From assembly GCA_021809435.1 (NCBI GenBank), contig JAKBAD010000002.1, forward strand, positions 124,001 through 188,000: 64,000 nucleotides of DNA, given 5' to 3'. Every line of letters starts with the position of its first letter. Within the stretch, counting starts at the first letter, position 1. Made by a program: the position numbers and the translations under genes. This document shows, piece by piece, positions 1 to 64,000 of this stretch. The DNA is from Pseudomonadota bacterium. Its GTDB lineage: Bacteria; Pseudomonadota; Alphaproteobacteria; Acetobacterales; Acetobacteraceae. The notes under the pieces were generated by a model. That model was not told the DNA's origin. It was given only the letters and a program-made list of their open reading frames with translations, and did no database searches.

Positions 1-1126
1 CGGCCACCTCGCGCCCAAATTCCGTGCCGGTTCCCGGCTGAATCGGCCGCACCCGGTCTTCCATCAGCGGCTGATAGAGGAATTTCGCCCAGTCATTGAG
101 CACCTCCACCTGCTCATCCGAGATACCGGCAAACCCCCACACCTGATAAGCCGCCTTGGCGCGGGCAAAATCGCCATCGCGCGTGGCGCCGAACAAATCC
201 AGCACGCCCTTGATGAACTTGCCCGGAAACACCCTGATCGAACCATAATCGAGCAAATTCAGCCCGCCCGCCTCATTGATCTGGTAATTGCCCAGATGCG
301 GGTCGCCATGAATCACGCCATATTTATAAAGCGGCACATACCACGCCCGAAACAGCGCCGCCGCCAGCCGGTTCCTGGCCTCCTGGCTGGGCTTGCCCTC
401 CAGCCATTGCCTGAACCCCACGCCCTTGAGCCAGCTCATGGTCAGCAGACGGCGGGTGGTATAGCCCGCAATCGGCTCGGGCACGTTCACATCGGGCACG
501 CCCGCCAGCATGGCGCTATAGAGCCGCATCTGCGCGGCCTCGCGCTCATAATCCAGCTCCTCCCTGAACCGCTCGGCCAGCTCCAGATAAATCTCATCCT
601 GAATAATGGCGTTATCGAGCTTGGCATAAAGCCCCATGGCCAGCTTCACCTGGCGCAAATCCGCCTCGATCACGCTGGGCATGTCCGGATATTGCAGCTT
701 TACCGCCACCTCCCTGCCATCGGGCAGCGTCGCGCGATGCACCTGCCCCAGGCTCGCCGCCGCCACCGCCTCATGGCCAAAGCTGGCAAAGCGCGTCTGC
801 CACTCCGCCCCCAGCTCGCCGCTCATGCGCCGCTTCACAAACGCCCAGCCCATCGGCGGCGCGTTTGACTGCAACTCGGCGAGCTGCGCGGCATATTCGG
901 GCGGCAGCGCGTCGGGCACGGTCGAGAGAAACTGCGCCACCTTCATCATCGGGCCCTTGAGGTTCCCCAGCACCGATTTCAAATCCTCGGCATGCTTGGC
1001 CTGGTCGGTTTTAATGCCCAAAAACCGCTCCCCCGCCACGCGCGCCGCAATGCCGGTCACCGCGCCAGAGGTGCGCGCCATCCGCCCCAATTCGCCAAAC
1101 AGGCTAGAGCCCTCACGTTCGGTCAT
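1..1126 (-). CDS. ABC1/UbiB-family atypical kinase (partial, C-terminus beyond left edge)
   Basis: ABC1 (AarF/UbiB/COQ8) family protein kinase-like ATPase; relatives support ubiquinone biosynthesis or lipid homeostasis. About 375 residues are present. Visible family features are KVAQ at residues 62-65 (the KxGQ-type motif), the Ala-rich nucleotide loop AAASLGQVHRA at about 122-132, the VAVK lysine at 143, and the catalytic-loop HGDPHLGN at 273-280 followed by a DYGS metal-binding motif. The start ATG overlaps the stop of the upstream peptidase gene as ATGA, so the two are probably translationally coupled. Membership is clear. Whether it is the true UbiB or a paralogue cannot be decided, because no other ubi gene is adjacent (ubiA is 10 kb away). 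The gene runs off the window, so its C-terminus is unseen. Confidence 0.88.
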   Translation of the reverse strand, partial: MTEREGSSLFGELGRMARTSGAVTGIAARVAGERFLGIKTDQAKHAEDLKSVLGNLKGPMMKVAQFLSTVPDALPPEYAAQLAELQSNAPPMGWAFVKRRMSGELGAEWQTRFASFGHEAVAAASLGQVHRATLPDGREVAVKLQYPDMPSVIEADLRQVKLAMGLYAKLDNAIIQDEIYLELAERFREELDYEREAAQMRLYSAMLAGVPDVNVPEPIAGYTTRRLLTMSWLKGVGFRQWLEGKPSQEARNRLAAALFRAWYVPLYKYGVIHGDPHLGNYQINEAGGLNLLDYGSIRVFPGKFIKGVLDLFGATRDGDFARAKAAYQVWGFAGISDEQVEVLNDWAKFLYQPLMEDRVRPIQPGTGTEFGREVA

Positions 1127-2922
1127 GCCCGCTCCAACTCATCGATAAAGCCTGAAATCACATCCAGCCCCCGGGTCCAAAATCCGGGGTCCGAGGCATC
1201 GAGCCCAAAGGGCGCCAGCAGCTCCTTATGCCGCTTCACGCCCCCCGCCTCCAGCATCCGCTGATATTGCGCCTGAAACGCCACCTTGTCCGGGGTCTGC
1301 TGGTAAGCGCCATAGAGCGCGTTCACCAAACAATCGCCAAACGCATAAGCATAAACATAAAACGGCGTGTGGATGAAATGCGGAATATAAGCCCAGAACA
1401 CCCGGTAATCGGGGGTGAAATTGAACACCTCGCCCAGGCTCTCGCGCTGCACCTCCAGCCAGATCTCCCCCAGCCGCTCGGGCAAAATCTCGCCCTGGCG
1501 CCGCTCTTCATGCACGCGCTGCTCAAACGTGTAGAACGCGATCTGGCGCACCACGGTGTTGAGCATGTCCTCCACCTTCGAGGCCAGCAAAATCCGCCGC
1601 GCGCCCTGGTCGGTCTCGGCGTCGAGCAATTGCCTGAAGGTCAGCATCTCGCCAAACACACTGGCGGTCTCCGCCAGGGTGAGCGGGGTGTTGGACATAA
1701 AATACCCCTGCTTGCGCGCCAGCATCTGGTGCGCGCCATGGCCCAGCTCATGGGCCAGCGTCATCACATCGCGCGCCTTGCCGTGATAATTCATCAGCAC
1801 ATAAGGATGCACCGAGGGCACGGTGGGGTGCGCGAACGCCCCGCCCGCCTTGCCCGCCTTGGGGGCGGCATCAATCCAGCCGCGCTCGAAAAACGGCTCA
1901 ATGGTCGCGGCCAGCTCGGGGCTGAAGGCGGCATAAGCGTCGAGCACCAGCCGCTTGGCCTCGGGCCAGGCAATCGCGCGGTCCTCATCCTTGGGCAGCG
2001 GGGCGTTGCGGTCCCAGTGTTCCAGCTTCTCCAGCCCCAGCCACTTGGCTTTGAGCGCATAATAACGGTGCGAGAGGCGGCCATAATTCGCCCGCACGCT
2101 GGCCACCAGCGCCGCCACCACCTCATCCTCGACCATATTGGCAAGGTTACGAAACGAGCCCGGCGTCTCATAATGGCGCCACTCATCCTCAATGGCCTTG
2201 TCCTTGGCCAGCGTGTTGGTGATCAGCGCGAACAGCTTCTCGCGGGCTTCCAGCGCCTTGCCCACCGCCTTGCCCGCCGCCTCGCGCACGCCCCTGTCAC
2301 GGTCCGAGAGCTTGTTGAGCGCGGCCGAGAGAATCAAGCTCTCGCCCCCCAGCTCCACGCGCATGCTGCTCATGGTCTCGTCAAACAGCCGGCTCCAGGC
2401 GGCATGCCCGGTCACATCCTTCTCCATCAGCAGCTTTTCCAGCTCATCCGAGAGCTGGTGCGGCAAAAACATCCGGCTATCCCTGATCCAGGGCGCATAG
2501 CGCGCCAGCGCCGGGTCGGTCAGCTTCCGGGCCAGCACCTCATCCTCGATGCGGTTGAGCTCCAGCGTGAAAAACAGCGTATGGGTCGAAATATCGGTCA
2601 CACGCTCCGAAACGGTCTGATAAAACTGCCCGTTGGCGGCGTCGTCCGAGTCGGCCGCGAACAGCAGCTGCGCGTAAGATGACACCTTGCCCATCGCCTC
2701 GGCCAGCGTCTCATACCGCGCGATGGCGGCGCCCAGCTCCGCCCCCGAAAGCCCGGCCAGCCGCCCCTTGAACGCCGCCTCGAACGCCACCGCCCCGGCC
2801 TCGGCCGCGGCCAGGTCCGCCGCGATGCGCGGATCATCCAGCCCTTCATAAAAATCACGCAAATCCCAAGCGGGCAGCGCGCTCTCATGTCCTGCCGACA
2901 CACCATCCGGGGCAAATCTCAT
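1123..2922 (-). CDS. pepF: M3-family oligoendopeptidase (PepF/M3B type)
   Basis: Zinc metallopeptidase of the M3 family, expected to cleave short cytoplasmic peptides. The protein is 599 residues from the chosen ATG. The zinc motif HELGH lies at residues 391-395, in the context TLAHELGHGAHQML, and the C-terminal third carries the FNFTPDYRVFWAYIPHF-type stretch usual for PepF. An upstream in-frame start at 2976 would add 18 residues with no conservation signal; the ATG at 2922 gives the normal MRFAPDG start and length. The stop overlaps the start of the ABC1-kinase gene by ATGA. Confidence in family is high; substrate preference is unknown. Confidence 0.92.
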   Translation of the reverse strand: MRFAPDGVSAGHESALPAWDLRDFYEGLDDPRIAADLAAAEAGAVAFEAAFKGRLAGLSGAELGAAIARYETLAEAMGKVSSYAQLLFAADSDDAANGQFYQTVSERVTDISTHTLFFTLELNRIEDEVLARKLTDPALARYAPWIRDSRMFLPHQLSDELEKLLMEKDVTGHAAWSRLFDETMSSMRVELGGESLILSAALNKLSDRDRGVREAAGKAVGKALEAREKLFALITNTLAKDKAIEDEWRHYETPGSFRNLANMVEDEVVAALVASVRANYGRLSHRYYALKAKWLGLEKLEHWDRNAPLPKDEDRAIAWPEAKRLVLDAYAAFSPELAATIEPFFERGWIDAAPKAGKAGGAFAHPTVPSVHPYVLMNYHGKARDVMTLAHELGHGAHQMLARKQGYFMSNTPLTLAETASVFGEMLTFRQLLDAETDQGARRILLASKVEDMLNTVVRQIAFYTFEQRVHEERRQGEILPERLGEIWLEVQRESLGEVFNFTPDYRVFWAYIPHFIHTPFYVYAYAFGDCLVNALYGAYQQTPDKVAFQAQYQRMLEAGGVKRHKELLAPFGLDASDPGFWTRGLDVISGFIDELERA

Positions 2923-3025
2923 ATCCAGGCTCCAAATCTCCGCCCCCAGATTTAGGCGCAATAAGCCCCACGTCAAATGCCCCCTTGGCCTTCGGTGCCC
3001 AACTCCCTAACCCTTTGTTTGGGCC

Positions 3026-3074
3026 AGCAACTTTATCCAACCAAATGATTTCATTTGATTGGATGTTGCTCTAG
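3026..3074. repeat. Palindromic intergenic element, copy 1
   Basis: An imperfect hairpin with outer arms agcaac/gttgct and inner arms atccaaccaaatga/tcatttgattggat, the latter differing at one position that allows a G-U pair. It closely matches the element at 17041-17088, which has the same catttgattggatg core and the same gctctag right edge. It lies just upstream of the permease start. The two copies suggest a dispersed REP-like family. Confidence 0.7.
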
Positions 3075-3083
3075 CCTGCGCGC

Positions 3084-4646
3084 ATGACAGGCTCCCCCCT
3101 CCGGCGCGACGCCGGCAAAACCGGCCTCCTGCTCGCCTCCATCGGCGGCATGATCGGCTCCGGCTGGCTGTTCGGCGCCCTCAACGCCGCCAAAATGGCC
3201 GGCCCGGCCGCGCTCATCGCCTGGGTGCTGGGCGCGCTCGCGGTGGCGCTGCTCGCCTTTGTCTATGCCGAGCTGTCAACCCTGTTCCCCCGTCCCGGCG
3301 CGGTCATCGCCTTCCCGCTCATCGCCTACGGCCCGCTGGCGGCCGAAATCATGGCCTATGTCAATTTTCTGGCCTACGCCGCCGTCGCCCCCATCGAGGC
3401 GCTCTCCATCACCGCCTACGCGGCCAATATCTGGCCCGCCCTGCAAGCCCCCAACCTCACCCTCACAGCCTCGGGCCTGGCCGCCGCCATCGCCCTCATG
3501 GCGCTGTTCACCCTGCTCAATCTGGGCGCCATCCGCCTCGTGCTGCGTTTCAACACCATCCTCACCGCCTGGAAACTGGCCATCCCCGCCCTCACCATCG
3601 CCGCCCTCGCCGCCACCCGCTTCCAGCCCGCCAATTTCACCGCCCACGGCTTCGCGCCCTATGGCGTGGGCGGCATCGTCACCGCCATCTCGGGCTCGGG
3701 CATCATCTTCACCTTCCTGGGCTTCCGCCAAGCCATCGAGCTGGCGGGCGAAACCGCCAACCCGGCCAAATCCCTGCCCTTCGCCATTCTGGGCTCGGTG
3801 GCGCTGTGCGCGCTGCTCTATCTCGGGCTGCAAGCCGCCTTCATCGGCGCCCTGCCCGCCGCGGCGCTCAGCCATGGCTGGGCCGCGCTCAGCTTTCCCG
3901 GCATCTCCGGCCCCTTCGCCGGGCTCGCCGCCGGGCTAAGCCTGCCCTGGCTCGCCGCCACATTGTACCTCGATGCCGCCCTGAGCCCCGCCGGGGCGGG
4001 CATCATCTACAACACCACCGCCGCGCGGGTCATCTACGCCATCTCACAAGCCGGCATGCTGCCCCGCGCCTTCACCGGCACCAGCCGCCACGGCGTGCCC
4101 ATCCCCGCCCTCATTCTGTCCTTCCTGGCCGGGCTCTGCTTCCTCGCTCCCCTGCCCTCCTGGCAACATCTGGTCGCCACCCTCTCCTCCATCGGCGTGC
4201 TCGCCTACGGCACCGGCCCCGTCGTGCTGCACACGCTGCGCGCCACCCTGCCCGAATCCCAAACCCCCCGCCCCTTTCGCCTCTTCGCCTACCAGCTCAC
4301 CGCCCCCGCCGCCTTCATCGTCTCCAACCTCATCGTCTTCTGGGCCGGCGCGCGGGTGGCCAACACCATCTTCCCCCTCATCCTCGCCGCCACCCTCCTC
4401 TCCCTCGCCTACCGCGCCGCCACCCATAAACCCCTCCGCGCCCTCAAACCCCGCACCGCCCTCTGGCTCATCCCCCATCTCGGTTCGCTCTGGCTCATCA
4501 CCGCCCTCGGCCCAGGCTCCACCCTCCACCCGCTCACCCAAACCACCGGCGCCGCCGCCATCGCCCTCACCTCCCTGGCCACCCTCGCCCTCGCCCGCCA
4601 CGTCGCCCCCCGCGACCCCGACACGGGTCCAGCCCCGGCATCCTAA
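3084..4646 (+). CDS. APC-superfamily amino acid permease
   Basis: Polytopic inner-membrane transporter of 520 residues with about 12 predicted membrane segments. The first segment has the APC signature SIGGMIGSGWLFGAL (about residues 19-33), where the unwound GxIGSG motif binds the substrate amino and carboxyl groups. The SGSGIIFTFLGFRQAIELAGE stretch near residue 210 corresponds to segment 6 of APC amino acid/proton symporters. The GSGWLFG variant is typical of the aspartate:proton symporter-like branch, but the substrate is not proven. It is followed by a strong bidirectional hairpin and no obvious operon partner. The palindromic element at 3026-3074 sits in its upstream region. Confidence 0.88.
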   Translation: MTGSPLRRDAGKTGLLLASIGGMIGSGWLFGALNAAKMAGPAALIAWVLGALAVALLAFVYAELSTLFPRPGAVIAFPLIAYGPLAAEIMAYVNFLAYAAVAPIEALSITAYAANIWPALQAPNLTLTASGLAAAIALMALFTLLNLGAIRLVLRFNTILTAWKLAIPALTIAALAATRFQPANFTAHGFAPYGVGGIVTAISGSGIIFTFLGFRQAIELAGETANPAKSLPFAILGSVALCALLYLGLQAAFIGALPAAALSHGWAALSFPGISGPFAGLAAGLSLPWLAATLYLDAALSPAGAGIIYNTTAARVIYAISQAGMLPRAFTGTSRHGVPIPALILSFLAGLCFLAPLPSWQHLVATLSSIGVLAYGTGPVVLHTLRATLPESQTPRPFRLFAYQLTAPAAFIVSNLIVFWAGARVANTIFPLILAATLLSLAYRAATHKPLRALKPRTALWLIPHLGSLWLITALGPGSTLHPLTQTTGAAAIALTSLATLALARHVAPRDPDTGPAPAS

Positions 4647-4650
4647 CCCC

Positions 4651-4698
4651 AAGGGGGCTTTGCCCCCCTTGACCCCCCACCAGGGGCCGAGCCCCTGG
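4651..4698. repeat. Two GC-rich intergenic hairpins (GGGGGC...GCCCCC type)
   Basis: Two short palindromes follow the permease stop: aagggggctttgccccc at 4651-4667 and caggggccgagcccctg at 4681-4697. The same style recurs at 4824-4846. They look like dispersed intergenic repeats of the kind abundant in acetic acid bacteria; that comparison is from memory. Confidence 0.6.
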
Positions 4699-4713
4699 AC
4701 CTCAATAGGTTTC

Positions 4714-4780
4714 AAGCCTCAGAAAAGGGGGCCGCCCGTGCCGTTTCAAACGGCAAAAGCGGCCCCCTTTTCTGAGGCTT
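4714..4780. terminator. Perfect 22-bp inverted repeat, bidirectional terminator
   Basis: Arms 4714-4735 (aagcctcagaaaaggg...) and 4759-4780 are perfect reverse complements of 22 bp. The 23-nt loop contains a second hairpin, gccgtttcaaacggc. It sits between convergent genes (permease on plus, gapR on minus). The A/T-rich stretches inside the arms would give a U-tract-like exit in either direction. Confidence 0.75.
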
Positions 4781-4793
4781 AACTATTTGGTTT

Positions 4794-4846
4794 CCAAAGG
4801 CCTCTCGGCCTTTGGCGGGGGTTCCAAGGGGGCAGAGCCCCCTTGG
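4794..4846. repeat. Further paired hairpins near gapR 3' end
   Basis: Two adjacent palindromes: ccaaaggcctctcggcctttgg at 4794-4815 (arms ccaaaggc and gcctttgg) and a second at 4824-4846 with arms ccaagggggc and gcccccttgg around a 3-nt loop. Together with the hairpins at 4651-4780 they make a 200-bp run of stem-loops between convergent genes. Confidence 0.6.
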
Positions 4847-4873
4847 CGCAAGAACGCCCCGGCAAGGCCCGTG

Positions 4874-5128
4874 TCACATCCCGATCGCGCGGCGGTAGAT
4901 GTCGAGCAGGGTTTCTTGTTCCTCGACTTCGGCGGGTTCTTGTTTACGGATACGGATGAGCTGGCGGATGACCTTGACATCGAAGCCGGCTGATTTGGCT
5001 TCCTGGAAGATATCCTTGATATCCCCGGCGAGGGCTTTGCGTTCTTCTTCCAGGCGCTCGACGCGTTCGATGATGGAGCGCAGCCGGTCGCCGGCGATGT
5101 TTTTAGCGGCGGTTTCAGTATCGGCCAT
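4874..5128 (-). CDS. gapR: GapR-like chromosome-structuring protein (DUF2312)
   Basis: Small DNA-binding protein of 84 residues matching the DUF2312/GapR family. In Caulobacter GapR binds AT-rich, overtwisted DNA and helps replication and chromosome organisation; that role is known from the family. In the sequence, a long charged coiled-coil helix (DRLRSIIERVERLEEERKAL, about residues 14-33) precedes the conserved core IFQEAKSAGFDVKVIRQLI and an acidic-to-basic C-terminal helix ending DIYRRAIGM. Length is normal for the family. It is transcribed divergently from pyruvate kinase across about 200 bp that should hold both promoters. Its 3' end faces the hairpin cluster at 4651-4846. Confidence 0.92.
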   Translation of the reverse strand: MADTETAAKNIAGDRLRSIIERVERLEEERKALAGDIKDIFQEAKSAGFDVKVIRQLIRIRKQEPAEVEEQETLLDIYRRAIGM

Positions 5129-5334
5129 GGCGGGTCATGCTCCTGTTGGGTGGTTCGGGGACGTGGGAGTAGCCTTCGGGGCTTGGCCGCGTCAATGGGG
5201 GATGGACCGCCTTGCCCGGCCACGGCGAATAGGCGCATGGTGGGGCCATTCAGGGGGAAGATGCCAGGTGGCTGCCGGGGCTTTGGCTTTGGGGCGCGCG
5301 GGGATTTTCCGCACCAGCAACGCCGAGGCCAAAA

Positions 5335-6759
5335 ATGACAGATCGTGTCCGCCGTCACCGCCGCACCAAAATTCTGGCCACGCTTGGCCCCGCCAGCTCC
5401 ACCCCTGAGATGATTGTCCAGCTCTTCCATGCGGGGGCTGACATATTCCGGCTGAATTTCTCCCATGGCGCGCACGAGGACCACGCCCGGCGGATCGAGA
5501 TGATCCGCGCGGTCGAGAAAAAAACCGGCCGCCCGATCGGCATTCTGGCCGATGTTCAGGGCCCGAAGCTACGTGTGGGGGTGTTCCAGTCGGGGCGGGT
5601 GCAGTTGCAGGCCGGCAAAAGCTTCATCCTCGACCAGAACAAGGCGCCGGGCGACACGCGCCGGGTCTGCCTGCCGCACCCCGAGATCATCGACGCCGCC
5701 GAGATCGGCGCCACCTTGCTGCTCGATGATGGTAAATTGCGCCTGCGGGTGGTGCATAATCGCGGCGATCATCTGGTGACCGAGGTCCTCAATGGCGGCG
5801 TGCTCTCCGACCGCAAGGGCGTCAACGTCCCCGATGTGGTGCTGCCCATTCCCGCCCTCACCGCCAAGGACCGCGCCGACCTCGCCTTCGCCCTGCCGCT
5901 GGGCATCGATTATATCGGCCTGTCCTTCGTGCAGCGCCCCGAGGATGTCATCGAGGCCAAGGCCCTGGCCGCGGGCCGGGCGCTGGTGATGGCCAAGATC
6001 GAAAAACCCCAGGCGCTCGATAATCTCGACGCCATTTTGCACGAGGCCGACGCGGTGATGGTGGCGCGCGGCGACCTGGGGGTGGAATTGCCGCCCGAGG
6101 AAGTGCCCATCGCCCAGCGCCGGATCATCCGCGCCGCCCAGCAGCGCGGCAAGCCGGTGGTGGTGGCGACCCAGATGCTGGAAAGCATGATCACCGCCCC
6201 CGCCCCGACCCGCGCCGAAGCCTCCGATGTCGCCACCGCCGTGTTCGACGGGGCGGACGCCGTGATGCTCTCGGCCGAGAGCGCGGCCGGGCAATATCCC
6301 CGAGAGGCGGTGAATATGATGGACCGGATCATCGCCCGTGTTGAGCGCGACGAGGATTGGCGCAGCCTGCTCGACGCCAAGCGCCCCGCGCCCGAGAAAT
6401 CCTCGGCCGATGCCATTGCCGCGGCCGCCGTGCAGGTCGCCCATGTCACGGGGGCCAAGGTGATCGTGGCGCTCACCGAATCGGGCTCCACGGCCCTGCG
6501 CGTGGCGCGCGAAAAGCCCGATTGCCCGGTCATCGGCCTGACCACCAATATCCATGTCGCCCGCCGGCTGGCCGCCGTATGGGGCGTGCATGCCGTGGTC
6601 ACCGAAAGTGTGCATTCTATGACCCAGGCGGTTGAGGTGGCGCGGAAATTGGCGCGGCTTGAAGGGTTTGCGGCCAAAGGCGATGAGCTGGTGGTGGTGG
6701 CGGGTGTGCCGTTTGGCGTGCCTGGCACCACCAACGCGCTGCGGGTGGCATCTGTCTGA
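5335..6759 (+). CDS. pyk: Pyruvate kinase
   Basis: Glycolytic enzyme converting phosphoenolpyruvate and ADP to pyruvate and ATP in the cytoplasm. 474 residues, normal for bacterial PK. The N-terminus RRTKILATLGPAS is the standard first strand with the R-x-N/K-F-S-H substrate loop soon after (FRLNFSHG, about residue 37). The signature MAKIEKPQALDNL (about 220) contains the catalytic lysine, and MVARGDLGVELP at 242-252 binds Mg and phosphoenolpyruvate. The C-terminal allosteric domain is complete, ending in the GVPFGVPGTTN loop. It is a single-gene unit divergent from gapR. Confidence 0.97.
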   Translation: MTDRVRRHRRTKILATLGPASSTPEMIVQLFHAGADIFRLNFSHGAHEDHARRIEMIRAVEKKTGRPIGILADVQGPKLRVGVFQSGRVQLQAGKSFILDQNKAPGDTRRVCLPHPEIIDAAEIGATLLLDDGKLRLRVVHNRGDHLVTEVLNGGVLSDRKGVNVPDVVLPIPALTAKDRADLAFALPLGIDYIGLSFVQRPEDVIEAKALAAGRALVMAKIEKPQALDNLDAILHEADAVMVARGDLGVELPPEEVPIAQRRIIRAAQQRGKPVVVATQMLESMITAPAPTRAEASDVATAVFDGADAVMLSAESAAGQYPREAVNMMDRIIARVERDEDWRSLLDAKRPAPEKSSADAIAAAAVQVAHVTGAKVIVALTESGSTALRVAREKPDCPVIGLTTNIHVARRLAAVWGVHAVVTESVHSMTQAVEVARKLARLEGFAAKGDELVVVAGVPFGVPGTTNALRVASV

Positions 6760-6889
6760 GACCTGAAAATGGGATAAAAATCCTGTAAAATCGGCAGCTT
6801 GGCTGGCATTTTTGGCAAAGTTCGCGCTTGGCGCCACGGTTAAACTTGGCTAAAGGAAACAACCATTCCGAGGCTTCAAGGATAACGAC

Positions 6890-7471
6890 GTGACGATGAC
6901 CGCCCTCCCCCCCCGCACTGCCCTGAAACTGGCCGCCGGCCTGGCCGGTCTGGCCTTGCTCACCGCCTGCGCGGGCAAACCCAAGCCGCAAACCGCCATG
7001 GCCCCGGCTGTTCCGGTTGGGCATGTTTACGCGGTGGCGGTCACGGTGCCGCCGCCCGTGTCGCCGCGCATTCATTTCACCGCCAGCCAGCAAGTGGCCA
7101 ATCAGCAGGCTTTCAACGTCATCGGGCTGAAATCGGCCCTGATGGTGGCGGCGCTGACCTGCCAGCAGCAGCCGGAATATGACCGCTTCATGGGCAAGTT
7201 CCAGCCCCACGTGCTGGCCGCCCAGCATGTGATGGACAGCTATTTCCGCAAGGCTTCGGGCCGTTATTCCGGCCAGGCGATGGAAGACCAGTACGTGACC
7301 GGCCTGGCCAATGATCAGACCATCTCGGGTCAGGCGCAGGGCTCGCTGTTCTGCATCAACTCGGAAGCCGAGTTCAAGGCCGTGCTGGCGCTCAATTCAG
7401 ATACCGCGCTCGACCAGTTCGTCACCGCCGCGCCGCCAGCCGCCGTGGTGGCCAGCAACGCCGCGCCGTAA
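6890..7471 (+). CDS. Small putative lipoprotein of unknown function
   Basis: 193 residues from the GTG at 6890 (aagga Shine-Dalgarno seven bases upstream); an ATG two codons later is an alternative. The N-terminus has a hydrophobic signal sequence ending in LLTAC, a good lipobox, so the mature protein should start at the cysteine near residue 25 and be lipid-anchored. The mature part is short and Ala/Gln-rich, with two further cysteines (LTCQQQ, LFCINS) that could form a disulfide. No domain is recognised. It stands alone between pyk and a convergent gene. Confidence 0.72.
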   Translation: MTMTALPPRTALKLAAGLAGLALLTACAGKPKPQTAMAPAVPVGHVYAVAVTVPPPVSPRIHFTASQQVANQQAFNVIGLKSALMVAALTCQQQPEYDRFMGKFQPHVLAAQHVMDSYFRKASGRYSGQAMEDQYVTGLANDQTISGQAQGSLFCINSEAEFKAVLALNSDTALDQFVTAAPPAAVVASNAAP

Positions 7472-7493
7472 ATCCACACAAAGCCACCCAAAT

Positions 7494-7528
7494 CCACACA
7501 AACCCACAAAAATTGTGGGTTTGTGTGG
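7494..7528. terminator. 16-bp stem hairpin between convergent genes
   Basis: Perfect arms 7494-7509 (ccacacaaacccacaa) and 7513-7528 with a 3-nt loop lie between the lipoprotein gene (plus) and the GT87-like gene (minus). Partial direct repeats of the left arm (aatccacacaaa) occur just upstream at 7471-7482. There is no clean T-run, so this is a likely but not textbook bidirectional terminator. Confidence 0.55.
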
Positions 7529-7572
7529 GGGGGGTCATGGGCGTGTGTGAATTTGCGCCCTCGTGCGCCGCT

Positions 7573-8673
7573 TTATCTCGCCTCCGGCCTTGATTTTGGC
7601 CAAACGAGCCACAAAACCGGCACCAACAGAGGCGCACCAAGGGACACACCAAGCTTCGATAGTACGGGGTAAAGGCTGGTGCCGGCATCGAGCAGCGCCA
7701 GCGCCGCCAAGCCGCGGACCTCGCCCAGATCCAGCCACAGCGCCGCCAGGCTAAGCGCGAGAAACGGCAGATCGTAGATCATGGCATAGGGCGTGGCGAG
7801 CGGCACCAGGCAGGCGGCCACCAGGGCTGGGCGGTTATCGGCCCTGGCGGGCAGATAAAACAGCGCCGCCATGGCCGCCAGGGCAATACCGGCCTGGGCC
7901 AGCAAGGCCCCGCTCAGGCCCACCCGCAGGCTGCGCAGAAACACAAACGGGGTAACCGAGATGGTTTGAAACCCCGATGGCCAATTGGCCTGGAGCAGGC
8001 CACGCGCGCCGGGCATGGCGTGGGCGCCAAGATTGTGCCAAATGCCTGCCCCCCACCCCAGAGTGAGCAGAATGCTGGCCACGGCCATGGCCAGAACCGC
8101 CGCCACAACCGCCCGCCAGCACCGCCGGGCGAAAAACCAGCCCGGCAGCAGCAAGCCGAATTGCGGCTTGATGAGGCACAACCCCGCCGCCACACCAGCC
8201 AAAGCGGGATTGGCGCGCGGCGCCCCCAGGGCCAGCACCAGCAGCGCCGAGACGAACAACCCGCTCTGACCGAGCGTGATGCAAAAAAACACCGGCTGGC
8301 ACGCCAGCCCCGCCAAAATTGCCCGCCAGGACCAGCCCACCCGGCGCGCTGCCGCCGCCAGCGCCAACAGGCCCAGACCATCCCAGGCGATATAGGCCAG
8401 GGGCTCGGGCAACCAGCTGAACGGCGTGGTCAGCAGCAGAAAGGGTGGCGGGTAGTAAAGCTTGGCGAGATCGGGGGTGATGTCAGGCGCTGGTTGCGAA
8501 AAAGCCCGGGCATTGCGCCAGAACAGGTCGAAATCATAGGGCACGAAGCCGCCTGTGTGGGCGCTCACCGCGCGGTGGGCGGCGAGGTCGAACAGCAGGG
8601 CGGCGAATGCCGAAAGCCCGATGACCGCGCCATAGGCTGCCGTTACGGCACGCCTTGGCGCGGTGGCGCTCAC
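7573..8673 (-). CDS. GT87-like (DUF2029) polytopic membrane glycosyltransferase
   Basis: 366 residues with roughly nine to ten hydrophobic segments. The features of the DUF2029/GT87 family are visible: an acidic motif in the first periplasmic loop (YDFDLFWRNARAF, about 46-58), then KLYYPPPFLLLTTPFSWLP (about 70-88). Relatives are polyprenyl-phosphate-mannose-dependent alpha-mannosyltransferases, but the sugar and acceptor here are unknown. The start is GTG, overlapping the glutamate-cysteine ligase stop as GTGA, so the two are co-translated. The functional link with glutathione synthesis is not obvious. Confidence 0.78.
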   Translation of the reverse strand: MSATAPRRAVTAAYGAVIGLSAFAALLFDLAAHRAVSAHTGGFVPYDFDLFWRNARAFSQPAPDITPDLAKLYYPPPFLLLTTPFSWLPEPLAYIAWDGLGLLALAAAARRVGWSWRAILAGLACQPVFFCITLGQSGLFVSALLVLALGAPRANPALAGVAAGLCLIKPQFGLLLPGWFFARRCWRAVVAAVLAMAVASILLTLGWGAGIWHNLGAHAMPGARGLLQANWPSGFQTISVTPFVFLRSLRVGLSGALLAQAGIALAAMAALFYLPARADNRPALVAACLVPLATPYAMIYDLPFLALSLAALWLDLGEVRGLAALALLDAGTSLYPVLSKLGVSLGAPLLVPVLWLVWPKSRPEAR

Positions 8674-10037
8674 AGGGCGGCGGCCTCGAAAATGTGGGTG
8701 ACGTCGCCGTTCCAGGCGCCGTGATAGAGGGCGAGCCAGCGCTCGGCCTGGGTGGGGGCGCCAGCGGCAATGTCGGCCAGCGGGTCGAGGTAAACACGCT
8801 CATCCCGCCCCTGCTCATCGCACCGGTGGCGCGCGGCCAGCCCGGCCTGGGCGATGGCCACCAGCTCGGCGGCCAGGGCGCGCAGGGTTTGGGTGCCGAA
8901 GGGGGTGTTGATGCCGGTATGGGGCACTTGGGCGCGCAGGGTGAGCAGGGTTTGGTAGGAGAGTTTCCGGCTCAGCTCATACGCGGCATCGAGGGCGGTT
9001 TGGTCGTAGAGCAGACCGGTCCAGAGGGCGCTTTGGGCCAGCATCATGGCCGGGCTGCCGGCATCGGCGCCGCGGGTTTCGATGTATTTTTTCAGCCGCG
9101 CATCGGGGAAGGCGGTGGTGGCGTGATCGGCGAAATCGCCCACCGTGGCGCGCTCTCCGGGCAGCGCGCCCAGGCGGCCAGCCATGAAATCGCGGAAGGA
9201 TTGGCCCAGGGCGTTGATATATTGGCCGTCGCGGTAGACGAAATACATCGGCACATCGAGCAGCCATTCGGCGTAGCGCTCGAAGCCAAAGCCCTCTTCG
9301 AAGATCACCGCCGGGATGCCGGAGCGCGCATTGTCGGTGTCGGTCCAGGCGAGGGCGCGGTTGGAGAGGTAGCCGTTGGGTTTGCCCTCGACGAACGGGG
9401 AATTGGCGAACAGGGCGGTGGCGAGCGGCTGGAAGGCGCTGGCGACGCGGAGTTTTTTGACCATGTCGGCCTCGGACGCGAAATCCAGATTGGCCTGCAC
9501 GGTGCAGGTGCGAAACATCATGTCCAGCCCGCGCGTGCCGACGGTGGGCATATAGGCGCGCATGAGCTGGTAGCGGCCCTTGGGCATCATGGGCATGTCG
9601 GCGCGGGTGGCCTGGGGGTGGAAGCCCAGCGGCGCGAAGCCCAGGCCGAGCGGGGGCGCGAGCTTGTGCAGGCGGGCGATGTGGGCGTCCAGCTCGGCCT
9701 TGGTTTCATGGAGCGTGGCGAGCGGGGCGCCCGAGAGCTCGAACTGGCCGCCGGGCTCGAGGGAGATGGAGGCGCCGCCCCATTTGAGGCCGATGACATT
9801 TTCACCATCCAGAATGGTTTCGGCGCCGGTCTCCTGGCGCATATCCGCCAGCAGCGCCTGGATGCCGTGTTCGCCCTGGTAGGACGGGGGCTGGAAGGCG
9901 GGGCTGGTGAAGCCGAAGGCCTCGTGTTCGGTGCCGATGCGGAACGCGGCCGCCGGTTTGCAGCCCGATGCCAGATAATCGGCGAGGTCGCGCATTGAGC
10001 CTATGGGCCGGTTATCGGCATCACCCGGGTTCGACAA
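8670..10037 (-). CDS. gshA: Glutamate-cysteine ligase (plant/alphaproteobacterial type)
   Basis: Catalyses ATP-dependent joining of L-glutamate and L-cysteine, the first step of glutathione synthesis. 455 residues, as expected for the GCS2 class of alphaproteobacteria and plants. Visible family signatures are FRIGTEHEAFGF near residue 32, GGQFELSGAPLATLHET near 107, and MPKGRYQLMRAYMPTVGTRGLDMMFRTCTVQANLDF between about 145 and 185. It overlaps the downstream membrane-protein gene by GTGA. The glutathione synthetase gene is not in this window. Confidence 0.93.
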   Translation of the reverse strand: MSNPGDADNRPIGSMRDLADYLASGCKPAAAFRIGTEHEAFGFTSPAFQPPSYQGEHGIQALLADMRQETGAETILDGENVIGLKWGGASISLEPGGQFELSGAPLATLHETKAELDAHIARLHKLAPPLGLGFAPLGFHPQATRADMPMMPKGRYQLMRAYMPTVGTRGLDMMFRTCTVQANLDFASEADMVKKLRVASAFQPLATALFANSPFVEGKPNGYLSNRALAWTDTDNARSGIPAVIFEEGFGFERYAEWLLDVPMYFVYRDGQYINALGQSFRDFMAGRLGALPGERATVGDFADHATTAFPDARLKKYIETRGADAGSPAMMLAQSALWTGLLYDQTALDAAYELSRKLSYQTLLTLRAQVPHTGINTPFGTQTLRALAAELVAIAQAGLAARHRCDEQGRDERVYLDPLADIAAGAPTQAERWLALYHGAWNGDVTHIFEAAAL

Positions 10038-10057
10038 GATCAGCGTCCCTATATGTT

Positions 10058-10765
10058 TTACGGCTGGGCCGCGATGAGCAGCGCCAGACCCGCTATTGTG
10101 GCGGTCTCTGCCCGCAGGATGCGAGACCCCAGGGACACGCGCATCACCTGGGGTTTGGCAGCGATAGCTTCAAGTTCGGCATCGGTAAAGCCACCCTCCG
10201 GCCCGACCATGAGCGCGCAGGGGCCGCTGGCCGCGCCCAGCAGGGGGGAGTCGCGGCGTTCATCGGCCACGAAAAGCGGGCGGTTGGGCCAGGTTTGGAG
10301 GAGCTGCATGACCGGCACGGGCGGGCGGATTTCGGGGACATCCTGCCGCTCACATTGCTCGGCGGCCTCGATGGCGATGGCGCGCAGGCGCTCGAGATTG
10401 ACATGGTCGGCCTGGGTGCGGGCGGTGATGATGGGCTGGATGACGGCGGCGCCAAGCTCGGTGGCTTTTTCGACCACCAGATCGGTTTTGGCGCGCTTGA
10501 GCAGGGCGAAGCAGGCCCAGGCATCGGGGGCGGGGTGTTGCGGGCGGGTTTGGGCGCGGGCCGTGAGGGTGACGCGCTTTTTTGAAATTTGCGTGATTTC
10601 GGCCCGCCACTCGCCATTTTGGCCGTTGAAGATGCGGCAGGTTTCGCCCAGCTCGGCGCGCAGCACGGTGGCCAGATAATGCGCCTGGGGCTCGGGCAGG
10701 GGCAGCTCGGTGCCTTCTGCCAGGGTGGCGACGGGGGTATAGAGGCGAATTGACGCGATGCTCAT
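10058..10765 (-). CDS. rsmE: 16S rRNA (uracil-1498-N3)-methyltransferase
   Basis: SPOUT-class methyltransferase that methylates U1498 of 16S rRNA using S-adenosylmethionine. 235 residues from the ATG at 10765. The N-terminal PUA-like part contains EPQAHYLATVLRAELGE. The C-terminal trefoil-knot region has the diagnostic VGPEGGFTDAELEAI and SLGSRILRAETA motifs at about 180-225. The same reading frame stays open far upstream, but those residues lie under ubiA on the other strand and are not part of the protein. It is divergent from ubiA with 18 bp between the starts, and lies just upstream of gshA. Confidence 0.95.
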   Translation of the reverse strand: MSIASIRLYTPVATLAEGTELPLPEPQAHYLATVLRAELGETCRIFNGQNGEWRAEITQISKKRVTLTARAQTRPQHPAPDAWACFALLKRAKTDLVVEKATELGAAVIQPIITARTQADHVNLERLRAIAIEAAEQCERQDVPEIRPPVPVMQLLQTWPNRPLFVADERRDSPLLGAASGPCALMVGPEGGFTDAELEAIAAKPQVMRVSLGSRILRAETATIAGLALLIAAQP

Positions 10766-10783
10766 GAGAGGCCCAATAGCACC

Positions 10784-11689
10784 ATGAACGGTTATACGGA
10801 TATACGCCGCCATGGCTGGGTGGCGAAGCTGCCCGCCAGTTTCGAGCCTTATATTCTGCTGGCCCGGTTTGACCGGCCAATTGGGATTTGGCTGCTGTTT
10901 TTGCCCGGGTTGTGGGCGATTTGCCTGGCCGCGCCGGGGGTTTGGCGCGGGCTGTGGCTGGCCATGCTGTTCGCGCTGGGCTCGGCGGTGATGCGCGGCG
11001 CGGGCTGCGTGGTGAACGATATTTGGGACCGGGAGCTGGACTCGCGGGTGGAGCGCACCAAGGGCCGGCCGCTGGCGGCGGGCCATGTGACGCTGGCGCA
11101 GGCGGTTTTGTTTCTGGCCGCCTTGTGCCTGATTGGGCTGCTGGTGCTGCTGGCGCTGCCGCCGGTGGCGCGCTGGCTTGGCGTGGGGTCGCTGGTGCTG
11201 GTGGCGCTCTACCCCGCGGCCAAGCGGGTGACATGGTGGCCGCAAATGGTGCTGGGCTTTACCTTTGGGTTTGGCGCGCCGCTGGGATTTGTGGCCGCGC
11301 ATGGCGGCTTGGGCTGGGGCATGGTGCCGCTTTATGCCGGGGTGATTGGCTGGATTCTGGGCTATGACACGATTTATGCCCACCAGGACCGGGCCGATGA
11401 CGCGATTGTGGGGGTGAAATCGACCGCGCGGCTGTTTGAGCACAATACCAAGCCGTTTTTGGCGGTGTGCTATGGCGCGCTGGTGGCGATGCTGCTGGTG
11501 AGTTTTGGGCTGGCCGGGCTGAACCCGTTTGGCTACGCGCTGCTGGTGCCGCCGGTGTTTTTGCTGGGCACGCAGATTTATACGCTCGATATTCACGACC
11601 AGGCGAAATGTTTGCGGCTGTTCAAGGCCAACCGCGAGGTGGGGCTGCTGGTGGCGGCGGCGATTTTGGTGGGGAGGATGAGCCTATGA
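10784..11689 (+). CDS. ubiA: 4-hydroxybenzoate polyprenyltransferase
   Basis: Integral membrane enzyme attaching the polyprenyl tail to 4-hydroxybenzoate in ubiquinone synthesis. 301 residues with about eight to nine membrane segments. The first Asp-rich motif is NDIWDRELD at 78-86, directly followed by RTKGRPLAAG. The second is DTIYAHQDRADD around residue 195. These bind Mg-diphosphate. The stop overlaps the start of the next gene as ATGA. Confidence 0.95.
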   Translation: MNGYTDIRRHGWVAKLPASFEPYILLARFDRPIGIWLLFLPGLWAICLAAPGVWRGLWLAMLFALGSAVMRGAGCVVNDIWDRELDSRVERTKGRPLAAGHVTLAQAVLFLAALCLIGLLVLLALPPVARWLGVGSLVLVALYPAAKRVTWWPQMVLGFTFGFGAPLGFVAAHGGLGWGMVPLYAGVIGWILGYDTIYAHQDRADDAIVGVKSTARLFEHNTKPFLAVCYGALVAMLLVSFGLAGLNPFGYALLVPPVFLLGTQIYTLDIHDQAKCLRLFKANREVGLLVAAAILVGRMSL

Positions 11690-12423
11690 GCGGACGTTTG
11701 CAGGGTAAGGTGGCGCTGATTACCGGCGCCACGGCGGGGATTGGGCTGGCGACGGCACGCAAATTTGCCGCCGAAGGGGCGCGCGTGCTGTTGAGCGGGC
11801 GCAATGAACAGGCCGGCACGGCGCTGGCCGCCACGCTGGGCGGGGCGTTCATGGCCGCCGATCTGAGCGCGCCAGACAGCGCGACGCGGCTGGTGGACTG
11901 GGCCGAAGCCACGGCCGGGCGGCTGGATGTGCTGGTGAACAATGCCGGCATATTGTTTCAGGGCGATGCGCTGGCCTGCACCGATGCCCAATGGGACCAG
12001 ACGATGCTGGTGAATGTGACGGCGGTGTTCCGGCTCTCGCGCGCGGCGCTGGGGTTGCTGGCACGCACGCGGGGGGCGATTGTGAATGTGGCCTCGGACT
12101 GGGGGCTGGTGGCGGCGGACGCGGCGGTGGCCTATGGCACCAGCAAGGGCGCGGTGGTGCAGCTGACCCGCTCGATGGCCAGGGACCATGCGCGCCAGGG
12201 CGTGCGGGTGAACGCCGTGTGCCCGGGCGATACCGACACCGCCATGCTGCGCGCCGAAGCCGGCAGCGCGGCGCGCATGGCCGAGCTGGCGGCGGCGATT
12301 CCGCTGGGCCGGCTGGGCCGGCCCGAGGATGTGGCGGCGGCGATTGCGTTTTTGGCCTCCGACGAGGCGAGCTTCATCACCGGCGCGGCGCTGGCGGTGG
12401 ATGGGGGGAATTCGGCGGTGTGA
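11686..12423 (+). CDS. SDR-family oxidoreductase
   Basis: Classical short-chain dehydrogenase/reductase of 245 residues. The nucleotide-binding TGATAGIG is at 13-20, NNAG at about 85-88, a serine in NVASDWG near 137, and the catalytic YGTSK at 150-154. The C-terminus GAALAVDGGNSAV is the usual 3-oxoacyl-reductase-like ending. The start ATG overlaps the ubiA stop (ATGA). Its substrate is unknown; coupling to ubiA hints at quinone or isoprenoid metabolism, but this is weak evidence. Confidence 0.88.
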   Translation: MSGRLQGKVALITGATAGIGLATARKFAAEGARVLLSGRNEQAGTALAATLGGAFMAADLSAPDSATRLVDWAEATAGRLDVLVNNAGILFQGDALACTDAQWDQTMLVNVTAVFRLSRAALGLLARTRGAIVNVASDWGLVAADAAVAYGTSKGAVVQLTRSMARDHARQGVRVNAVCPGDTDTAMLRAEAGSAARMAELAAAIPLGRLGRPEDVAAAIAFLASDEASFITGAALAVDGGNSAV

Positions 12424-12474
12424 GGGAGAGAATATTTTTACTGACAAGGAGAATTAGAGACGTTGCACAAAAGC

Positions 12475-12500
12475 GATGGGTAGCGCTGCGCTCACCCATC
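12475..12500. repeat. REP-like palindrome (GATGGGT...ACCCATC)
   Basis: Nested inverted repeat with arms gatgggt/acccatc around agcgctgcgct, followed by ctacg. Similar GATGGGT-x-GCGCAGCGC-x-ACCCATC palindromes are widespread intergenic repeats in proteobacteria (from memory). It lies 52 bp past the SDR stop, at the left boundary of the AT-rich island. The remainder of 12424-12619 holds no recognisable gene. Confidence 0.6.
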
Positions 12501-12619
12501 CTACGCTTGCTTAAGCGTTTCACTGAATACGCTGAGTGCGGTCGAGCTTGTTCGTGAGGCAATTTATACCGCCCAAGCTTAACAGGTCAAGCAAAATATT
12601 ATTTTGAAATAAAGGCTCG

Positions 12620-12799
12620 TTACGTGGCGGATTCTAAGACTTCCTTAACAGCTTGTCGTATTTTTTCTGCATCTCTGATTGCTATTGCGTCTATCTGATC
12701 TTCTTCTGTTTCAGTAAGACGCCAAGCGTTTTGCCCGGTACGTTTTTCTAAGTGCCCACTTTCACCGTCGAAATCCTCTATCTTTTTCTTTGCAGCCAT
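12620..12799 (-). CDS. Small charged protein of unknown function, third gene of AT-rich island
   Basis: 59 residues from the ATG at 12799, chosen because aaggag lies seven bases upstream; a longer in-frame start at 12868 would overlap the previous gene by more than 50 bases and has no such site. The protein begins MAAKKKIEDFDGESGHLEKR and ends in a predicted amphipathic helix, AIAIRDAEKIRQAVKEVLES. No domain is recognised. It follows the Ntn-hydrolase-like gene by 16 bp on the same strand, so it is probably co-transcribed and could be a partner, regulator or antitoxin-like protein; nothing in the sequence proves any of these. Confidence 0.6.
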   Translation of the reverse strand: MAAKKKIEDFDGESGHLEKRTGQNAWRLTETEEDQIDAIAIRDAEKIRQAVKEVLESAT

Positions 12800-12815
12800 G
12801 GCTTTGCTCCTTGGT

Positions 12816-14108
12816 TTATGGTGAGCCGAATTGTCTTGCAAAATATCTTTGATTGAACTCTTTGTCAAAATAATGTTTTCGTTTTATCCATACAAAACCT
12901 TCACTTTTTGAAATAACTGCAATATCTATAAGGCCTCCTACGGTCTCTTTTTCCGCCGATACATGACGTTTAATTGTTGTGAGATTAACCAGAGATTCAG
13001 CCATGTGCGCCAACTCTTGTTTCGGCATGAACCTCACCATGTCTAGGATGCCAGACTTAAACTTCTCTTCTTTGAATTTTTCCGCTCTATTTTGAAATTC
13101 GTTGACCAAAACTGTTCTGGCAGAACGCATTTTACGTTTTGCGATAACCTTATCAGCAGGCGTTCCAGAAAAGTGCTGATCTATCAAATTATCGCCAAAA
13201 TCTTGAATGGCCTTCCTCATACCGACTCTGAGATATCTCTCGTACCTTGGGTCAACTCCGTCGAGAAATCTGTCAACCATCTCATGTTGAGCGAAAGGAA
13301 TAACCTCCGCCCCCAAGGGTAGATTTGCAATTTCCACAGGTTTTGATTCGGAAATTTTTAACTTTCCACAGACGATGCCGTCCAGTTCAATCGATTGAAC
13401 AGAAGGAAAAATTTCATCATCTCCAAAACCAAAAAAAACCATTCCGGTACTGAATGCCGAAAAATGATTTCTAACCAAAGCGAGGCCGCAAATTTTTTCA
13501 AAACATGCGGATGCTTTTTGTGTTAATTTCCATCCGCCCGTTGCCATTTTTAATGCGTCGAGATGCTCTTTTTGGTAAACGACACAAAGCTTTGTTTCTT
13601 TTTCAGAAGAAAAACCATTGGCTTTATTTTTTATTGCCAAATCTTCTATACGCATCTCCAAAATCGGCATTAAAACTTCGTTGTTAAATTTCGGACGCGA
13701 GAATTTGGGATCCTTCACGAGGCGCTTGCGCCACTCGTTGTTAATTTCATCCCAAACCTCGTTATATGCGGAAAATAATATTCTGAAAACGTTTATACTT
13801 TTCTCTCTATCTGAGATCGGTAGTTCAGTCAGCAAGAATTTCATAAAATCTTTTGCATAATCTTCGGTTTTTTGGAAAGATTGTCCGTTTCTTTTTGATC
13901 TGTACAGCTTTATTACCGTCGAGAGCGGAATGCCCATAAACTCAAGGCCACCATATATCATTAAACCGACAGGTTGTTTAATGCTGAGTTCAAAAATCTT
14001 ATCAACGCTGTTGTAAATTTTTTCTGCGCCGTTTGAATCAATGGTAACAGCACTATCCGCCGCAACGGCAACGGCGGACTTATTCAGAATGACGACTTCA
14101 GCGGTCAC
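12816..14108 (-). CDS. Putative N-terminal-threonine (proteasome/HslV-fold) hydrolase-like protein
   Basis: 430 residues. The first 70 residues read like a proteasome beta-subunit or HslV: MT at the start, so Met removal would expose Thr2 as nucleophile; strand VVILNK; strand AVAVAADSAVT with D18 at the place of the proteasome Asp17; then EKIYNSVDKIFEL, whose K30 or K37 could match Lys33; and VGLMIYGGLEFMGIPLSTVIKLYR, resembling the HslV AGFAG strand and helix. A later strand-like motif is GFGDDE at 227-232. At 430 residues it is about twice HslV length, so it carries an extra C-terminal region rich in charged helices. AT-rich base composition contrasts with its neighbours and suggests horizontal transfer. 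It overlaps the upstream small gene by 11 bp. The fold assignment is an inference from pattern; no peptidase activity is known to me for this family. Confidence 0.68.
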   Translation of the reverse strand: MTAEVVILNKSAVAVAADSAVTIDSNGAEKIYNSVDKIFELSIKQPVGLMIYGGLEFMGIPLSTVIKLYRSKRNGQSFQKTEDYAKDFMKFLLTELPISDREKSINVFRILFSAYNEVWDEINNEWRKRLVKDPKFSRPKFNNEVLMPILEMRIEDLAIKNKANGFSSEKETKLCVVYQKEHLDALKMATGGWKLTQKASACFEKICGLALVRNHFSAFSTGMVFFGFGDDEIFPSVQSIELDGIVCGKLKISESKPVEIANLPLGAEVIPFAQHEMVDRFLDGVDPRYERYLRVGMRKAIQDFGDNLIDQHFSGTPADKVIAKRKMRSARTVLVNEFQNRAEKFKEEKFKSGILDMVRFMPKQELAHMAESLVNLTTIKRHVSAEKETVGGLIDIAVISKSEGFVWIKRKHYFDKEFNQRYFARQFGSP

Positions 14109-14340
14109 GTTTCCACCTCGCCGCAGCCGCTTTGGCCGCGATCTCTTTGCGTTGTTCTGGCGTTAGGCTATCGGCCCGCGCGCGTCCGCCTCGCTGTCCT
14201 CCCAGACGCCCAAGGGCTACGGCAGCGGGGTTCTTCTCGTGCCCATGAGGGTTGTCCTCGACCTCTCCGGTGGCTATATCAACCATCAGTTTAGCCAGTT
14301 CATTCGTGTCCGTTGGGCGTTTGCTTGAGCGGTTTGGCAT
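14098..14340 (-). CDS. Small basic KGG/histone-H1-like protein, first gene of island
   Basis: 80 residues from the ATG at 14340, which has an aggat ribosome site; a longer open frame from 14433 has no support. The C-terminal half, NPAAVALGRLGGQRGG then RARADSLTPEQRKEIAAKAA and ending ARWKRDR, matches the small Gly-Gly/Arg/Lys-rich bacterial proteins often labelled histone H1-like or KGG-repeat. The N-terminal half is acidic to neutral (DTNELAKLMVDIATGEVEDN). The role is unknown; nucleic acid binding is plausible from the basic C-terminus. It overlaps the Ntn-hydrolase-like gene by 11 bp, so the two are translationally linked. Its GC content is nearer the chromosomal average than that of the following gene. 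Confidence 0.68.
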   Translation of the reverse strand: MPNRSSKRPTDTNELAKLMVDIATGEVEDNPHGHEKNPAAVALGRLGGQRGGRARADSLTPEQRKEIAAKAAAARWKRDR

Positions 14341-14474
14341 GGGTGATCCTATGCGCATCTCGGCACAGATTCCTAGCCTAGAAATGTTACCCGACCCAAC
14401 TTGGGGTGGATGGGAAATGGTTGAACACAACAACGTGACGTCATCTAATGTCTGCCGCGCCGCTCATGCAATGG

Positions 14475-14480
14475 TATAAT
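14475..14480 (+). promoter_or_regulatory. Possible -10 box (tataat) for thi operon
   Basis: A perfect tataat lies about 75 bp before the TPP riboswitch in an otherwise GC-rich region. The -35 region is not convincing (ctgccg at the expected distance), so this is only a candidate. Confidence 0.3.
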
Positions 14481-14551
14481 TTCAAACTAACCCACTACCC
14501 CCCTCGCCTGCCGCTTGACGAGGGGTGGGGGATGGGGTGAAAAAGGGCGTA

Positions 14552-14621
14552 TCGGGGTGCTCGCGTTGTGCGGGCTGAGATTATACCCGTTGAACCTGCC
14601 TGGGTAATGCCAGCGAAGGGA
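14552..14621 (+). promoter_or_regulatory. TPP riboswitch (thi-box)
   Basis: Thiamine pyrophosphate-sensing aptamer. The conserved pieces are in order: cggggtgc, then the pyrimidine-sensing gggctgaga, then acccgttgaacctg, then the gggtaatgccagcgaaggga tail. It ends eight bases before the ATG of the binding-protein gene, and its last bases (aaggga) are the best Shine-Dalgarno for that ATG. TPP binding would therefore be expected to hide the ribosome site, giving translational control. A GC hairpin at 14500-14525 precedes the aptamer. Confidence 0.95.
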
Positions 14622-14628
14622 TTTGACC

Positions 14629-15579
14629 ATGATTTCACGCCGTTCGTTTGTTCTGTCCTCGGCCGTGCTGGCCGCGCCCGCGATCGCGCGGGCGGCGACC
14701 GAGCCGTTCACGCTGCTGCTGGACTGGTTTGTGAACCCCGACCATGCGCCGCTGTTCGCGGCGAAAACCTGCGGGGCGTTCGCGCGCGCGGGGCTGGCGG
14801 TGACGATGACCGCCCCCACCGACCCGGATGTGCCGCCCCGGCTGGTGGGCGCGGGCAAGGCCGATGCTTGCTTGAGCTATCAGCCCCAGCTTTACCAATT
14901 TGTGGATAAGGGCCTGCCGGTGAAGCGGGTGGCGACGCTGATTAACCAGCCGCTCGATACCCTGACCGCGCTGGGGGAAAGCGGAATTAAGACCATCGCC
15001 GATCTGAAGGGGCGCAAGATTGGCTATTCGGTCGAGGGGTTTGAGACCGTGCTGATCGGCACCATGCTCAAAAGCGCCGGGCTGACGCTTGGCGATGTGA
15101 CGCTGGTGAATGTGAATTTCAATCTGGTGACCGCGCTGCAGGCGAAAGAGGTGGATGCGGTGATCGGCACGTACCGGACTTATGAGGATATTCAGCTCGC
15201 CCAGGATGGGCTGGCGCCGGTGATCTTCGCGCCCGAGGATTATGGGGTGCCGCGCTCGGATGAGCTGATTGTGCTGGCCAATGACAAGAGCGTGGGGGGC
15301 GACAAGATGCGCCGCTTCGTGGCCGCGCTGGGCGAGGGGGTGGCGGCGCTGAAGAGCGATCCGCGCGCCATGCTGGCGGGGTTTTTGAAAGATAACCCCA
15401 GCCTCAATGACAAGCTGGACCTGGCCTCGTGGGGGGCGCTGGTGCCGGGCTGTTTCGCGCCCGAGCCGGGCGCGCTGGATGCGGCGAAATATCGGCGTTA
15501 CCGCGATTTTATGCACGCGAACGGGCTGATTGCCCGCGCGCTGCCGCTGGATGACTACGCCGTGGCCACCAAAGCCTGA
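14629..15579 (+). CDS. thiY: Thiamine-precursor ABC transporter, substrate-binding protein (NMT1/THI5 domain)
   Basis: Periplasmic binding protein of 316 residues with the NMT1/THI5-like fold used for formyl-aminomethylpyrimidine (HMP) or thiamine uptake. The signal peptide starts ISRRSFVLSSAVLAAPA with a twin-arginine-like SRRSFV, suggesting Tat export. The mature start FTLLLDWFVNPDHAPLFAA is the standard ThiY pattern for the pyrimidine pocket. The ATG at 14629 is preferred over a TTG two codons upstream because of spacing to the riboswitch tail. It heads a three-gene operon with ATPase and permease. Confidence 0.9.
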   Translation: MISRRSFVLSSAVLAAPAIARAATEPFTLLLDWFVNPDHAPLFAAKTCGAFARAGLAVTMTAPTDPDVPPRLVGAGKADACLSYQPQLYQFVDKGLPVKRVATLINQPLDTLTALGESGIKTIADLKGRKIGYSVEGFETVLIGTMLKSAGLTLGDVTLVNVNFNLVTALQAKEVDAVIGTYRTYEDIQLAQDGLAPVIFAPEDYGVPRSDELIVLANDKSVGGDKMRRFVAALGEGVAALKSDPRAMLAGFLKDNPSLNDKLDLASWGALVPGCFAPEPGALDAAKYRRYRDFMHANGLIARALPLDDYAVATKA

Positions 15580-15583
15580 CATT

Positions 15584-16312
15584 GTGGGCCCGGCCCCTGG
15601 CATTGCCATAACCGGGGCGACGCTGACCTATGACGGGGCGGCGGTGTTCGCGGGGGTGGATTTGACGCTGGAAGCCGGGCGCCTGAGCGCCCTGCTGGGG
15701 CCGAGCGGGGTGGGCAAGACCAGCCTGCTGCGCGCCATTGCCGGGCTGGAGACGCTGGAGGCCGGGACCGTGCGGGCCAGCGATGGCGCGCCCCTGGCCG
15801 GGCGGGTGGCGTGGATGGCGCAGCGCGATTTGCTGCTGCCCTGGGCGGATGCGCTGAGCAACGTGACGCTGGGCGCCAGGCTGCGGGGGGAAAAGCCCGA
15901 TGCCGGGCGCGCCGAGGGGCTGCTGGCGCGCGTGGGGCTGGCGGGGAAGCGCCGCGCGCTGCCGGGCACGCTCTCGGGCGGGGAACGCCAGAGGGTGGCG
16001 CTGGCGCGCACGCTTTATGAAGATAAGCCCGTGGTGCTGATGGATGAGCCGTTCTCGGCGCTCGATGCCATTACGCGCGCGCGGTTGCAGGAGCTGGCGG
16101 CGGAAATGCTGGCCGGGCGGACTGTGCTGCTGATTACCCATGACCCTTGGGAAGCCTGCCGGATTGGCGAGGCGGTGTATGTGCTGAGCGGGCGGCCGGC
16201 CACGCTCGGGGCGCCGCTGGTGCTGGACGGCGCGATACCGCGCGCGCCCGATGACGAGGCGGCGCTGCGCGCGCAGGGGCGGTTGCTGGCGCGGCTGGAG
16301 GTGGGCGCGTGA
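15584..16312 (+). CDS. thiZ: Thiamine-precursor ABC transporter, ATP-binding protein
   Basis: ABC ATPase of about 242 residues energising the importer. Walker A is GPSGVGKTS, the Q-loop is in MAQRDLLLPWADALSN (typical of the nitrate/sulfonate/ThiZ group), the signature is LSGGERQRVALAR, and Walker B is VVLMDEPFSALD, followed by the H-loop THD. The GTG at 15584, four bases after the thiY stop, gives a natural N-terminus; an ATG at 15551 inside thiY is an alternative. The stop overlaps the permease start as GTGA. Confidence 0.9.
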   Translation: MGPAPGIAITGATLTYDGAAVFAGVDLTLEAGRLSALLGPSGVGKTSLLRAIAGLETLEAGTVRASDGAPLAGRVAWMAQRDLLLPWADALSNVTLGARLRGEKPDAGRAEGLLARVGLAGKRRALPGTLSGGERQRVALARTLYEDKPVVLMDEPFSALDAITRARLQELAAEMLAGRTVLLITHDPWEACRIGEAVYVLSGRPATLGAPLVLDGAIPRAPDDEAALRAQGRLLARLEVGA

Positions 16313-17043
16313 GGCGGGGGCTGGCCTTGGGGGCGCTGCTGCTGGGCGCCTGGTGGGGGGTGAGCGCGCTGGGGCTGGTGCCCGATTTCATGCTGCCCTC
16401 ACCCGCCGAGGTGGCGCTGGCCGGGTGGCGGAACAGCGCGTATCTGGCCCAGAATGCCGTGGTGACGGGGAGCGAGATTTTGCTCGGGCTGCTGGGCGGC
16501 ACCTTGCTGGGGGCGGCGGCGGCGGTGGTGATTGCGGCCTCGCGCGCTTTGCAGCGCTGGCTGATGCCGCTGCTGGTGGTTTCTCAGGCGGTGCCGGTGT
16601 TCGCGCTGGCGCCGCTGATGGTGCTGTGGCTGGGGTTTGGCCTGGCCTCGAAAGTGGCGCTGGCGGTGCTGGTGATATTTTTTCCGGTGACGGCGAATTT
16701 TTTGGACGGGCTGCGGCGCACCGAGCCGGGATGGCTGGATTTGGCCGCCACCATGGGCGCCAAGCCGTGGCGCGTGCTGCTGAGGGTGCGGCTGCCCGCC
16801 GCGCTGCCGGCGCTGGCCTCGGGCGTGCGGGTGGCGGCGGCGGTGGCGCCAATTGGCGCGGTGCTGGGCGAATGGGTGGGGGCTTCGAGCGGGCTGGGCT
16901 ATGTGATGCTCAACGCCAATGCGCGCATTGAGACGGCGCTGATGTTTGCCGCGCTGGTGCTGCTGGCGCTGATGAGCGTGGCGCTTTATGTGGCGGTGGA
17001 CCGGGGCTTGCGGGCTGCTTTGCGCTGGAGCCCGGGAGGTTAG
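16309..17043 (+). CDS. thiX: Thiamine-precursor ABC transporter, permease
   Basis: Inner-membrane permease of 244 residues, BPD_transp_1 (SsuC/TauC/ThiX-like) type, with about six membrane segments. An EAA-like loop is present at DLAATMGAKPWRVLLRVRLPAALP. The start is GTG within the GTGA overlap with the ATPase stop. The TAG stop is the first triplet of the palindromic element at 17041-17088. It completes the riboswitch-controlled importer. Confidence 0.9.
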   Translation: MRRGLALGALLLGAWWGVSALGLVPDFMLPSPAEVALAGWRNSAYLAQNAVVTGSEILLGLLGGTLLGAAAAVVIAASRALQRWLMPLLVVSQAVPVFALAPLMVLWLGFGLASKVALAVLVIFFPVTANFLDGLRRTEPGWLDLAATMGAKPWRVLLRVRLPAALPALASGVRVAAAVAPIGAVLGEWVGASSGLGYVMLNANARIETALMFAALVLLALMSVALYVAVDRGLRAALRWSPGG

Positions 17044-17088
17044 AGCAGTTTCCAATCAAATGATTCCATTTGATTGGATGTCGCTCTA
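17041..17088. repeat. Palindromic element, copy 2, between convergent stops
   Basis: 48-bp dyad: outer arms tagagc/gctcta, inner arms ccaatcaaatg/catttgattgg around attc. Its first triplet is the TAG stop of thiX and, on the other strand, its last triplet is the TAG stop of the TAXI gene. It therefore fills exactly the gap between two convergent genes and supplies both stop codons. It probably also acts as a bidirectional terminator. Confidence 0.85.
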
Positions 17089-18063
17089 GCCGATATCGGC
17101 GCTGTTGACGCGCTGGCCGGCGGCGATGAGGGCGGCGGCGGCGGCTGGATGGAATTTGAGGCCGAGGCCGCCGACGCCGGTGAGTGGCGGCGGGTTGGCG
17201 GCGGCGGGTACGGCATCGGCCAGTTGGGCGCGGTGGGTGAGCGCGGCGCGGGTGATGGCGCCGGCCAGGGCGGCCGGCAGGCTGGCCGCGCCGATGGCGT
17301 AATTATCGGTGCCGAGCGTGGAGACGGGCACGTTCAGCCCCGGAAATGTGCCCTTTGGCAGGATGATTTCACGAAAGCCCGGCAGTTTGGCGGCGACCAG
17401 GGCGCATTCATCTTGCGAGAAACCGATGAGGGAGAAACGATGCCCCATGGCCGCCTGGGTGATGACGCTGAGCGGCGGGGCGCCGATGAAGGCGCAGGCA
17501 TCGAGCCGGCCGGACTGCATGGCCTGGATTTGCGGGCCGAGATCGCCGGTGAGGGTGCGGGCGGGCGCGACGCCGAGCAGGCCCAGAATTTGGGCCACCG
17601 TGGCATCGACCGAGCCGCCATCCGGCCCGATGCCGATGGTGAGGCCGGCCAGCTCGGAGAGCCGCGTGGGGCCGCCGGGGGGGGCGAAAATTTGCAGCAC
17701 CGAGACATAGGCCGGGAATAGCAGGCGGAAAGAGGAGATTTTGGCTCCGGCCGTCCAGCGGCCAGTGCCGGTGACGGCCTCGTGCGCGACCGCGGCGGTG
17801 GTGAGGCCGAGCTGGGTGGTGCCTTCATCGATGAGCAAGATATTGGCGTCGGCGCCGCCTGTTTCGTGATAGGCGATGTCAACGCCCGCTTGGGCCGCGG
17901 CCAGTTGGCCCCAGGCGGGGCCGAAGAGGGCGTAGTCTCCGCCCGGGCGGCCGGTGGCCATGACCAGGCCGCTGGGCACGGGCTGCGCGCGGGCCGGGCG
18001 CAGGCCGGAAGCGGCAAGGGCCAGCCCAAGACAGGGCAGCAACCGGCGGCGCGACAGGTTCAC
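17086..18063 (-). CDS. TAXI-family TRAP-type substrate-binding protein
   Basis: 325-residue extracytoplasmic binding protein of the TAXI family. The twin-arginine-like start is NLSRRRLLPCLGLALAAS. The mature region has the family pattern VMATGRPGGDYALFGPAW, HETGGADANILLID and LGLTTAAVAHEA. TAXI proteins normally work with a fused DctQM membrane component; none is seen in the window, so it is an orphan here. The stop lies in the palindromic element. Confidence 0.85.
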   Translation of the reverse strand: MNLSRRRLLPCLGLALAASGLRPARAQPVPSGLVMATGRPGGDYALFGPAWGQLAAAQAGVDIAYHETGGADANILLIDEGTTQLGLTTAAVAHEAVTGTGRWTAGAKISSFRLLFPAYVSVLQIFAPPGGPTRLSELAGLTIGIGPDGGSVDATVAQILGLLGVAPARTLTGDLGPQIQAMQSGRLDACAFIGAPPLSVITQAAMGHRFSLIGFSQDECALVAAKLPGFREIILPKGTFPGLNVPVSTLGTDNYAIGAASLPAALAGAITRAALTHRAQLADAVPAAANPPPLTGVGGLGLKFHPAAAAALIAAGQRVNSADIG

Positions 18064-18138
18064 CGTTCATCCTCCCGATAGATGGGGCGGATTTGAGCGC
18101 CGGGGGTGGGGAAATGTCAAGCGGCGGGGGGATGGGGG

Positions 18139-18166
18139 TGTCGCGCAACTCCTAAGTTACGCGACA
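18139..18166. repeat. 28-bp dyad-symmetric direct repeat, left copy (possible recombination site)
   Basis: Twelve-base arms tgtcgcgcaact and agttacgcgaca (reverse complements but for one base) around a 4-bp centre ccta. A second copy in the same orientation at 20268-20295 matches 24 of 28 bases. The two bracket the AIPR gene. The size and the arm-spacer-arm layout resemble sites of tyrosine recombinases such as dif. Confidence 0.65.
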
Positions 18167-18207
18167 ATCCTGGTCTCGGTAAAAACGACCCGACCACGAC
18201 ATTGGAC

Positions 18208-18258
18208 GAAGCAGTCTCTATGTCCGCTTTGCAGGAAACCGGACATAGAGACTGCTTC
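18208..18258. repeat. Perfect 19-bp inverted repeat downstream of AIPR gene
   Basis: Arms 18208-18226 (gaagcagtctctatgtccg) and 18240-18258 are perfect reverse complements around a 13-nt loop. It lies about 120 bp past the AIPR stop, within the direct-repeat-bounded segment. There is no T-run, so it may be a structured RNA 3' end or a mobile-element feature rather than a simple terminator. The rest of 18064-18376 holds only this hairpin and the 28-bp repeat. Confidence 0.7.
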
Positions 18259-18376
18259 ACGGCAACCGTGGCATGGTGCACGATGCGGCATTCAATTGGA
18301 TAGACTGGTAATGTTCAATTTTTGAAATTCTCCAAAACCTGGCTGCGTCGGTTGCTCCAGCAAGCGCATGGCTGCT

Positions 18377-20074
18377 TCAAAGTAGCTGATCGACATTCGC
18401 CAAAGTCGTATTCGTCAGCGGTGGAGACTTAAGCAAGTCCCGCGATAGGTCTGGATCCGGGATGCTTGTTTTAATCAACGTATCTAGCCTGTCGAACCAA
18501 TCACCTTCGTTCGAGGCAAAGAGGTTATACAACGCCTCGTTGCGGCTCTTGCAACACCACTCTTTGTACTTTGCGCCGCAGTACTTTGCTGCGGCCGTCA
18601 TGATGTGCCAACGAAGCTTGGAGTACTTGCCATCGAACCGCTTATTCGAGGTGAGCATCCTCAGACGATAGTGGCAGAAGCAGGCGGTATAGTAATCCTC
18701 TTCCGGCTTTCCCGCATGGAAAACCTCAGACAGTAGCTCTCCTGTGAGGCGATTTGGGTAACGACTGGCGAGATCAGGCCGCATCATCACCGTCGCAGCA
18801 TAGCATCGTGCTGTCTCCCTGACATCGAAAATCCTGACCGGAGAGACATTTTCCGGCCCATATTGACCTTTTCGGCGTTCGAAGTAGAGCCGATTGGCTT
18901 CGCCTGCGCCACGAGCATTAAAATATCGCTCCAAATCGCGAAGTATTGTCATAGTAGCGACGAACTGATCGTCTTCCACCTTAGATTGTCGGTTCGTCGC
19001 TCGGACAATATCATCGATCACGGTAGGGTCATCAGCCTCAATCAGCTTCACCATCAGACTCACCGTGTCATCCGTTTGATCGTCAAACGCGATAAGCACG
19101 TTCGATGTCTGACATCCGTTTACGATCTGGAAATCCCTAATGTAGATATCCTGACCGGCAGGCCGAACGCTCGTGGCAACGATGGTTACCCCATTGTTCA
19201 TTAGACCAAATCGCGATTTTTTGTCAGCATCTCCAAGAGTTCCTGCAATTTCGGCGTTCACGTCAGCATCGACACCGAGGAAATCACGCACGTTTTCTTC
19301 GAAGAGCTTTTTCCGAGGCAGTCCGTGCTGATCCTTGAGGATTGCCTGAATGAAACTTCGCGCCTTCACCGTGGCTACATACGCGTTGTTGATGTTCTGA
19401 GCCGCCGGAAATGGCGCATACCCGACGGTCGCTAGGCTGGCTTCGACAGGGCCGTCAGCCGCGAGCCAATACTCGTGAATCACGTCGCGATGGGCTTTAA
19501 CTAACTTTGTGTCATTCGAATAACCCAACGCCCTAATCGCGATTAATCCAGCAGCGAAAGCTGCATTGATTTCCTCTGCACCAGTCTCCGGCGCAGCAGT
19601 GAAGAAGTATGCGTGTAGGTCAGGAAGGCCGCCTCTTATACGGCCAATGTTCCTGAACAGCAGCTTGAACATATCTTTGAAATCCGCCAAAAATCGGCTA
19701 TGTGGCTGCTGAGGTGCCTCGGACAAATAGTCTGTGATCGCCGCGACAAAAGAGTCGATCTCCACCTTCGACCAAGTCGTGGACCGCTTCGCTTGTGTCA
19801 GGACAACCGTGACATGAAATTCTCGACGTGAAGACTTGAAGATTTCTTCCAGTTCATCAGCGGAGAAAACTGCCCGGTCGTCAAGAAAAAGAAGTGCACC
19901 GTCGATCCCCGGATCAGGACCCTCGTAGACCAAGTCCGTCGCTTCAACCTTGTCGGCGGAGTAGCAGGCAAAGGCGCAGTACGCGGTGAAGGCTTCGAAG
20001 TTTTTTGCTTCGTCGAAAGGGGCGGCAAAATTTGCGCAGAAGGTGTCGAAATAAGACCTTGTAACCAGGTGCAT
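18377..20074 (-). CDS. AIPR-family abortive-infection protein with nuclease-like N-terminus
   Basis: 565 residues. The centre carries the AIPR (abortive infection phage resistance) signature: LFEENVRDFLG, then FGLMNNGVTIVA with NNG at 293-295, then DFQIVNGCQTSN with QIVNGCQT at 316-323. The N-terminus has a restriction-endonuclease-like pattern: PGIDGALLF with D58 and, after a strand, LTQAKRS with Q94 and K96, matching the D...QxK core of PD-(D/E)XK nucleases. So it is probably a stand-alone phage-defence effector that cuts nucleic acid; defence is known for the family, the activity here is inferred. GC content is lower than in its neighbours. It sits alone between 28-bp direct repeats with no methylase, toxin or recombinase next to it. 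Confidence 0.85.
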   Translation of the reverse strand: MHLVTRSYFDTFCANFAAPFDEAKNFEAFTAYCAFACYSADKVEATDLVYEGPDPGIDGALLFLDDRAVFSADELEEIFKSSRREFHVTVVLTQAKRSTTWSKVEIDSFVAAITDYLSEAPQQPHSRFLADFKDMFKLLFRNIGRIRGGLPDLHAYFFTAAPETGAEEINAAFAAGLIAIRALGYSNDTKLVKAHRDVIHEYWLAADGPVEASLATVGYAPFPAAQNINNAYVATVKARSFIQAILKDQHGLPRKKLFEENVRDFLGVDADVNAEIAGTLGDADKKSRFGLMNNGVTIVATSVRPAGQDIYIRDFQIVNGCQTSNVLIAFDDQTDDTVSLMVKLIEADDPTVIDDIVRATNRQSKVEDDQFVATMTILRDLERYFNARGAGEANRLYFERRKGQYGPENVSPVRIFDVRETARCYAATVMMRPDLASRYPNRLTGELLSEVFHAGKPEEDYYTACFCHYRLRMLTSNKRFDGKYSKLRWHIMTAAAKYCGAKYKEWCCKSRNEALYNLFASNEGDWFDRLDTLIKTSIPDPDLSRDLLKSPPLTNTTLANVDQLL

Positions 20075-20267
20075 GACGGATTCCGAGAGTAACTAGTTAG
20101 GCATCAATATACCCTCGTGCTTCAGCACAACAATCCTAAATGTCCCACTGGAATGGCATGCTGCATCGCAGCGCTTATTGAGGGTTTGAACGGCGGCTTC
20201 ATGCCGCTGAGCGGGCACTCTGAAGTTTCCGCGTGATGACCGCTTACCCCCCTACCCGGTCACCGGC

Positions 20268-20295
20268 TGTCGCATAACTCGTAATTTACGCGACA
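20268..20295. repeat. 28-bp dyad-symmetric direct repeat, right copy
   Basis: Same orientation as the copy at 18139-18166 with four differences in 28 bases; arms tgtcgcataact and atttacgcgaca around cgta. It lies about 190 bp upstream of the AIPR start. The gap 20075-20432 otherwise holds no gene. Confidence 0.65.
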
Positions 20296-20328
20296 ACCGC
20301 CCCGCACTGACAGGACATGATGATCACA

Positions 20329-20381
20329 TGTCGCGTATCTTTGTCGCTGGATATGATCTCTTGCGCCTAAACTGCGCGACA
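20329..20381. repeat. Two outward-facing half-copies of the 28-bp repeat
   Basis: tgtcgcgtatct at 20329-20340 matches one arm of the repeat, and cctaaactgcgcgaca at 20366-20381 matches the centre and right arm. They face each other across about 25 bp, making a second, degenerate site next to the right direct repeat. This resembles the multi-arm ends of recombinase-mobilised elements. Confidence 0.45.
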
Positions 20382-20432
20382 GGCCGCGAAGGCCGTTCCT
20401 GGGTTTAGCGGCCCGTTTGGCGGTTCTCTGCT

Positions 20433-21323
20433 CTATCCAGCTGGTGGGCGGGGGGGTTGGAGTTCGCTGACGATGATGCCCGCCACGATGAGCCCGGCGC
20501 CCAGCACCGCCAGGGCGGGCAGGGTGTCGCCCGCCAGGCGGCCGGCGATGCCGCCCCAGACGGGCTCGCCGGCATAGATGATGGTGGCGCGCGCGGGGGA
20601 GACGGATTTTTGCGCCCAGTTCATGGTGAGCTGGATGAGCGCGCTGGCCAGTCCCAGCCCCAGTGCGGCCAGCAGCCAGACCCAGGAAAAACCCGGCGCG
20701 TGTTCGCCCGCCAGGGGCATGGCGGCGAAGGCGCACAGGCCGGCGGCGAAGAGCTGGATGAGGGTGACGCGGGTGCTGTCAACGCTGCCCGCGAAGCCGC
20801 CGATGAGCAGGATTTCGGCGGCGATGGCGGCGGCGCCGATGAGGGTGGCGGTTTCGCCACGGCCAAGCCCGACATGCCACGCCGCCGGCCCGGCGATGCA
20901 GGACAGGCCCGCGAAGGCCAGCGCGATGCCACCCCAGGTGAGCAGGCGCGGCGGGCGCCTGAGCACCAGCCATTGCAGCAACGGCACCATGGGCACGTAA
21001 AGCCCGGTGAGAAAGGCCGAGGTGCTGCTGTTGATGGTGCAGAGCCCGTAAGTTTGCAGCCCATAGCCCAGGAAGATGGCCAGGCCGATGGCGCCGCCCG
21101 CCAAAGCTTCGCGCCCCGTGAGGCCGCGAAGCTTTGGGCGGAACAGCGCCAGGCTGAGCAGGCCAGCGGTGATGAAGCGCACGCCAACGAAAAACAGCGG
21201 GCCGCTATGGCGCATGGCCTGGTGCACGATGACGAAGGTGGTGCCCCAGACCATGGTGATGAGGAGCAGCGCCAGTTCCTGTTTGGTGAAAAGGGCGGTG
21301 CGGCGGGGGAGCGCGGCGCTCAC
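20433..21323 (-). CDS. EamA/DMT-family transporter
   Basis: Drug/metabolite-transporter superfamily protein of 296 residues with about ten membrane helices and two EamA halves. The first half has LLLITMVWGTTFVIVHQAM and FFVGVRFITAGLLSL; the second ends with QKSVSPARATIIYAGEPVWGGIAG, the standard EamA repeat. The start is the GTG at 21323, overlapping the iminopeptidase stop (GTGA); the longer open frame upstream lies over that gene and is spurious. Substrate unknown. Confidence 0.88.
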   Translation of the reverse strand: MSAALPRRTALFTKQELALLLITMVWGTTFVIVHQAMRHSGPLFFVGVRFITAGLLSLALFRPKLRGLTGREALAGGAIGLAIFLGYGLQTYGLCTINSSTSAFLTGLYVPMVPLLQWLVLRRPPRLLTWGGIALAFAGLSCIAGPAAWHVGLGRGETATLIGAAAIAAEILLIGGFAGSVDSTRVTLIQLFAAGLCAFAAMPLAGEHAPGFSWVWLLAALGLGLASALIQLTMNWAQKSVSPARATIIYAGEPVWGGIAGRLAGDTLPALAVLGAGLIVAGIIVSELQPPRPPAG

Positions 21324-22270
21324 CCCAGCGCCTTGGCGCGCTCGAGCGCCGCGACCAGGGCCAGGCGGATGCCGGGCTCGAGCGCGGAATGGCCGGCATC
21401 GGGGACCATGGTGAGGCGGGCGGCGGGCCAGGATTGGGCCAGCTCGAAGGCGGATTGGGCGGGGCAGATCATGTCGTAGCGGCCTTGGATGATCTCGCCT
21501 GGAATGTCGCGGAGCTTGTGCATGTGGCCCAACAGCCCGCCTTCGGGGAGGAACAGGTCGTGGCGGAAATAATGCGCCTCGATGCGGGCGAGGCCGATGG
21601 CGGTGCGGTCTTGGGCGAAGGCGGAGACCGCCTCGAAGCTCGGCAGCAGGGTGGAGCACGAGCCTTCATAGACCGACCAGGCGCGCGCGGCGGGGCCGTG
21701 AATGGCGGGGTCGGGGTTGGTGAGGTGGCGGAAATAATTATTCAGCAGGTCGGCCCGCTCATGGGCGGGCAGGAAACCCGCGAACGCCGCGTGGGCTTCC
21801 GGGAACACGCGCGCCATGCCGTGGAGGAACCATTCGACCTCGGGCGCGCGGCCGAGGAAAATGCCGCGCAAAATGGCGCCCATGACCCGCGCGGGGTGGG
21901 ATTGGGCGTAGGCGAGCGCCAGGGTGGAGCCCCAGGAGCCGCCAAAGAGCAGCCAGCGATTGATGCCCAGATGCGTGCGCAGCAGCTCGATATCGGCCAC
22001 CAGATGGGGGGTGGTGTTGTCCTCGATGCTGCCCAGGGGGGTGGAGCGGCCGGCGCCGCGCTGGTCGAAGATGATGACGCGCCAGAAATGGGGATCGAAA
22101 AACCGCCGGTGCACGGCCCCTGCCCCGGCGCCCGGGCCGCCATGGAGGAACAGCACCGGATGGCCGGACGGGTTGCCGACCTGCTCGAAATACATGCGAT
22201 GGCCGCCGGACAGGGGGAGATAGCCTGTCTCGAAGGGCGCGATGTCGGGGTAGAGGTCGCCGCGCGGCAT
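21320..22270 (-). CDS. pip: Proline iminopeptidase
   Basis: Alpha/beta-hydrolase (peptidase S33) removing N-terminal proline from peptides. 316 residues from the ATG at 22270. The oxyanion motif is HGGPGAGAG (about residue 43), then DQRGAGRSTP, and the nucleophile serine lies in GGSWGSTLALAYA near residue 110; the catalytic Asp (GRYDMICP) and His (DAGHSALE) follow near the C-terminus. It lies seven bases after the aminotransferase stop and overlaps the EamA gene. Confidence 0.93.
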   Translation of the reverse strand: MPRGDLYPDIAPFETGYLPLSGGHRMYFEQVGNPSGHPVLFLHGGPGAGAGAVHRRFFDPHFWRVIIFDQRGAGRSTPLGSIEDNTTPHLVADIELLRTHLGINRWLLFGGSWGSTLALAYAQSHPARVMGAILRGIFLGRAPEVEWFLHGMARVFPEAHAAFAGFLPAHERADLLNNYFRHLTNPDPAIHGPAARAWSVYEGSCSTLLPSFEAVSAFAQDRTAIGLARIEAHYFRHDLFLPEGGLLGHMHKLRDIPGEIIQGRYDMICPAQSAFELAQSWPAARLTMVPDAGHSALEPGIRLALVAALERAKALG

Positions 22271-22277
22271 CACCAGC

Positions 22278-23426
22278 TCAGGCGCTCAGGGCTTGGCGCA
22301 GCACGGCGGCGACGCGCAGGGCCTGATCGTCGGTGAGGTCGGGGTGGATGGGGAGAGCCAGGATGCGCGGCCCCAGGCCCTCGGCGACCGGCAGGGCGGT
22401 GCCATCATGCGCGGCGGCATAGGCGGGCTGCTCGTGCAGGGCGCGGGGGTAATAGATGGCGTGGCCGATCTGGGCCTCGGCCAGCGCGGCCTTGGCGGTC
22501 TCGCGCGCCGCGTGGGTGGGGAAGAGCACGGCATAGACCGCCCAGGCGGAGGTGCTGGCGGGCACGCGCGCGGGTGTGGCCAGCAGGGGGCCCAGTTCGC
22601 GGTCATAGATTTGGGCGATTTGCTCGCGCCGGGCCAGCTCGGCTGCGAAGATGGTGAGTTTGGAGAGCAGCACGGCGGCTTGCAGCGTGTCGAGACGGCC
22701 ATTCATGCCGATGCGCTCGACCTGATAGCGTGTGGCGCCTTCGCCATGGGTGCGCAACGAGCGGTAGAGGGTAGCGCGCTCATCGGATTGGGTGAAAAGG
22801 GCGCCGCCATCGCCATAGCCGCCCAGGGGCTTGGAGGGGAAAAACGAGGTGGCGGTGGCATCGGCCTGGGTGCCGAGGCGATGGCCGTGCAGGCTGGCGC
22901 CGAAGGATTGGGCGCAATCATCGAGGGTGAACAGGCCTTCGCGGGCGGCGAGCGCGGTGAGGGCGGGCCAGTCGGCCGGTTGACCGAACAGATCGACGCC
23001 GATGATGGCGCGTGGGGTCAGGCGGCCCGCGGCGCGCACCTGTTGGAGACGGGTGGCGAGGTGGGCGAGGTCGATTTGAAAGGTGCGGGGATCGACATCG
23101 ACAAAGACCGGGGTGGCGCCGAGCAGCAGCGCGACCTCGGCGGTGGCGGTGTAGGTGAAGGCGGGCAGGAACACGGCATGGCCCGGACCGATCTGCTCGG
23201 CCATCAGGGCGATGGTCAGGGCATCGGTTCCTGACGACACGGTGACGCAATGTTTGGCGCCGCAGAAGCGGGCCAGCTCGGCCTCGAGTTCGCGCACTTC
23301 GGGGCCGAGTATGTATTGGCCATGGGCCAGCACGGCATTGATGCGGGCCTGCACGTCGCCGTGCAGGCGGGCCTGCTGGGCCTTGAGGTCGAGAAAGGGA
23401 ATCGGCGGGAGGGGTTGGGCGGTCAT
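22278..23426 (-). CDS. DegT/DnrJ/EryC1-family sugar aminotransferase
   Basis: PLP-dependent nucleotide-sugar aminotransferase of 382 residues. It starts with IPFLDLKAQQARL and shows SSGTDALTIALMA (PLP phosphate), PAFTYTATAEV, DDCAQSFGA (PLP ring Asp) and the Schiff-base lysine in SFFPSKPLGGYGDGG. This motif set is typical of WlbE/PglE-like enzymes that aminate 3-keto or 4-keto sugars. It follows the 4,6-dehydratase gene by 11 bp, so the pair likely makes an amino-deoxy sugar for surface glycans. Confidence 0.92.
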   Translation of the reverse strand: MTAQPLPPIPFLDLKAQQARLHGDVQARINAVLAHGQYILGPEVRELEAELARFCGAKHCVTVSSGTDALTIALMAEQIGPGHAVFLPAFTYTATAEVALLLGATPVFVDVDPRTFQIDLAHLATRLQQVRAAGRLTPRAIIGVDLFGQPADWPALTALAAREGLFTLDDCAQSFGASLHGHRLGTQADATATSFFPSKPLGGYGDGGALFTQSDERATLYRSLRTHGEGATRYQVERIGMNGRLDTLQAAVLLSKLTIFAAELARREQIAQIYDRELGPLLATPARVPASTSAWAVYAVLFPTHAARETAKAALAEAQIGHAIYYPRALHEQPAYAAAHDGTALPVAEGLGPRILALPIHPDLTDDQALRVAAVLRQALSA

Positions 23427-23437
23427 GATGCCCGAGC

Positions 23438-25330
23438 TTACTCCGCGGCGGCGCGTTCCGCGAGGGGCGAGGGGCGCAAAAATTCCGGCACCAGACGCTG
23501 GAGCAGCGCCAGGGCGGCGGGCTCGTCGCGGGTTTCGGTGAGGGCGGCCAGCTCATCGAAGGCGGCGCGGATGTCGGCCAGGGCGGCGCGGCGGGGGGTG
23601 GCGACGAGCAGGCCGGGCAGCGCCGTGGGGCGTGGGGTTTCGGCGCCGTGGAAGAGCTGCTCGAAGAGTTTTTCGCCCGGGCGGATGCCGGTGAATTCGA
23701 TTTTAATGTCGGTTTCCGGGCGCAGGCCGGCGAGCTGGATCATTTGGCGGGCGAGGTCGAGAATGCGGAGCGGCTCGCCCATGTCGAGCACGAAGATGCC
23801 GCCTTCGGGGACGATGGCGGCATCGGCGCCAACGGAGGCGGCCTCGAGGCAGAGGCCGACGGCTTCCTTGGCGGTCATGAAATAGCGGCGCATTTCGGGG
23901 GCGGTGATGGTGAGCGGGCCGCCCTGGGCGAGCTGGCGGCGGAACAGCTCGACCACCGAGCCGGTGGAGCCCAGCACATTGCCAAACCGCACGGTGACCA
24001 CCCGCAGGCCAGTGCCGGTGTGACGGGCGGCGACATCTTGCGCCTGGGCGTAAAGCTCGGCGAGACGCTTGCTGGCGCCCATGATGGAGGCGGGGTTGAC
24101 CGCCTTGTCGGTGGAGATGAGCACCATGAGCCGGGCGCCGGCCTGGGCCGCGGCATCGGCCACCACGCGGGTGCCAAGCGCGTTGGTGCGCAGGGCTTCG
24201 AGGGGGTTGGCCTCGACGATGGGGACATGTTTGAGGGCGGCGGCGTGGAGCACGAGGTCGGGCGCGAAGGCCTGGCAGAGGGCGGTGATGCGGGGCTGGT
24301 CACGGATATCGGCGATGGCGGCCTGACGGGGAATGTGGGGGGCGGTTTCGGCCAGTTCGAGGTCGATCTGCCAGAGGGCGTATTCGGAGGAATCGAGCAG
24401 CAGCAGCTCGGCCGGGGCCAGCGCCGCGACCTGGCGGGTGAGTTCGGCGCCGATGGAGCCTCCGGCCCCGGTGACCAGCACGCGCGCGCCGGTGATGAGG
24501 GCGGCCATGCGCGCCATGTCGAGCGGGACTTGCGGGCGCTGGAGCAGATCCTCGATGGCGATGGGGGCGAGGTCGGGCACGCCCTGGGCGGGGCCGAGGC
24601 TGGTGAGGCTGGGCGTGCGCAGCACGGTGAGACCGAGGGCGGCGGCGCTGCCGAGCAGGCGCCGCAGACCCGGGCCGGTGAGCACGCTGGCGGTGATGAT
24701 GAGCAGGTCGGGGCGGGGGGTGAGGCGGCGGAGCGCGGCCTCGGCATCGTCGAGGCTGGCGATGATGTCGAGCCCGGCCATGCGGCCGCCGGCAAAGCGG
24801 GGCGAAAGGGCGATGAGGCCGCAAATACGGTAAGGCGGCGCCGGGGCGCGGGCATGGGCGGCGAGGAAGAGCTCTGCCTCCTCACCGCTGCCGACCAGGA
24901 TGGCGCGGCGGTGGCGCGCGGGCGCGGCACGCACCGGCAGGCGCTCACGCCATAGGCGGTAAAGTAGCTTGGGCAGGGTGAGCAGCGTGCTTTCGACCAG
25001 CGCCAGAATGACCGGAAAACCAGGCGATGGCAGCCAGAACCCAGCGCCCAGCATGAACAGCGTGAGCAGCAGCGCCACGCCAAGCCCCGCGAGCGCCAGG
25101 GCCACCAAGTCGCGGAAGGAGACGAAGCGCCAATGCAGGCGCGCGAAGCCAGAGGGCAGGCCGATGAGCCAGACGACGAGCGCCGCGCCCACCGCCAGGG
25201 ATGGCGGGCAATGGCGGGCCGGCTGGGCCAGCCACCAGGCCGCCGCCACACCCAACGCCGCCGAGCCGCCATCAACCGCGAGATTGAGCGCCATGCGGCG
25301 AAGCAGATGCGGCGAGGCGTTTTGTCTCAT
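23438..25330 (-). CDS. Membrane nucleotide-sugar 4,6-dehydratase (CapD/WbpM/PglF-like)
   Basis: 630-residue protein: four N-terminal membrane segments (to about residue 130), a CoA-binding-like Rossmann domain (RRAILVGSGEEAELF), then the catalytic SDR domain with VLVTGAGGSIGAELTRQ at about 285 and STDKAVNPASIMGASKRLAEL. The Met in place of the usual catalytic Tyr is normal for this inverting-dehydratase class. It is expected to convert a UDP-N-acetyl-sugar to its 4-keto-6-deoxy form for the neighbouring aminotransferase. No acetyltransferase or glycosyltransferase is adjacent. Confidence 0.92.
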   Translation of the reverse strand: MRQNASPHLLRRMALNLAVDGGSAALGVAAAWWLAQPARHCPPSLAVGAALVVWLIGLPSGFARLHWRFVSFRDLVALALAGLGVALLLTLFMLGAGFWLPSPGFPVILALVESTLLTLPKLLYRLWRERLPVRAAPARHRRAILVGSGEEAELFLAAHARAPAPPYRICGLIALSPRFAGGRMAGLDIIASLDDAEAALRRLTPRPDLLIITASVLTGPGLRRLLGSAAALGLTVLRTPSLTSLGPAQGVPDLAPIAIEDLLQRPQVPLDMARMAALITGARVLVTGAGGSIGAELTRQVAALAPAELLLLDSSEYALWQIDLELAETAPHIPRQAAIADIRDQPRITALCQAFAPDLVLHAAALKHVPIVEANPLEALRTNALGTRVVADAAAQAGARLMVLISTDKAVNPASIMGASKRLAELYAQAQDVAARHTGTGLRVVTVRFGNVLGSTGSVVELFRRQLAQGGPLTITAPEMRRYFMTAKEAVGLCLEAASVGADAAIVPEGGIFVLDMGEPLRILDLARQMIQLAGLRPETDIKIEFTGIRPGEKLFEQLFHGAETPRPTALPGLLVATPRRAALADIRAAFDELAALTETRDEPAALALLQRLVPEFLRPSPLAERAAAE

Positions 25331-25399
25331 GAGGGGACTATAACCCAGCGCGGGCGGAGCGGCTACAACTTAAAATAAGCGTTTTGTTGGTGGAAGCAT

Positions 25400-25425
25400 G
25401 GGGAGCTTTTGGTGAAAAGCTCCCC
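25400..25425. repeat. 11-bp stem hairpin between ridA-like and capD-like genes
   Basis: Arms ggggagctttt and aaaagctcccc around ggtg. The flanking text (aaaccccgcaaaaacttttgag) resembles a dispersed intergenic repeat of acetic acid bacteria, by memory only. It may act as a terminator or processing site between two minus-strand genes. Confidence 0.5.
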
Positions 25426-25471
25426 AAACCCCGCAAAAACTTTTGAGTATGGCGAGGGAAGAGCGAAGCGG

Positions 25472-25933
25472 TTAGACCAGCTCGACCAGGGCTTCGACCT
25501 CGACCGCCGCATCGAGCGGCAAAGAGGGCACGCCGACGGTGGAGCGGGCATGGCGCCCGGCATCGCCGAAAATGGCGACCGCCAGATCGGAGGCGCCGTT
25601 CATGACCACCGCATGCTGGGTGAACTCGGCCGGCGCGGCGATGAAGCCGCCGAGACGGACGATTTGCTTGATGTCGGCCAGGCCGTTGGGCAAGGCGGCG
25701 TTGAGCTGGGCCAGCACATTGATGAGGCAGAGGCGGGCGGCATATTGGCCTTCTTCGAGGCTGACCGTCTGGCCGAGTTTGCCGGTGACGGCGAGCTTGC
25801 CATCGACCGCGGGCAACTGGCCCGAGACCACCGCGAGCTTGCCCGCGATGCTGACCGGCACATAGGTTGCCACCGGTTTCATGGGAGTGGGCAGGGAAAT
25901 GCCGAGTTCGGCCAGACGCTCGAGAATGCTCAT
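25472..25933 (-). CDS. RidA/YjgF-family protein (150-residue subgroup)
   Basis: 153 residues, the longer RidA subgroup beginning ILERLAELGISLPTPMKPVA. Canonical RidA deaminates reactive enamine/imine intermediates; the conserved Arg lies in GRHARSTVGVPSLPLDAAVE near the C-terminus and VVSGQLP in the core. It is ten bases downstream of the RNR-derived protein and probably in the same operon. Specific substrate unknown. Confidence 0.88.
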   Translation of the reverse strand: MSILERLAELGISLPTPMKPVATYVPVSIAGKLAVVSGQLPAVDGKLAVTGKLGQTVSLEEGQYAARLCLINVLAQLNAALPNGLADIKQIVRLGGFIAAPAEFTQHAVVMNGASDLAVAIFGDAGRHARSTVGVPSLPLDAAVEVEALVELV

Positions 25934-25942
25934 ATGTAAACC

Positions 25943-27418
25943 TCAGCTCACCAGTTTGAGGGCTTTGCGACGCTCGCGCGGCGCGGGGGCGGGCAGATCG
26001 AGCGGCAGCAAGGGCGCGCGCTCGGAGGCACCATCGCCCACTGTGTCGGCATCCTCAAGGGTGGCGGGGGGAAGATTTGTCTGGCCGAGATAATTCACCG
26101 CCAGATTGCGGAACACATAGTCGAGCATGGAAGTGGCGGCGGGCACGGCGGCGTCGCCCTCGACCGCGCCGGAGGGCCCGAAGCGGGTGAAGGTGAAGGC
26201 CTCGACGTAATCTTTCAGGTCAACGCCATGCTGGAGGCCGATCGAGACGGCGATGGCGAAGGCATCCATGAGGCCACGGAAGGCGGCGCCTTCCTTGTGG
26301 AGGGCGATGAAGATTTCCCCCAACTTGCCGTTGGCGTATTCGCCGGTGGAGAGGAACAGCTTGTGGCCGCCGACCGAGACTTTTTGGGTGTAGCCCGAGC
26401 GGCGGGCGGGCAGCGCGGCGCGCACGCGCGGGCTGGGCGCGGGGGCGGCCGGGGCGGTGACGGGCAGAAAGGCGAAGAAGGGCTTCAAAGCCTCGGCCAT
26501 GACGCCCTGGGCGCCGGCGCGCGGCAGGGTGAACAGCTCATCGCCCGACAGCAGGGCGGCGAGCGCGTCTTCGGCGCTCACCCCCTCGGCGGCGAGGCGC
26601 GCCCGCACCCAGCCGGCCAGCCCGCCCTCGGGCGCGGTGGCGGCCAGGGCCGGGGCGAAATTGACCGCCTCGGCGCCCAGCAGGGCTTCGATTTCGGGCT
26701 CGGTGACGAAGCCGAGCAGGGTTTCATGGCGGCGCTGGCCGGCCGTGGCGGCCTCGGCCTGGGCGGCCTGGGCGGCGGCGAGCAGGCCGGGCAGCGGCAG
26801 GTCAGCGGGCAGTTTGGGCAAGGTGATGGCAAAACCCGGGGCGCCGTTGAGCAGCGCGCTGGAGGCGAGGTCGGCCTCGGCGGCGATGAAGCCCGAGAGA
26901 GCGGCCGCCACGTCGCGAGCCATGGCGCTCTCGTAAGGCAGGCCAAGGCGGGCGAGCAGGAGGTTGAGGTCGGTGAAGCTCAGGCCGAGCTTGGGCTCGG
27001 AGGGCGCGGCCAGGGTGAGCGCGGTGACCGCCACGCGCACCGCGGCGCCAAGGGCGGGGAGGTCAAGCTCGTCATATGCATCGAGGAAAGCGGGGAGGTT
27101 GAGGCAAAAGCCCGGCACGCCGCCCGCGCGATGGCGCCAGATGCGCGCGCACGGCGCGGCGCGGCGGGTGGCGATGAGGGTGCGGAGTTGCCCGGCGATG
27201 TCGCCTTCCAGCCCCGCCGTGACCGCGCGGGCCGCGATGGGGGCGACCCAGGCCTCGACGGCGATCGGCAGATCGACACGGCCTTGGCCGACGAACAGCG
27301 AGGCCAGCGCCTGGGCGGCCGGGCGGCCGAACCCCTCGGGCAGGCGCACGGCCACGCTCTCGGAGTCGGGATCGGGGGATGCGGCGAGCGTGATGAGCTT
27401 GTGGCCCTGCCAGTCCAT
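25943..27418 (-). CDS. Ribonucleotide reductase-derived protein with TSCPD domain, catalytically degenerate
   Basis: 491 residues from the ATG at 27418 (gagg eight bases upstream); an ATG at 27436 is an alternative. Residues about 343-447 ([20 protein letters not shown] ... [17 protein letters not shown]) match the C-terminal TSCPD region of B12-dependent class II ribonucleotide reductase (NrdJ). Residues about 104-196, especially [19 protein letters not shown] and [20 protein letters not shown], resemble the NrdJ stretch LGYANLG...LMRLGLPYDS. The whole protein has only two cysteines (90 and 105), and the catalytic NPCSE-type motif and radical site are missing. So it looks like a conserved but catalytically dead RNR derivative, perhaps regulatory. 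The match is from memory of the family. Confidence 0.72.
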
Positions 27419-27620
27419 TTTGTCTGCCTCACTCATGGTGAGGGGAGTGTAAGCGAAGGGAGGGGGTGGGGAAAAGTGCATCTTGTGGCGAATCCGCGCA
27501 TCACCCACAGAATCTTGTGGATAGTCTGAAAGTTGGGGCTTGGAATCGGGGGGAGCTGGGCGCGCTGCGCCGCCACCGGCCACCATGGACCTCGGACGCT
27601 GAACACTTTATAGGAGGCCC

Positions 27621-28034
27621 ATGAGCAGCACCCAGAATTCCGCGCAGGCAGGCCGGTCGCTTGGTCTCAAGCTTCTGATCCTTCATCCCGGCACTTATTT
27701 CCAGACCCTGTTTCGTGGCCGTTTTGTCGGCCGCGACGAGGGGGGCAACCAGTATTTCGAGCGGGCTGGCCGCCGGGGCAAGGCGCGCGGCGTGCGCTGG
27801 GTGATTTATGCCGGGAAGGACGATCCTTCGAGCGTGCCCGCCGAATGGCATGCCTGGCTGCACCATGTGACCGAGGCGCCGCTGCCAGCCGCCGCCCGCC
27901 CCTTTGCCAAGCCCCACCGCGCCAACCAGACCGGCACCGCTGAACGCTACCGCCCGGGGCTGAAGGCGTATCAGGCCCCGGCCGCCGCCAAGCCGGCGGG
28001 GCTTTATGAAGCCTGGTCGCCGGACCAGGGCTGA
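27621..28034 (+). CDS. NADH:ubiquinone oxidoreductase accessory subunit, NDUFA12 type
   Basis: 137 residues matching the NDUFA12/B17.2 family, an accessory complex I subunit shared by alphaproteobacteria and mitochondria. Core: GTYFQTLFRGRFVGRDEGGNQYFE, RRWV-like RGVRWVIYAG and VPAEWHAWLHH. The C-terminal tail is AP-rich. It is 14 kb from the nuo operon on the opposite strand and leads a three-gene run with mlaD and a DUF2155 gene, the usual alphaproteobacterial arrangement. Confidence 0.93.
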   Translation: MSSTQNSAQAGRSLGLKLLILHPGTYFQTLFRGRFVGRDEGGNQYFERAGRRGKARGVRWVIYAGKDDPSSVPAEWHAWLHHVTEAPLPAAARPFAKPHRANQTGTAERYRPGLKAYQAPAAAKPAGLYEAWSPDQG

Positions 28035-28039
28035 CCCGC

Positions 28040-28537
28040 ATGACCCGCCGTCTGCCCGAGCTTCTCACGGGGCTTGGTGTGATCATCGTCGCCGTGCTGT
28101 TTTTGCTTTACGCGCTGCGCGGCGCGGGGGAGCTGAGCACGGGTGGCTACCGTTTGACCGCGCGCTTTGGCTCGGTTGGGGCGCTGGCCATTGGCGCTGA
28201 TGTGAAGATTGGCGGGGTGGTGGTGGGGCACGTGGCCTCGGAGACGCTCGACCCCGTGACCTATGCCGCCGTGGTCGGGCTCGACATTAATGATAGCGTG
28301 CAGATTCCCGATGATTCCTCGGCGGCGGTGACCTCGGACAGCCTGCTCGGCGGCGATTATGTGAATGTGTCGCCCGGTGGCTCGAACAATATGCTCAAGC
28401 CCGGCAGCGCCTTTGCCACCACCCAGTCGGCGGTGAATATTGGCGATCTGCTCGGCAAGTTCATCTTCTCGCTGGGCGGCGCGTCTTCATCCAAGGGCAG
28501 CGGCGCCGCGCCAGCCCCCGCCAGCGCGGCGCCCTGA
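28040..28537 (+). CDS. mlaD: MlaD-like MCE-domain protein
   Basis: 165 residues: one N-terminal membrane anchor (TGLGVIIVAVLFLLYAL) and a single MCE domain, YRLTARFGSVGALAIGADVKIGGVVVG ... DSLLGGDYVNVSPGG. MlaD hexamers in the inner membrane carry phospholipids between the ATP-driven MlaFE core and the outer membrane. The partners mlaE, mlaF, mlaC and mlaB are not in the window. It lies five bases after NDUFA12 and two before the DUF2155 gene, so co-transcription is nearly certain. Confidence 0.9.
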   Translation: MTRRLPELLTGLGVIIVAVLFLLYALRGAGELSTGGYRLTARFGSVGALAIGADVKIGGVVVGHVASETLDPVTYAAVVGLDINDSVQIPDDSSAAVTSDSLLGGDYVNVSPGGSNNMLKPGSAFATTQSAVNIGDLLGKFIFSLGGASSSKGSGAAPAPASAAP

Positions 28538-28539
28538 TT

Positions 28540-29328
28540 ATGCGCGCCCTGCCCCCACTTGCCATTACGGTTGGGTTGGCGCTGATGGCCGGGGCGGCCT
28601 TGGCGCAGAGTGACCAAAGCTCGATTTATGTGCCCAACGCGCCGGCGGCGACGCCCGCGCAGAGCGCGCCGCCAAGCCAGGCCGTGGCCAGCGCGCCGCT
28701 GACCCCGCCAGCACCACCGCCCGGGCTGGTACAGACACAGACCCCCGCCCAGGCCGCGGCGGTGAACGCGGCCCCACTGGCCGCACCCAACGCGGTGCCC
28801 GCCGCGCCGCTGAGCGCGCCATCCCAGGCGCCGCTGCCAGTGGTGCAGGCCCCGGAAACGCCGGTGGCACCGGTGGAGACGCCCAGCGCGCCAATTGCCC
28901 CCGTGGCACCCGCCGCCCCGGCGGCGCCCGCCGCGCCAAGCGCGCCAAGCGCGCCCACCACGCCAGCGGGGCCCACGGCGCCAGCCAGCACGACGCCGCC
29001 CGCCCAGGATGTGGCCCCTGCCCCGGAAACCGCCTGGGTGAACGGGCATAGCGCCGTGATCGGTGTGCTGAACGAGGTGGATGGCAGCGCCAGCACCCTG
29101 GCCGTGCCCGTGGGCGGACAGGCCAAGGCCGGCGATTTGATGGTTTCTGTGCAGGCTTGCGTGATGCGCCCGCAGGGGCAGTTGCCGGATGTGGCGATTT
29201 ATTTGACCCTGACACCCCAGGGGGCTGGCGCGACGCCGAGCTTTAAGGGGTGGGTGGTGCGCTCACAGCCAGGTGCCAGCGCGGCCGGGGATTCGACCGA
29301 GGCATTCCGGGCGGTTGGCTGCTCTTAA
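28540..29328 (+). CDS. DUF2155 periplasmic protein with long Pro/Ala linker
   Basis: 262 residues. A signal peptide ends in GAALAQ near residue 23, a Pro/Ala/Thr-rich low-complexity linker spans about 30-160, and the DUF2155 domain fills 163-262 (VIGVLNEVDGSASTLAVPVG, MVSVQACVMRPQGQLPDVAI, FKGWVVRSQPG). DUF2155 proteins are periplasmic, of unknown function, and usually sit beside NDUFA12 and mlaD. The linker is much longer than the domain needs. Confidence 0.85.
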   Translation: MRALPPLAITVGLALMAGAALAQSDQSSIYVPNAPAATPAQSAPPSQAVASAPLTPPAPPPGLVQTQTPAQAAAVNAAPLAAPNAVPAAPLSAPSQAPLPVVQAPETPVAPVETPSAPIAPVAPAAPAAPAAPSAPSAPTTPAGPTAPASTTPPAQDVAPAPETAWVNGHSAVIGVLNEVDGSASTLAVPVGGQAKAGDLMVSVQACVMRPQGQLPDVAIYLTLTPQGAGATPSFKGWVVRSQPGASAAGDSTEAFRAVGCS

Positions 29329-29331
29329 GGC

Positions 29332-29350
29332 CGAGCCCGAGGGGGGCTCG
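29332..29350 (+). terminator. Weak hairpin after DUF2155 gene
   Basis: Arms cgagccc and gggctcg just after the stop, followed by tgcctaattt. A short stem with only a weak T-rich exit. Confidence 0.4.
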
Positions 29351-29468
29351 TGCCTAATTTGCAACAGGTTCAAATTGTTCGCGCGCAAGGTGCTGATTAA
29401 CCTGTTATGGCGCAGGGTAAACGCTTAAGTTTTGGGTAATACAATTTTGCCTGCTTGGGAGTTTGCTT

Positions 29469-30515
29469 ATGAGATTACGCCTTGCTCTTGCCGCCGCCAC
29501 CTGCCTTGGGTTGCCGCTGGTTGCCCATGCCCAGCCCGTGACCGGGCCTTATGTGGATTTGGGGCTGGGGACCACGATCCTCCAGCCGGAGAAAATCGCC
29601 GGCGCCACCGTGCAGACCCGCCCGGATTATGCTGGCGTCGCCGGTGTGGGGTATGGGTTTGGCAATGGCTTCCGCGTGCAGCTGGAAGGCAATTTCCGCC
29701 GCAACAACGTTAGCAAGCTCGATTATGCAGGCCTGTCCGCGCCGCTCTCGGGCGGGATCAATACGTATGGCATGTTCGCCAACGGGTTTTATGATATCCC
29801 GGTGGATTTTCCGATCACCCCTTATGTGGGCGCCGGTGTTGGGTTTCAGTGGCAGAAAGTCCAGTCGGTGCATGGCACGTTCCTGGGCCAGAGCGCGGTG
29901 ATCAAGGGTACGTCGAGCAGCTTTGCTTATGACCTGATCGCGGGGGCGTCTTATAACATTGCCCAGGTGCCGGGTTTGGCGGTGACCGCCGAGTACCGCT
30001 TTACGCAGCTGACCGCGAACCGGACATATTATGTGGCCACGAACGGCTATCAGCATATTTATGCCGGGCCGGAATCCAGCCACTCGCTGCTGATTGGGCT
30101 GCGCTACCAGCTGTTTAACGCGCCGGCCCCGGTGGCCGCGCCTGCCCCGGCGCCGATGCCGGTGGCCGCGCCCGCGCCGGCGCCCGCCAAGACGTATCTG
30201 GTGTTTTTTGACTGGGACAAGGCGGTGCTGACGCCGCGCGCCACGCAGATTATCGCCGAGGCGGCGGCGGATTCGAAGACGCAGAATGTCACCACGCTGA
30301 ATGTTTCGGGCTATACCGATACCTCGGGTACGGCGGTTTATAACCAGGGCCTCTCGGAGCGGCGCGCCAAGGCGGTAGCGGCCAAGCTGGTGAATGACGG
30401 CGTGCCGGCTGCCGAGATCGAGATTCATGCTTATGGCGAGACGCATTTGCTGGTGCCGACCGGCCCGAATGTGCGCGAGCCGCAGAACCGCCGCGTGGAG
30501 ATTGTGCTGAACTGA
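29469..30515 (+). CDS. OmpA-family outer membrane protein, paralogue 1
   Basis: 348 residues from the ATG at 29469 (an upstream TTG is unlikely). Signal peptide LALAAATCLGLPLVAHAQ; an eight-strand-type barrel domain at about 20-215 (PVTGPYVDLGLG ... LLIGLRYQLF); an Ala-Pro linker; and an OmpA C-terminal peptidoglycan-binding domain at about 240-348 with YLVFFDWDKAVLTPRA, SGYTDTSGT and LSERRAKAVAAKL. First of four tandem paralogues. A Rho-independent terminator follows directly. Confidence 0.92.
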   Translation: MRLRLALAAATCLGLPLVAHAQPVTGPYVDLGLGTTILQPEKIAGATVQTRPDYAGVAGVGYGFGNGFRVQLEGNFRRNNVSKLDYAGLSAPLSGGINTYGMFANGFYDIPVDFPITPYVGAGVGFQWQKVQSVHGTFLGQSAVIKGTSSSFAYDLIAGASYNIAQVPGLAVTAEYRFTQLTANRTYYVATNGYQHIYAGPESSHSLLIGLRYQLFNAPAPVAAPAPAPMPVAAPAPAPAKTYLVFFDWDKAVLTPRATQIIAEAAADSKTQNVTTLNVSGYTDTSGTAVYNQGLSERRAKAVAAKLVNDGVPAAEIEIHAYGETHLLVPTGPNVREPQNRRVEIVLN

Positions 30516-30541
30516 TCAGCCAAGGCTGAGACCTAAAAAAG

Positions 30542-30573
30542 CGCCGCTCCGGGTAACCGGGGCGGCGTTTTTT
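30542..30573 (+). terminator. Rho-independent terminator after OmpA paralogue 1
   Basis: GC hairpin cgccgctccgg/ccggggcggcg with a gtaa-type loop, followed by six T. Near-identical terminators follow paralogues 2 and 3. Confidence 0.85.
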
Positions 30574-30591
30574 GTTCCGAATAGTTAAGGT

Positions 30592-30609
30592 TGTGTTAAA
30601 AATGACACA
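30592..30609. promoter_or_regulatory. Palindromic box upstream of OmpA paralogue 2
   Basis: tgtgttaaaaatgacaca has dyad symmetry and recurs with one change at 31853-31869, upstream of paralogue 3. It lies in the promoter-sized gap before the gene and may be an operator. Confidence 0.45.
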
Positions 30610-30709
30610 CCGGGCCGATTTTATGTCCCTGCGGCGTATTGGTTGTCCGCTGGGCAGGTAGGTCTGCTAGGTTTTGGGCTTCTTAGAGATTTTTACAGGT
30701 GGGATCAGC

Positions 30710-31777
30710 ATGAAAATTAAGGCTTTGCTTGCCATATCGTCGTTGCTTGGCGCCCCGCTGGCGGCTTATGCCCAGCCTGTGACCGGGTTTTATGTCGATC
30801 TCGGGTTGGGCACGAATATCGTGCAGAAGACGACCTATAATGTTCCCGCAGAGCCCGGCAATAGCGGCAAATTCTTCTTCAACCCCGATTACGCCGGGGT
30901 GTTTGGGGGTGGTTATGGGTTTGGCAATGGCTTGCGCGTACAACTGGATGGTAATTTTTACCGCAACTCGGCACATAAATTTACCAGCAATAGGGGCTTC
31001 TCGGCGGGGATGTGGGGCGGCGTGAACCGGTATGGTTTCATGGCCAATGTCTTCTACGATCTGCCTGTGAAGTTTGTGGTCCAGCCTTATGTCGGGGCCG
31101 GTATCGGGTATCAGTGGGAGAAGTTTTTGCATGTACGCGATGCGGGGGGAGATAATCTGGGCGGGACCGGCGGCAGTTTTTCCTATGACCTGATCGCGGG
31201 CGCGGCTTATGATGTGCCGGTCGTTCCGGGTTTGGCCGTGACGGCGGAATACCGGTTCTCGCAGCTGGTGCAAACCCACGGCGCTTATCATGACGTTACG
31301 CCCTTCCTCAGCAATAACAAGGTGGATGTTGGGCAGGAGGCTAGCCACACGCTGTTGCTGGGGCTGCGCTATCAGCTGTTCAACGCGCCTGCCGCCGTGG
31401 CCCCTGCCCCGGCGCCGATGCCGGTGGCCGCGCCCGCGCCGGCGCCCGCCAAGACGTATCTGGTGTTTTTTGACTGGGATAAGGCGGTGCTGACGCCGCG
31501 GGCTACGCAGATTATCGCCGAGGCGGCGGCGGATTCGAAGACGCAGAACGTCACCACGCTGAATGTTTCGGGCTATACCGATACCTCGGGTACGGTTGTT
31601 TATAACCAGGGGCTCTCGGAGCGGCGCGCCAAGGCGGTGGCGGCCAAGCTGGTGGATGACGGCGTGCCGGCTGCCGAGATCGAGATTCATGCTTATGGCG
31701 AGACGCATTTGCTGGTGCCGACCGGCCCGAATGTGCGCGAGCCGCAGAATCGCCGCGTGGAGATTGTGCTGAACTGA
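30710..31777 (+). CDS. OmpA-family outer membrane protein, paralogue 2
   Basis: 355 residues from the ATG at 30710; the longer in-frame start would add a non-signal segment. Signal peptide KIKALLAISSLLGAPLAAYAQ, barrel domain VTGFYVDLGLG ... LLLGLRYQLF, Ala-Pro linker and an OmpA C-terminal domain that differs from paralogue 1 at only two residues (V for A after TSGT, D for N in KLVDDG). The barrel halves are far more divergent. It probably anchors the outer membrane to peptidoglycan, by family knowledge. Confidence 0.92.
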   Translation: MKIKALLAISSLLGAPLAAYAQPVTGFYVDLGLGTNIVQKTTYNVPAEPGNSGKFFFNPDYAGVFGGGYGFGNGLRVQLDGNFYRNSAHKFTSNRGFSAGMWGGVNRYGFMANVFYDLPVKFVVQPYVGAGIGYQWEKFLHVRDAGGDNLGGTGGSFSYDLIAGAAYDVPVVPGLAVTAEYRFSQLVQTHGAYHDVTPFLSNNKVDVGQEASHTLLLGLRYQLFNAPAAVAPAPAPMPVAAPAPAPAKTYLVFFDWDKAVLTPRATQIIAEAAADSKTQNVTTLNVSGYTDTSGTVVYNQGLSERRAKAVAAKLVDDGVPAAEIEIHAYGETHLLVPTGPNVREPQNRRVEIVLN

Positions 31778-31803
31778 TCAGCCAAGGCTGAGATCTAAGA
31801 AAA

Positions 31804-31834
31804 CGCCGCTCCGGGCAGCCGGGGCGGCGTTTTT
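31804..31834 (+). terminator. Rho-independent terminator after OmpA paralogue 2
   Basis: cgccgctccgg/ccggggcggcg stem with a gcag-type loop and five T; a copy of the terminator after paralogue 1. Confidence 0.85.
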
Positions 31835-31852
31835 GTTGGTGACGGCGCGGAA

Positions 31853-31869
31853 TGTGTTGAAAATGACAC
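31853..31869. promoter_or_regulatory. Palindromic box upstream of OmpA paralogue 3
   Basis: tgtgttgaaaatgacac matches the box at 30592-30609 in 16 of 17 bases. Confidence 0.45.
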
Positions 31870-31986
31870 GGGAAACGAGTTTTGTGGCAAAAGATAACGT
31901 TTCTGGTGCGTTAAGCGCGCGAGGCGCGCTAATGTGAAGGCGGTTAAATAAATTCTTAACAACACGATCCAGATATGAGGTTGTTC

Positions 31987-33063
31987 ATGAAACTCCGCAC
32001 CGCCCTTGCCGCTTCGGCGCTCTTGGCCGCGCCGTTTACCGTACACGCCGCCCCCGTGACCGGGCCCTATGTCAGCCTGGGGGCTGGAACGAATTTCACC
32101 CTGCCACTTGGATACACAGAGAGCCGTTCCGCGCCGTCCCCGTGGGGCGGAAAGTTGTTGAGCCGCCCGTCTTACGCCGGGGAAGGCGGCGTTGGCTACG
32201 GCTTCGGCAACGGTATGCGCGTCGAGCTTGACGGTAATTATTTTCATAACACGCTGCACGTCTCAGACGAAACAACCCCTTCCTATCATCATATGCGTAC
32301 CTCTGGCGGGTTGAATACATATGGTTTCATGCTCAATGGCATTTATGATTTCAGTCTGGGCTGGCCGGTGCAACCTTATTTGGGCGCGGGCATTGGGTAT
32401 CAGTGGCTACAGCTCGCGCACAGGGTCAATGATGGCGGCGATTATTATATGAGTGGTACGCGAGGCAGCTTTGCTTATGACCTTGTGGCTGGGCTTTCTT
32501 ATCAGCTGCCAATGGTGCCAGGCCTGTCGGCTACGGCGGAATATCGGTTCACACAGCTTATCTCCTCGCCGAATTATCGGCTTGATTACGGGCGTGGCAC
32601 GACAACTGTGAAGATTGGACAGTCTTTCAACAACACCATTCTGATCGGCCTGCGCTATCAGCTGTTCAACGCGCCTGCCGCCGTGGCCCCTGCTCCGGCG
32701 CCCATGCCGGTGGCCGCGCCCGCGCCGATGCCGGCCAAGACGTATCTGGTATTTTTTGACTGGGATAAGGCGGTGCTGACGCCGCGGGCTACGCAGATTA
32801 TCGCCGAGGCGGCGGCGGATTCGAAGACTCAGAATGTCACCACGCTCAATGTTTCGGGCTATACCGATACCTCGGGTACGGTTGTTTATAACCAGGGCCT
32901 CTCGGAGCGGCGCGCCAAGGCGGTGGCGGCCAAGCTGGTGGATGACGGCGTGCCGGCTGCCGAGATCGAGATTCATGCTTATGGCGAGACGCATTTGCTG
33001 GTGCCGACCGGCCCGAATGTGCGCGAGCCGCAGAACCGCCGCGTGGAGATTGTGCTGAACTGA
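31987..33063 (+). CDS. OmpA-family outer membrane protein, paralogue 3
   Basis: 358 residues from the ATG at 31987. Signal peptide KLRTALAASALLAAPFTVHA; the barrel is the most divergent of the three full-length copies, rich in Tyr, Ser and His in its loops (SYHHMRTSGG, GDYYMSGTRG), and ends LIGLRYQLF. The linker is APAPMPVAAPAPMPAK, and the OmpA C-terminal domain is the same as in paralogue 2 at the protein level. Loops exposed at the surface vary while the periplasmic anchor is constant. Confidence 0.92.
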   Translation: MKLRTALAASALLAAPFTVHAAPVTGPYVSLGAGTNFTLPLGYTESRSAPSPWGGKLLSRPSYAGEGGVGYGFGNGMRVELDGNYFHNTLHVSDETTPSYHHMRTSGGLNTYGFMLNGIYDFSLGWPVQPYLGAGIGYQWLQLAHRVNDGGDYYMSGTRGSFAYDLVAGLSYQLPMVPGLSATAEYRFTQLISSPNYRLDYGRGTTTVKIGQSFNNTILIGLRYQLFNAPAAVAPAPAPMPVAAPAPMPAKTYLVFFDWDKAVLTPRATQIIAEAAADSKTQNVTTLNVSGYTDTSGTVVYNQGLSERRAKAVAAKLVDDGVPAAEIEIHAYGETHLLVPTGPNVREPQNRRVEIVLN

Positions 33064-33090
33064 TCAGCAAAGGCTGAGACCTAAAAAAAG

Positions 33091-33123
33091 CGCCGCTCCG
33101 GGCAACCGGGGCGGCGTTTTTTT
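33091..33123 (+). terminator. Rho-independent terminator after OmpA paralogue 3
   Basis: cgccgctccgg/ccggggcggcg stem and seven T; third copy of the same terminator. Confidence 0.85.
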
Positions 33124-33178
33124 GGTTTGGAAATATTTTTTGCACAAAAAAGCGGGATCGTATTTAAATCCAAGTTAA

Positions 33179-33194
33179 TGTGTTACGTGTACAC
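33179..33194. promoter_or_regulatory. Related TGTGTT...ACAC box upstream of paralogue 4
   Basis: tgtgttacgtgtacac keeps the outer bases of the boxes at 30592 and 31853 but not the AAAATG centre. Weak candidate. Confidence 0.3.
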
Positions 33195-33220
33195 CTTGAG
33201 TGTTTTCCGGAGATTAATTG

Positions 33221-33949
33221 ATGAAATTTTGTTTGCGGATGACCGCCGCGTTGATGATGGCGGCACCCGTGGCCGCGCGGGCGCAAGCTGTGGTGGGGCC
33301 TTATGTCAGCCTGGGGTTGGGTGGCGTGAATACCGAGGCGCTTGGTTACCAATATAATGCCGGTCTGGTGCCTGTGCCGATTGTTCCGGGCGGGCTTGGC
33401 CGGAGACTGACGCCGAATGTGGAAGGCAAGATTGTCACCCGCCCGGCGGCTGGCGGGTCTTTGGGGGTTGGGTTCGGGTTTGGTAACGGGGTGAGCCTGG
33501 AGCTTGATGCCGTGGCCCAGCGCGCCACCGTACATGGGCAGGATGTCTCCGGGCAGAAGCTGATGATGACCGGCGGTCTCGACAGCTATGGGGTCATGGC
33601 CAATATGCTCTACACCCTGCCGCTCAACCTGCCGGTTTCGCCTTATCTGGGGGGCGGCGTTGGTTATCAATGGACCGCGCTCAACAGCGATTTACGCAGC
33701 AAAAGCGCCGGAATTTATGTTTCGGGGACGAAAGTCAGCTTTGCCTATGACCTGATTGCCGGGCTGGCTTACGCGGTGCCGGTGGTTCCGGGGCTGACGG
33801 TGACCGCGGAATATCGTTTCACGCAACTGACCACGACCCGGCATTATCATTTGGGCAGCGTGTATCCGCTGGCCGCGAGCGAGATGCGGCTGGGCCAGAT
33901 GGCGACCCAGCAGATCGATTTCGGGCTGCGTTACCAGTTTTCGCTGTAA
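33221..33949 (+). CDS. Outer-membrane beta-barrel protein, paralogue 4 lacking the OmpA domain
   Basis: 242 residues from the ATG at 33221 (ggag nine bases upstream). Signal peptide with AAPVAARAQ cleavage region, then a barrel related to paralogues 1-3 (VVGPYVSLGLGG, VSFAYDLIAGLAYAVPVVPG, LTVTAEYRFTQL) that ends in DFGLRYQFSL, with the terminal aromatic/Leu strand used for BAM insertion. The Ala-Pro linker and the peptidoglycan-binding domain are absent, so it is a barrel-only member rather than a frameshifted remnant: the last strand ends cleanly. Confidence 0.88.
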   Translation: MKFCLRMTAALMMAAPVAARAQAVVGPYVSLGLGGVNTEALGYQYNAGLVPVPIVPGGLGRRLTPNVEGKIVTRPAAGGSLGVGFGFGNGVSLELDAVAQRATVHGQDVSGQKLMMTGGLDSYGVMANMLYTLPLNLPVSPYLGGGVGYQWTALNSDLRSKSAGIYVSGTKVSFAYDLIAGLAYAVPVVPGLTVTAEYRFTQLTTTRHYHLGSVYPLAASEMRLGQMATQQIDFGLRYQFSL

Positions 33950-33967
33950 GGCACGAGCTTGTTGGAA

Positions 33968-33989
33968 TGGGCGGCGCCGCGGTGCCGCC
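33968..33989. terminator. Hairpin between paralogue 4 and lolD
   Basis: Arms gggcggc and gccgccc with an 8-nt loop, followed on the plus strand by agtctttattt. Lies between convergent genes. Confidence 0.5.
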
Positions 33990-34016
33990 CAGTCTTTATT
34001 TGGGCGGCGATGACGC

Positions 34017-34700
34017 TCAGGAGAGTTGGATCAGCGCGCCATCTTGCAGGCGGACCTGACGGTCCATGCGAGCCGCGAGGTCGGGGTTGTGGGTGGCGAT
34101 GAGGGCGGCGGCGTTTTCGGAGCGCACCACGCGCAGCAGCTCATCGAACACCAGGTTGGAGGTGGCGACATCGAGATTGCCGGTGGGCTCGTCGGCCAGC
34201 AACAGCGCCGGGCGGTTGGCCAGCGCGCGGGCGATGGCGACGCGCTGTTTCTCGCCGCCAGAAAGCTTGCCGGGCAGATGCGAGGCGCGCGCGGCGAGGC
34301 CGAATTTTTCGAGCAAGGCGAGCGAGCGTTTATTGGCCTGGGCCTCGGGCACGCCGGCAACCATTTGCGGCACGGTGATGTTTTCGAGCGCGGTGAACTC
34401 GGGCAGCAAATGATGGAACTGATAGACGAAGCCGATTTTTTGCAGGCGAAGTTTGGTGCGGGCGTCATCTGACAGGGAGCCGGCTTGCTGGGCTTCGATG
34501 AACACCTCGCCGCCATCGGGGCGTTCGAGCAGCCCGGCGGAGTGAAGCAGGGTGGATTTGCCCGAGCCCGAAGGGGCGACGAGGGCCACGATCTCACCGC
34601 GCTGGAGGGTGAGGGAAGCGCCGCTGAGCACGGTGAGGGGCTCGGCATCGGATTGATAAATGCGGGTGATGGACTGGAGCCTGAGAACGGGATCACTCAT
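34017..34700 (-). CDS. lolD: Lipoprotein-releasing system ATPase LolD
   Basis: ABC ATPase of 227 residues that powers lipoprotein release from the inner membrane. Walker A is APSGSGKSTLL, signature LSGGEKQRVAIARAL, Walker B LLLADEPTGNLD, H-loop ATHN. FVYQFHHLLPEFTALENI is the LolD/MacB-type Q-loop region. It overlaps the permease gene upstream by eight bases. Confidence 0.95.
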   Translation of the reverse strand: MSDPVLRLQSITRIYQSDAEPLTVLSGASLTLQRGEIVALVAPSGSGKSTLLHSAGLLERPDGGEVFIEAQQAGSLSDDARTKLRLQKIGFVYQFHHLLPEFTALENITVPQMVAGVPEAQANKRSLALLEKFGLAARASHLPGKLSGGEKQRVAIARALANRPALLLADEPTGNLDVATSNLVFDELLRVVRSENAAALIATHNPDLAARMDRQVRLQDGALIQLS

Positions 34701-35937
34701 TGCGCAGGGTCTCCACCGGGTCGATCCTGGCGGCGCGCCAGGAGGGATAGAGGGTTGCCAGCAGCGACAGCACGAGCGCCATGACCAGCACTTCGGTCAC
34801 TTCACGCCAATTGAGCTGGGCGGGCAGGGTTTCGAGGTAATAGATGGTGGGGTCGAACAGTTTGACCCCCAGCACCCACTGCACGAATTGGCGGATCTGG
34901 TCGATATAGGCGCAGAACACGGTGCCGAGCGCGAAGCCGATGAGGGTGCCCAGCACGCCCACCGAGGCGCCGCACATGAGGAAAATACGCATGATGGCGC
35001 CCGAGCTGGCGCCCATGGTGCGCAAAATCGCGATGTCGCGGGATTTGTCTTTGACCATCATGATCAGGCTGGAGATGACGTTGAAGGCCGCGACCAGGAT
35101 GATGAGGGTGAGGATGAGGAACATGACATTGCCCTCGACCACCACGGCGGCGAGGAAACTGTCGTTGTTGGCGCGCCAATCCTGGATGTTGAGGCCGGGA
35201 TGGGCGGCGTTGATGCGGGCCTCGATGGCGCTGTCATCATCGGGGTTTTGGGTGAAAAGCTGGAGCTGGGTGGCCGCGCCCGCCTGTTGAAGCAGGTTTT
35301 GCGCCGATTGCAGGGGGATGAACACGAAGCCTGAATCATATTGCTCCATGCCGGTGCGGAAGATGGCGGTGACGGTGTAGGCCTGGATGGAGGGGATGGT
35401 GCCGATGACCGTGACCTTGCCCTGGGGCAGGATGAGGGAAATGGTGGAGCCGATTTGCAGATTGAATTGCTGGGCGAGCTCCTGGCCGATGGCGATGTTG
35501 GTGCCCGAAGCGAGGCTGTCGAGCGAGCCGGCGACGATGTGGTTGGCGACCGTGGGCAGGGATTTGATGCCCTCGGGCGTGATGCCGCGCACAATGGCGC
35601 CCGACGCGCCGCCTTGGGGGCCGGAGAGCAGCACCTGGCCCTGGACGATGGGGATGGCGGATTTGACGCCCGGAATTTGGACCAGCTGCTGGGCCAGCTG
35701 GTCGTAATTGGTGAGCGGCTGGGAGGTGGCGTAGATGCCGATATCGCCGTTCAGGCCGAGGATTTGGGCCAGCAATTCCTGGCGGAAGCCGTTCATCACG
35801 CTCATGACGATGATGAGGGTGGCGACGCCCAGCGCGATGCCGATGAGCGAGAAAATGGCGATGATGGAGACGAACCGCTCGCCGCGCCGGGCGCGCAGGT
35901 AGCGCAGGGCGATTTTGCGCTCAAAGGCGCCAAACAT
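34693..35937 (-). CDS. lolC: Lipoprotein-releasing system permease LolC/LolE
   Basis: 414 residues with the LolCE arrangement: one N-terminal membrane helix (FVSIIAIFSLIGIALGVATLIIVMSVMNGFR, about 24-52), a large periplasmic MacB-like domain, and three C-terminal helices ending in LYPSWRAARIDPVETLRNE. Only one such permease gene is present, as in bacteria with a LolC2/LolF-type homodimer. It begins right after proS: the start and the proS stop share a base, suggesting coupled translation. Confidence 0.93.
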   Translation of the reverse strand: MFGAFERKIALRYLRARRGERFVSIIAIFSLIGIALGVATLIIVMSVMNGFRQELLAQILGLNGDIGIYATSQPLTNYDQLAQQLVQIPGVKSAIPIVQGQVLLSGPQGGASGAIVRGITPEGIKSLPTVANHIVAGSLDSLASGTNIAIGQELAQQFNLQIGSTISLILPQGKVTVIGTIPSIQAYTVTAIFRTGMEQYDSGFVFIPLQSAQNLLQQAGAATQLQLFTQNPDDDSAIEARINAAHPGLNIQDWRANNDSFLAAVVVEGNVMFLILTLIILVAAFNVISSLIMMVKDKSRDIAILRTMGASSGAIMRIFLMCGASVGVLGTLIGFALGTVFCAYIDQIRQFVQWVLGVKLFDPTIYYLETLPAQLNWREVTEVLVMALVLSLLATLYPSWRAARIDPVETLRNE

Positions 35938-37229
35938 CAGGCGCGGACTTTCGCCAGAGCTTCATCGGCCGGCAGCTCGAACCGCTCACCGGTGGCGCGG
36001 TGCTTGAGCTCGACCATGCCCTTGGCCGCGCCCTTGGGGCCGACGATGAGCTGCCAGGGCAGACCCATGAGGTCGGCCTCGGCGAATTTGGCGCCGGCGC
36101 GCTCCTCGCGGTCATCGTAGAGGGCATCGGCGCCGAGCGCTTGGTAGAGCTGCTCGCACAGCGTGTCGGTTGTCGCGTCGCCTTGACGGAGATTGAGGAT
36201 GGCGGCGCGCCAGGGGGCGATGGCCTGGGGCCAGATGATGCCGGCTTCATCGTGGCGGGCCTCGATGATGGCACCGACGAGGCGCGAGACGCCGATGCCG
36301 TAAGAGCCCATTTCGGGGTAGAATTTCTGGCCATCGGCGCCGGTGACGGCGAAATTCATGGCTTTGGAATATTTGGTGCCGAAATAGAAGATCTGGCCGA
36401 CCTCGATGCCCCTGCCCTCGCGCTTGCGCTCAGGCGGGATTTGCGCCCAGGCACTCTCATCGTGCTTTTCATCGGTGGCGGCGTAGGTGGTGGTCATTTG
36501 TTCGTAGAAGGCGTCGGGGTCGGTGGCGCCGAGGGCGTCGCCGGTTTCGAAGGCGGCATCGAAGAACACGCCGGATTCGCCGGTGGGGGCGAGGATGTGG
36601 AATTCATGCGACAGGTCGCCGCCGATGGCGCCGGTGTCGGCGCGCATGGGGATGGCGGTGATGCCGATGCGCTGGAAGGTGCGCATATAGGCCAGCATGA
36701 TGGATTTATAGGTGCGGAACGCGCCGTCGAAATCGAGGTCGAAGGAATAGCCGTCCTTCATGAGGAATTCGCGGCCGCGCAGCACGCCGAAACGGGGACG
36801 CACCTCGTCGCGGAATTTCCACTGGATGTGGTAGGGCATTTGCGGCAGGTCGCGATAGCTCTTGATGTTGTCGCGCACGATGGCGGTGATCATTTCCTCG
36901 TTGGTCGGGCCGTAGAGGAGTTCGCGGTCATGGCGGTCGGTGATGCGCAGCATCTCTTTGCCGTAAGCCTCATAGCGGCCGGATTCGCGCCACAGATCGG
37001 CCGACTGGATGGTGGGCATGAGCACTTCCTGGGCGCCGATGCGGTCTTGCTCCTCACGCACGATGTCGGCGATTTTGGTGAGCACGCGCAGGCCGGCGGG
37101 CAGCCAGGCATAGATGCCAGACGCCATCTGGCGGATCAGCCCGGCGCGCAGCATGAGACGGTGCGAGGCGATCTGGGCCTCGGACGGGGTCTCTTTCAGC
37201 GTGGGGATGAGGGCTTTCGAGAGGCGCAT
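35937..37229 (-). CDS. proS: Prolyl-tRNA synthetase (short alphaproteobacterial type)
   Basis: 430 residues from the ATG at 37229 (aagga upstream). Class II motifs: motif 2 in [21 protein letters not shown]-like text (about residue 140-160) and motif 3 in [16 protein letters not shown] near 320. The anticodon-binding domain follows. The ~180-residue editing insertion of long bacterial ProRS is absent, normal for this group. A longer open frame upstream to 37424 overlaps the acyltransferase gene and is spurious. Confidence 0.95.
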
Positions 37230-37263
37230 GGGGGATCCTTGAAGGCGTTGAGGTGGCGGGTGT

Positions 37264-38358
37264 TTACGACGATGCCGGGGCCAGCGCCAGACGCCGGGCG
37301 GCAAACAGCCGCGCCGGGCGCTCAATGGCGGCATGCAGGAGGGCCGCGAGCAGGGCGCTGAGGCCAAACAGGGCGGCGCCGTAGAGCAGCGGATGCGCGG
37401 ACGGCGTGCCCAGAACGGCGCCAAGCGCCAGGCTGACGGGGGCGAGGCTCATGGTGAAGGCAAAGGCCAGGTGCCCGGCCAGCAGGGGCAGCCGGCGCGG
37501 TTTGAGCAGCGGGGGGAGTTCGGTGTCATGCTGCATGAGGGGGGTGAAAAGGAGCATCCAGAGCGCGGGGATGGCCAGGAAATCGACCCCCAGGATAAGG
37601 GCGAGGACCAGCAGGGCCGGGCCGGCGAGGCCAAAAAACCGGCGGGCGAATTGGTAATCGGCACAGGTGTGGACGAGGCGGCGCGCCAATATGCCGGCTA
37701 GAAACTCAGGCAGGAACCGGTAAAAGCCGGGCGCGAAAACCAGGGCGGGCAGGCCGTGGCCAAGCCGGAGGGCGAGACCGATGGCGCCGATGCAAGACAT
37801 GAGCAGGGGGACGGTGACGTAGATATCGAAATAGCCCGCAATGCCGGCGAGCAGGGGAAACAGCAGCGACCCGGCCCAAAGCGCCGAGAGCCCCCAGACC
37901 GGAACCAGCCAGCCCACGCCACCCCCCCAGCTTTGCACCAGGAACAAGCCCTGGAGCAGGCCCGAGAGCGTGGGCGCCGGCTGGCCGGCCATGGGCAGCG
38001 CCACCGCCAGCAGCGCCAGAATCACCAGATTGACCGGAAACAGCCGCGCGATGCGCCGCAAATAGAACCGCGCCACGGCGCCCGCCGGGGGCACGAATTT
38101 GCGCCAGGTGATGTGGGCGACGTTGTATTGGGATGGCGGCAAGGGGAACAGCATGGCGGGGTTGGCGTGTGCCAGCGTCATGCCGGAGAGCAGAAAGAAC
38201 CCATCGAGCCCCAGATAGCCGTGGGTGATGAAGCCCGCGGCCACGCCGAGATGGGGGGCGAAGCCCACGGCTTGATCGAGCTGCCACAAAAACAGCCAAA
38301 GGGCGAAGGCCGCGCGGGCCTGGGTGAGATCGGGGATGGGGGCGGAATTTGGGGTCAC
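37264..38358 (-). CDS. Acyltransferase-3 (OafA-like) membrane protein
   Basis: 364 residues with about ten membrane helices. The N-terminus fits the acyltransferase-3 family: [18 protein letters not shown], then [19 protein letters not shown] (the HGxLGVDxFFxLSG-type motif) and a [14 protein letters not shown] stretch like the family's RRxxRxxP. Such enzymes add acetyl or other acyl groups to surface glycans; the target here is unknown. It lies between rnj and proS, genes often close together in alphaproteobacteria, so it may be an insertion. Confidence 0.82.
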
Positions 38359-38385
38359 GGCGCAACTTTACGCAAACAGAAAGAA

Positions 38386-38413
38386 GCCCGCCAGCCCGGG
38401 GACGGGTGGCGGG
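38386..38413. repeat. GC hairpin upstream of the acyltransferase gene
   Basis: cccgccagcccg and cgggtggcggg pair with one bulge around a short loop. It is 28 bp upstream of the acyltransferase start; with an AT-rich stretch and a 10-bp inverted repeat (38486-38495 and 38537-38546) it fills the 254-bp gap to rnj. It may terminate the rnj transcript. Confidence 0.45.
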
Positions 38414-38612
38414 CCAAGTTCAGGGAGGAAACGCCAGTCACACGGCAGGATGAAGAACCAAACCTCACCCTGAGACGTATAATGCACCGCACAAAACTCG
38501 TGCGTAAAGGAAAATCGGGCTTGTTTTTGCAGAAACTTTGTGCGGTTAAGCCGTTTATGATTTTTATTTGGGCTTTTTGGTTGTTGTTTTTACCAAATCG
38601 CCCAAAATATGA

Positions 38613-40280
38613 TCATATCCGGATAATGTGAGCCTCGACCAACGGACGCTTGCCTAGGCGCTTGCCGACGATGCGGCGCAGCAGGGCGCGGACCGAATCG
38701 GGGAAGGCGTCTTCATCGAGGCGGAGCGCGGCGGGGAGGTCTTGCAGCTCCTCGAGCAGCTCGGCCTCGTGGGAGGCGCGGGTTTTTAGATCGTCCTCGC
38801 CCAGCAGGCCGGGCGCGCTGATGCGGGGGGCGCCCAGAATCTTACCCTTTTTGTCGAGCACCACGGAACCGACCACCACGCCGTTGAACAACATGCGCTT
38901 GCGGGCCGTGAGCACGCCACCCTTGAGGGGCACGACCTTGTCGCCATCGACCGCCAGGCGGCCGGTGGGCACGGAGTCGACCACTTGCGGGCGGCCGGGC
39001 GCGAGCTCCACCACATCGCCATTTTCGACCAGAAGCGTTTCGATGCCGTGATGACGGGCGAAGGTGGCTTGCTGGGAGAGGTGGCGCCACTCGCCATGGG
39101 TGGGGATGACATAGCGGGGGCGCACCAGCTCGTACAGGCGGCGCACTTCTTGCTGCCCGGGATGGCCGGAGACGTGGGTGAATTCATCGCGGTCGGTGAT
39201 GATGTTGATGCCGCGGCGGGACAGCCCATCTTGCATGGCCATGATGGCGCGCTCATTGCCCGGAATCATGCGCGATGAGAAGATGACCGTGTCGCCTTCG
39301 CCCAGTACCGCGTGGCGGTGACTGTCGGCCGCGATGCGCGCCAGCGCCGAGCGCGGCTCGCCCTGGGAGCCGGTGACCAGCAGGAGCAGGTTTTCATCCG
39401 GTATGGCGCCGATGGCGTCCTCGGGGATGAGGTCGGGGATGTTCTTGAGATAGCCCGCTTCCTTGGCGGCCTCGATGTAATTGGTGAGCGAGCGGCCGAC
39501 CAGGGCGATATGGCGGCCGGCGGCCTCGCCGGCTTTGATAATGCTGTGCAGCCGGGCAATGTTGGAGGCGAAGCAGGTGACGGCCACCCGGCCTGGCAGA
39601 TCGGCGATGAGGGCTTCGAGACTGACCGCGACATCCGCCTCTGAGCCGGAATGGGTGGGGCTGAAGATGTTGGTGGAGTCGGAGATGATGGCGAGCACGC
39701 CCTGATCGCCCAGCGCCTTGAGGGCAGCTTCGTCGGAGACCGGGCCGACCAGCGGGTTGGGGTCGAGCTTCCAGTCGCCGGTGTGCAGCACGGTGCCGTA
39801 GCGGGTGGTGATGGCGAGGGCGTGGGCCTCGGGGATGGAGTGGGTGAAGCCGATATAGCGGATGGCGAACGGCCCGATGGTGAGCGCGCCGCCGGGCTTG
39901 ACCACGTGCAGTTTCACATCGCGCTGCAATCCGGCCTCGGTGAGTTTGCGGCGGATGAGGGCGGCGGCGAAGGGGGTGGCATAGACCGGGCAGCGGAGTT
40001 GCGGCCATAGGCGGGCGATGCCGCCAATATGGTCCTCATGCGCGTGGGTGACCACGATGGCCAGCAGATGCTCGGCCTGACCCGCGATAAAGGACGGATC
40101 GGGGAGCAGGATTTCTGCCTCGGGCGTTTCAGGGCTGGTGAAGCCAATGCCGCAATCGACCGCGATGAACGAGCCATCGCAGCCATAGAGGTTGAAATTC
40201 ATGCCGATCTCACCCGTGCCGCCGAGCGGGACGTAGATGAAGCTGCCGGCGGGTTGATCAGATTTGGGTTTACGCGACAT
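38613..40280 (-). CDS. rnj: Ribonuclease J
   Basis: Metallo-beta-lactamase/beta-CASP ribonuclease of 555 residues for mRNA decay and rRNA maturation. The zinc motif is THAHEDHIGG (about residue 75-84), preceded by PLGGTGEIGMN. The beta-CASP part contains TGSQGEPRSALARIA and HVSGHPGQQEVR; PTHGEWRHL follows near 390. Length matches single-copy alphaproteobacterial RNase J. It follows coaX by 16 bp. Confidence 0.95.
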   Translation of the reverse strand: MSRKPKSDQPAGSFIYVPLGGTGEIGMNFNLYGCDGSFIAVDCGIGFTSPETPEAEILLPDPSFIAGQAEHLLAIVVTHAHEDHIGGIARLWPQLRCPVYATPFAAALIRRKLTEAGLQRDVKLHVVKPGGALTIGPFAIRYIGFTHSIPEAHALAITTRYGTVLHTGDWKLDPNPLVGPVSDEAALKALGDQGVLAIISDSTNIFSPTHSGSEADVAVSLEALIADLPGRVAVTCFASNIARLHSIIKAGEAAGRHIALVGRSLTNYIEAAKEAGYLKNIPDLIPEDAIGAIPDENLLLLVTGSQGEPRSALARIAADSHRHAVLGEGDTVIFSSRMIPGNERAIMAMQDGLSRRGINIITDRDEFTHVSGHPGQQEVRRLYELVRPRYVIPTHGEWRHLSQQATFARHHGIETLLVENGDVVELAPGRPQVVDSVPTGRLAVDGDKVVPLKGGVLTARKRMLFNGVVVGSVVLDKKGKILGAPRISAPGLLGEDDLKTRASHEAELLEELQDLPAALRLDEDAFPDSVRALLRRIVGKRLGKRPLVEAHIIRI

Positions 40281-40296
40281 TCAGAGGTGATCCGGG

Positions 40297-41106
40297 TCAA
40301 TCATGGTCGATGAAGCGGGCATGGCCGCGGGGTAAGGTGGGCACCGGGTTGCGCGCCGCCAGCAGGCGCAGGCCATCGAGGGTGAGGTCGGGGTCGATGG
40401 CGGTGAATTTGGAGGTGCCCTCGGAGAAGAGCGGCGCCAGCCCGCCCGTGGCGATGGCTTTGAGGGGGGTGGCGAGCTCGCCCTCGATGCGGGCGATCAG
40501 CCCCTCGATGAGGCCGACATAGCCGTAATAGGTGCCCGACTGCATGGCTGAGACCGTGCCTTTGCCGATGACCGATTTGGGCCGGCCGATGCCGATGCGC
40601 GGCAGACGGGCGGCGGCTTGGTGCAGAGCCTCGATGGAGAGGTTGATGCCAGGCGAGATGGCGCCGCCGAGATAGGCGCCATCGGCATCGACCACATCGA
40701 AGGTGGTGGCGGTGCCGAAATCGACCACCACCAGCGGGCCGCGATATTTGTCGTGGGCGGCGAGGGCGTTGAGCAGGCGGTCGGCGCCAACTTCCTCGGG
40801 CGTGTCGGTTTTGATCGGGAAGCCCCAATTGACGCTGGCGCGCGCGACCAGGGGCTCGGTGGCGAACCAGTCGCGGCAGAGGCGGCGCAGGTGATAGAGG
40901 GCGGCGGGCACCACCGTGCCGATGACGGCGCGGTTGATGTCGAACGGCGCGATGCCGGTGCGCTGGAGCAGGGCTTCGAGCCAGACGCCATATTCATCCG
41001 AGGTGCGCTGGGGCTGGGTTTGGGTGCGCCAGATGCCGCGGAAGCTGGCGCCATCATGCACCGCGAACACGATGTTGGTGTTGCCCGCATCTATGACCAG
41101 AAGCAT
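40297..41106 (-). CDS. coaX: Type III pantothenate kinase
   Basis: First step of coenzyme A synthesis: pantothenate plus ATP to 4'-phosphopantothenate. 269 residues from the ATG at 41106. Motifs: [16 protein letters not shown] (phosphate 1), [11 protein letters not shown] (about 105), [14 protein letters not shown] with GGAISPG, and ATGGLAPLF. It sits 16 bp after birA and 16 bp before rnj, part of a run trailing nuoN. Confidence 0.95.
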
Positions 41107-41122
41107 GCCGCCCTCCCCTTTC

Positions 41123-41836
41123 TCACGATGCCGCCAGGAAGATTTCGCCCGTTGAGATGGTTTCGATACGATGATCGATGGCCAGGAGCAATTCACCCGT
41201 TCGGGAGAGACCAGCGAAGCGGCCGGTGAGATTATGCAGCGATGTGTGCACGGAAAGCGCCGTGCCGGGCGCGTGGGCCCGGGCCGACCAGGCTTGGGTG
41301 ATGGCCTCGGCCGGTTGGGCGAGCCAGCGGGACAGCGCGGGCAGCAGACGGGCGGTGAAGGCGGCCGGGGTGACGGCGATGCCGTAGCGGGCGAGCGAGG
41401 TGGTTAGGCGGCCTGGAATCTCGGGCGCGGTGAGCAGATTGACGCCGATGCCGATCACCAGCCAGTCAAAACGCTCTGGGCCGGGCTGGGCGTCGATGAG
41501 GATGCCGGCGAGCTTGGCGCCGCCGACCAGCACATCGTTGGGCCATTTGAGGGTGGCGGTTTCGAGGCCGAAGCCGGTCAGGGTCTCGTGCACGGCGAGC
41601 CCGGCGAGCAGGGGGAACATGCCGGCTTCGGCCAGCGGGCGCGCGGGGCGGAGCAGGACGGAGAGGTTGAGATTGCCGCTGGGCGCCTCCCACGCGCGGC
41701 CACGCGAGCCGCGGCCGGAGGTTTGGGCAAGCGCCAGAACGGCGAGACCCTCGGCCTCGCCGTTCCGTGCGGCTTGGATGCAATGATCGGAGGTCGAGCC
41801 GAGCTGCTCGAACTGCTCCAAACGCCAGGAGATCAC
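41123..41836 (-). CDS. birA: Biotin--[acetyl-CoA-carboxylase] ligase
   Basis: Attaches biotin to BCCP. 237 residues starting at the GTG at 41836 that overlaps the nuoN stop (GTGA). It begins [18 protein letters not shown]; the biotin-loop motif is [19 protein letters not shown], followed by [20 protein letters not shown] and [10 protein letters not shown]. No N-terminal helix-turn-helix, so it is a mono-functional ligase without the E. coli repressor role. Confidence 0.94.
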
Positions 41837-43251
41837 CCCATCAGCGCCTTGGCCGCCGCGCTGGCGGCCGAGATGAGCGGGCTGGGCGCGACGATGAACA
41901 ACACCGTGACCACGGCGCCCAGGCCGATGATGAAATTGACGCCGGGGGAGGCGCGGTCGAAGCCCGGCTTGCCGGCATCGAAATACATCACCTTGATGAC
42001 GCGCAGATAATAGAAGGCGCCGATGACGGAGGTGAGTACGCCGATGATGGCCAGCGGCAGGAGCCCGGCATCGATGGCGGCGAGGAACACGTAGAGCTTG
42101 CCAAAGAAGCCCGAGAGCGGGGGAATGCCGGCCATGGCCCACATGAAAATGGCGAGACCCAGCGCCAGGCCCGGACGCTCGGCGCCGAGCCCGGCGAGGT
42201 CGGCGATGGTTTCGACCGCCTGGCCCTGGCGGCGGAAGGCGATGACGCAGGCGAAGGCGCCGGCCGACATGACCACGTAGAGCGCGACATAAATGAGCGA
42301 GGCCTGATAGCCCGCCGCCGTGCCCGCCGCGAAGCCGATGAGCGCGTAGCCCATGTGGCCGATGGAGGAATAGGCCAGCAGACGCTTGATGTTGGTTTGC
42401 ATGATGGCCGCGATGGAGCCGAGCGCCATGGAGGCCACCGCCAGGATGACGATGAGGGGCTGCCACTCTTTGAGCAGGCCACCGAACGGGCCGGTGAGCA
42501 CGGAGAGGAACAGCGCGAAGGCGGCGGCCTTGGGCGCGGTGCCGAACAGCGCCGAGACGCTGGTGGGCGCGCCTTCGTAAACGTCGGGGGTCCACATATG
42601 GAAGGGCGCGGCGGAGATTTTGAAGGCGAGGCCAACCACCACGAAGGTGAGCCCGACCAGCGCGCCGGTGGGGACGGAGGCGGTGAGCAGGCCCGCTATG
42701 GCGGGGAAGCTGGTGGTGCCGGTGAAGCCGTAGGTGAGCGAGATGCCATAAAGCAGCAGGCCCGAGGCGAGCGCGCCGAGGACGAAATATTTCAGGCCGG
42801 CTTCGGTGGAGCGCAGGCTGTCGCGCGCCAGGGCGGCGGCGATGTAGAGGGCCAGGGATTGCAGCTCGAACCCGACATAGAGGCTCATGAGGTCATTGGC
42901 CGAGACCATGACCACCATGCCCAGCACCGCGAACAGCACCAGCACGGGATATTCGAAGCGGGCGATGCCTTCTTTGCGGTTGAAATCGAAGGACAGCACC
43001 AGAGCGGTGAAGGCGCCGATATAGATGAGCGTGTCGGCGAAGCGGGTGAACAGGGTGGTTTTCAGCAGCCCGTTGAACAGCACGCCATCGGGCGCGGCCA
43101 GCGTGGCGGCGGCCGCGCACAGCAGAAACAGCATGGCGCCGCCATTGGCCGTTTGCAGCGCCGTGCGCTTGGCCGTGACGCCCAGGACCAGCAGCAGCAT
43201 GCCGCCAAGCCCAAGCGTGAGCGCGGGAAGAAGGGGGGAGATGGAGATCAT
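41833..43251 (-). CDS. nuoN: NADH-quinone oxidoreductase subunit N
   Basis: Antiporter-like membrane subunit of complex I, 472 residues with about 14 helices. The proton-channel glutamate and lysines lie in the helix 5-8 region (YFVLGALASGLLLYGISL, FKISAAPFHMWTPDVYEGAP). It overlaps nuoM upstream (ATGA) and birA downstream (GTGA). Confidence 0.97.
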   Translation of the reverse strand: MISISPLLPALTLGLGGMLLLVLGVTAKRTALQTANGGAMLFLLCAAAATLAAPDGVLFNGLLKTTLFTRFADTLIYIGAFTALVLSFDFNRKEGIARFEYPVLVLFAVLGMVVMVSANDLMSLYVGFELQSLALYIAAALARDSLRSTEAGLKYFVLGALASGLLLYGISLTYGFTGTTSFPAIAGLLTASVPTGALVGLTFVVVGLAFKISAAPFHMWTPDVYEGAPTSVSALFGTAPKAAAFALFLSVLTGPFGGLLKEWQPLIVILAVASMALGSIAAIMQTNIKRLLAYSSIGHMGYALIGFAAGTAAGYQASLIYVALYVVMSAGAFACVIAFRRQGQAVETIADLAGLGAERPGLALGLAIFMWAMAGIPPLSGFFGKLYVFLAAIDAGLLPLAIIGVLTSVIGAFYYLRVIKVMYFDAGKPGFDRASPGVNFIIGLGAVVTVLFIVAPSPLISAASAAAKALMG

Positions 43252-44768
43252 TTGCTGAACACCATGGCAAGCTGGGTGTGGGCGGCGAGCGCGGCCGTAT
43301 GCGTTTGCACGAGGGCGGCGACCGGCGCATCGAGCAGGTGGGTGAAGCTGGCGGGGTAGATGCCCACCCACAGCACCAGCACCGCCAGCGGGACGAGGGC
43401 GGCATATTCGTGCGCCTTGAGGTCGGTGAAGGCGGCGATGGCGGCGCTGCTGTGCTTATCGAACAGTACGGCGCGGACCATGACCAGCATGTAGGCGCAG
43501 CCCAGCACCATGCCCGCCCCGCCCAGCAGCGACACCCAGAAATTAACCTTCAGGGCGCCGACGATGACCAGGATTTCACCAATGAAGCCCGACGTGCCGG
43601 GCAGGCCCATATTGGCCAGGCTGAACAGCATGAGCAACACCGCGAAGCCCGGCATGTTGCGGGCCAGACCGCCCAGGCGGTTCATGGCCAGCCCCTCACC
43701 CCGGCTGGCCAGCACGCCGGTGGCGACGAACAGGCCGGCGATGATCAGGCCGTGGCTCAGCATTTGCACCAGCGCGCCCTCGATACCTTCGACGGTGAAG
43801 GTGAAGATGCCGATGATGATGACCCCCATATGGGCGACCGAGCTATAGGCGATGAGGCGCTTCACGTCGGTTTGCGCGAGCGCCACCAGCGAGATGTAGA
43901 TGACCGCCACCACGCCCAGCGTGAACATCAGCGGCTCGGCCTGCTGCACGGCGTTGGGCAGCATGGGCACGGCGAAGCGCAGGAAACCGTAGGCGCCCAT
44001 TTTGGAGAGCACGGCGGCCAGCAGGATGGTGCCGGGGATGGGGGCTTCGCCATAGGCATCGGGGAGCCAGGTGTGGAGCGGCCACACCGCGGCCTTGACG
44101 CCGAACGCCACCAGGAAGGCGACGAACAGCCACATTTGCGCGCTCGCCGGAATGGCGGTGTGGAGCAGGGTGGCGATGTCGGTGGTGCCGAGATTGCGCC
44201 AGATCCAGACCAGGGCGACCAGCATGAACAGCGAGCCGAACAGGGTGAAGAGGAAGAATTTCAGAGCCGCGTAAATGCGCTTGGGCCCACCCCAGACGCC
44301 GATGAGCAGGTACATCGGCAGCAGCACGGCTTCGAAGAAGACGTAGAAGACCAGGAAGTCGGTGGCGGTGAACATGGCCACGGTGAAGCTCTCGAGCAGG
44401 AGCACGGCCGAGAAGAAGGCGCGCACGCGGCTGGTGACGCCGTGCGAGGAGAGGATGGCGATGGGGGTGATGAACAGGGTGAGCAGCACCAGCACCAGGG
44501 AGATGCCATCGATGCCGACCTTGTAGGTGACGGCGAGCCCGGGCAGCCAGGCATAGGCTTCGTTGAACTGGAAACCCGCGACGGTGGTGTTGAACTGGCT
44601 CCACAGCCAGATGCCGAGCGCCAGGGGCACCAGCGAGGTGAACAGCGCCGCCTTGCGGGCATGACAGGCGATGGTCGCCTCCTCGCCCTTGAGGGTGGCG
44701 ATGTAGAACACGCCGGCCAGAGGCAGCCAGGTGATGAGCGAGAGAATGGGGAAGCCGGCGAGATTCAT
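43248..44768 (-). CDS. nuoM: NADH-quinone oxidoreductase subunit M
   Basis: Antiporter-like membrane subunit, 506 residues, about 14 helices. FFEAVLLPMYLLIGVWGG holds the key glutamate; FGVKAAVWPLHTWLPDAYGEAP contains the central lysine-bearing motif; LIAYSSVAHMG follows. One base separates it from nuoL. Confidence 0.97.
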   Translation of the reverse strand: MNLAGFPILSLITWLPLAGVFYIATLKGEEATIACHARKAALFTSLVPLALGIWLWSQFNTTVAGFQFNEAYAWLPGLAVTYKVGIDGISLVLVLLTLFITPIAILSSHGVTSRVRAFFSAVLLLESFTVAMFTATDFLVFYVFFEAVLLPMYLLIGVWGGPKRIYAALKFFLFTLFGSLFMLVALVWIWRNLGTTDIATLLHTAIPASAQMWLFVAFLVAFGVKAAVWPLHTWLPDAYGEAPIPGTILLAAVLSKMGAYGFLRFAVPMLPNAVQQAEPLMFTLGVVAVIYISLVALAQTDVKRLIAYSSVAHMGVIIIGIFTFTVEGIEGALVQMLSHGLIIAGLFVATGVLASRGEGLAMNRLGGLARNMPGFAVLLMLFSLANMGLPGTSGFIGEILVIVGALKVNFWVSLLGGAGMVLGCAYMLVMVRAVLFDKHSSAAIAAFTDLKAHEYAALVPLAVLVLWVGIYPASFTHLLDAPVAALVQTHTAALAAHTQLAMVFSK

Positions 44769-44769
44769 G

Positions 44770-46695
44770 TTACCGCACCCACAGGAAGAAGAAGCTGACG
44801 AAGGCGAGCAGGCCGATCAGCATGACAAGGGCATAGACGGCGATGGAGCCGGTCTGGAGTTTGGCGGCACCCGAGGCCAGCTCGGAGGTGGCGGCGGCAA
44901 GGCCGTTGGGGACGCCGTCGATGATCTGCTCATCGCCGTAGCGCCAGAAGGCGCGGGCGATTTTGACCGCCGGGCGGACGAACAGCCAGTCATAGAGCTC
45001 ATCAAAATACCATTTGTTGAGCAAGAACAGATAGAGGGGCCGGAAGCTCTGGGCCAGGCGCGCGGGCAGGCCGGGCGCCACCACGTAGAACAACACGCCG
45101 ATGCCGATGCCGATCAGCGCCGCGATGAGGGTGGCGTGGTCGGCCCAGTAGGGCAGGTTTTCGAGCTGGCTCATGACGCTGTTGGGCTCGAGCACGATGG
45201 AGCTGCCCCAGAAGGCGCCCGAGGCATCGCCGATGAAGGCGTTGCGGAGCAGGAAGCCGCCCGCCACCGCGCCACACGCCAGCACGGCGAGCGGCGCCAG
45301 CATGACCAGCGGGCTTTCATGGGCATGGTCATGCACATGTTTGGGCGCGCGCGAGGGACCGTGGAAGACCAGCAGCAACAGGCGGGTGGAGTAGAAGGCG
45401 GTGAGGCCGGCGGTGATCACGCCCATCCAGAACCCGTAGAGGCTGACGCCGGTATTGGCTTCGAAGGCGGCGTCGAGGATGGCGTCTTTGGAGTAGAACC
45501 CGGCGAAGGGCGGCAGGCCGGCCAGCGCCAGCGAGCCGATGAGCAGCATGAGCCAGGTGAAGGGGATTTTTTTCCAGAGACCGCCCATCAGACGGATGTC
45601 TTGCTCATCGGCCATGGCGTGGATGACGGAGCCGGCGGACAGGAACAGCAGCGCCTTGAAGAAGGCGTGGTTGATGAGGTGGAAAATAGCCACCGGATAG
45701 GCGCCGACGCCCGCCGCCAGGAACATGTAGCCCAGCTGCGAGCAGGTGGAATAGGCGATGACGCGCTTGATGTCGTTTTGCACGCAGCCAATGGTGCCGG
45801 CGAAGAAGGCCGTGCTGGCGCCGATGATGGTGATGACCTGAAGGGCCACGGGCGCGGCATCGAGCAGTGGCGAGAAGCGCACGATCATGAACACGCCGGC
45901 GGCGACCATGGTGGCGGCATGGATGAGGGCCGAGATGGGGGTCGGGCCCTCCATGGCGTCGGGCAGCCAGGTGTGCAGGAAGAGCTGCGCGGATTTGCCC
46001 ATGGCGCCGATGAACAGCAGGATGCCGATAATCTCGAGCACGGGCAGGCTTTGGCCGAACAGGGTGTAGCTGTCGGCCGCGTGGGCGGTGACGGCCTGGA
46101 AGATGCCATCGAATTGAATGGTGCCGAACACGAAATAGGTGAGCGCGATGCCGACCGCGAAGGCGAGGTCGCCCACGCGGTTGACGATGAAGGCTTTCAG
46201 CGCCGCCTCGTTGGCGGCTTTGCGCTCGTACCAGTAATTGATGAGCAGGTAGGAGACCAGACCCACGCCCTCCCAGCCGAAGAACAGCTGGAGCAGGTTG
46301 TTGGCGGTGACCAGCATGAGCATGGCGAAGGTGAACAGCGACATGTAGGTGAAGAACCGCGGGCGGTTTTCATCGTGCGCCATGTAGCCGATGGAGTAGA
46401 TGTGGATGACGGTGGAGACCACGCTCACCATCGCCACCATCACCAGGCTCAGCATGTCCTGGCGGAGGGACCAGTCGGGGGTGAAGCCGCCGACGGAGAC
46501 CCAGGTGAAGAGATGCAGCGGCGCGGGCGTGCCGGTGTGCAGGGCCACCACCAGCGTGGCCACGCCGGCCACGGCCGAGACGAGCATGAACAGGATGCTC
46601 TGCAGGATGGCCGCGCCCTTGGAAGCGATGGGGCGGAACAGAGCGGAAGCGATGGCGCCGATGAGCGGCGCGAAAACGGCGACTAGAGTGAGCAC
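44770..46695 (-). CDS. nuoL: NADH-quinone oxidoreductase subunit L
   Basis: Distal proton-pumping subunit, 641 residues, GTG start. Visible are FFGWEGVGLVSYLLINYW, MGKSAQLFLHTWLPDAMEGPTP and IKRVIAYSTCSQLGYMF, and the C-terminal part that forms the long lateral helix. Four bases after nuoK. Confidence 0.97.
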   Translation of the reverse strand: MLTLVAVFAPLIGAIASALFRPIASKGAAILQSILFMLVSAVAGVATLVVALHTGTPAPLHLFTWVSVGGFTPDWSLRQDMLSLVMVAMVSVVSTVIHIYSIGYMAHDENRPRFFTYMSLFTFAMLMLVTANNLLQLFFGWEGVGLVSYLLINYWYERKAANEAALKAFIVNRVGDLAFAVGIALTYFVFGTIQFDGIFQAVTAHAADSYTLFGQSLPVLEIIGILLFIGAMGKSAQLFLHTWLPDAMEGPTPISALIHAATMVAAGVFMIVRFSPLLDAAPVALQVITIIGASTAFFAGTIGCVQNDIKRVIAYSTCSQLGYMFLAAGVGAYPVAIFHLINHAFFKALLFLSAGSVIHAMADEQDIRLMGGLWKKIPFTWLMLLIGSLALAGLPPFAGFYSKDAILDAAFEANTGVSLYGFWMGVITAGLTAFYSTRLLLLVFHGPSRAPKHVHDHAHESPLVMLAPLAVLACGAVAGGFLLRNAFIGDASGAFWGSSIVLEPNSVMSQLENLPYWADHATLIAALIGIGIGVLFYVVAPGLPARLAQSFRPLYLFLLNKWYFDELYDWLFVRPAVKIARAFWRYGDEQIIDGVPNGLAAATSELASGAAKLQTGSIAVYALVMLIGLLAFVSFFFLWVR

Positions 46696-46699
46696 GGTC

Positions 46700-47008
46700 T
46701 CAGCCCTTCATCAATGTCACGTCCTCGACCTCGATCGAGCCGCGATTACGGAAGTAGATGACCAGAATGGCGAGGCCGATGGCGGATTCGGCGGCCGCCA
46801 CGGTGAGCACGAACATGGTGAAAACCTGGCCCACCATATCGTGCAGCGCGCCAGAGAAGGCCACGAAATTGAGGTTGGCGGCCAGCAGGATCAGCTCGAT
46901 CGACATCATGATGACGATGATGTTCTTGCGGTTGCTGAAGATGCCGAACACGCCGATGACGAGCAGCAGCCCGGACACCAGCAGATAGGCAGAGACGGGG
47001 ATGGGCAT
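46700..47008 (-). CDS. nuoK: NADH-quinone oxidoreductase subunit K
   Basis: 102 residues, three helices. Conserved membrane glutamates occur in [18 protein letters not shown] and in [14 protein letters not shown]. It starts one base before the nuoJ stop region and precedes nuoL. Confidence 0.97.
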
Positions 47009-47650
47009 TTAGAGCGTCTCCTTTTGCGTCTTGGCGGCGGGAATGGCCGCGCCGGCGCCGAGTTCGGCCTTGACGAGGTGCAGCGTGTTGTCCGGCTGGC
47101 GGGCATGCTGGCGGCCCAGCGACTGGCGCTTGGCGCGCGGACGGTCGCGGTGGGTGAGCACGATGGCGCCGATCATGGCGACCAGCAGGATGACACCTGA
47201 GAGCTGGAACAGCGGCAGATAGGAGGTGTAGAGCAGACTGCCCAGCGCCACCGCGTTGGTGGTGCCGGCCGGCATGGGATAGGCGATGGCGGCCTGGGCG
47301 CCCGCGACGCTGTGCCAGGTGAGCGCGACCAGCCCAAGCTCGCCGAACAGCACGACGCCGACCAGCGCGCCCACGGGGGCGTAACGCTGAAAGCCTTCCT
47401 TGAGGGCGGCGAAATCGACATCGAGCATCATGACCACGAACAGGAACAGCACGGCGACCGCGCCGACATAGACGATGGCCAGGATGAAGGCGAGGAACTC
47501 GGCGCCGGCCAGCAGGAACAGCACCGAGGCGCTGACGAAGGCCAGGATGAGGAACAGCACCGCGTGCACCGGGTTGCGGGCCGAGACCACGGTGACCGCA
47601 GAGGCCAGCAGCACGAGCGAGACGAGGGCGAAAACAAGTTGGACGATCAT
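47009..47650 (-). CDS. nuoJ: NADH-quinone oxidoreductase subunit J
   Basis: 213 residues from the ATG at 47650; the longer open frame upstream lies over nuoI. Five helices, with the pi-bulge helix region FLAFILAIVYVGAVAVLFLFVVMML. A charged C-terminal tail (HRDRPRAKRQSLGRQHARQ) extends beyond the last helix. Confidence 0.96.
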   Translation of the reverse strand: MIVQLVFALVSLVLLASAVTVVSARNPVHAVLFLILAFVSASVLFLLAGAEFLAFILAIVYVGAVAVLFLFVVMMLDVDFAALKEGFQRYAPVGALVGVVLFGELGLVALTWHSVAGAQAAIAYPMPAGTTNAVALGSLLYTSYLPLFQLSGVILLVAMIGAIVLTHRDRPRAKRQSLGRQHARQPDNTLHLVKAELGAGAAIPAAKTQKETL

Positions 47651-47657
47651 GGCGCGC

Positions 47658-48146
47658 TCACCGGTAAGGGGCGTCGAGTTCGAGACGCTTGACGATTTCC
47701 GCTTCCCAGCGGTCGCCATTTTCGAGCAGCCTGGCCTTGTTGTAGAGCAGCTCCTCTTTGGTCTCGGTGGCGAATTCGAAGTTCGGGCCTTCGACGATGG
47801 CATCGACCGGGCAGGCTTCCTCGCAGAAGCCGCAATAGATGCATTTGGTCATGTCGATGTCGTAGCGGGTGGTCCGGCGCGAGCCGTCATCACGCGGTTC
47901 GGCCTCGATGGTGATGGCCTGGGCGGGGCAGATGGCCTCGCATAATTTGCACGCGATGCAGCGCTCCTCGCCGTTGGGGTAGCGGCGCAGCGCGTGCTCC
48001 CCCTTAAAACGCGGGCTGGTGGGGTTCTTCTCGTAGGGGTAATTCACCGTCGCCTTGGGCGTGAAGAAGAAACGCAGCGTCTGGGCGAGGCCGCAGACAA
48101 TTTCCCACAGCACCAGGCCCCACGCAAAGCGGACCAGTTTGTTCAT
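47658..48146 (-). CDS. nuoI: NADH-quinone oxidoreductase subunit I
   Basis: 162-residue ferredoxin-like subunit with two 4Fe-4S clusters (N6a/N6b): [16 protein letters not shown] (about 60-75) and [16 protein letters not shown] (about 100-115). [16 protein letters not shown] is the usual N-terminal stretch. Stands 27 bp after nuoH, the widest gap within nuo. Confidence 0.97.
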
Positions 48147-48173
48147 GAGTTTGCTCCGATATGCTGAGGCGAA

Positions 48174-49214
48174 TTACGCATGAGGCAGCCAGCCGAAATA
48201 TTCGAGCACGCCCGCGACGACGACCAGATAGGCCATGGAGATGGGCAGGAACACTTTCCAGCCCAGCGCCATGAGCTGGTCGTAGCGGAAGCGCGGCAGG
48301 GTGGCGCGCACCCAGATGAACACGAACAGGCAGAACACCACCTTGGCGATGAACCAGAGCGGGCCGGGAATGAAGGAGAGCCCCAGCACCGGCAACCAGC
48401 CGCCCAGGAACAGCACCGTGGTCATGCCCGAGATCAGGATCATGTTGGCGTATTCGCCGAGGAAGAACAGCGCGAAGGACATGGCGCTGTATTCGACGAA
48501 GAAGCCGGCGACGATTTCGGATTCGCCCTCGGCCAGGTCGAAGGGCGCGCGGTTGGTCTCGGCTAGGCCGGAGATGAAGAAGATGATGAACAGCGGGAAC
48601 AGCGGCACCGCGAACCAGAGATGGGTCTGGGCCAATACGATGTCGTTCAGGTTCAGGCTGCCGACCATGACCAGCACGGTGACGATGACGAAGCCCATGG
48701 AGACTTCATAGGAGACCATTTGCGCCGCCGAGCGGAGCGCGCCGAGGAAGGCGTATTTGGAGTTGGACGCCCAGCCCGCGATGATGATGCCGTAAACGCC
48801 CAGCGAGGAAATGGCGAACAGATAGAGGATGCCGACATTGATGTTGGCGATGCCCCAGCCATTATTGACCGGAATGACCGCCCAGGCCGCGATGGCGAGG
48901 CCGAAAGTGAGCATGGGCGCCAGCACGAACAGCACCTTGTCGGCGCCTTGGGGCGTGACGGTCTCTTTGAAGAGCATCTTCAGCGCGTCGGCGAAGGGTT
49001 GCAGCAGGCCGAACGGGCCGACCACGTTGGGGCCCTTGCGCAGCTGAATGGCGCCCATGACCTTGCGCTCGAACCAGGTGAGATAGGCGACGCCGATCAG
49101 TAGCGGGATGAGCAGGGCCAGCGTTTTCAGCAAATCGAGGATGACGATGCCGAAATCCGTCGAGAAAAACGGGCTGGTGAAGAGTGTGGCGAAGAAGGCT
49201 AAGAAGGCGCTCAT
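48174..49214 (-). CDS. nuoH: NADH-quinone oxidoreductase subunit H
   Basis: Quinone-site membrane subunit, 346 residues, from the ATG at 49214 overlapping nuoG's stop (ATGA). Signatures: [36 protein letters not shown] and [19 protein letters not shown]. Confidence 0.97.
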
Positions 49215-51265
49215 TCCGCGGCCTCCGCGTGGGGCGTGATGGTGGCGACGCACTCGGCCATGGTCTTGGAGGCGCGGCTGATGACGTCGGTCTGGTAGTA
49301 AGTGGCGAACACCGGCGTGAGCGGCGCGCTGCCCAGCCCCTGGCCGAGCGCCGATGGGCCGGTGAGGTCGGCATTGCCGAGGCGGCGGAATTCGGCCTGG
49401 CCGAACAGGGGGGTGGCCTTGGCCAGCTGGGCGCGCAGCTCCTCGAGATTATCGAACCGCAGCACGTGGCCGGCATAGGCTGAGAGGGCGCGGATGATGC
49501 GCCAATCCTCGCGGGCGAGGCCGGGCGCCTTGACCGCCACTTGCGCCCGCTGGACGCGGCCCTCGGTGGAGACGTAGGTTGCGTCTTTTTCAGTGTAGGC
49601 GGCGCCGGGGAGGATGATGTCGGCGCGTTGGGCGCTCTGATCGCCGTGATGGCCCTGATAGATGACGAAGGTGGAGGCCGGGAGCTGGCTGAGATCGGCC
49701 TCATCGGCGCCGAGCAGCCAGAGCAGATCAACCCCGCCGGTGAGCATCTCACGGGTGGTTTTGCCGCCCGGGCCGGGCAGGAAGCCGGCATCGAGCCCGC
49801 CGGTGCGCGCGGCCGCGTGATGCAGCACGTTGAAGCCGTGCCACTCGGGGCTGAGGGCGCCGAACTTGGCGGCGAGCTGCCAGGCCAGCGCGTGCAGGGC
49901 GGCCCCATCGGGGCGGGCGAGCTGGCCGGCGCCCAGGATGATCATGGGTTTTTTGGCATTGGCCAGCGTGGCGGCGAAGGGGTGGCTGCCATCGAGCAGA
50001 TTATTGAGCACCTGCGGGTCGGCGCCGAGCTGGGTGGCCGGATAGGTGAGATCACCCGCCTCGCCAACCAGGGCGGCTTCGAACCCGCCCGCCAGCCAGC
50101 GCTTGCGGATGCGGGCATTGAGCACCGGGGCCTCGTGGCGCGGGTTGGTGCCGATGAGCAGCAGGGCGTCGGCGTCATCGATGCCGGCGACGGAGGAGTT
50201 GAACAGGTAGAATTCGCGGCGCGAGGCGTCGAACTGCGCGCCATCCTGGCGGCAATCGAGATTCGGCGAGCCGAGCGAGGCGAATAGGGATTTTTGCGCG
50301 AACAGGGTTTCGACATCGACCAGATCACCGGCGATGGTGCCGATGCGCTCAGGCGCGGTGGCCTTGAGCTTGTTGGTGACGGCCTCGAACACCTCTTCCC
50401 AGCTTGCCTTGCGGAGCTTGCCGTGCTCGCGCAGCCAGGGCTGGTCGAGACGGCGGCGCTTTAGCCCATCGACCGAGAAGCGGGATTTATCGCCCAGCCA
50501 TTCCTCGTTCACGTCGTCGTTGATGCGGGGCAGGATGCGCAGCACGTCGGGGCCGCGCGTGTCGATGCGGATATTGGCGCCGAGCGCGTCGAGCACGTCG
50601 ATGCTGTCGGTCTTGCGCAGCTCCCACGGGCGGGCCGTGAAGGCGTAGGGCTTGGAGGTGAGCGCACCGACGGGGCAGAGATCGATGATGTTGCCCGAGA
50701 GCTCGGAGCTCAGCGCCTTTTGCACGAAGGTGCCGATTTGGGTGCTCTCGCCGCGATAGGTGGCGCCGAGTTCGGCGGTGCCGGCCACTTCGGTGGTGAA
50801 GCGCACACAGCGCGTGCAATGGATGCAGCGCGTCATGGTGGGTTTGACCAGCGGGCCCCAGTCGGGCGCGGGTACGGCGCGCTTGTCTTCCTGGAAGCGC
50901 GAGGCATCGCGGCCATAGGCCACGGCTTCGTCTTGCAGGTCGCACTCGCCGCCCTGGTCGCAGATCGGGCAATCGAGGGGATGGTTGATGAGCAGGAATT
51001 CCATCACCCCGCGGCGGCCCCGGCGGACCATCTCGCTGTCGGTGTGGACGACCATGCCATCCGAGACCGGCTGGGCGCAGGAGGCCACCGGTTTGGGCGG
51101 CATTTTCTCGATTTCGACCAGGCACATGCGGCAATTGCCGGCGACCGAGAGGCGCTCATGGTAGCAAAAGCGCGGGATTTCGATGCCCGCGGCCTCGGCC
51201 GCCTGGATCACGGACGAGCCGTTGGGGACCTCGACCTCGATGCCATCAATGGTGAGTTTAGCCAT
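49211..51265 (-). CDS. nuoG: NADH-quinone oxidoreductase subunit G
   Basis: 684-residue catalytic iron-sulfur subunit. N-terminal 2Fe-2S ferredoxin cysteines ([15 protein letters not shown] and CAQPV), then [18 protein letters not shown] and [10 protein letters not shown], and the NuoG molybdopterin-like domain. The usual length and order are kept; three bases separate it from nuoF. Confidence 0.96.
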
Positions 51266-51268
51266 GAT

Positions 51269-52558
51269 TTACTCCGCCGCCTGGGCCTGGGGCACCACGT
51301 AATCGGTCGCGCGGGCGCGGACCTCGGGGCCGAAAGCGCGCATGAGGCCCTGGATGGGCCAGGATGAGGCCTCGCCGAACGCGCAGATGGTGTGACCGGC
51401 GACCTGGGTGGTGACCTGTTCGAGCAGCGCGATGTCGGCCAGCGAGGCTTTGTTGCGCACGATGCGGTCCATCTGGCGCATCATCCAGCCGGTGCCTTCG
51501 CGGCAGGGCGTGCATTGGCCGCAGCTCTCATGTTTGAAGAATTTGGACAGGCGCCAGATGGCCTTCACGACATCGACCGATTTGTCCATGACGATGATGG
51601 CGCCCGAGCCCATGCCCGATTTCACCGCCGCCAGACTGTCGAAATCCATCAGCTGGACATCGGCCATTGCCTTGTTGAGGATGGGCATGGAGGCGCCGCC
51701 GGGGATGATGGCCTGGAGATTATCCCAGCCGCCACGCACGCCGCCGGCATGTTTCTCGATCATATCCTTGAGCGGCACGCCGAGCTCTTCCTCGACATTG
51801 CAGGGCGTGTTCACGTGGCCTGAAATGGAGAAAATCTTAGTGCCGGAATTCTTGGGCCGGCCGAGGCCAGCAAACCAGGCGGCGCCACGGCGCATGATGG
51901 TGGGCACGCCGGCGATGGTCTCGACATTATTGACCGTGGTCGGGCAGCCATAGAGCCCCATGGCCGCCGGGAAGGGCGGCTTTAAGCGCGGCATGCCTTT
52001 TTTGCCCTCGAGGCTCTCGAGCAGTGCCGATTCCTCGCCACAAATATAGGCGCCCGCGCCGCGATGCAGGACGAGGTCAAAATCCCACCCTGAACCCGCC
52101 GCATTTTTGCCCAACAGACCGGCTTCATAGGCTTCATCGATGGCGGCCTGGAGGCGCACGGCCTCGTTGTAATATTCGCCACGGATATAGATGTAGGCGG
52201 TGTTGGCACCGAGGCTGAAGCCCGCGATCAGCGCGCCCTCGATGAGCTTGTGCGGCTCATTGCGGATGATGTCGCGGTCTTTGCAGGTGCCGGGCTCGGA
52301 TTCATCGGCGTTGATGACCAGGTAGCTGGGGCGGCCATCGGAGGTTTTGGGCATGAAGGACCATTTCATGCCGGTGGGGAAGCCCGCGCCGCCACGGCCA
52401 CGCATGCCCGATGCCTTCATTTCCTCGACCAGGGCATCGCGGCCGCGGGCGATGATGTCGGCGGTGCCGGCCCAGTCGCCGCGCGCGCGCGCGGCGGCGA
52501 GGCGCCAATCGCCCTGGCCGTAGAGGTTTTGATAGATGCGGTCGGAGTCTTTGAGCAT
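51269..52558 (-). CDS. nuoF: NADH-quinone oxidoreductase subunit F
   Basis: NADH- and FMN-binding subunit, 429 residues from the ATG at 52558. [15 protein letters not shown] binds [19 protein letters not shown] and [19 protein letters not shown] bind FMN/NADH, and [12 protein letters not shown] holds the N3 4Fe-4S cysteines. Confidence 0.97.
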
Positions 52559-52560
52559 GG

Positions 52561-53169
52561 TTACTCCGCTTTGTCGGTCAGGACGGTCTGGCCGGTGATG
52601 GGGGCGGACGAAGGACGGCCCGAGAGCGAGCCGGCCGGAGGCTGGGGCTTGCCGGCCTTGAGGTCTTCGAGCAGGGCCTCGGTCTTGGCCGTGTCGAGGT
52701 CTTCGTAATAATCGTCGTTCACCTGCAGGATGGGGGCGGCCACGCAGGCGCCCATGCATTCGACCTCGGAGAGGGTGAACAGGCCATCCGCGGAGGAGCC
52801 GCCAAATTCGGCGATACCTGAGATTTTCTTGCAGGCGGCAACCACGTCATCCGAGCCACGTAGCCAGCAGGGCGTGGTCGTGCAGACCTGGAGATGGTAT
52901 TTGCCCACTGGCTTGAGGTTGAACATGGTGTAGAAGGTGGCGATCTCGTAAACGCGCATGGGCGCGATGGAGAGCCGCCTGGCGACGCAATCGAGCGCGG
53001 GCTGAGGCAGCCAGCTGATGCCGGTCATCCGCCCGACCTGGCGCTGGGCGAGGTCGAGCAGGGTTTTCACCGCGCTGGCCTGCTTGCCGGCGGGGTAATG
53101 CGAGATGGCCTTGGCCACTTTGGGCTCGGAAATCTCGTCGAATTCAAAGGTTTCGATGTGGGGGGTCAC
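52561..53169 (-). CDS. nuoE: NADH-quinone oxidoreductase subunit E
   Basis: 202-residue 2Fe-2S (N1a) subunit with thioredoxin-like fold. Cysteines occur in [12 protein letters not shown] and in [16 protein letters not shown]. The C-terminal 40 residues are a Pro/Ala extension. GTG start overlapping nuoD's stop. Confidence 0.96.
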
Positions 53170-54377
53170 CGGTCGATCTCACCAAACACAATGTCGAGCG
53201 ATCCGAGGATCGCCACCATATCGGCCAGCATGTGGCCTTTTGTCAGTTTTTCAGCCGCCTGGAGATGGGCGAAGCCCGTGGGGCGGATTTTGCAGCGATA
53301 GGGACGGTTGGTGCCATCCGCCACCAGATAGACACCGAATTCGCCCTTGGGCGCCTCGACCGCCGTGTAGGTGGCGCCCGCCGGGACGTGATACCCCTCG
53401 GTGTAGAGCTTGAAGTGATGGATCAGGGCTTCCATCGAACGCTTCATCTCGGCGCGGGGCGGCGAGGCGAATTTGCGGTCCTGGATCTTGACCGGGCCAG
53501 GTTTGATCTTGGCCAGGGCCTGACGGATGATCTTCACGCTCTCCTTCATCTCGGCGATGCGGATGAGGTAGCGGTCATAGCAATCGCCATGCAGGCCGAT
53601 GGGGACATCGAACTCGACCTCGGCATATTTGTCGTAAGGCTGGGCGCGGCGGAGATCCCACGCCACGCCGGACGCGCGCAGCGGTGGGCCGGAGAAGCCC
53701 CAGGCCAGGGCATCCTGGGCGGAGATGACACCAATATCGACGGTGCGCTGCTTCCAGATGCGGTTGGCGTTGAGGAGGTCTTCGACCTCCTTGATGAATT
53801 TAGGGAAGCGCTCGGTCCAGGCGAGCAGGTCGGCTTCCATGCCGGCGGGCATATCCTTGGCGACGCCGCCGGCGCGGAAATAATTGGCGTGAAAGCGCGC
53901 GCCCGAGACCGCCTCGTGGAATTCGAGCAGCTCTTCACGTTCCTCATAGCCCCAGAGGCCGGGCGTGATGGCGCCGACATCGACCGCGAAATGGGCGATG
54001 GCCAGGAGATGGTTCAGGGTGCGGGTGATTTCAGCGAAAATCACGCGGATCCATTGCGCGCGCTCGGGCGCCTCAATGCCAAGCAGCTTCTCGGTGGCGA
54101 GGGCGAAGGCATATTCGCAGCCCATTGGCGAGACGTAATCGAGCCGGTCGAAATAAGGCAGGGCCTGCATGTAGCTCTTATATTCGATGAGCTTTTCGGT
54201 GCCACGATGGAGCAGGCCGATATGCGGGTCGGCGCGCTCGATCACCTCGCCATCCATTTCCAGGATCAGGCGCAGCACGCCATGCGCGGCCGGGTGCTGG
54301 GGGCCGAAATTGATGGTATGATTATCGATCTCGACCGTGCGCTTGACCGGCACGCCGGTTACCTGAGTGTCGCTCAT
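53166..54377 (-). CDS. nuoD: NADH-quinone oxidoreductase subunit D
   Basis: 403-residue 49-kDa-type subunit forming the quinone pocket with Nuo[23 protein letters not shown] with conserved histidine at the N-terminus, [11 protein letters not shown], and a C-terminal DIVFGEIDR ending. Overlaps nuoC (ATGA). Confidence 0.97.
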
Positions 54378-55003
54378 TTGGCCCCTCCCCGCGCCTTCTC
54401 ATCACCCGGCAGGGTGGTCATGCCCTCCCAGGGGGAGAGGAAGTCGAAATTGCGGAATTCCTGCGCCAGCTGCACCTTGTCGTAGACGACTTCCTTACGC
54501 GCCTCGTCGTAATGCACCTCGACGAAGCCGGTGAGGGGGAAGTCCTTGCGGAGGGGGTGACCCTCGAAGCCGTAATCGGTGAGGATGCGGCGATGGTCGG
54601 CCAGACCTTCGAAGCGTATGCCAAACAGGTCGTAGGTCTCGCGCTCCCACCAGCCGGCCGAGGGCCACACGCCGGTGACCGAGGCGACGGGGGTTTGGGC
54701 ATCGGTGCGGATGATGACCCGCAGGCGCTGATTTTTGGATACTGAAAGCAGGTTATAGACCACCTCGAACCGCTCTTCGCGGTCGAGATAATCGACGCCG
54801 CAAACATCCATCACCTGCTCGAAGGCGAACCCATCTCGCAACGTGAGGAACAAGGCGGGCGAGGCGGCGCGTTCGGCCTCGATCACCCATTCGCCCAACG
54901 GCCGGGAAACAGATTTGACCCCAGGCAGGGCGCTCAGCGCCGCCACATGGGGGTCAACAACCGGCTCGGGCGCCGCTTCGGGGGCAGAGTTTTCGTCAGT
55001 CAC
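54374..55003 (-). CDS. nuoC: NADH-quinone oxidoreductase subunit C
   Basis: 209 residues from the GTG at 55003, which overlaps the end of nuoB by eight bases. Conserved [20 protein letters not shown] and [17 protein letters not shown]. Not fused to NuoD, unlike in E. coli. Confidence 0.96.
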
Positions 55004-55547
55004 GCAGAATGGTTCCTGTGCGGCGGATTTTCTTTTGCAGCTGCATGATGCCATACACCAGCGCCTCGGCGGTGGGCGGGCAGCCAGGCACGTAGACATC
55101 GACCGGCACGATGCGGTCGCAGCCACGCACGACGGAATAGGAATAATGATAATAGCCGCCGCCATTGGCGCACGAGCCCATGGAGATGACCCAGCGGGGC
55201 TCAGGCATCTGGTCGTACACTTTGCGCATGGCGGGCGCCATTTTATTGGTCAGCGTGCCGGCGACGATCATCACGTCGGACTGCCTTGGCGAGGCGCGCG
55301 GGATGATGCCGAAGCGGTCGAGATCGTAGCGCGGCATGTAGGCGTGGATCATCTCGACCGCGCAGCAGGCGAGGCCGAAGGTCATGGGCCACAGAGAGCC
55401 GGTGCGCGCCCAGTTCACCACCTTGTCGAGATTGGCGACGATGAAGCCCTTGCCGGCAAGCTCGCCGGAAATGCCCTCGAGCACCGCATCCTGGTCAGCG
55501 CCCGGGGGCAGATGGTCTTTGTTCCAGGCGAGTTGGGTGTCACTCAT
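54996..55547 (-). CDS. nuoB: NADH-quinone oxidoreductase subunit B
   Basis: 183 residues from the ATG at 55547. N2 4Fe-4S ligands: the tandem cysteines in [12 protein letters not shown], then MGSCANGGG and [11 protein letters not shown]. This cluster donates electrons to quinone. Confidence 0.97.
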
Positions 55548-55552
55548 AGGGC

Positions 55553-55918
55553 TTACTCCCAATCCAATGCGCCTTTTTTCCACTCATATATGAAGCCAAC
55601 CGTGAGCACGCCCAGGAAGGCCAGCATGGAGAAAAAGCCGGTGAGGCCGATGCGCGAGAGGCTGACCGCCCAGGGGAACAGGAAGGCGACCTCTACATCA
55701 AAGATGATGAACAGAATGGCGACCAGGTAGAAGCGCACATCGAAGCGGCGGCGGGCATCGCCGAAAGCCTCGAACCCGCATTCATAGGCGGTGGTCTTCT
55801 CGGGGTAGGGTTTTTGATGGGCGGCGAGCTTGGAGCCAAACACGAAGGCCAAGCCCATGATGGCGCCTAATGCCACGAATATGAGGATCGGGAAGTACTG
55901 CGAAAGGGCAGGTTGCAC
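55553..55918 (-). CDS. nuoA: NADH-quinone oxidoreductase subunit A
   Basis: 121 residues from the GTG at 55918, selected because a strong ggag ribosome site lies eight bases upstream; longer starts lack one. Three helices; the TMH1-2 loop cysteine is in [24 protein letters not shown]. It begins the nuo operon; the 180 bp to tRNA-Asp should contain the promoter. Confidence 0.95.
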
Positions 55919-56101
55919 TTGCTCGTCTCCTTCGTCGTGGCGTCCGGGCTGGATTTTGACAGACCCGGCATAAGACTTATTCAACACGCACACAGGCAGA
56001 CCAGGCCGCCAGCATGCTCTTGGCATGTCGCACCGCAGCGCGTCTTGGTCAAGACGTCGCCATAATGACGCACATTGTGCGGAACAACAGGATCAAGATA
56101 C

Positions 56102-56178
<77 letters not shown>

Positions 56179-56354
56179 GAAGCAGTGAGCGGGCGTTTAA
56201 TGGTGCTTTGGGTCAGCGTCAAGCGCATGACAGCACGGTAACGCCGATTTTCGCCCGCGAAACGCGCATGATCCGCATGCGTATTGGAAAAGCCTAGCAA
56301 TAGATTGAAAAATCAGCCGAAAAATAAAATGCCGCGGGACAGCAAAAAAAACAA

Positions 56355-56380
56355 ACGCCGGAGGATGGCTCCTCCGGCGT
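56355..56380 (-). terminator. Rho-independent terminator after tRNA-Val
   Basis: 11-bp stem acgccggagga/tcctccggcgt with a 4-nt loop; on the minus strand it is followed by tttgttttttt. It ends the HU-tRNA-Val transcript. Confidence 0.85.
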
Positions 56381-56388
56381 TGGATGAA

Positions 56389-56460
56389 TGGGCAGTGACG
56401 GATTCGAACCGCCGGCCCTCTCGGTGTAAACGAGACGCTCTACCGCTGAGCTAACCGCCC
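56389..56460 (-). tRNA. tRNA-Val (UAC)
   Basis: 72 nt without encoded CCA. Acceptor gggcggt/actgccc, anticodon loop tttacac with TAC at 56426-56428, T-arm cggttcgaatccg. Confidence 0.95.
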
Positions 56461-56492
56461 TCACCCGCCCTCTCGTGAGAGGGGCTGGGAAA

Positions 56493-56765
56493 TCAGTTCA
56501 CCGCGTCCTTCAGGCCCTTGCCGGGCTTGAAGCGCACCGAGGTCGAGGCCGGAATCTCGATTTCCTCACCCGTGCGGGGGTTGCGGCCCTTGGACGCTTC
56601 GCGCTTGGAGGTCGCGAAGGTGCCGAAGCCGACGAGGCGGACTTCCTCGGTCTTCTTCAGCGCGCCCTCGATCGCCGAAAACACGGCATCGACCACTTCA
56701 GTGGCCTTGGCTTTGGAAATCTCGGTTTCCTCGGCCACAACGGCGATCAGATCATTTTTGTTCAC
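56493..56765 (-). CDS. hupB: HU-family DNA-binding protein
   Basis: 90 residues, normal HU length, from the GTG at 56765 (gggag seven bases upstream). VNKNDLIAVVAEETEISKA at the N-terminus and the DNA-wrapping arm GRNPRTGEEIEIPASTSVRFKPGKGLK. Nucleoid protein. A hairpin ccctctcgtgagaggg lies just past its stop, before tRNA-Val. Confidence 0.96.
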   Translation of the reverse strand: MNKNDLIAVVAEETEISKAKATEVVDAVFSAIEGALKKTEEVRLVGFGTFATSKREASKGRNPRTGEEIEIPASTSVRFKPGKGLKDAVN

Positions 56766-56870
56766 GGGTGAACTCCCTGTCTCTGGTTTAAAAGCCCACG
56801 GCGCCAACAGGGCGGCGTGGAGTATGACTGGCGCGCGGTTGTAGCCAAGATGAGGGGCCGACGCAAACGC

Positions 56871-56914
56871 ACTTGAGGCTCAGACAGGGGTTTTTTCCCT
56901 GCTGAGCCTCAAGT
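56871..56914. terminator. Hairpin between lon and hup
   Basis: Arms acttgaggctcag and ctgagcctcaagt (near perfect, 17-18 bp in all) around a loop containing gggttttttccc. It probably ends the lon transcript. Confidence 0.6.
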
Positions 56915-56966
56915 TTTCTGCGCTTTTACGTCCCCTGCCCCAGCAAGGCGGCGGACGGGTGAGCGG

Positions 56967-59378
56967 TTAATGCGCCAGCGGCGGCACCAGCGGCTCGGTA
57001 GCCGGGGGTTTGGTGAGAGTTTCCGCCGATTCGTCCCATTCAATGGGTTCGGGCGCGCGGGTGAGCGCCTTGGCGATCACCTCATCGACATGACTGACGG
57101 GGAGAATGGTCAGCCCCTTTTTCACATTGGCGGGGATTTCGGCGAGGTCCTTCTCGTTATCCTTGGGAATGAACACCGTGGTGATGCCCGCCCGCAGCGC
57201 CGCCAGCAATTTCTCCTTGAGCCCGCCAATGGGCAGCACGCGGCCACGCAGCGTGATCTCGCCAGTCATGGCGACATCCTTGCGGATGGGGATGCCGGTG
57301 ATGGCGGAGACGATGGAGGTGGCCATGGCGATGCCGGCCGAGGGGCCATCCTTGGGGGTCGCGCCTTCGGGGACGTGGACGTGGATGTCGTGCTTGTCGA
57401 AGAAAGGCGGTTTGACGCCGAACTGGGTGGCGCGCGCGCGGATGTAAGAATGCGCCGCCTGCACGCTTTCCTGCATCACATCGCCCAATTTGCCGGTTTG
57501 GCGAATCGCGCCCTTGCCGGGCAGCAGCACCGATTCGATGGTGAGGATCTCGCCGCCGACCTCGGTCCAGGCGAGGCCGGTGACCACGCCGACCATGTCC
57601 TCCGATTCGGTCTCGCCATAGCGAAACTTCGGCACGCCCAGGAATTTCTCGAGATTCTTGCGGGTGATCGCGACCTTTTTCGACTTGGCGGTGACGATTT
57701 CCTTGACCGCCTTGCGGGCCAAGGTGGCGATTTCGCGCTCAAGGTTACGCACCCCCGCCTCGCGGGTGTAGGTGCGCACGGTTTCGAGCAGCGCGTCATC
57801 GGAGATCGACCATTCGCTGGGCTTGAGGCCGTGAGCGTCGGTTTGCTTGGGCACCAGATGGCGCTTGGCGATTTCGACCTTTTCATCCTCCGTGTAGCCA
57901 GGAATACGGATGATCTCCATGCGGTCGAGCAGCGGCTGAGGCATGCGCAAGCTGTTCGCCGTGGTCACGAACATGACATCGGACAGGTCGTAATCGACTT
58001 CGAGGTAATGATCGTTGAAGGTCGAGTTCTGTTCGGGGTCGAGCACCTCGAGCAGGGCGCTGGCCGGGTCGCCGCGCCAATCGGCCCCGAGCTTATCGAT
58101 TTCATCGAGCAAAAACAGCGGGTTGCTGGTTTTGGCCTTCTTCATGCCCTGGATGATCTTGCCGGGCATGGAGCCGATATAGGTGCGGCGGTGACCGCGG
58201 ATCTCGCTCTCATCACGCACGCCGCCCAGGGACATGCGCACGAAATTGCGCCCCGTGGCCTTGGCGATGGATTTGCCGAGCGAGGTTTTGCCCACACCAG
58301 GCGGGCCGACCAGGCAAAGAATTGGGCCACGCACCTTGGGCGCGCGCGCCTGCACCGCCAGATATTCGACGATGCGCTCCTTGATCTTCTCCAGGCCGAA
58401 ATGGTCGGTGTCGAGGATTTTCTCGGCCTCGATCACATCGTTCTTGATCTTGCTCTTCTTCTTCCAGGGGATGCCGACCACCCAGTCGAGGTAATTGCGC
58501 ACCACCGTGGCTTCGGCGCTCATCGGGCTCATGGAGCGCAGTTTCTTGACCTCGGCCAGCGCCTTTTCGCGGGCTTCCTTGGAGAGCTTGGTCTCCTTGA
58601 TCTTCTCCTCGAGCTCGGCGATCTCGTCCTTGCCGTCTTCCGATTCGCCCAGCTCCTTCTGGATCGCCTTGAGCTGCTCGTTCAGGTAATATTCGCGCTG
58701 GGTCTTCTCCATCTGGCGCTTGACGCGGTTGCGGATCTTCTTCTCGACCTGCAGCACGCCGATTTCGGCTTCCATGTGGTTGAAGACGCGCTCCAGGCGC
58801 AGCGCGGTCGAGTCGAGCTCGAGCAGTTCCTGGCGCTCGGAGATTTTCAGGCCAAGATGCGAGGCCACCGTGTCGGCGAGCTTGGACGGGCTCTCGATCT
58901 GGTTGACGGAGACCAGCACCTCGGGGGCGATTTTCTTGTTGAGCTTGATATATTGCTCGAACTGGGCAACCACGGTGCGGGCCAGAGCCTCGACTTCCTT
59001 GGTGTCGTCCTCGGAATCCTCGACCGGCTCGGCGAAGGCCTCGAAATAATCCTCGGTCGATTTGAAGGCGGTGATGCGCGCGCGCTTCAAACCTTCGACC
59101 AGCACTTTCACCGTGCCATCGGGGAGTTTGAGGAGCTGCAAAATGGTCGAGACGGTGCCGATGGTGTAGATGTCATCGACAGCCGGATCGTCCTGGGCGG
59201 CGTTTTTCTGCGCGACCAGCAGGATTTGCTTGTCTTCGCGCATCACGCTTTCCAGCGCGCGCACGGATTTTTCGCGCCCCACGAAGAGCGGCACGATCAT
59301 ATGCGGGAAGACCACAATATCGCGCAGCGGCAGGACAGCCAAACTTTCAGGCGACAGGGGTGCGTTCTCGTCAGACAT
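56967..59378 (-). CDS. lon: ATP-dependent protease Lon
   Basis: 803 residues. N-terminal substrate-binding domain ([20 protein letters not shown]), coiled coil, AAA+ module with Walker [12 protein letters not shown] and Walker [10 protein letters not shown], and the Ser-Lys protease domain with catalytic Ser in [11 protein letters not shown] and the lysine in [10 protein letters not shown]. Follows clpX, which is the standard alphaproteobacterial order tig-clpP-clpX-lon-hup. Confidence 0.98.
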
Positions 59379-59511
59379 AAATTACCCTTTCAATCCGCGC
59401 CGGCCGCCCCAACTGGGCACGGCTGGCGGTGCCGCTTTGCGCGGCCACGTCCAGACATATCGGGTGCGGCGGGACGCCCCACAAGGAGCGCCCCAGGGCG
59501 GCCTGCCAAAA

Positions 59512-60768
59512 TTAAGAGGCCGTCTCCGCACGTTTTTCGGCATACATATAAAGCGGCTCGGCGCGGCCTTCGGCCACCTCGCCGCTGATGACCACTTCGG
59601 CGACGCCGTCCAGCCCGGGCAGGTCGAACATCGTGCCGAGCAGGATGCCTTCCATGATCGAGCGCAGGCCGCGCGCGCCGGTTTTGCGCTTGATGGCGCG
59701 GCCGGCGACGACTTTGAGCGCTTCCTCGGTGAAGGTGAGCTTGACGCCTTCCATCTCGAACAGCCGGCCATATTGCTTGACCAGCGCGTTCTTGGGACGG
59801 GAGAGGATTTCGATCAGGGCCGCTTCATCGAGATCGTCGAGCGTGGCGACCACGGGCAGACGGCCGATGAATTCGGGGATCAGGCCGAATTTCAGCAGAT
59901 CCTCGGGCTCGACATCGCGCAGGATGGCGCCGGTGCGGCGCTCATCTTGGGAGCGGACCTCGGCGCCAAAGCCAATGCCCGAGCCCTTGCCGCGACTGGA
60001 GATGATTTTCTCAAGCCCGGCAAAGGCGCCGCCGCAGATGAACAGGATGTTGGTGGTATCGACTTGCAGGAATTCCTGCTGCGGGTGCTTGCGGCCACCT
60101 TGGGGCGGCACGGAGGCCACGGTGCCTTCCATGATCTTCAGCAAAGCCTGCTGCACGCCCTCGCCCGAGACATCGCGGGTGATGGAGGGATTGTCGGATT
60201 TGCGGCTGATTTTGTCGACCTCGTCGATATAGACGATGCCGCGCTGGGCGCGCTCGACGTTATAATCGGCGGCCTGGAGCAGCTTGAGGATGATGTTCTC
60301 GACATCCTCGCCCACATAGCCCGCCTCGGTGAGGGTGGTGGCGTCAGCCATGGTGAACGGCACATCGAGGATGCGGGCCAGGGTTTGGGCCAGCAGCGTC
60401 TTGCCCGAGCCGGTGGGGCCAACGAGCATGATGTTCGACTTGGCGATCTCGACATCGTTATTCTTGGTCGCGTGCGAGAGGCGCTTGTAATGATTATGCA
60501 CTGCGACCGCGAGCACGCGCTTGGCGTGGCTCTGGCCGATGACATAATCATCGAGAACCTTGCAGATTTCACGCGGGGTCGGCACGCCATCACGCGATTT
60601 CACAAGATGGGTCTTGTGCTCCTCACGGATGATATCCATGCAGAGCTCCACGCACTCGTCGCAGATGAACACCGTTGGGCCGGCGATCAGCTTACGGACC
60701 TCGTGCTGCGACTTGCCGCAGAAAGAACAATATAGCGTGTTCTTCGTGTCGCTCGATTTGCTGCTCAT
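59512..60768 (-). CDS. clpX: Clp protease ATP-binding subunit ClpX
   Basis: 418 residues from the ATG at 60768. Zinc-binding domain with [11 protein letters not shown] and [11 protein letters not shown]+ Walker [13 protein letters not shown], Walker [11 protein letters not shown], and the ClpP-docking loop IGFGAEV (IGF). The unfoldase partner of ClpP next door. Confidence 0.98.
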
Positions 60769-60935
60769 GAACCACTCCACAGCACTAAAAACAGAGGAAA
60801 ACTCTAGACCCCGAACCCAACCCTTACAAGCGCCCGGAGGATTTCATCCAAACGGCTGATTGATAAGGGATTTTGGAACGCCGAAGCGCCAGGGCCAGGG
60901 GGTGAGGAGATGAAATCTATGTCACAGAGACGCAA

Positions 60936-60970
60936 AAATCCGGGCCGGCGTGCTGATTCGGCCCGGATTT
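60936..60970 (-). terminator. Terminator after clpP
   Basis: 12-bp arms aaatccgggccg/cggcccggattt with an 11-nt loop; on the minus strand followed by tttt. Lies in the 222-bp gap between clpX and clpP. Confidence 0.75.
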
Positions 60971-60990
60971 AGCGGCTTTGGCGGCTGATT

Positions 60991-61647
60991 TCAGGGCGAG
61001 ACCGGCGATTCGGCCACATCGGACGCCGGGAGGGGCTGTTTCTTCACCACCTCATCGACGATGCCGAATTCCTTGGCTTCCTCGGCCGACATGTACGAAT
61101 CGCGCTCGAGCTTGGCCTCGATCGCCTCGACCGGCTGGCCGGTGTGATCGACATAGATCTGGTTGAGGCGCTTGCGCAGGGTGAGGATCTCGCGCGCCTG
61201 GATTTCGATGTCAGTCGCCTGACCTTGAGCGCCGCCCGAGGGCTGGTGGACCATGACGCGCGCGTTGGGCAGGGCAAAGCGCTTACCCTTCTCGCCCGCG
61301 CACAGCAGCAGGCTGCCCATGGAGGCGGCCATGCCGAGGCAGACCGTGCTCACCGGCGCGCGGATATATTGCATGGTGTCGTAGATGGCCAAACCCGACG
61401 AGACCACGCCGCCGGGGCTGTTGATGTAGAAGGAGATTTCCTTGTTGGGATTCTCGCTTTCCAGGAACAGCAGCTGGGCGCAGATGAGCGAGGCAACCCC
61501 GTCATAGACCTGACCGGTGAGGAAGATGATGCGCTCTTTGAGCAGGCGGGAATAAATGTCGAACGAACGCTCGCCGCGCGCGGTCTGTTCAATGACCATC
61601 GGCACGAGGTTGTTGTTGTAGATCTCAATCGGGTCACGGTCCCGCAT
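60991..61647 (-). CDS. clpP: ATP-dependent Clp protease proteolytic subunit
   Basis: 218 residues from the ATG at 61647; a GTG six codons upstream is an alternative. Catalytic Ser in [11 protein letters not shown], His in [11 protein letters not shown], and Asp in the later helix region ([11 protein letters not shown]). Classic hydrophobic N-terminal loop region and length. Confidence 0.98.
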
Positions 61648-61836
61648 GGGGCTGGTTCCTCTCACATCAACACAACCGCGCGGGATTTGCCGGGGGCCGC
61701 GCCGCTTGAGTGGCCGCGGCGCGGGCTGGGCCTGCGCGTCACCTCCAAGTTAGTGGATCGGGCGCGAACGTCTAGTGCGCGCGGGCGGTCTGGGGGAAGT
61801 ATTTTTGGGCCGCCGGGAAAAGCGCGCAAAAAGAAT

Positions 61837-61884
61837 GCCGCCTTTTTTAACAAAAGGCGGCACCCCAAACGCTGTCAGGCGTTT
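61837..61884 (-). terminator. Terminator hairpins after tig
   Basis: gccgcctttt/aaaaggcggc (61837-61846, 61852-61861) followed on the minus strand by attcttttt, plus a second stem aaacgc/gcgttt at 61867-61884. Confidence 0.75.
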
Positions 61885-61893
61885 GTTAATGGC

Positions 61894-63213
61894 TTACTCC
61901 GGGTCGGCTTCCAGCTCTTCCGGGGTCACGGTGACTTCGTTCTGCTTGATCTGGCCGAGCAGATGGTCAACCACCTTGTCCTCGAACAGCGGGCCGCGGA
62001 AGCGTTCCATCTGCTGGGGGTTCTTGCGGAAGAACTCGACCACCTGCATGGCCTGCGGACCGTAGCGCAGAGCCTCGTTGATCATGGCGCGCTGGAGTTC
62101 CTGGTCGTTGACCGCGACATTGGCGGCGCGGCCAATTTCGGCGACCAGCAGGCCCAGGCGCACGCGGCGGTCGGCGATGGCCTTGTATTCGCCCTTCAGC
62201 GTCGCCTCGTCCTTCTCGGCATCCTCGGGGTCGGTGTTGCCGGCGGCCTTCTCGGCCTCGACCTGCTGCCAGATGGCCTCGAACTCGGCATCGACCAGCG
62301 ACACGGGGGCGACGAAATCGGCGCGTTCGGCCAGCACGTCGAGCAGGGCGCGCTTGAGCTTCAGGCGGGTCTGCTGCTCATATTGGCGGCCGATATTCTC
62401 GGCGATCTTGCCACGCAGATCCTCGAGCGACTCGGCGCCGGCCTGCTTGGCCAGCTCATCGTCGATCGCGGGGGTTTCAGCCACGGCGAGAGATTTGATG
62501 GTGATCTCGAACTCGGCCTCTTTGCCGGCCAGGTCCTTGGCGCCGTAATCCTCGGGGAAGGTCACCTTGATGGTGCGGGTCTCGCCCGCCTCGGCGCCTT
62601 CGAGCTGCTCGGTGAAGCCGGGGATGAAGCCGGGGCCGGCGACGACGAGGTTGACATCCTGGGCGGTGCCGCCCTCGAAGGCCACGCCGTCGATACGGCC
62701 GATGAAATCGACGGTCAGGCGCTCACCGGCGGCGGCGGGGCGCTTGTCCTCGACGGCGGTGAAATTCTGGCGCGACTGGGCGATGTTCTTGAGGCTGTCC
62801 TCGATGGCGCTCTCGGGAACCTGGGCGACCGGCTTGTCGAGCGTGACATCCGAGAGGTCGGGGACGGCCACTTCGGGAAGAACTTCCATCTCGAGCGTAT
62901 ATTCCAGCTCGGCGCCGGTGCCGGACTTGGTGAGCTCGAATTTGGGCTGCACGGCCGGACGCAGGTTGCGCTCGCTCATCAGCTGGCTGGAGGTTTCGTT
63001 GATCACCGCCTCGGCGATTTCAGCGCTCACGGCCTCGCCATAACGCTTACGGACCATGGAGAGCGGCACCTTGCCGGGGCGGAAGCCCGGAATCTGCACC
63101 GTCTTGGCGATCTCGGCCAAACGCTTCTCACGCTTGGCGGCAAGCTCGGGTTCGGGAACCACGACCGTAAAGCCGCGCTTCAAGCCTTCGTTCAGCGTCT
63201 CGGTAACCTGCAT
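61894..63213 (-). CDS. tig: Trigger factor
   Basis: Ribosome-associated chaperone and peptidyl-prolyl isomerase, 439 residues from the ATG at 63213. Ribosome-binding signature PGFRPGKVPLSMVRKRYG (GFRxGKxP) at about 43-60, the FKBP-like domain near 150-240 and the long C-terminal helical arms. Starts the tig-clpP-clpX-lon-hup block. Confidence 0.97.
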   Translation of the reverse strand: MQVTETLNEGLKRGFTVVVPEPELAAKREKRLAEIAKTVQIPGFRPGKVPLSMVRKRYGEAVSAEIAEAVINETSSQLMSERNLRPAVQPKFELTKSGTGAELEYTLEMEVLPEVAVPDLSDVTLDKPVAQVPESAIEDSLKNIAQSRQNFTAVEDKRPAAAGERLTVDFIGRIDGVAFEGGTAQDVNLVVAGPGFIPGFTEQLEGAEAGETRTIKVTFPEDYGAKDLAGKEAEFEITIKSLAVAETPAIDDELAKQAGAESLEDLRGKIAENIGRQYEQQTRLKLKRALLDVLAERADFVAPVSLVDAEFEAIWQQVEAEKAAGNTDPEDAEKDEATLKGEYKAIADRRVRLGLLVAEIGRAANVAVNDQELQRAMINEALRYGPQAMQVVEFFRKNPQQMERFRGPLFEDKVVDHLLGQIKQNEVTVTPEELEADPE

Positions 63214-63250
63214 CACCCAAAAAACCCTCTATTTATAAATTCAAACCAAC

Positions 63251-63335
63251 TGGTGCGGGCGGAGGGACTTGAACCCCCATGACTTTCGCCACCAGAACCT
63301 AAATCTGGCGTGTCTACCAGTTTCACCACGCCCGC
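63251..63335 (-). tRNA. tRNA-Leu (UAG)
   Basis: 85 nt with encoded CCA. Acceptor gcgggcg/cgcccgc, class II variable arm (ggcgaaagtcat), anticodon loop tttaggt with TAG at 63299-63301. Located 37 bp upstream of tig on the same strand. Confidence 0.96.
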
Positions 63336-63439
63336 AGACTGGCCGCCATGCACTTCAAGCCGGGCCGTCTAGCGCGAGTTTCAAGAGTTCACAAGCGCGG
63401 CACTCGCAAAACCACGAAAAACCGACTAATCGGGGCGCG

Positions 63440-64000
63440 ATGAGTGACGATTTTGAGCTGCAAGCCCCGCGCGCGCCCCGCCGCGCCCCCCGCAAGACGC
63501 GCCAGCCCCGGGGCAGGTTGCTGTGGACCGGCCTGGCGCTGGTGGTGGTGGGCGCGCCCATCGCGGTGGTGAGCTATGCGCTCACCCGGCTCGACCCGGC
63601 GCGGTTTGGTCCGGCGCTCGCCCAGGCGGTGGAACAGGCCACCGGCCGGCAGCTACACTTTAGCGGGAAGCTGCGCTGGTCGCTGCTCTCGCTCACGCCC
63701 ACGCTCGAGGCCGACGGCGTGAGCCTGAGCAACCCGCCGGGCTTTGCCGACCCGGACCTGCTGAGCCTCGACCAAGTGAGCGCCAAAATCGCGCTGCTGC
63801 CGCTGCTGGGCCGGCGGGTGGATATTCTCGATCTCGTGCTCACCAACCCGCATTTGGTGCTCGAGCGTAACCGCGCGGGGGCGGGCGACTGGAATCTGAC
63901 CCCGCCCGGCGGCGCGCAGGCCACGGACGCCAGCGCGCTCAGCGCCTATGCGGTGGCGCTGGAGGCGGTGAACGTGCAGGGCGGTGATGTCCACCTCAAG
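63440..64000 (+). CDS. AsmA-family protein (partial, cut by right edge)
   Basis: 187 residues seen. A basic cytoplasmic start (APRRAPRKTRQPRGR), one membrane anchor (LLWTGLALVVVGAPIAVVSYAL) and the AsmA N-terminal pattern FGPALAQAVEQATGRQLHFS, then LTPTLEADGVSLSNPPGFADPDLL. AsmA-family proteins are periplasm-spanning, beta-groove lipid-transfer-type proteins anchored in the inner membrane. Start ATG at 63440, divergent from tRNA-Leu. Total length unknown. Confidence 0.85.
   Translation, partial: MSDDFELQAPRAPRRAPRKTRQPRGRLLWTGLALVVVGAPIAVVSYALTRLDPARFGPALAQAVEQATGRQLHFSGKLRWSLLSLTPTLEADGVSLSNPPGFADPDLLSLDQVSAKIALLPLLGRRVDILDLVLTNPHLVLERNRAGAGDWNLTPPGGAQATDASALSAYAVALEAVNVQGGDVHLK

Follow-up and report, generated by a model that had tools for sequence, protein, structure and literature searches.

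Within the window (the whole stretch of 64,000 nucleotides that was analysed) three coupled open reading frames lie on the minus strand between 14340 and 12620, and the sequence-only reading of this DNA, which had proposed them, was right that they are real. The gene furthest upstream (14098..14340) encodes an 80-residue basic protein of KGG/LGG type and overlaps by 11 nt the start of a GTG-initiated gene (12816..14108) for a 430-residue, proteasome-like N-terminal-threonine hydrolase that fits the PMI-4 type described below. A small partner gene (12620..12799), for the 59-residue protein P0003, begins 16 nt past the enzyme stop. These genes occupy a variable region (12427..14513) that runs from a gene on its left flank, which from our reading we take to be SDR-like, to the leader of a TPP riboswitch; the riboswitch itself (14543..14638, plus strand) belongs to the adjoining NMT1/THI5-like gene and is part of the right flank, outside the module. 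The base counts given earlier are also right (20/60 G+C at 13621-13680 and 45/60 at 12301-12360). The description of an AT-rich island of three genes holds for the enzyme gene (39.8% G+C) and the 59-residue gene (42.8%) but not for the KGG-like gene, which is close to the 64.0% of the window; because that gene has 61.3% G+C, the AT-rich block consists of two of the three genes.

The AlphaFold2 model of the 430-residue enzyme, based on 115 of 126 alignment rows (one X-containing row and ten others were omitted for length), has a pLDDT of 93.8 and a pTM of 0.91. When the model was compared with the PDB by Foldseek, the best match was a 20S beta subunit (E 5.5e-5, probability 1.00), four matches had E<=0.001, and Anbu stood at rank 9. 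The TM-scores of the best match are low (0.27 by query and 0.53 by target, rmsd 20 A), and they are low too in the Foldseek viral library, where the top match is a phage model named "Proteasome beta type-2 subunit"; we read these low values as a consequence of the helical insertions, and the fold claim therefore leans also on the catalytic triad and on the model's own confidence. The proteasome-type N-terminal-threonine fold that had been suggested for this protein is thereby supported as a prediction. In the model strands 21-25 and 28-32 are joined directly, and helices 62-72 and 81-94 are present as H1/H2 (H1-H4 were assigned from the order of elements). The first insertion follows H1/H2 (helices 100-132, 138-158, 170-177, 179-190 and 197-212), and the second lies between H3 and H4 (helices 287-312 and 317-359) and is followed by the last core helix, 363-383. 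The C-terminal region that had been called unrecognisable is, in the model, the second half of the Ntn fold together with the helical insertions at about 100-212 and 287-359. A separate C-terminal domain of unknown type was considered and rejected, since strands 221-272 and 394-409 are predicted to complete the Ntn fold.

Nor do we retain the term "undescribed peptidase". The features of the enzyme fit those of PMI-4 (Proteasome homolog with Multiple Insertions 4), a family named in 2021 by Fuchs, Alva and Lupas (PMC8665760), and we therefore place it in that family, an assignment made from the described features and not from reference sequences such as HDY66466.1. PMC8665760 lists 22 new proteasome-like families, none with a function; PMI-4 is the largest in its table (501 sequences at 90% identity), which records it from Euryarchaeota, phages and many phyla of bacteria. 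PMI-3 has both insertions too, but the table does not give phages for it. Among the papers listed by our literature searches, judged by title and the start of the abstract, PMC8665760 alone deals with PMI-4; later papers cite it (e.g., PMC13022661). PMC12724215 was considered as a further paper on the family and set aside, since its Gifsy protein is an ATPase. A full-length sequence match (E 2.1e-104) links the enzyme to phrog_5990, a family of phage proteins whose function is unknown. Searches with it against Pfam (up to E 1), NCBIfam and PADLOC gave nothing at a meaningful score, and no PDB entry matched by sequence. We note separately that a shorter protein of 280 residues with the same N-terminal pattern (MTIAIAVQVHDGVVLASDSATT...) occurs at L020/L023 (G137) and may represent another proteasome-like family.

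The triad was assessed in 24 sequences, namely that of the window and 23 relatives collected without a motif filter; the longest ORF begins further upstream in several of them, and for these the start was placed at the conserved (M/V/I)-Thr. Thr2, Asp18 and Lys37 are invariant in 24/24, with Asn9 likewise among the invariant positions, and thus the Thr2 and Asp18 singled out earlier are not only present in this protein but are both kept in every one of its motif-free homologues. A viral scan with the 430-residue protein as single query gave no match; a profile built from the 24 sequences recovered 336 relatives from genome contigs and 112 stretches from viral ones, and the best 80 of each were retained (160 loci). 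At the aligned position these loci have ATG (139), GTG (11), TTG (9) or ATT (1) as start codon, and the residue that follows is Thr in 159 and Ser in 1, which excludes a coincidental Met-Thr. Three of the 160 loci were dropped for early stops (L041, L092 and L101). Across 158 aligned rows, reduced to 126 (window included) once near-copies at 90% identity had been removed, position 2 is Thr in 157 and Ser in 1. The conservation of Asp18 in the 158-row set is circular, the scan pattern having contained ADS. As for the lysine, previously left as K30 or K37, Lys37 is found in 158/158 rows and Lys30 in 153/158, and because of this difference conservation favours Lys37 as the putative catalytic residue. 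The sole Ser at position 2 belongs to L179 (207-1496), where an N-terminal nucleophile is still possible, and the apparent ATT start to L007 (1501), where the conserved ITAEIAILN begins.

The two small genes differ in how faithfully they accompany the enzyme. To the question, raised earlier, of whether both always travel with it, the answer is that the downstream gene is at its place in 109/119 relatives and the KGG gene in ten relatives. In these ten (L009, L037, L038, L071, L076, L080, L099, L106, L181 and L187) a homologue of the KGG protein (P0002) ends just inside the enzyme start; they are all the strong KGG matches (E <1e-9) within enzyme loci besides the window's own. L099 is from a planctomycete, L181 and L187 are viral contigs, and the remaining named ones are alphaproteobacterial. 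A looser KGG pattern flagged 12 of 124 loci (window included), three of the hits being long unrelated ORFs, and the genus also has KGG relatives that stand alone. Of the two small genes, KGG is an optional part of the module and the one downstream of the enzyme its constant part.

The constancy of the downstream gene is positional. A same-strand ORF of 45-100 codons starting between -60 and +30 of the enzyme stop is present in 109/119 relatives as compared to 158/720 control ORFs, where the 119 are the usable members of 125 non-redundant relatives (the other 6 end too soon past the gene) and the controls are other long ORFs within the same loci. This is the arrangement of a two-gene unit with a constant small partner, as in toxin-antitoxin pairs. 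Six of the ten loci called partner-less have a like frame of 34-40 codons past the stop (L173, L178, L180, L183, L189 and L190, that of L180 being counted without a start-codon check), and in L080 a 37-codon ORF overlaps the enzyme stop; L063, L081 and L109 have no recognisable partner frame after it. The frame is unannotated in E. coli L236, L241 and L235 (34, 34 and 49 codons, respectively) and several phage and plasmid records list its product as a hypothetical protein. In ten close pairs, hand-picked from 145 pairs counted, dN of the small ORF is 0.13-0.34 and dS at least 0.95 (saturated in three) in 10/10, and because dN is so far below dS the small ORF is, on this comparison of sequences, coding and under purifying selection. 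Together with the position counts this excludes the view of it as noise. The same ten pairs all show more nonsynonymous differences in the small ORF (0.12-0.28 of sites) than in the enzyme (0.06-0.16).

Single-linkage clustering of 110 partners (window included) gave one cluster of 45, nine smaller clusters that together hold 33, and 32 unclustered proteins. The pattern of the main cluster is Y-x-S-x-x-E ... FP ... DP-x-x-x-G-x-x-LA, and every match of the small partners to Pfam was below cut-off. An AlphaFold2 model of one partner, that of L079 rather than P0003, is helical with a pLDDT of 81 and a pTM of 0.35, the latter a low global confidence. P0003 itself joins no cluster; it is weakly alike to the partners of L039 (E 0.046) and L038 (E 0.058), and because this likeness is weak its equivalence to the other partners rests on position.

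The enzyme gene is found in 17/385 genomes of the class, the window's own counted, in 0/37 other genomes of the same genus and, by partial nucleotide match to one probe, in 23/5426 E. coli genomes. It is also present in 10 plasmid records and in 13 phage records, 9 of which come from Streptococcus phages or satellites and include near-copies. The idea that the module moved as a unit is borne out to the extent that the genes travel together and that relatives lie on phages, satellites, plasmids and viral contigs. In 56/71 genome loci and 44/47 viral loci the enzyme gene has a G+C content lower than that of its flanks by over 5 points, with the opposite in none; of 338 control ORFs taken from the genome loci, 6.2% show such a drop. 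At the site of the module a sister species (G020) carries a different AT-rich gene for 272 residues (L232 3417-4235), between flanks that are 89-91% identical on both sides; this gene has no Pfam or PADLOC match, and its RDKFLAH stretch resembles a HEPN-type motif. In G016 the flanking blocks are 49 bp apart and the module and the SDR-like gene are both missing, and in G011 about 0.9 kb of unaligned sequence separates the blocks. A quick tree of 78 rows has 27 changes of phylum label as against a shuffled mean of 48 and minimum of 18; archaeal rows are nested among bacterial ones, and the row of the window belongs to a supported group together with alphaproteobacterial rows. Rampant transfer across phyla is not shown by this tree, in which grouping is largely by phylum. 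One record, CP131057.1 (386508-387759), has a PMI-4 relative split over two reading frames, possibly a broken copy, whose pieces were kept separate.

In a few prophages and satellites the enzyme is variable cargo. For instance, in E. coli L236 and L241 it lies directly behind an HTH_3 repressor-type gene, between a YdaT/YdaS-type pair and recE/recT, and four other genomes with the same backbone have in this slot KilA-N and a hypothetical protein, HicA/HicB and others, two hypotheticals, and one hypothetical, respectively (6 genomes were viewed of 122 matching a 6.5-kb stretch, many of the 122 over a small part). Nine upstream genes picked from the 47 viral loci were then compared, along with that of L236. 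In 5/9 the upstream gene is of the repressor-type HTH_3 (L164, L166, L173, L180 and L189), two of the five also having Peptidase_S24 and one passing the CI-repressor cut-off; the scores for L173 are identical to those for L236, and the two are not independent. Of the other picked genes, that of L192 is HTH antidote-like, one is DinI-like just below cut-off and two are without a match. The enzyme gene runs against its lytic neighbours in E. coli L235 and Stenotrophomonas BUCT708; a Providencia phage has it on the same strand as Q and the lysis genes, between the two. Its place in streptococcal satellites is integrase-distal, following a gene pair that we take to be HigBA-like (the HTH member of L192 is the one tested), and the related satellites Javan16, Javan99 and Javan595 are without the enzyme there.

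A defence role would be consistent with such positions. BstA, which has a KilA-N-like domain and is a proven prophage defence, is located behind cI (PMC8585504), and in a functional screen 12/21 defence systems lay in intact prophages (PMC9519451). Prophage cargo slots hold non-defence genes also, which is a point against this reading. The known defence models of PADLOC gave no match for the module, and we found no general enrichment of defence islands among its 143 nearest genome neighbours (77 loci, crude longest-ORF calls, raw counts). Few of these neighbours match PADLOC models, and among the best 25 of 93 such models the top tallies are of 3 members (RmrA, capH and HTH_VI), with single restriction genes. 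In the best 25 of 125 Pfam families housekeeping functions predominate, five matches to IS1 transposase head the list, and no HslU-type AAA+ gene is included. None was recognised by eye either among the ORFs at 10500-17000 of the window. Two neighbours deserve mention in their own right. An AIPR (abortive infection) family protein is encoded about 4 kb from the module (18377-20074, minus strand, E 1.8e-43), in its own patch of lower G+C (0.52-0.56), and is suggestive only; on a Rhizobium gallicum plasmid (L035 7944-11751) a group comprising a multiubiquitin-domain protein, a ThiF-type adenylyltransferase and a Clp protease lies about 1.4 kb beyond the PMI-4 relative.

The analysis shows by computation a proteasome-type fold with its triad conserved, a small gene constant in place, the signature of AT-rich cargo and, in a few prophages and satellites, variable slots; that the module is "defence-type", as suggested earlier, we infer. 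The reading we favour, to which we give a little less than an even chance, is that of a mobile cargo module in which a PMI-4-type threonine hydrolase is controlled by a small partner, sometimes joined by a KGG protein, and which probably acts against phages. A more specific version, held more tentatively, is that PMI-4 and its small partner form an immune module of the proteasome family, borne by prophages, satellites and plasmids, with the enzyme held or aimed by its co-translated partner and released on infection; as far as our searches show it would be the first such module from this family. Removal of the initiator Met would expose Thr2 as the nucleophile, and the helical insertions would hinder double rings of the HslV kind and might give a smaller assembly. 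The small, helical, faster-evolving partner would bind the enzyme, most likely as an inhibitor or a target-selecting adaptor produced by coupled translation. There are precedents elsewhere for a small inhibitor whose gene comes right after that of its protease, for instance the staphostatins. The pair might be expressed in the lysogen and act on incoming phage once infection disturbs it, with the enzyme cleaving phage or host proteins and exclusion or abortive infection as the result. All in all we regard the module as a good lead, inexpensive to test, that has a fair but less than even chance of proving to be a new kind of immune module.

Alternatively, the enzyme might be a peptidase that works without ATP and removes damaged or unfolded proteins, either as housekeeping or as lysogenic conversion, the small protein being an assembly factor and phages spreading the peptidase because the host benefits. 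Its occurrence beside housekeeping genes in many bacterial and archaeal chromosomes would suit such a role, and Fuchs et al. (PMC8665760) raise protein-quality-type functions for the homologues they describe, for which they saw no partners of the AAA+ type. We nonetheless consider this unlikely: the enzyme is patchily present, as the counts for the class, the genus and E. coli illustrate, it carries an AT-rich cargo signature, and a partner that changes faster than the enzyme would be atypical of an assembly factor.

We think it less probable again that the enzyme is a protein ligase or specific processing enzyme, with the small protein as a substrate or tag cleaved or transferred by Thr2, or that the gene serves the phage itself, for instance in processing phage proteins or in tuning the repressor or induction. 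For the former speaks connectase, a proteasome relative that ligates instead of degrading (PMC8665760), as does a partner constant by place and variable by sequence, in which one proline of an FP/FFP motif is invariant in 27 aligned members of the 45 in the largest cluster. The motif [FY]F-x(0-2)-P occurs in 29/109 partners as against a shuffled mean of 1.8 and a highest value of 6 in 200 shuffles, a count inflated by related rows and for a motif chosen after the sequences had been viewed; it is absent from P0003 and from 80/109 partners, and the enzyme model has the H1/H2 helices and not the S3/S4 insertion of connectase. Service to the phage would account for the enzyme gene adjoining a repressor-type gene in some prophages, being near lysis genes in others and lying within the structural region of one Porphyromonas phage. 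It would account less well for an enzyme that is missing from related satellites and prophages, whose gene is antisense to both neighbours in 8/39 viral loci and which is also found on plasmids and at chromosomal loci without evident phage neighbours. Each of these two ideas seems to us improbable.

If the defence reading is true, the proteasome family has a role in phage immunity besides protein turnover, and comparison with known systems indicates where the module would stand. Like BstA, the enzyme can occupy the accessory-gene position behind a prophage repressor. RexAB likewise lies behind a prophage repressor. Both differ from the module in belonging to other protein families, and for BstA defence has been shown. 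Connectase, like the enzyme a proteasome relative, offers by analogy only a case of non-degradative, partner-specific chemistry, and differs in structure in that it is without H1/H2 and has a two-helix S3/S4 insertion, the reverse of the enzyme (both connectase features are from PMC8665760). With HslV, BPH, Anbu and the 20S beta subunits the enzyme shares the Ntn fold and the catalytic triad, the 20S subunits and Anbu being the nearest solved folds; it is about twice their length, has two helical insertions and matches no Pfam or PDB sequence significantly. Closest is PMI-4 as described, which likewise combines the proteasome fold with the Thr/Asp/Lys triad, has one insertion following H1/H2 and another separating H3 from H4, and is found across many bacterial phyla, archaea and phages. 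The difference is one of context: PMC8665760 reports genomic context hinting at a specific function for none of its families, PMI-4 included, whereas here the enzyme has a constant small partner, sometimes unannotated, is at times preceded by a KGG gene, and in some prophages and satellites sits in a variable cargo slot. As far as found in the literature searched this context is new, and with it a possible role of PMI-4 in phage defence becomes testable.
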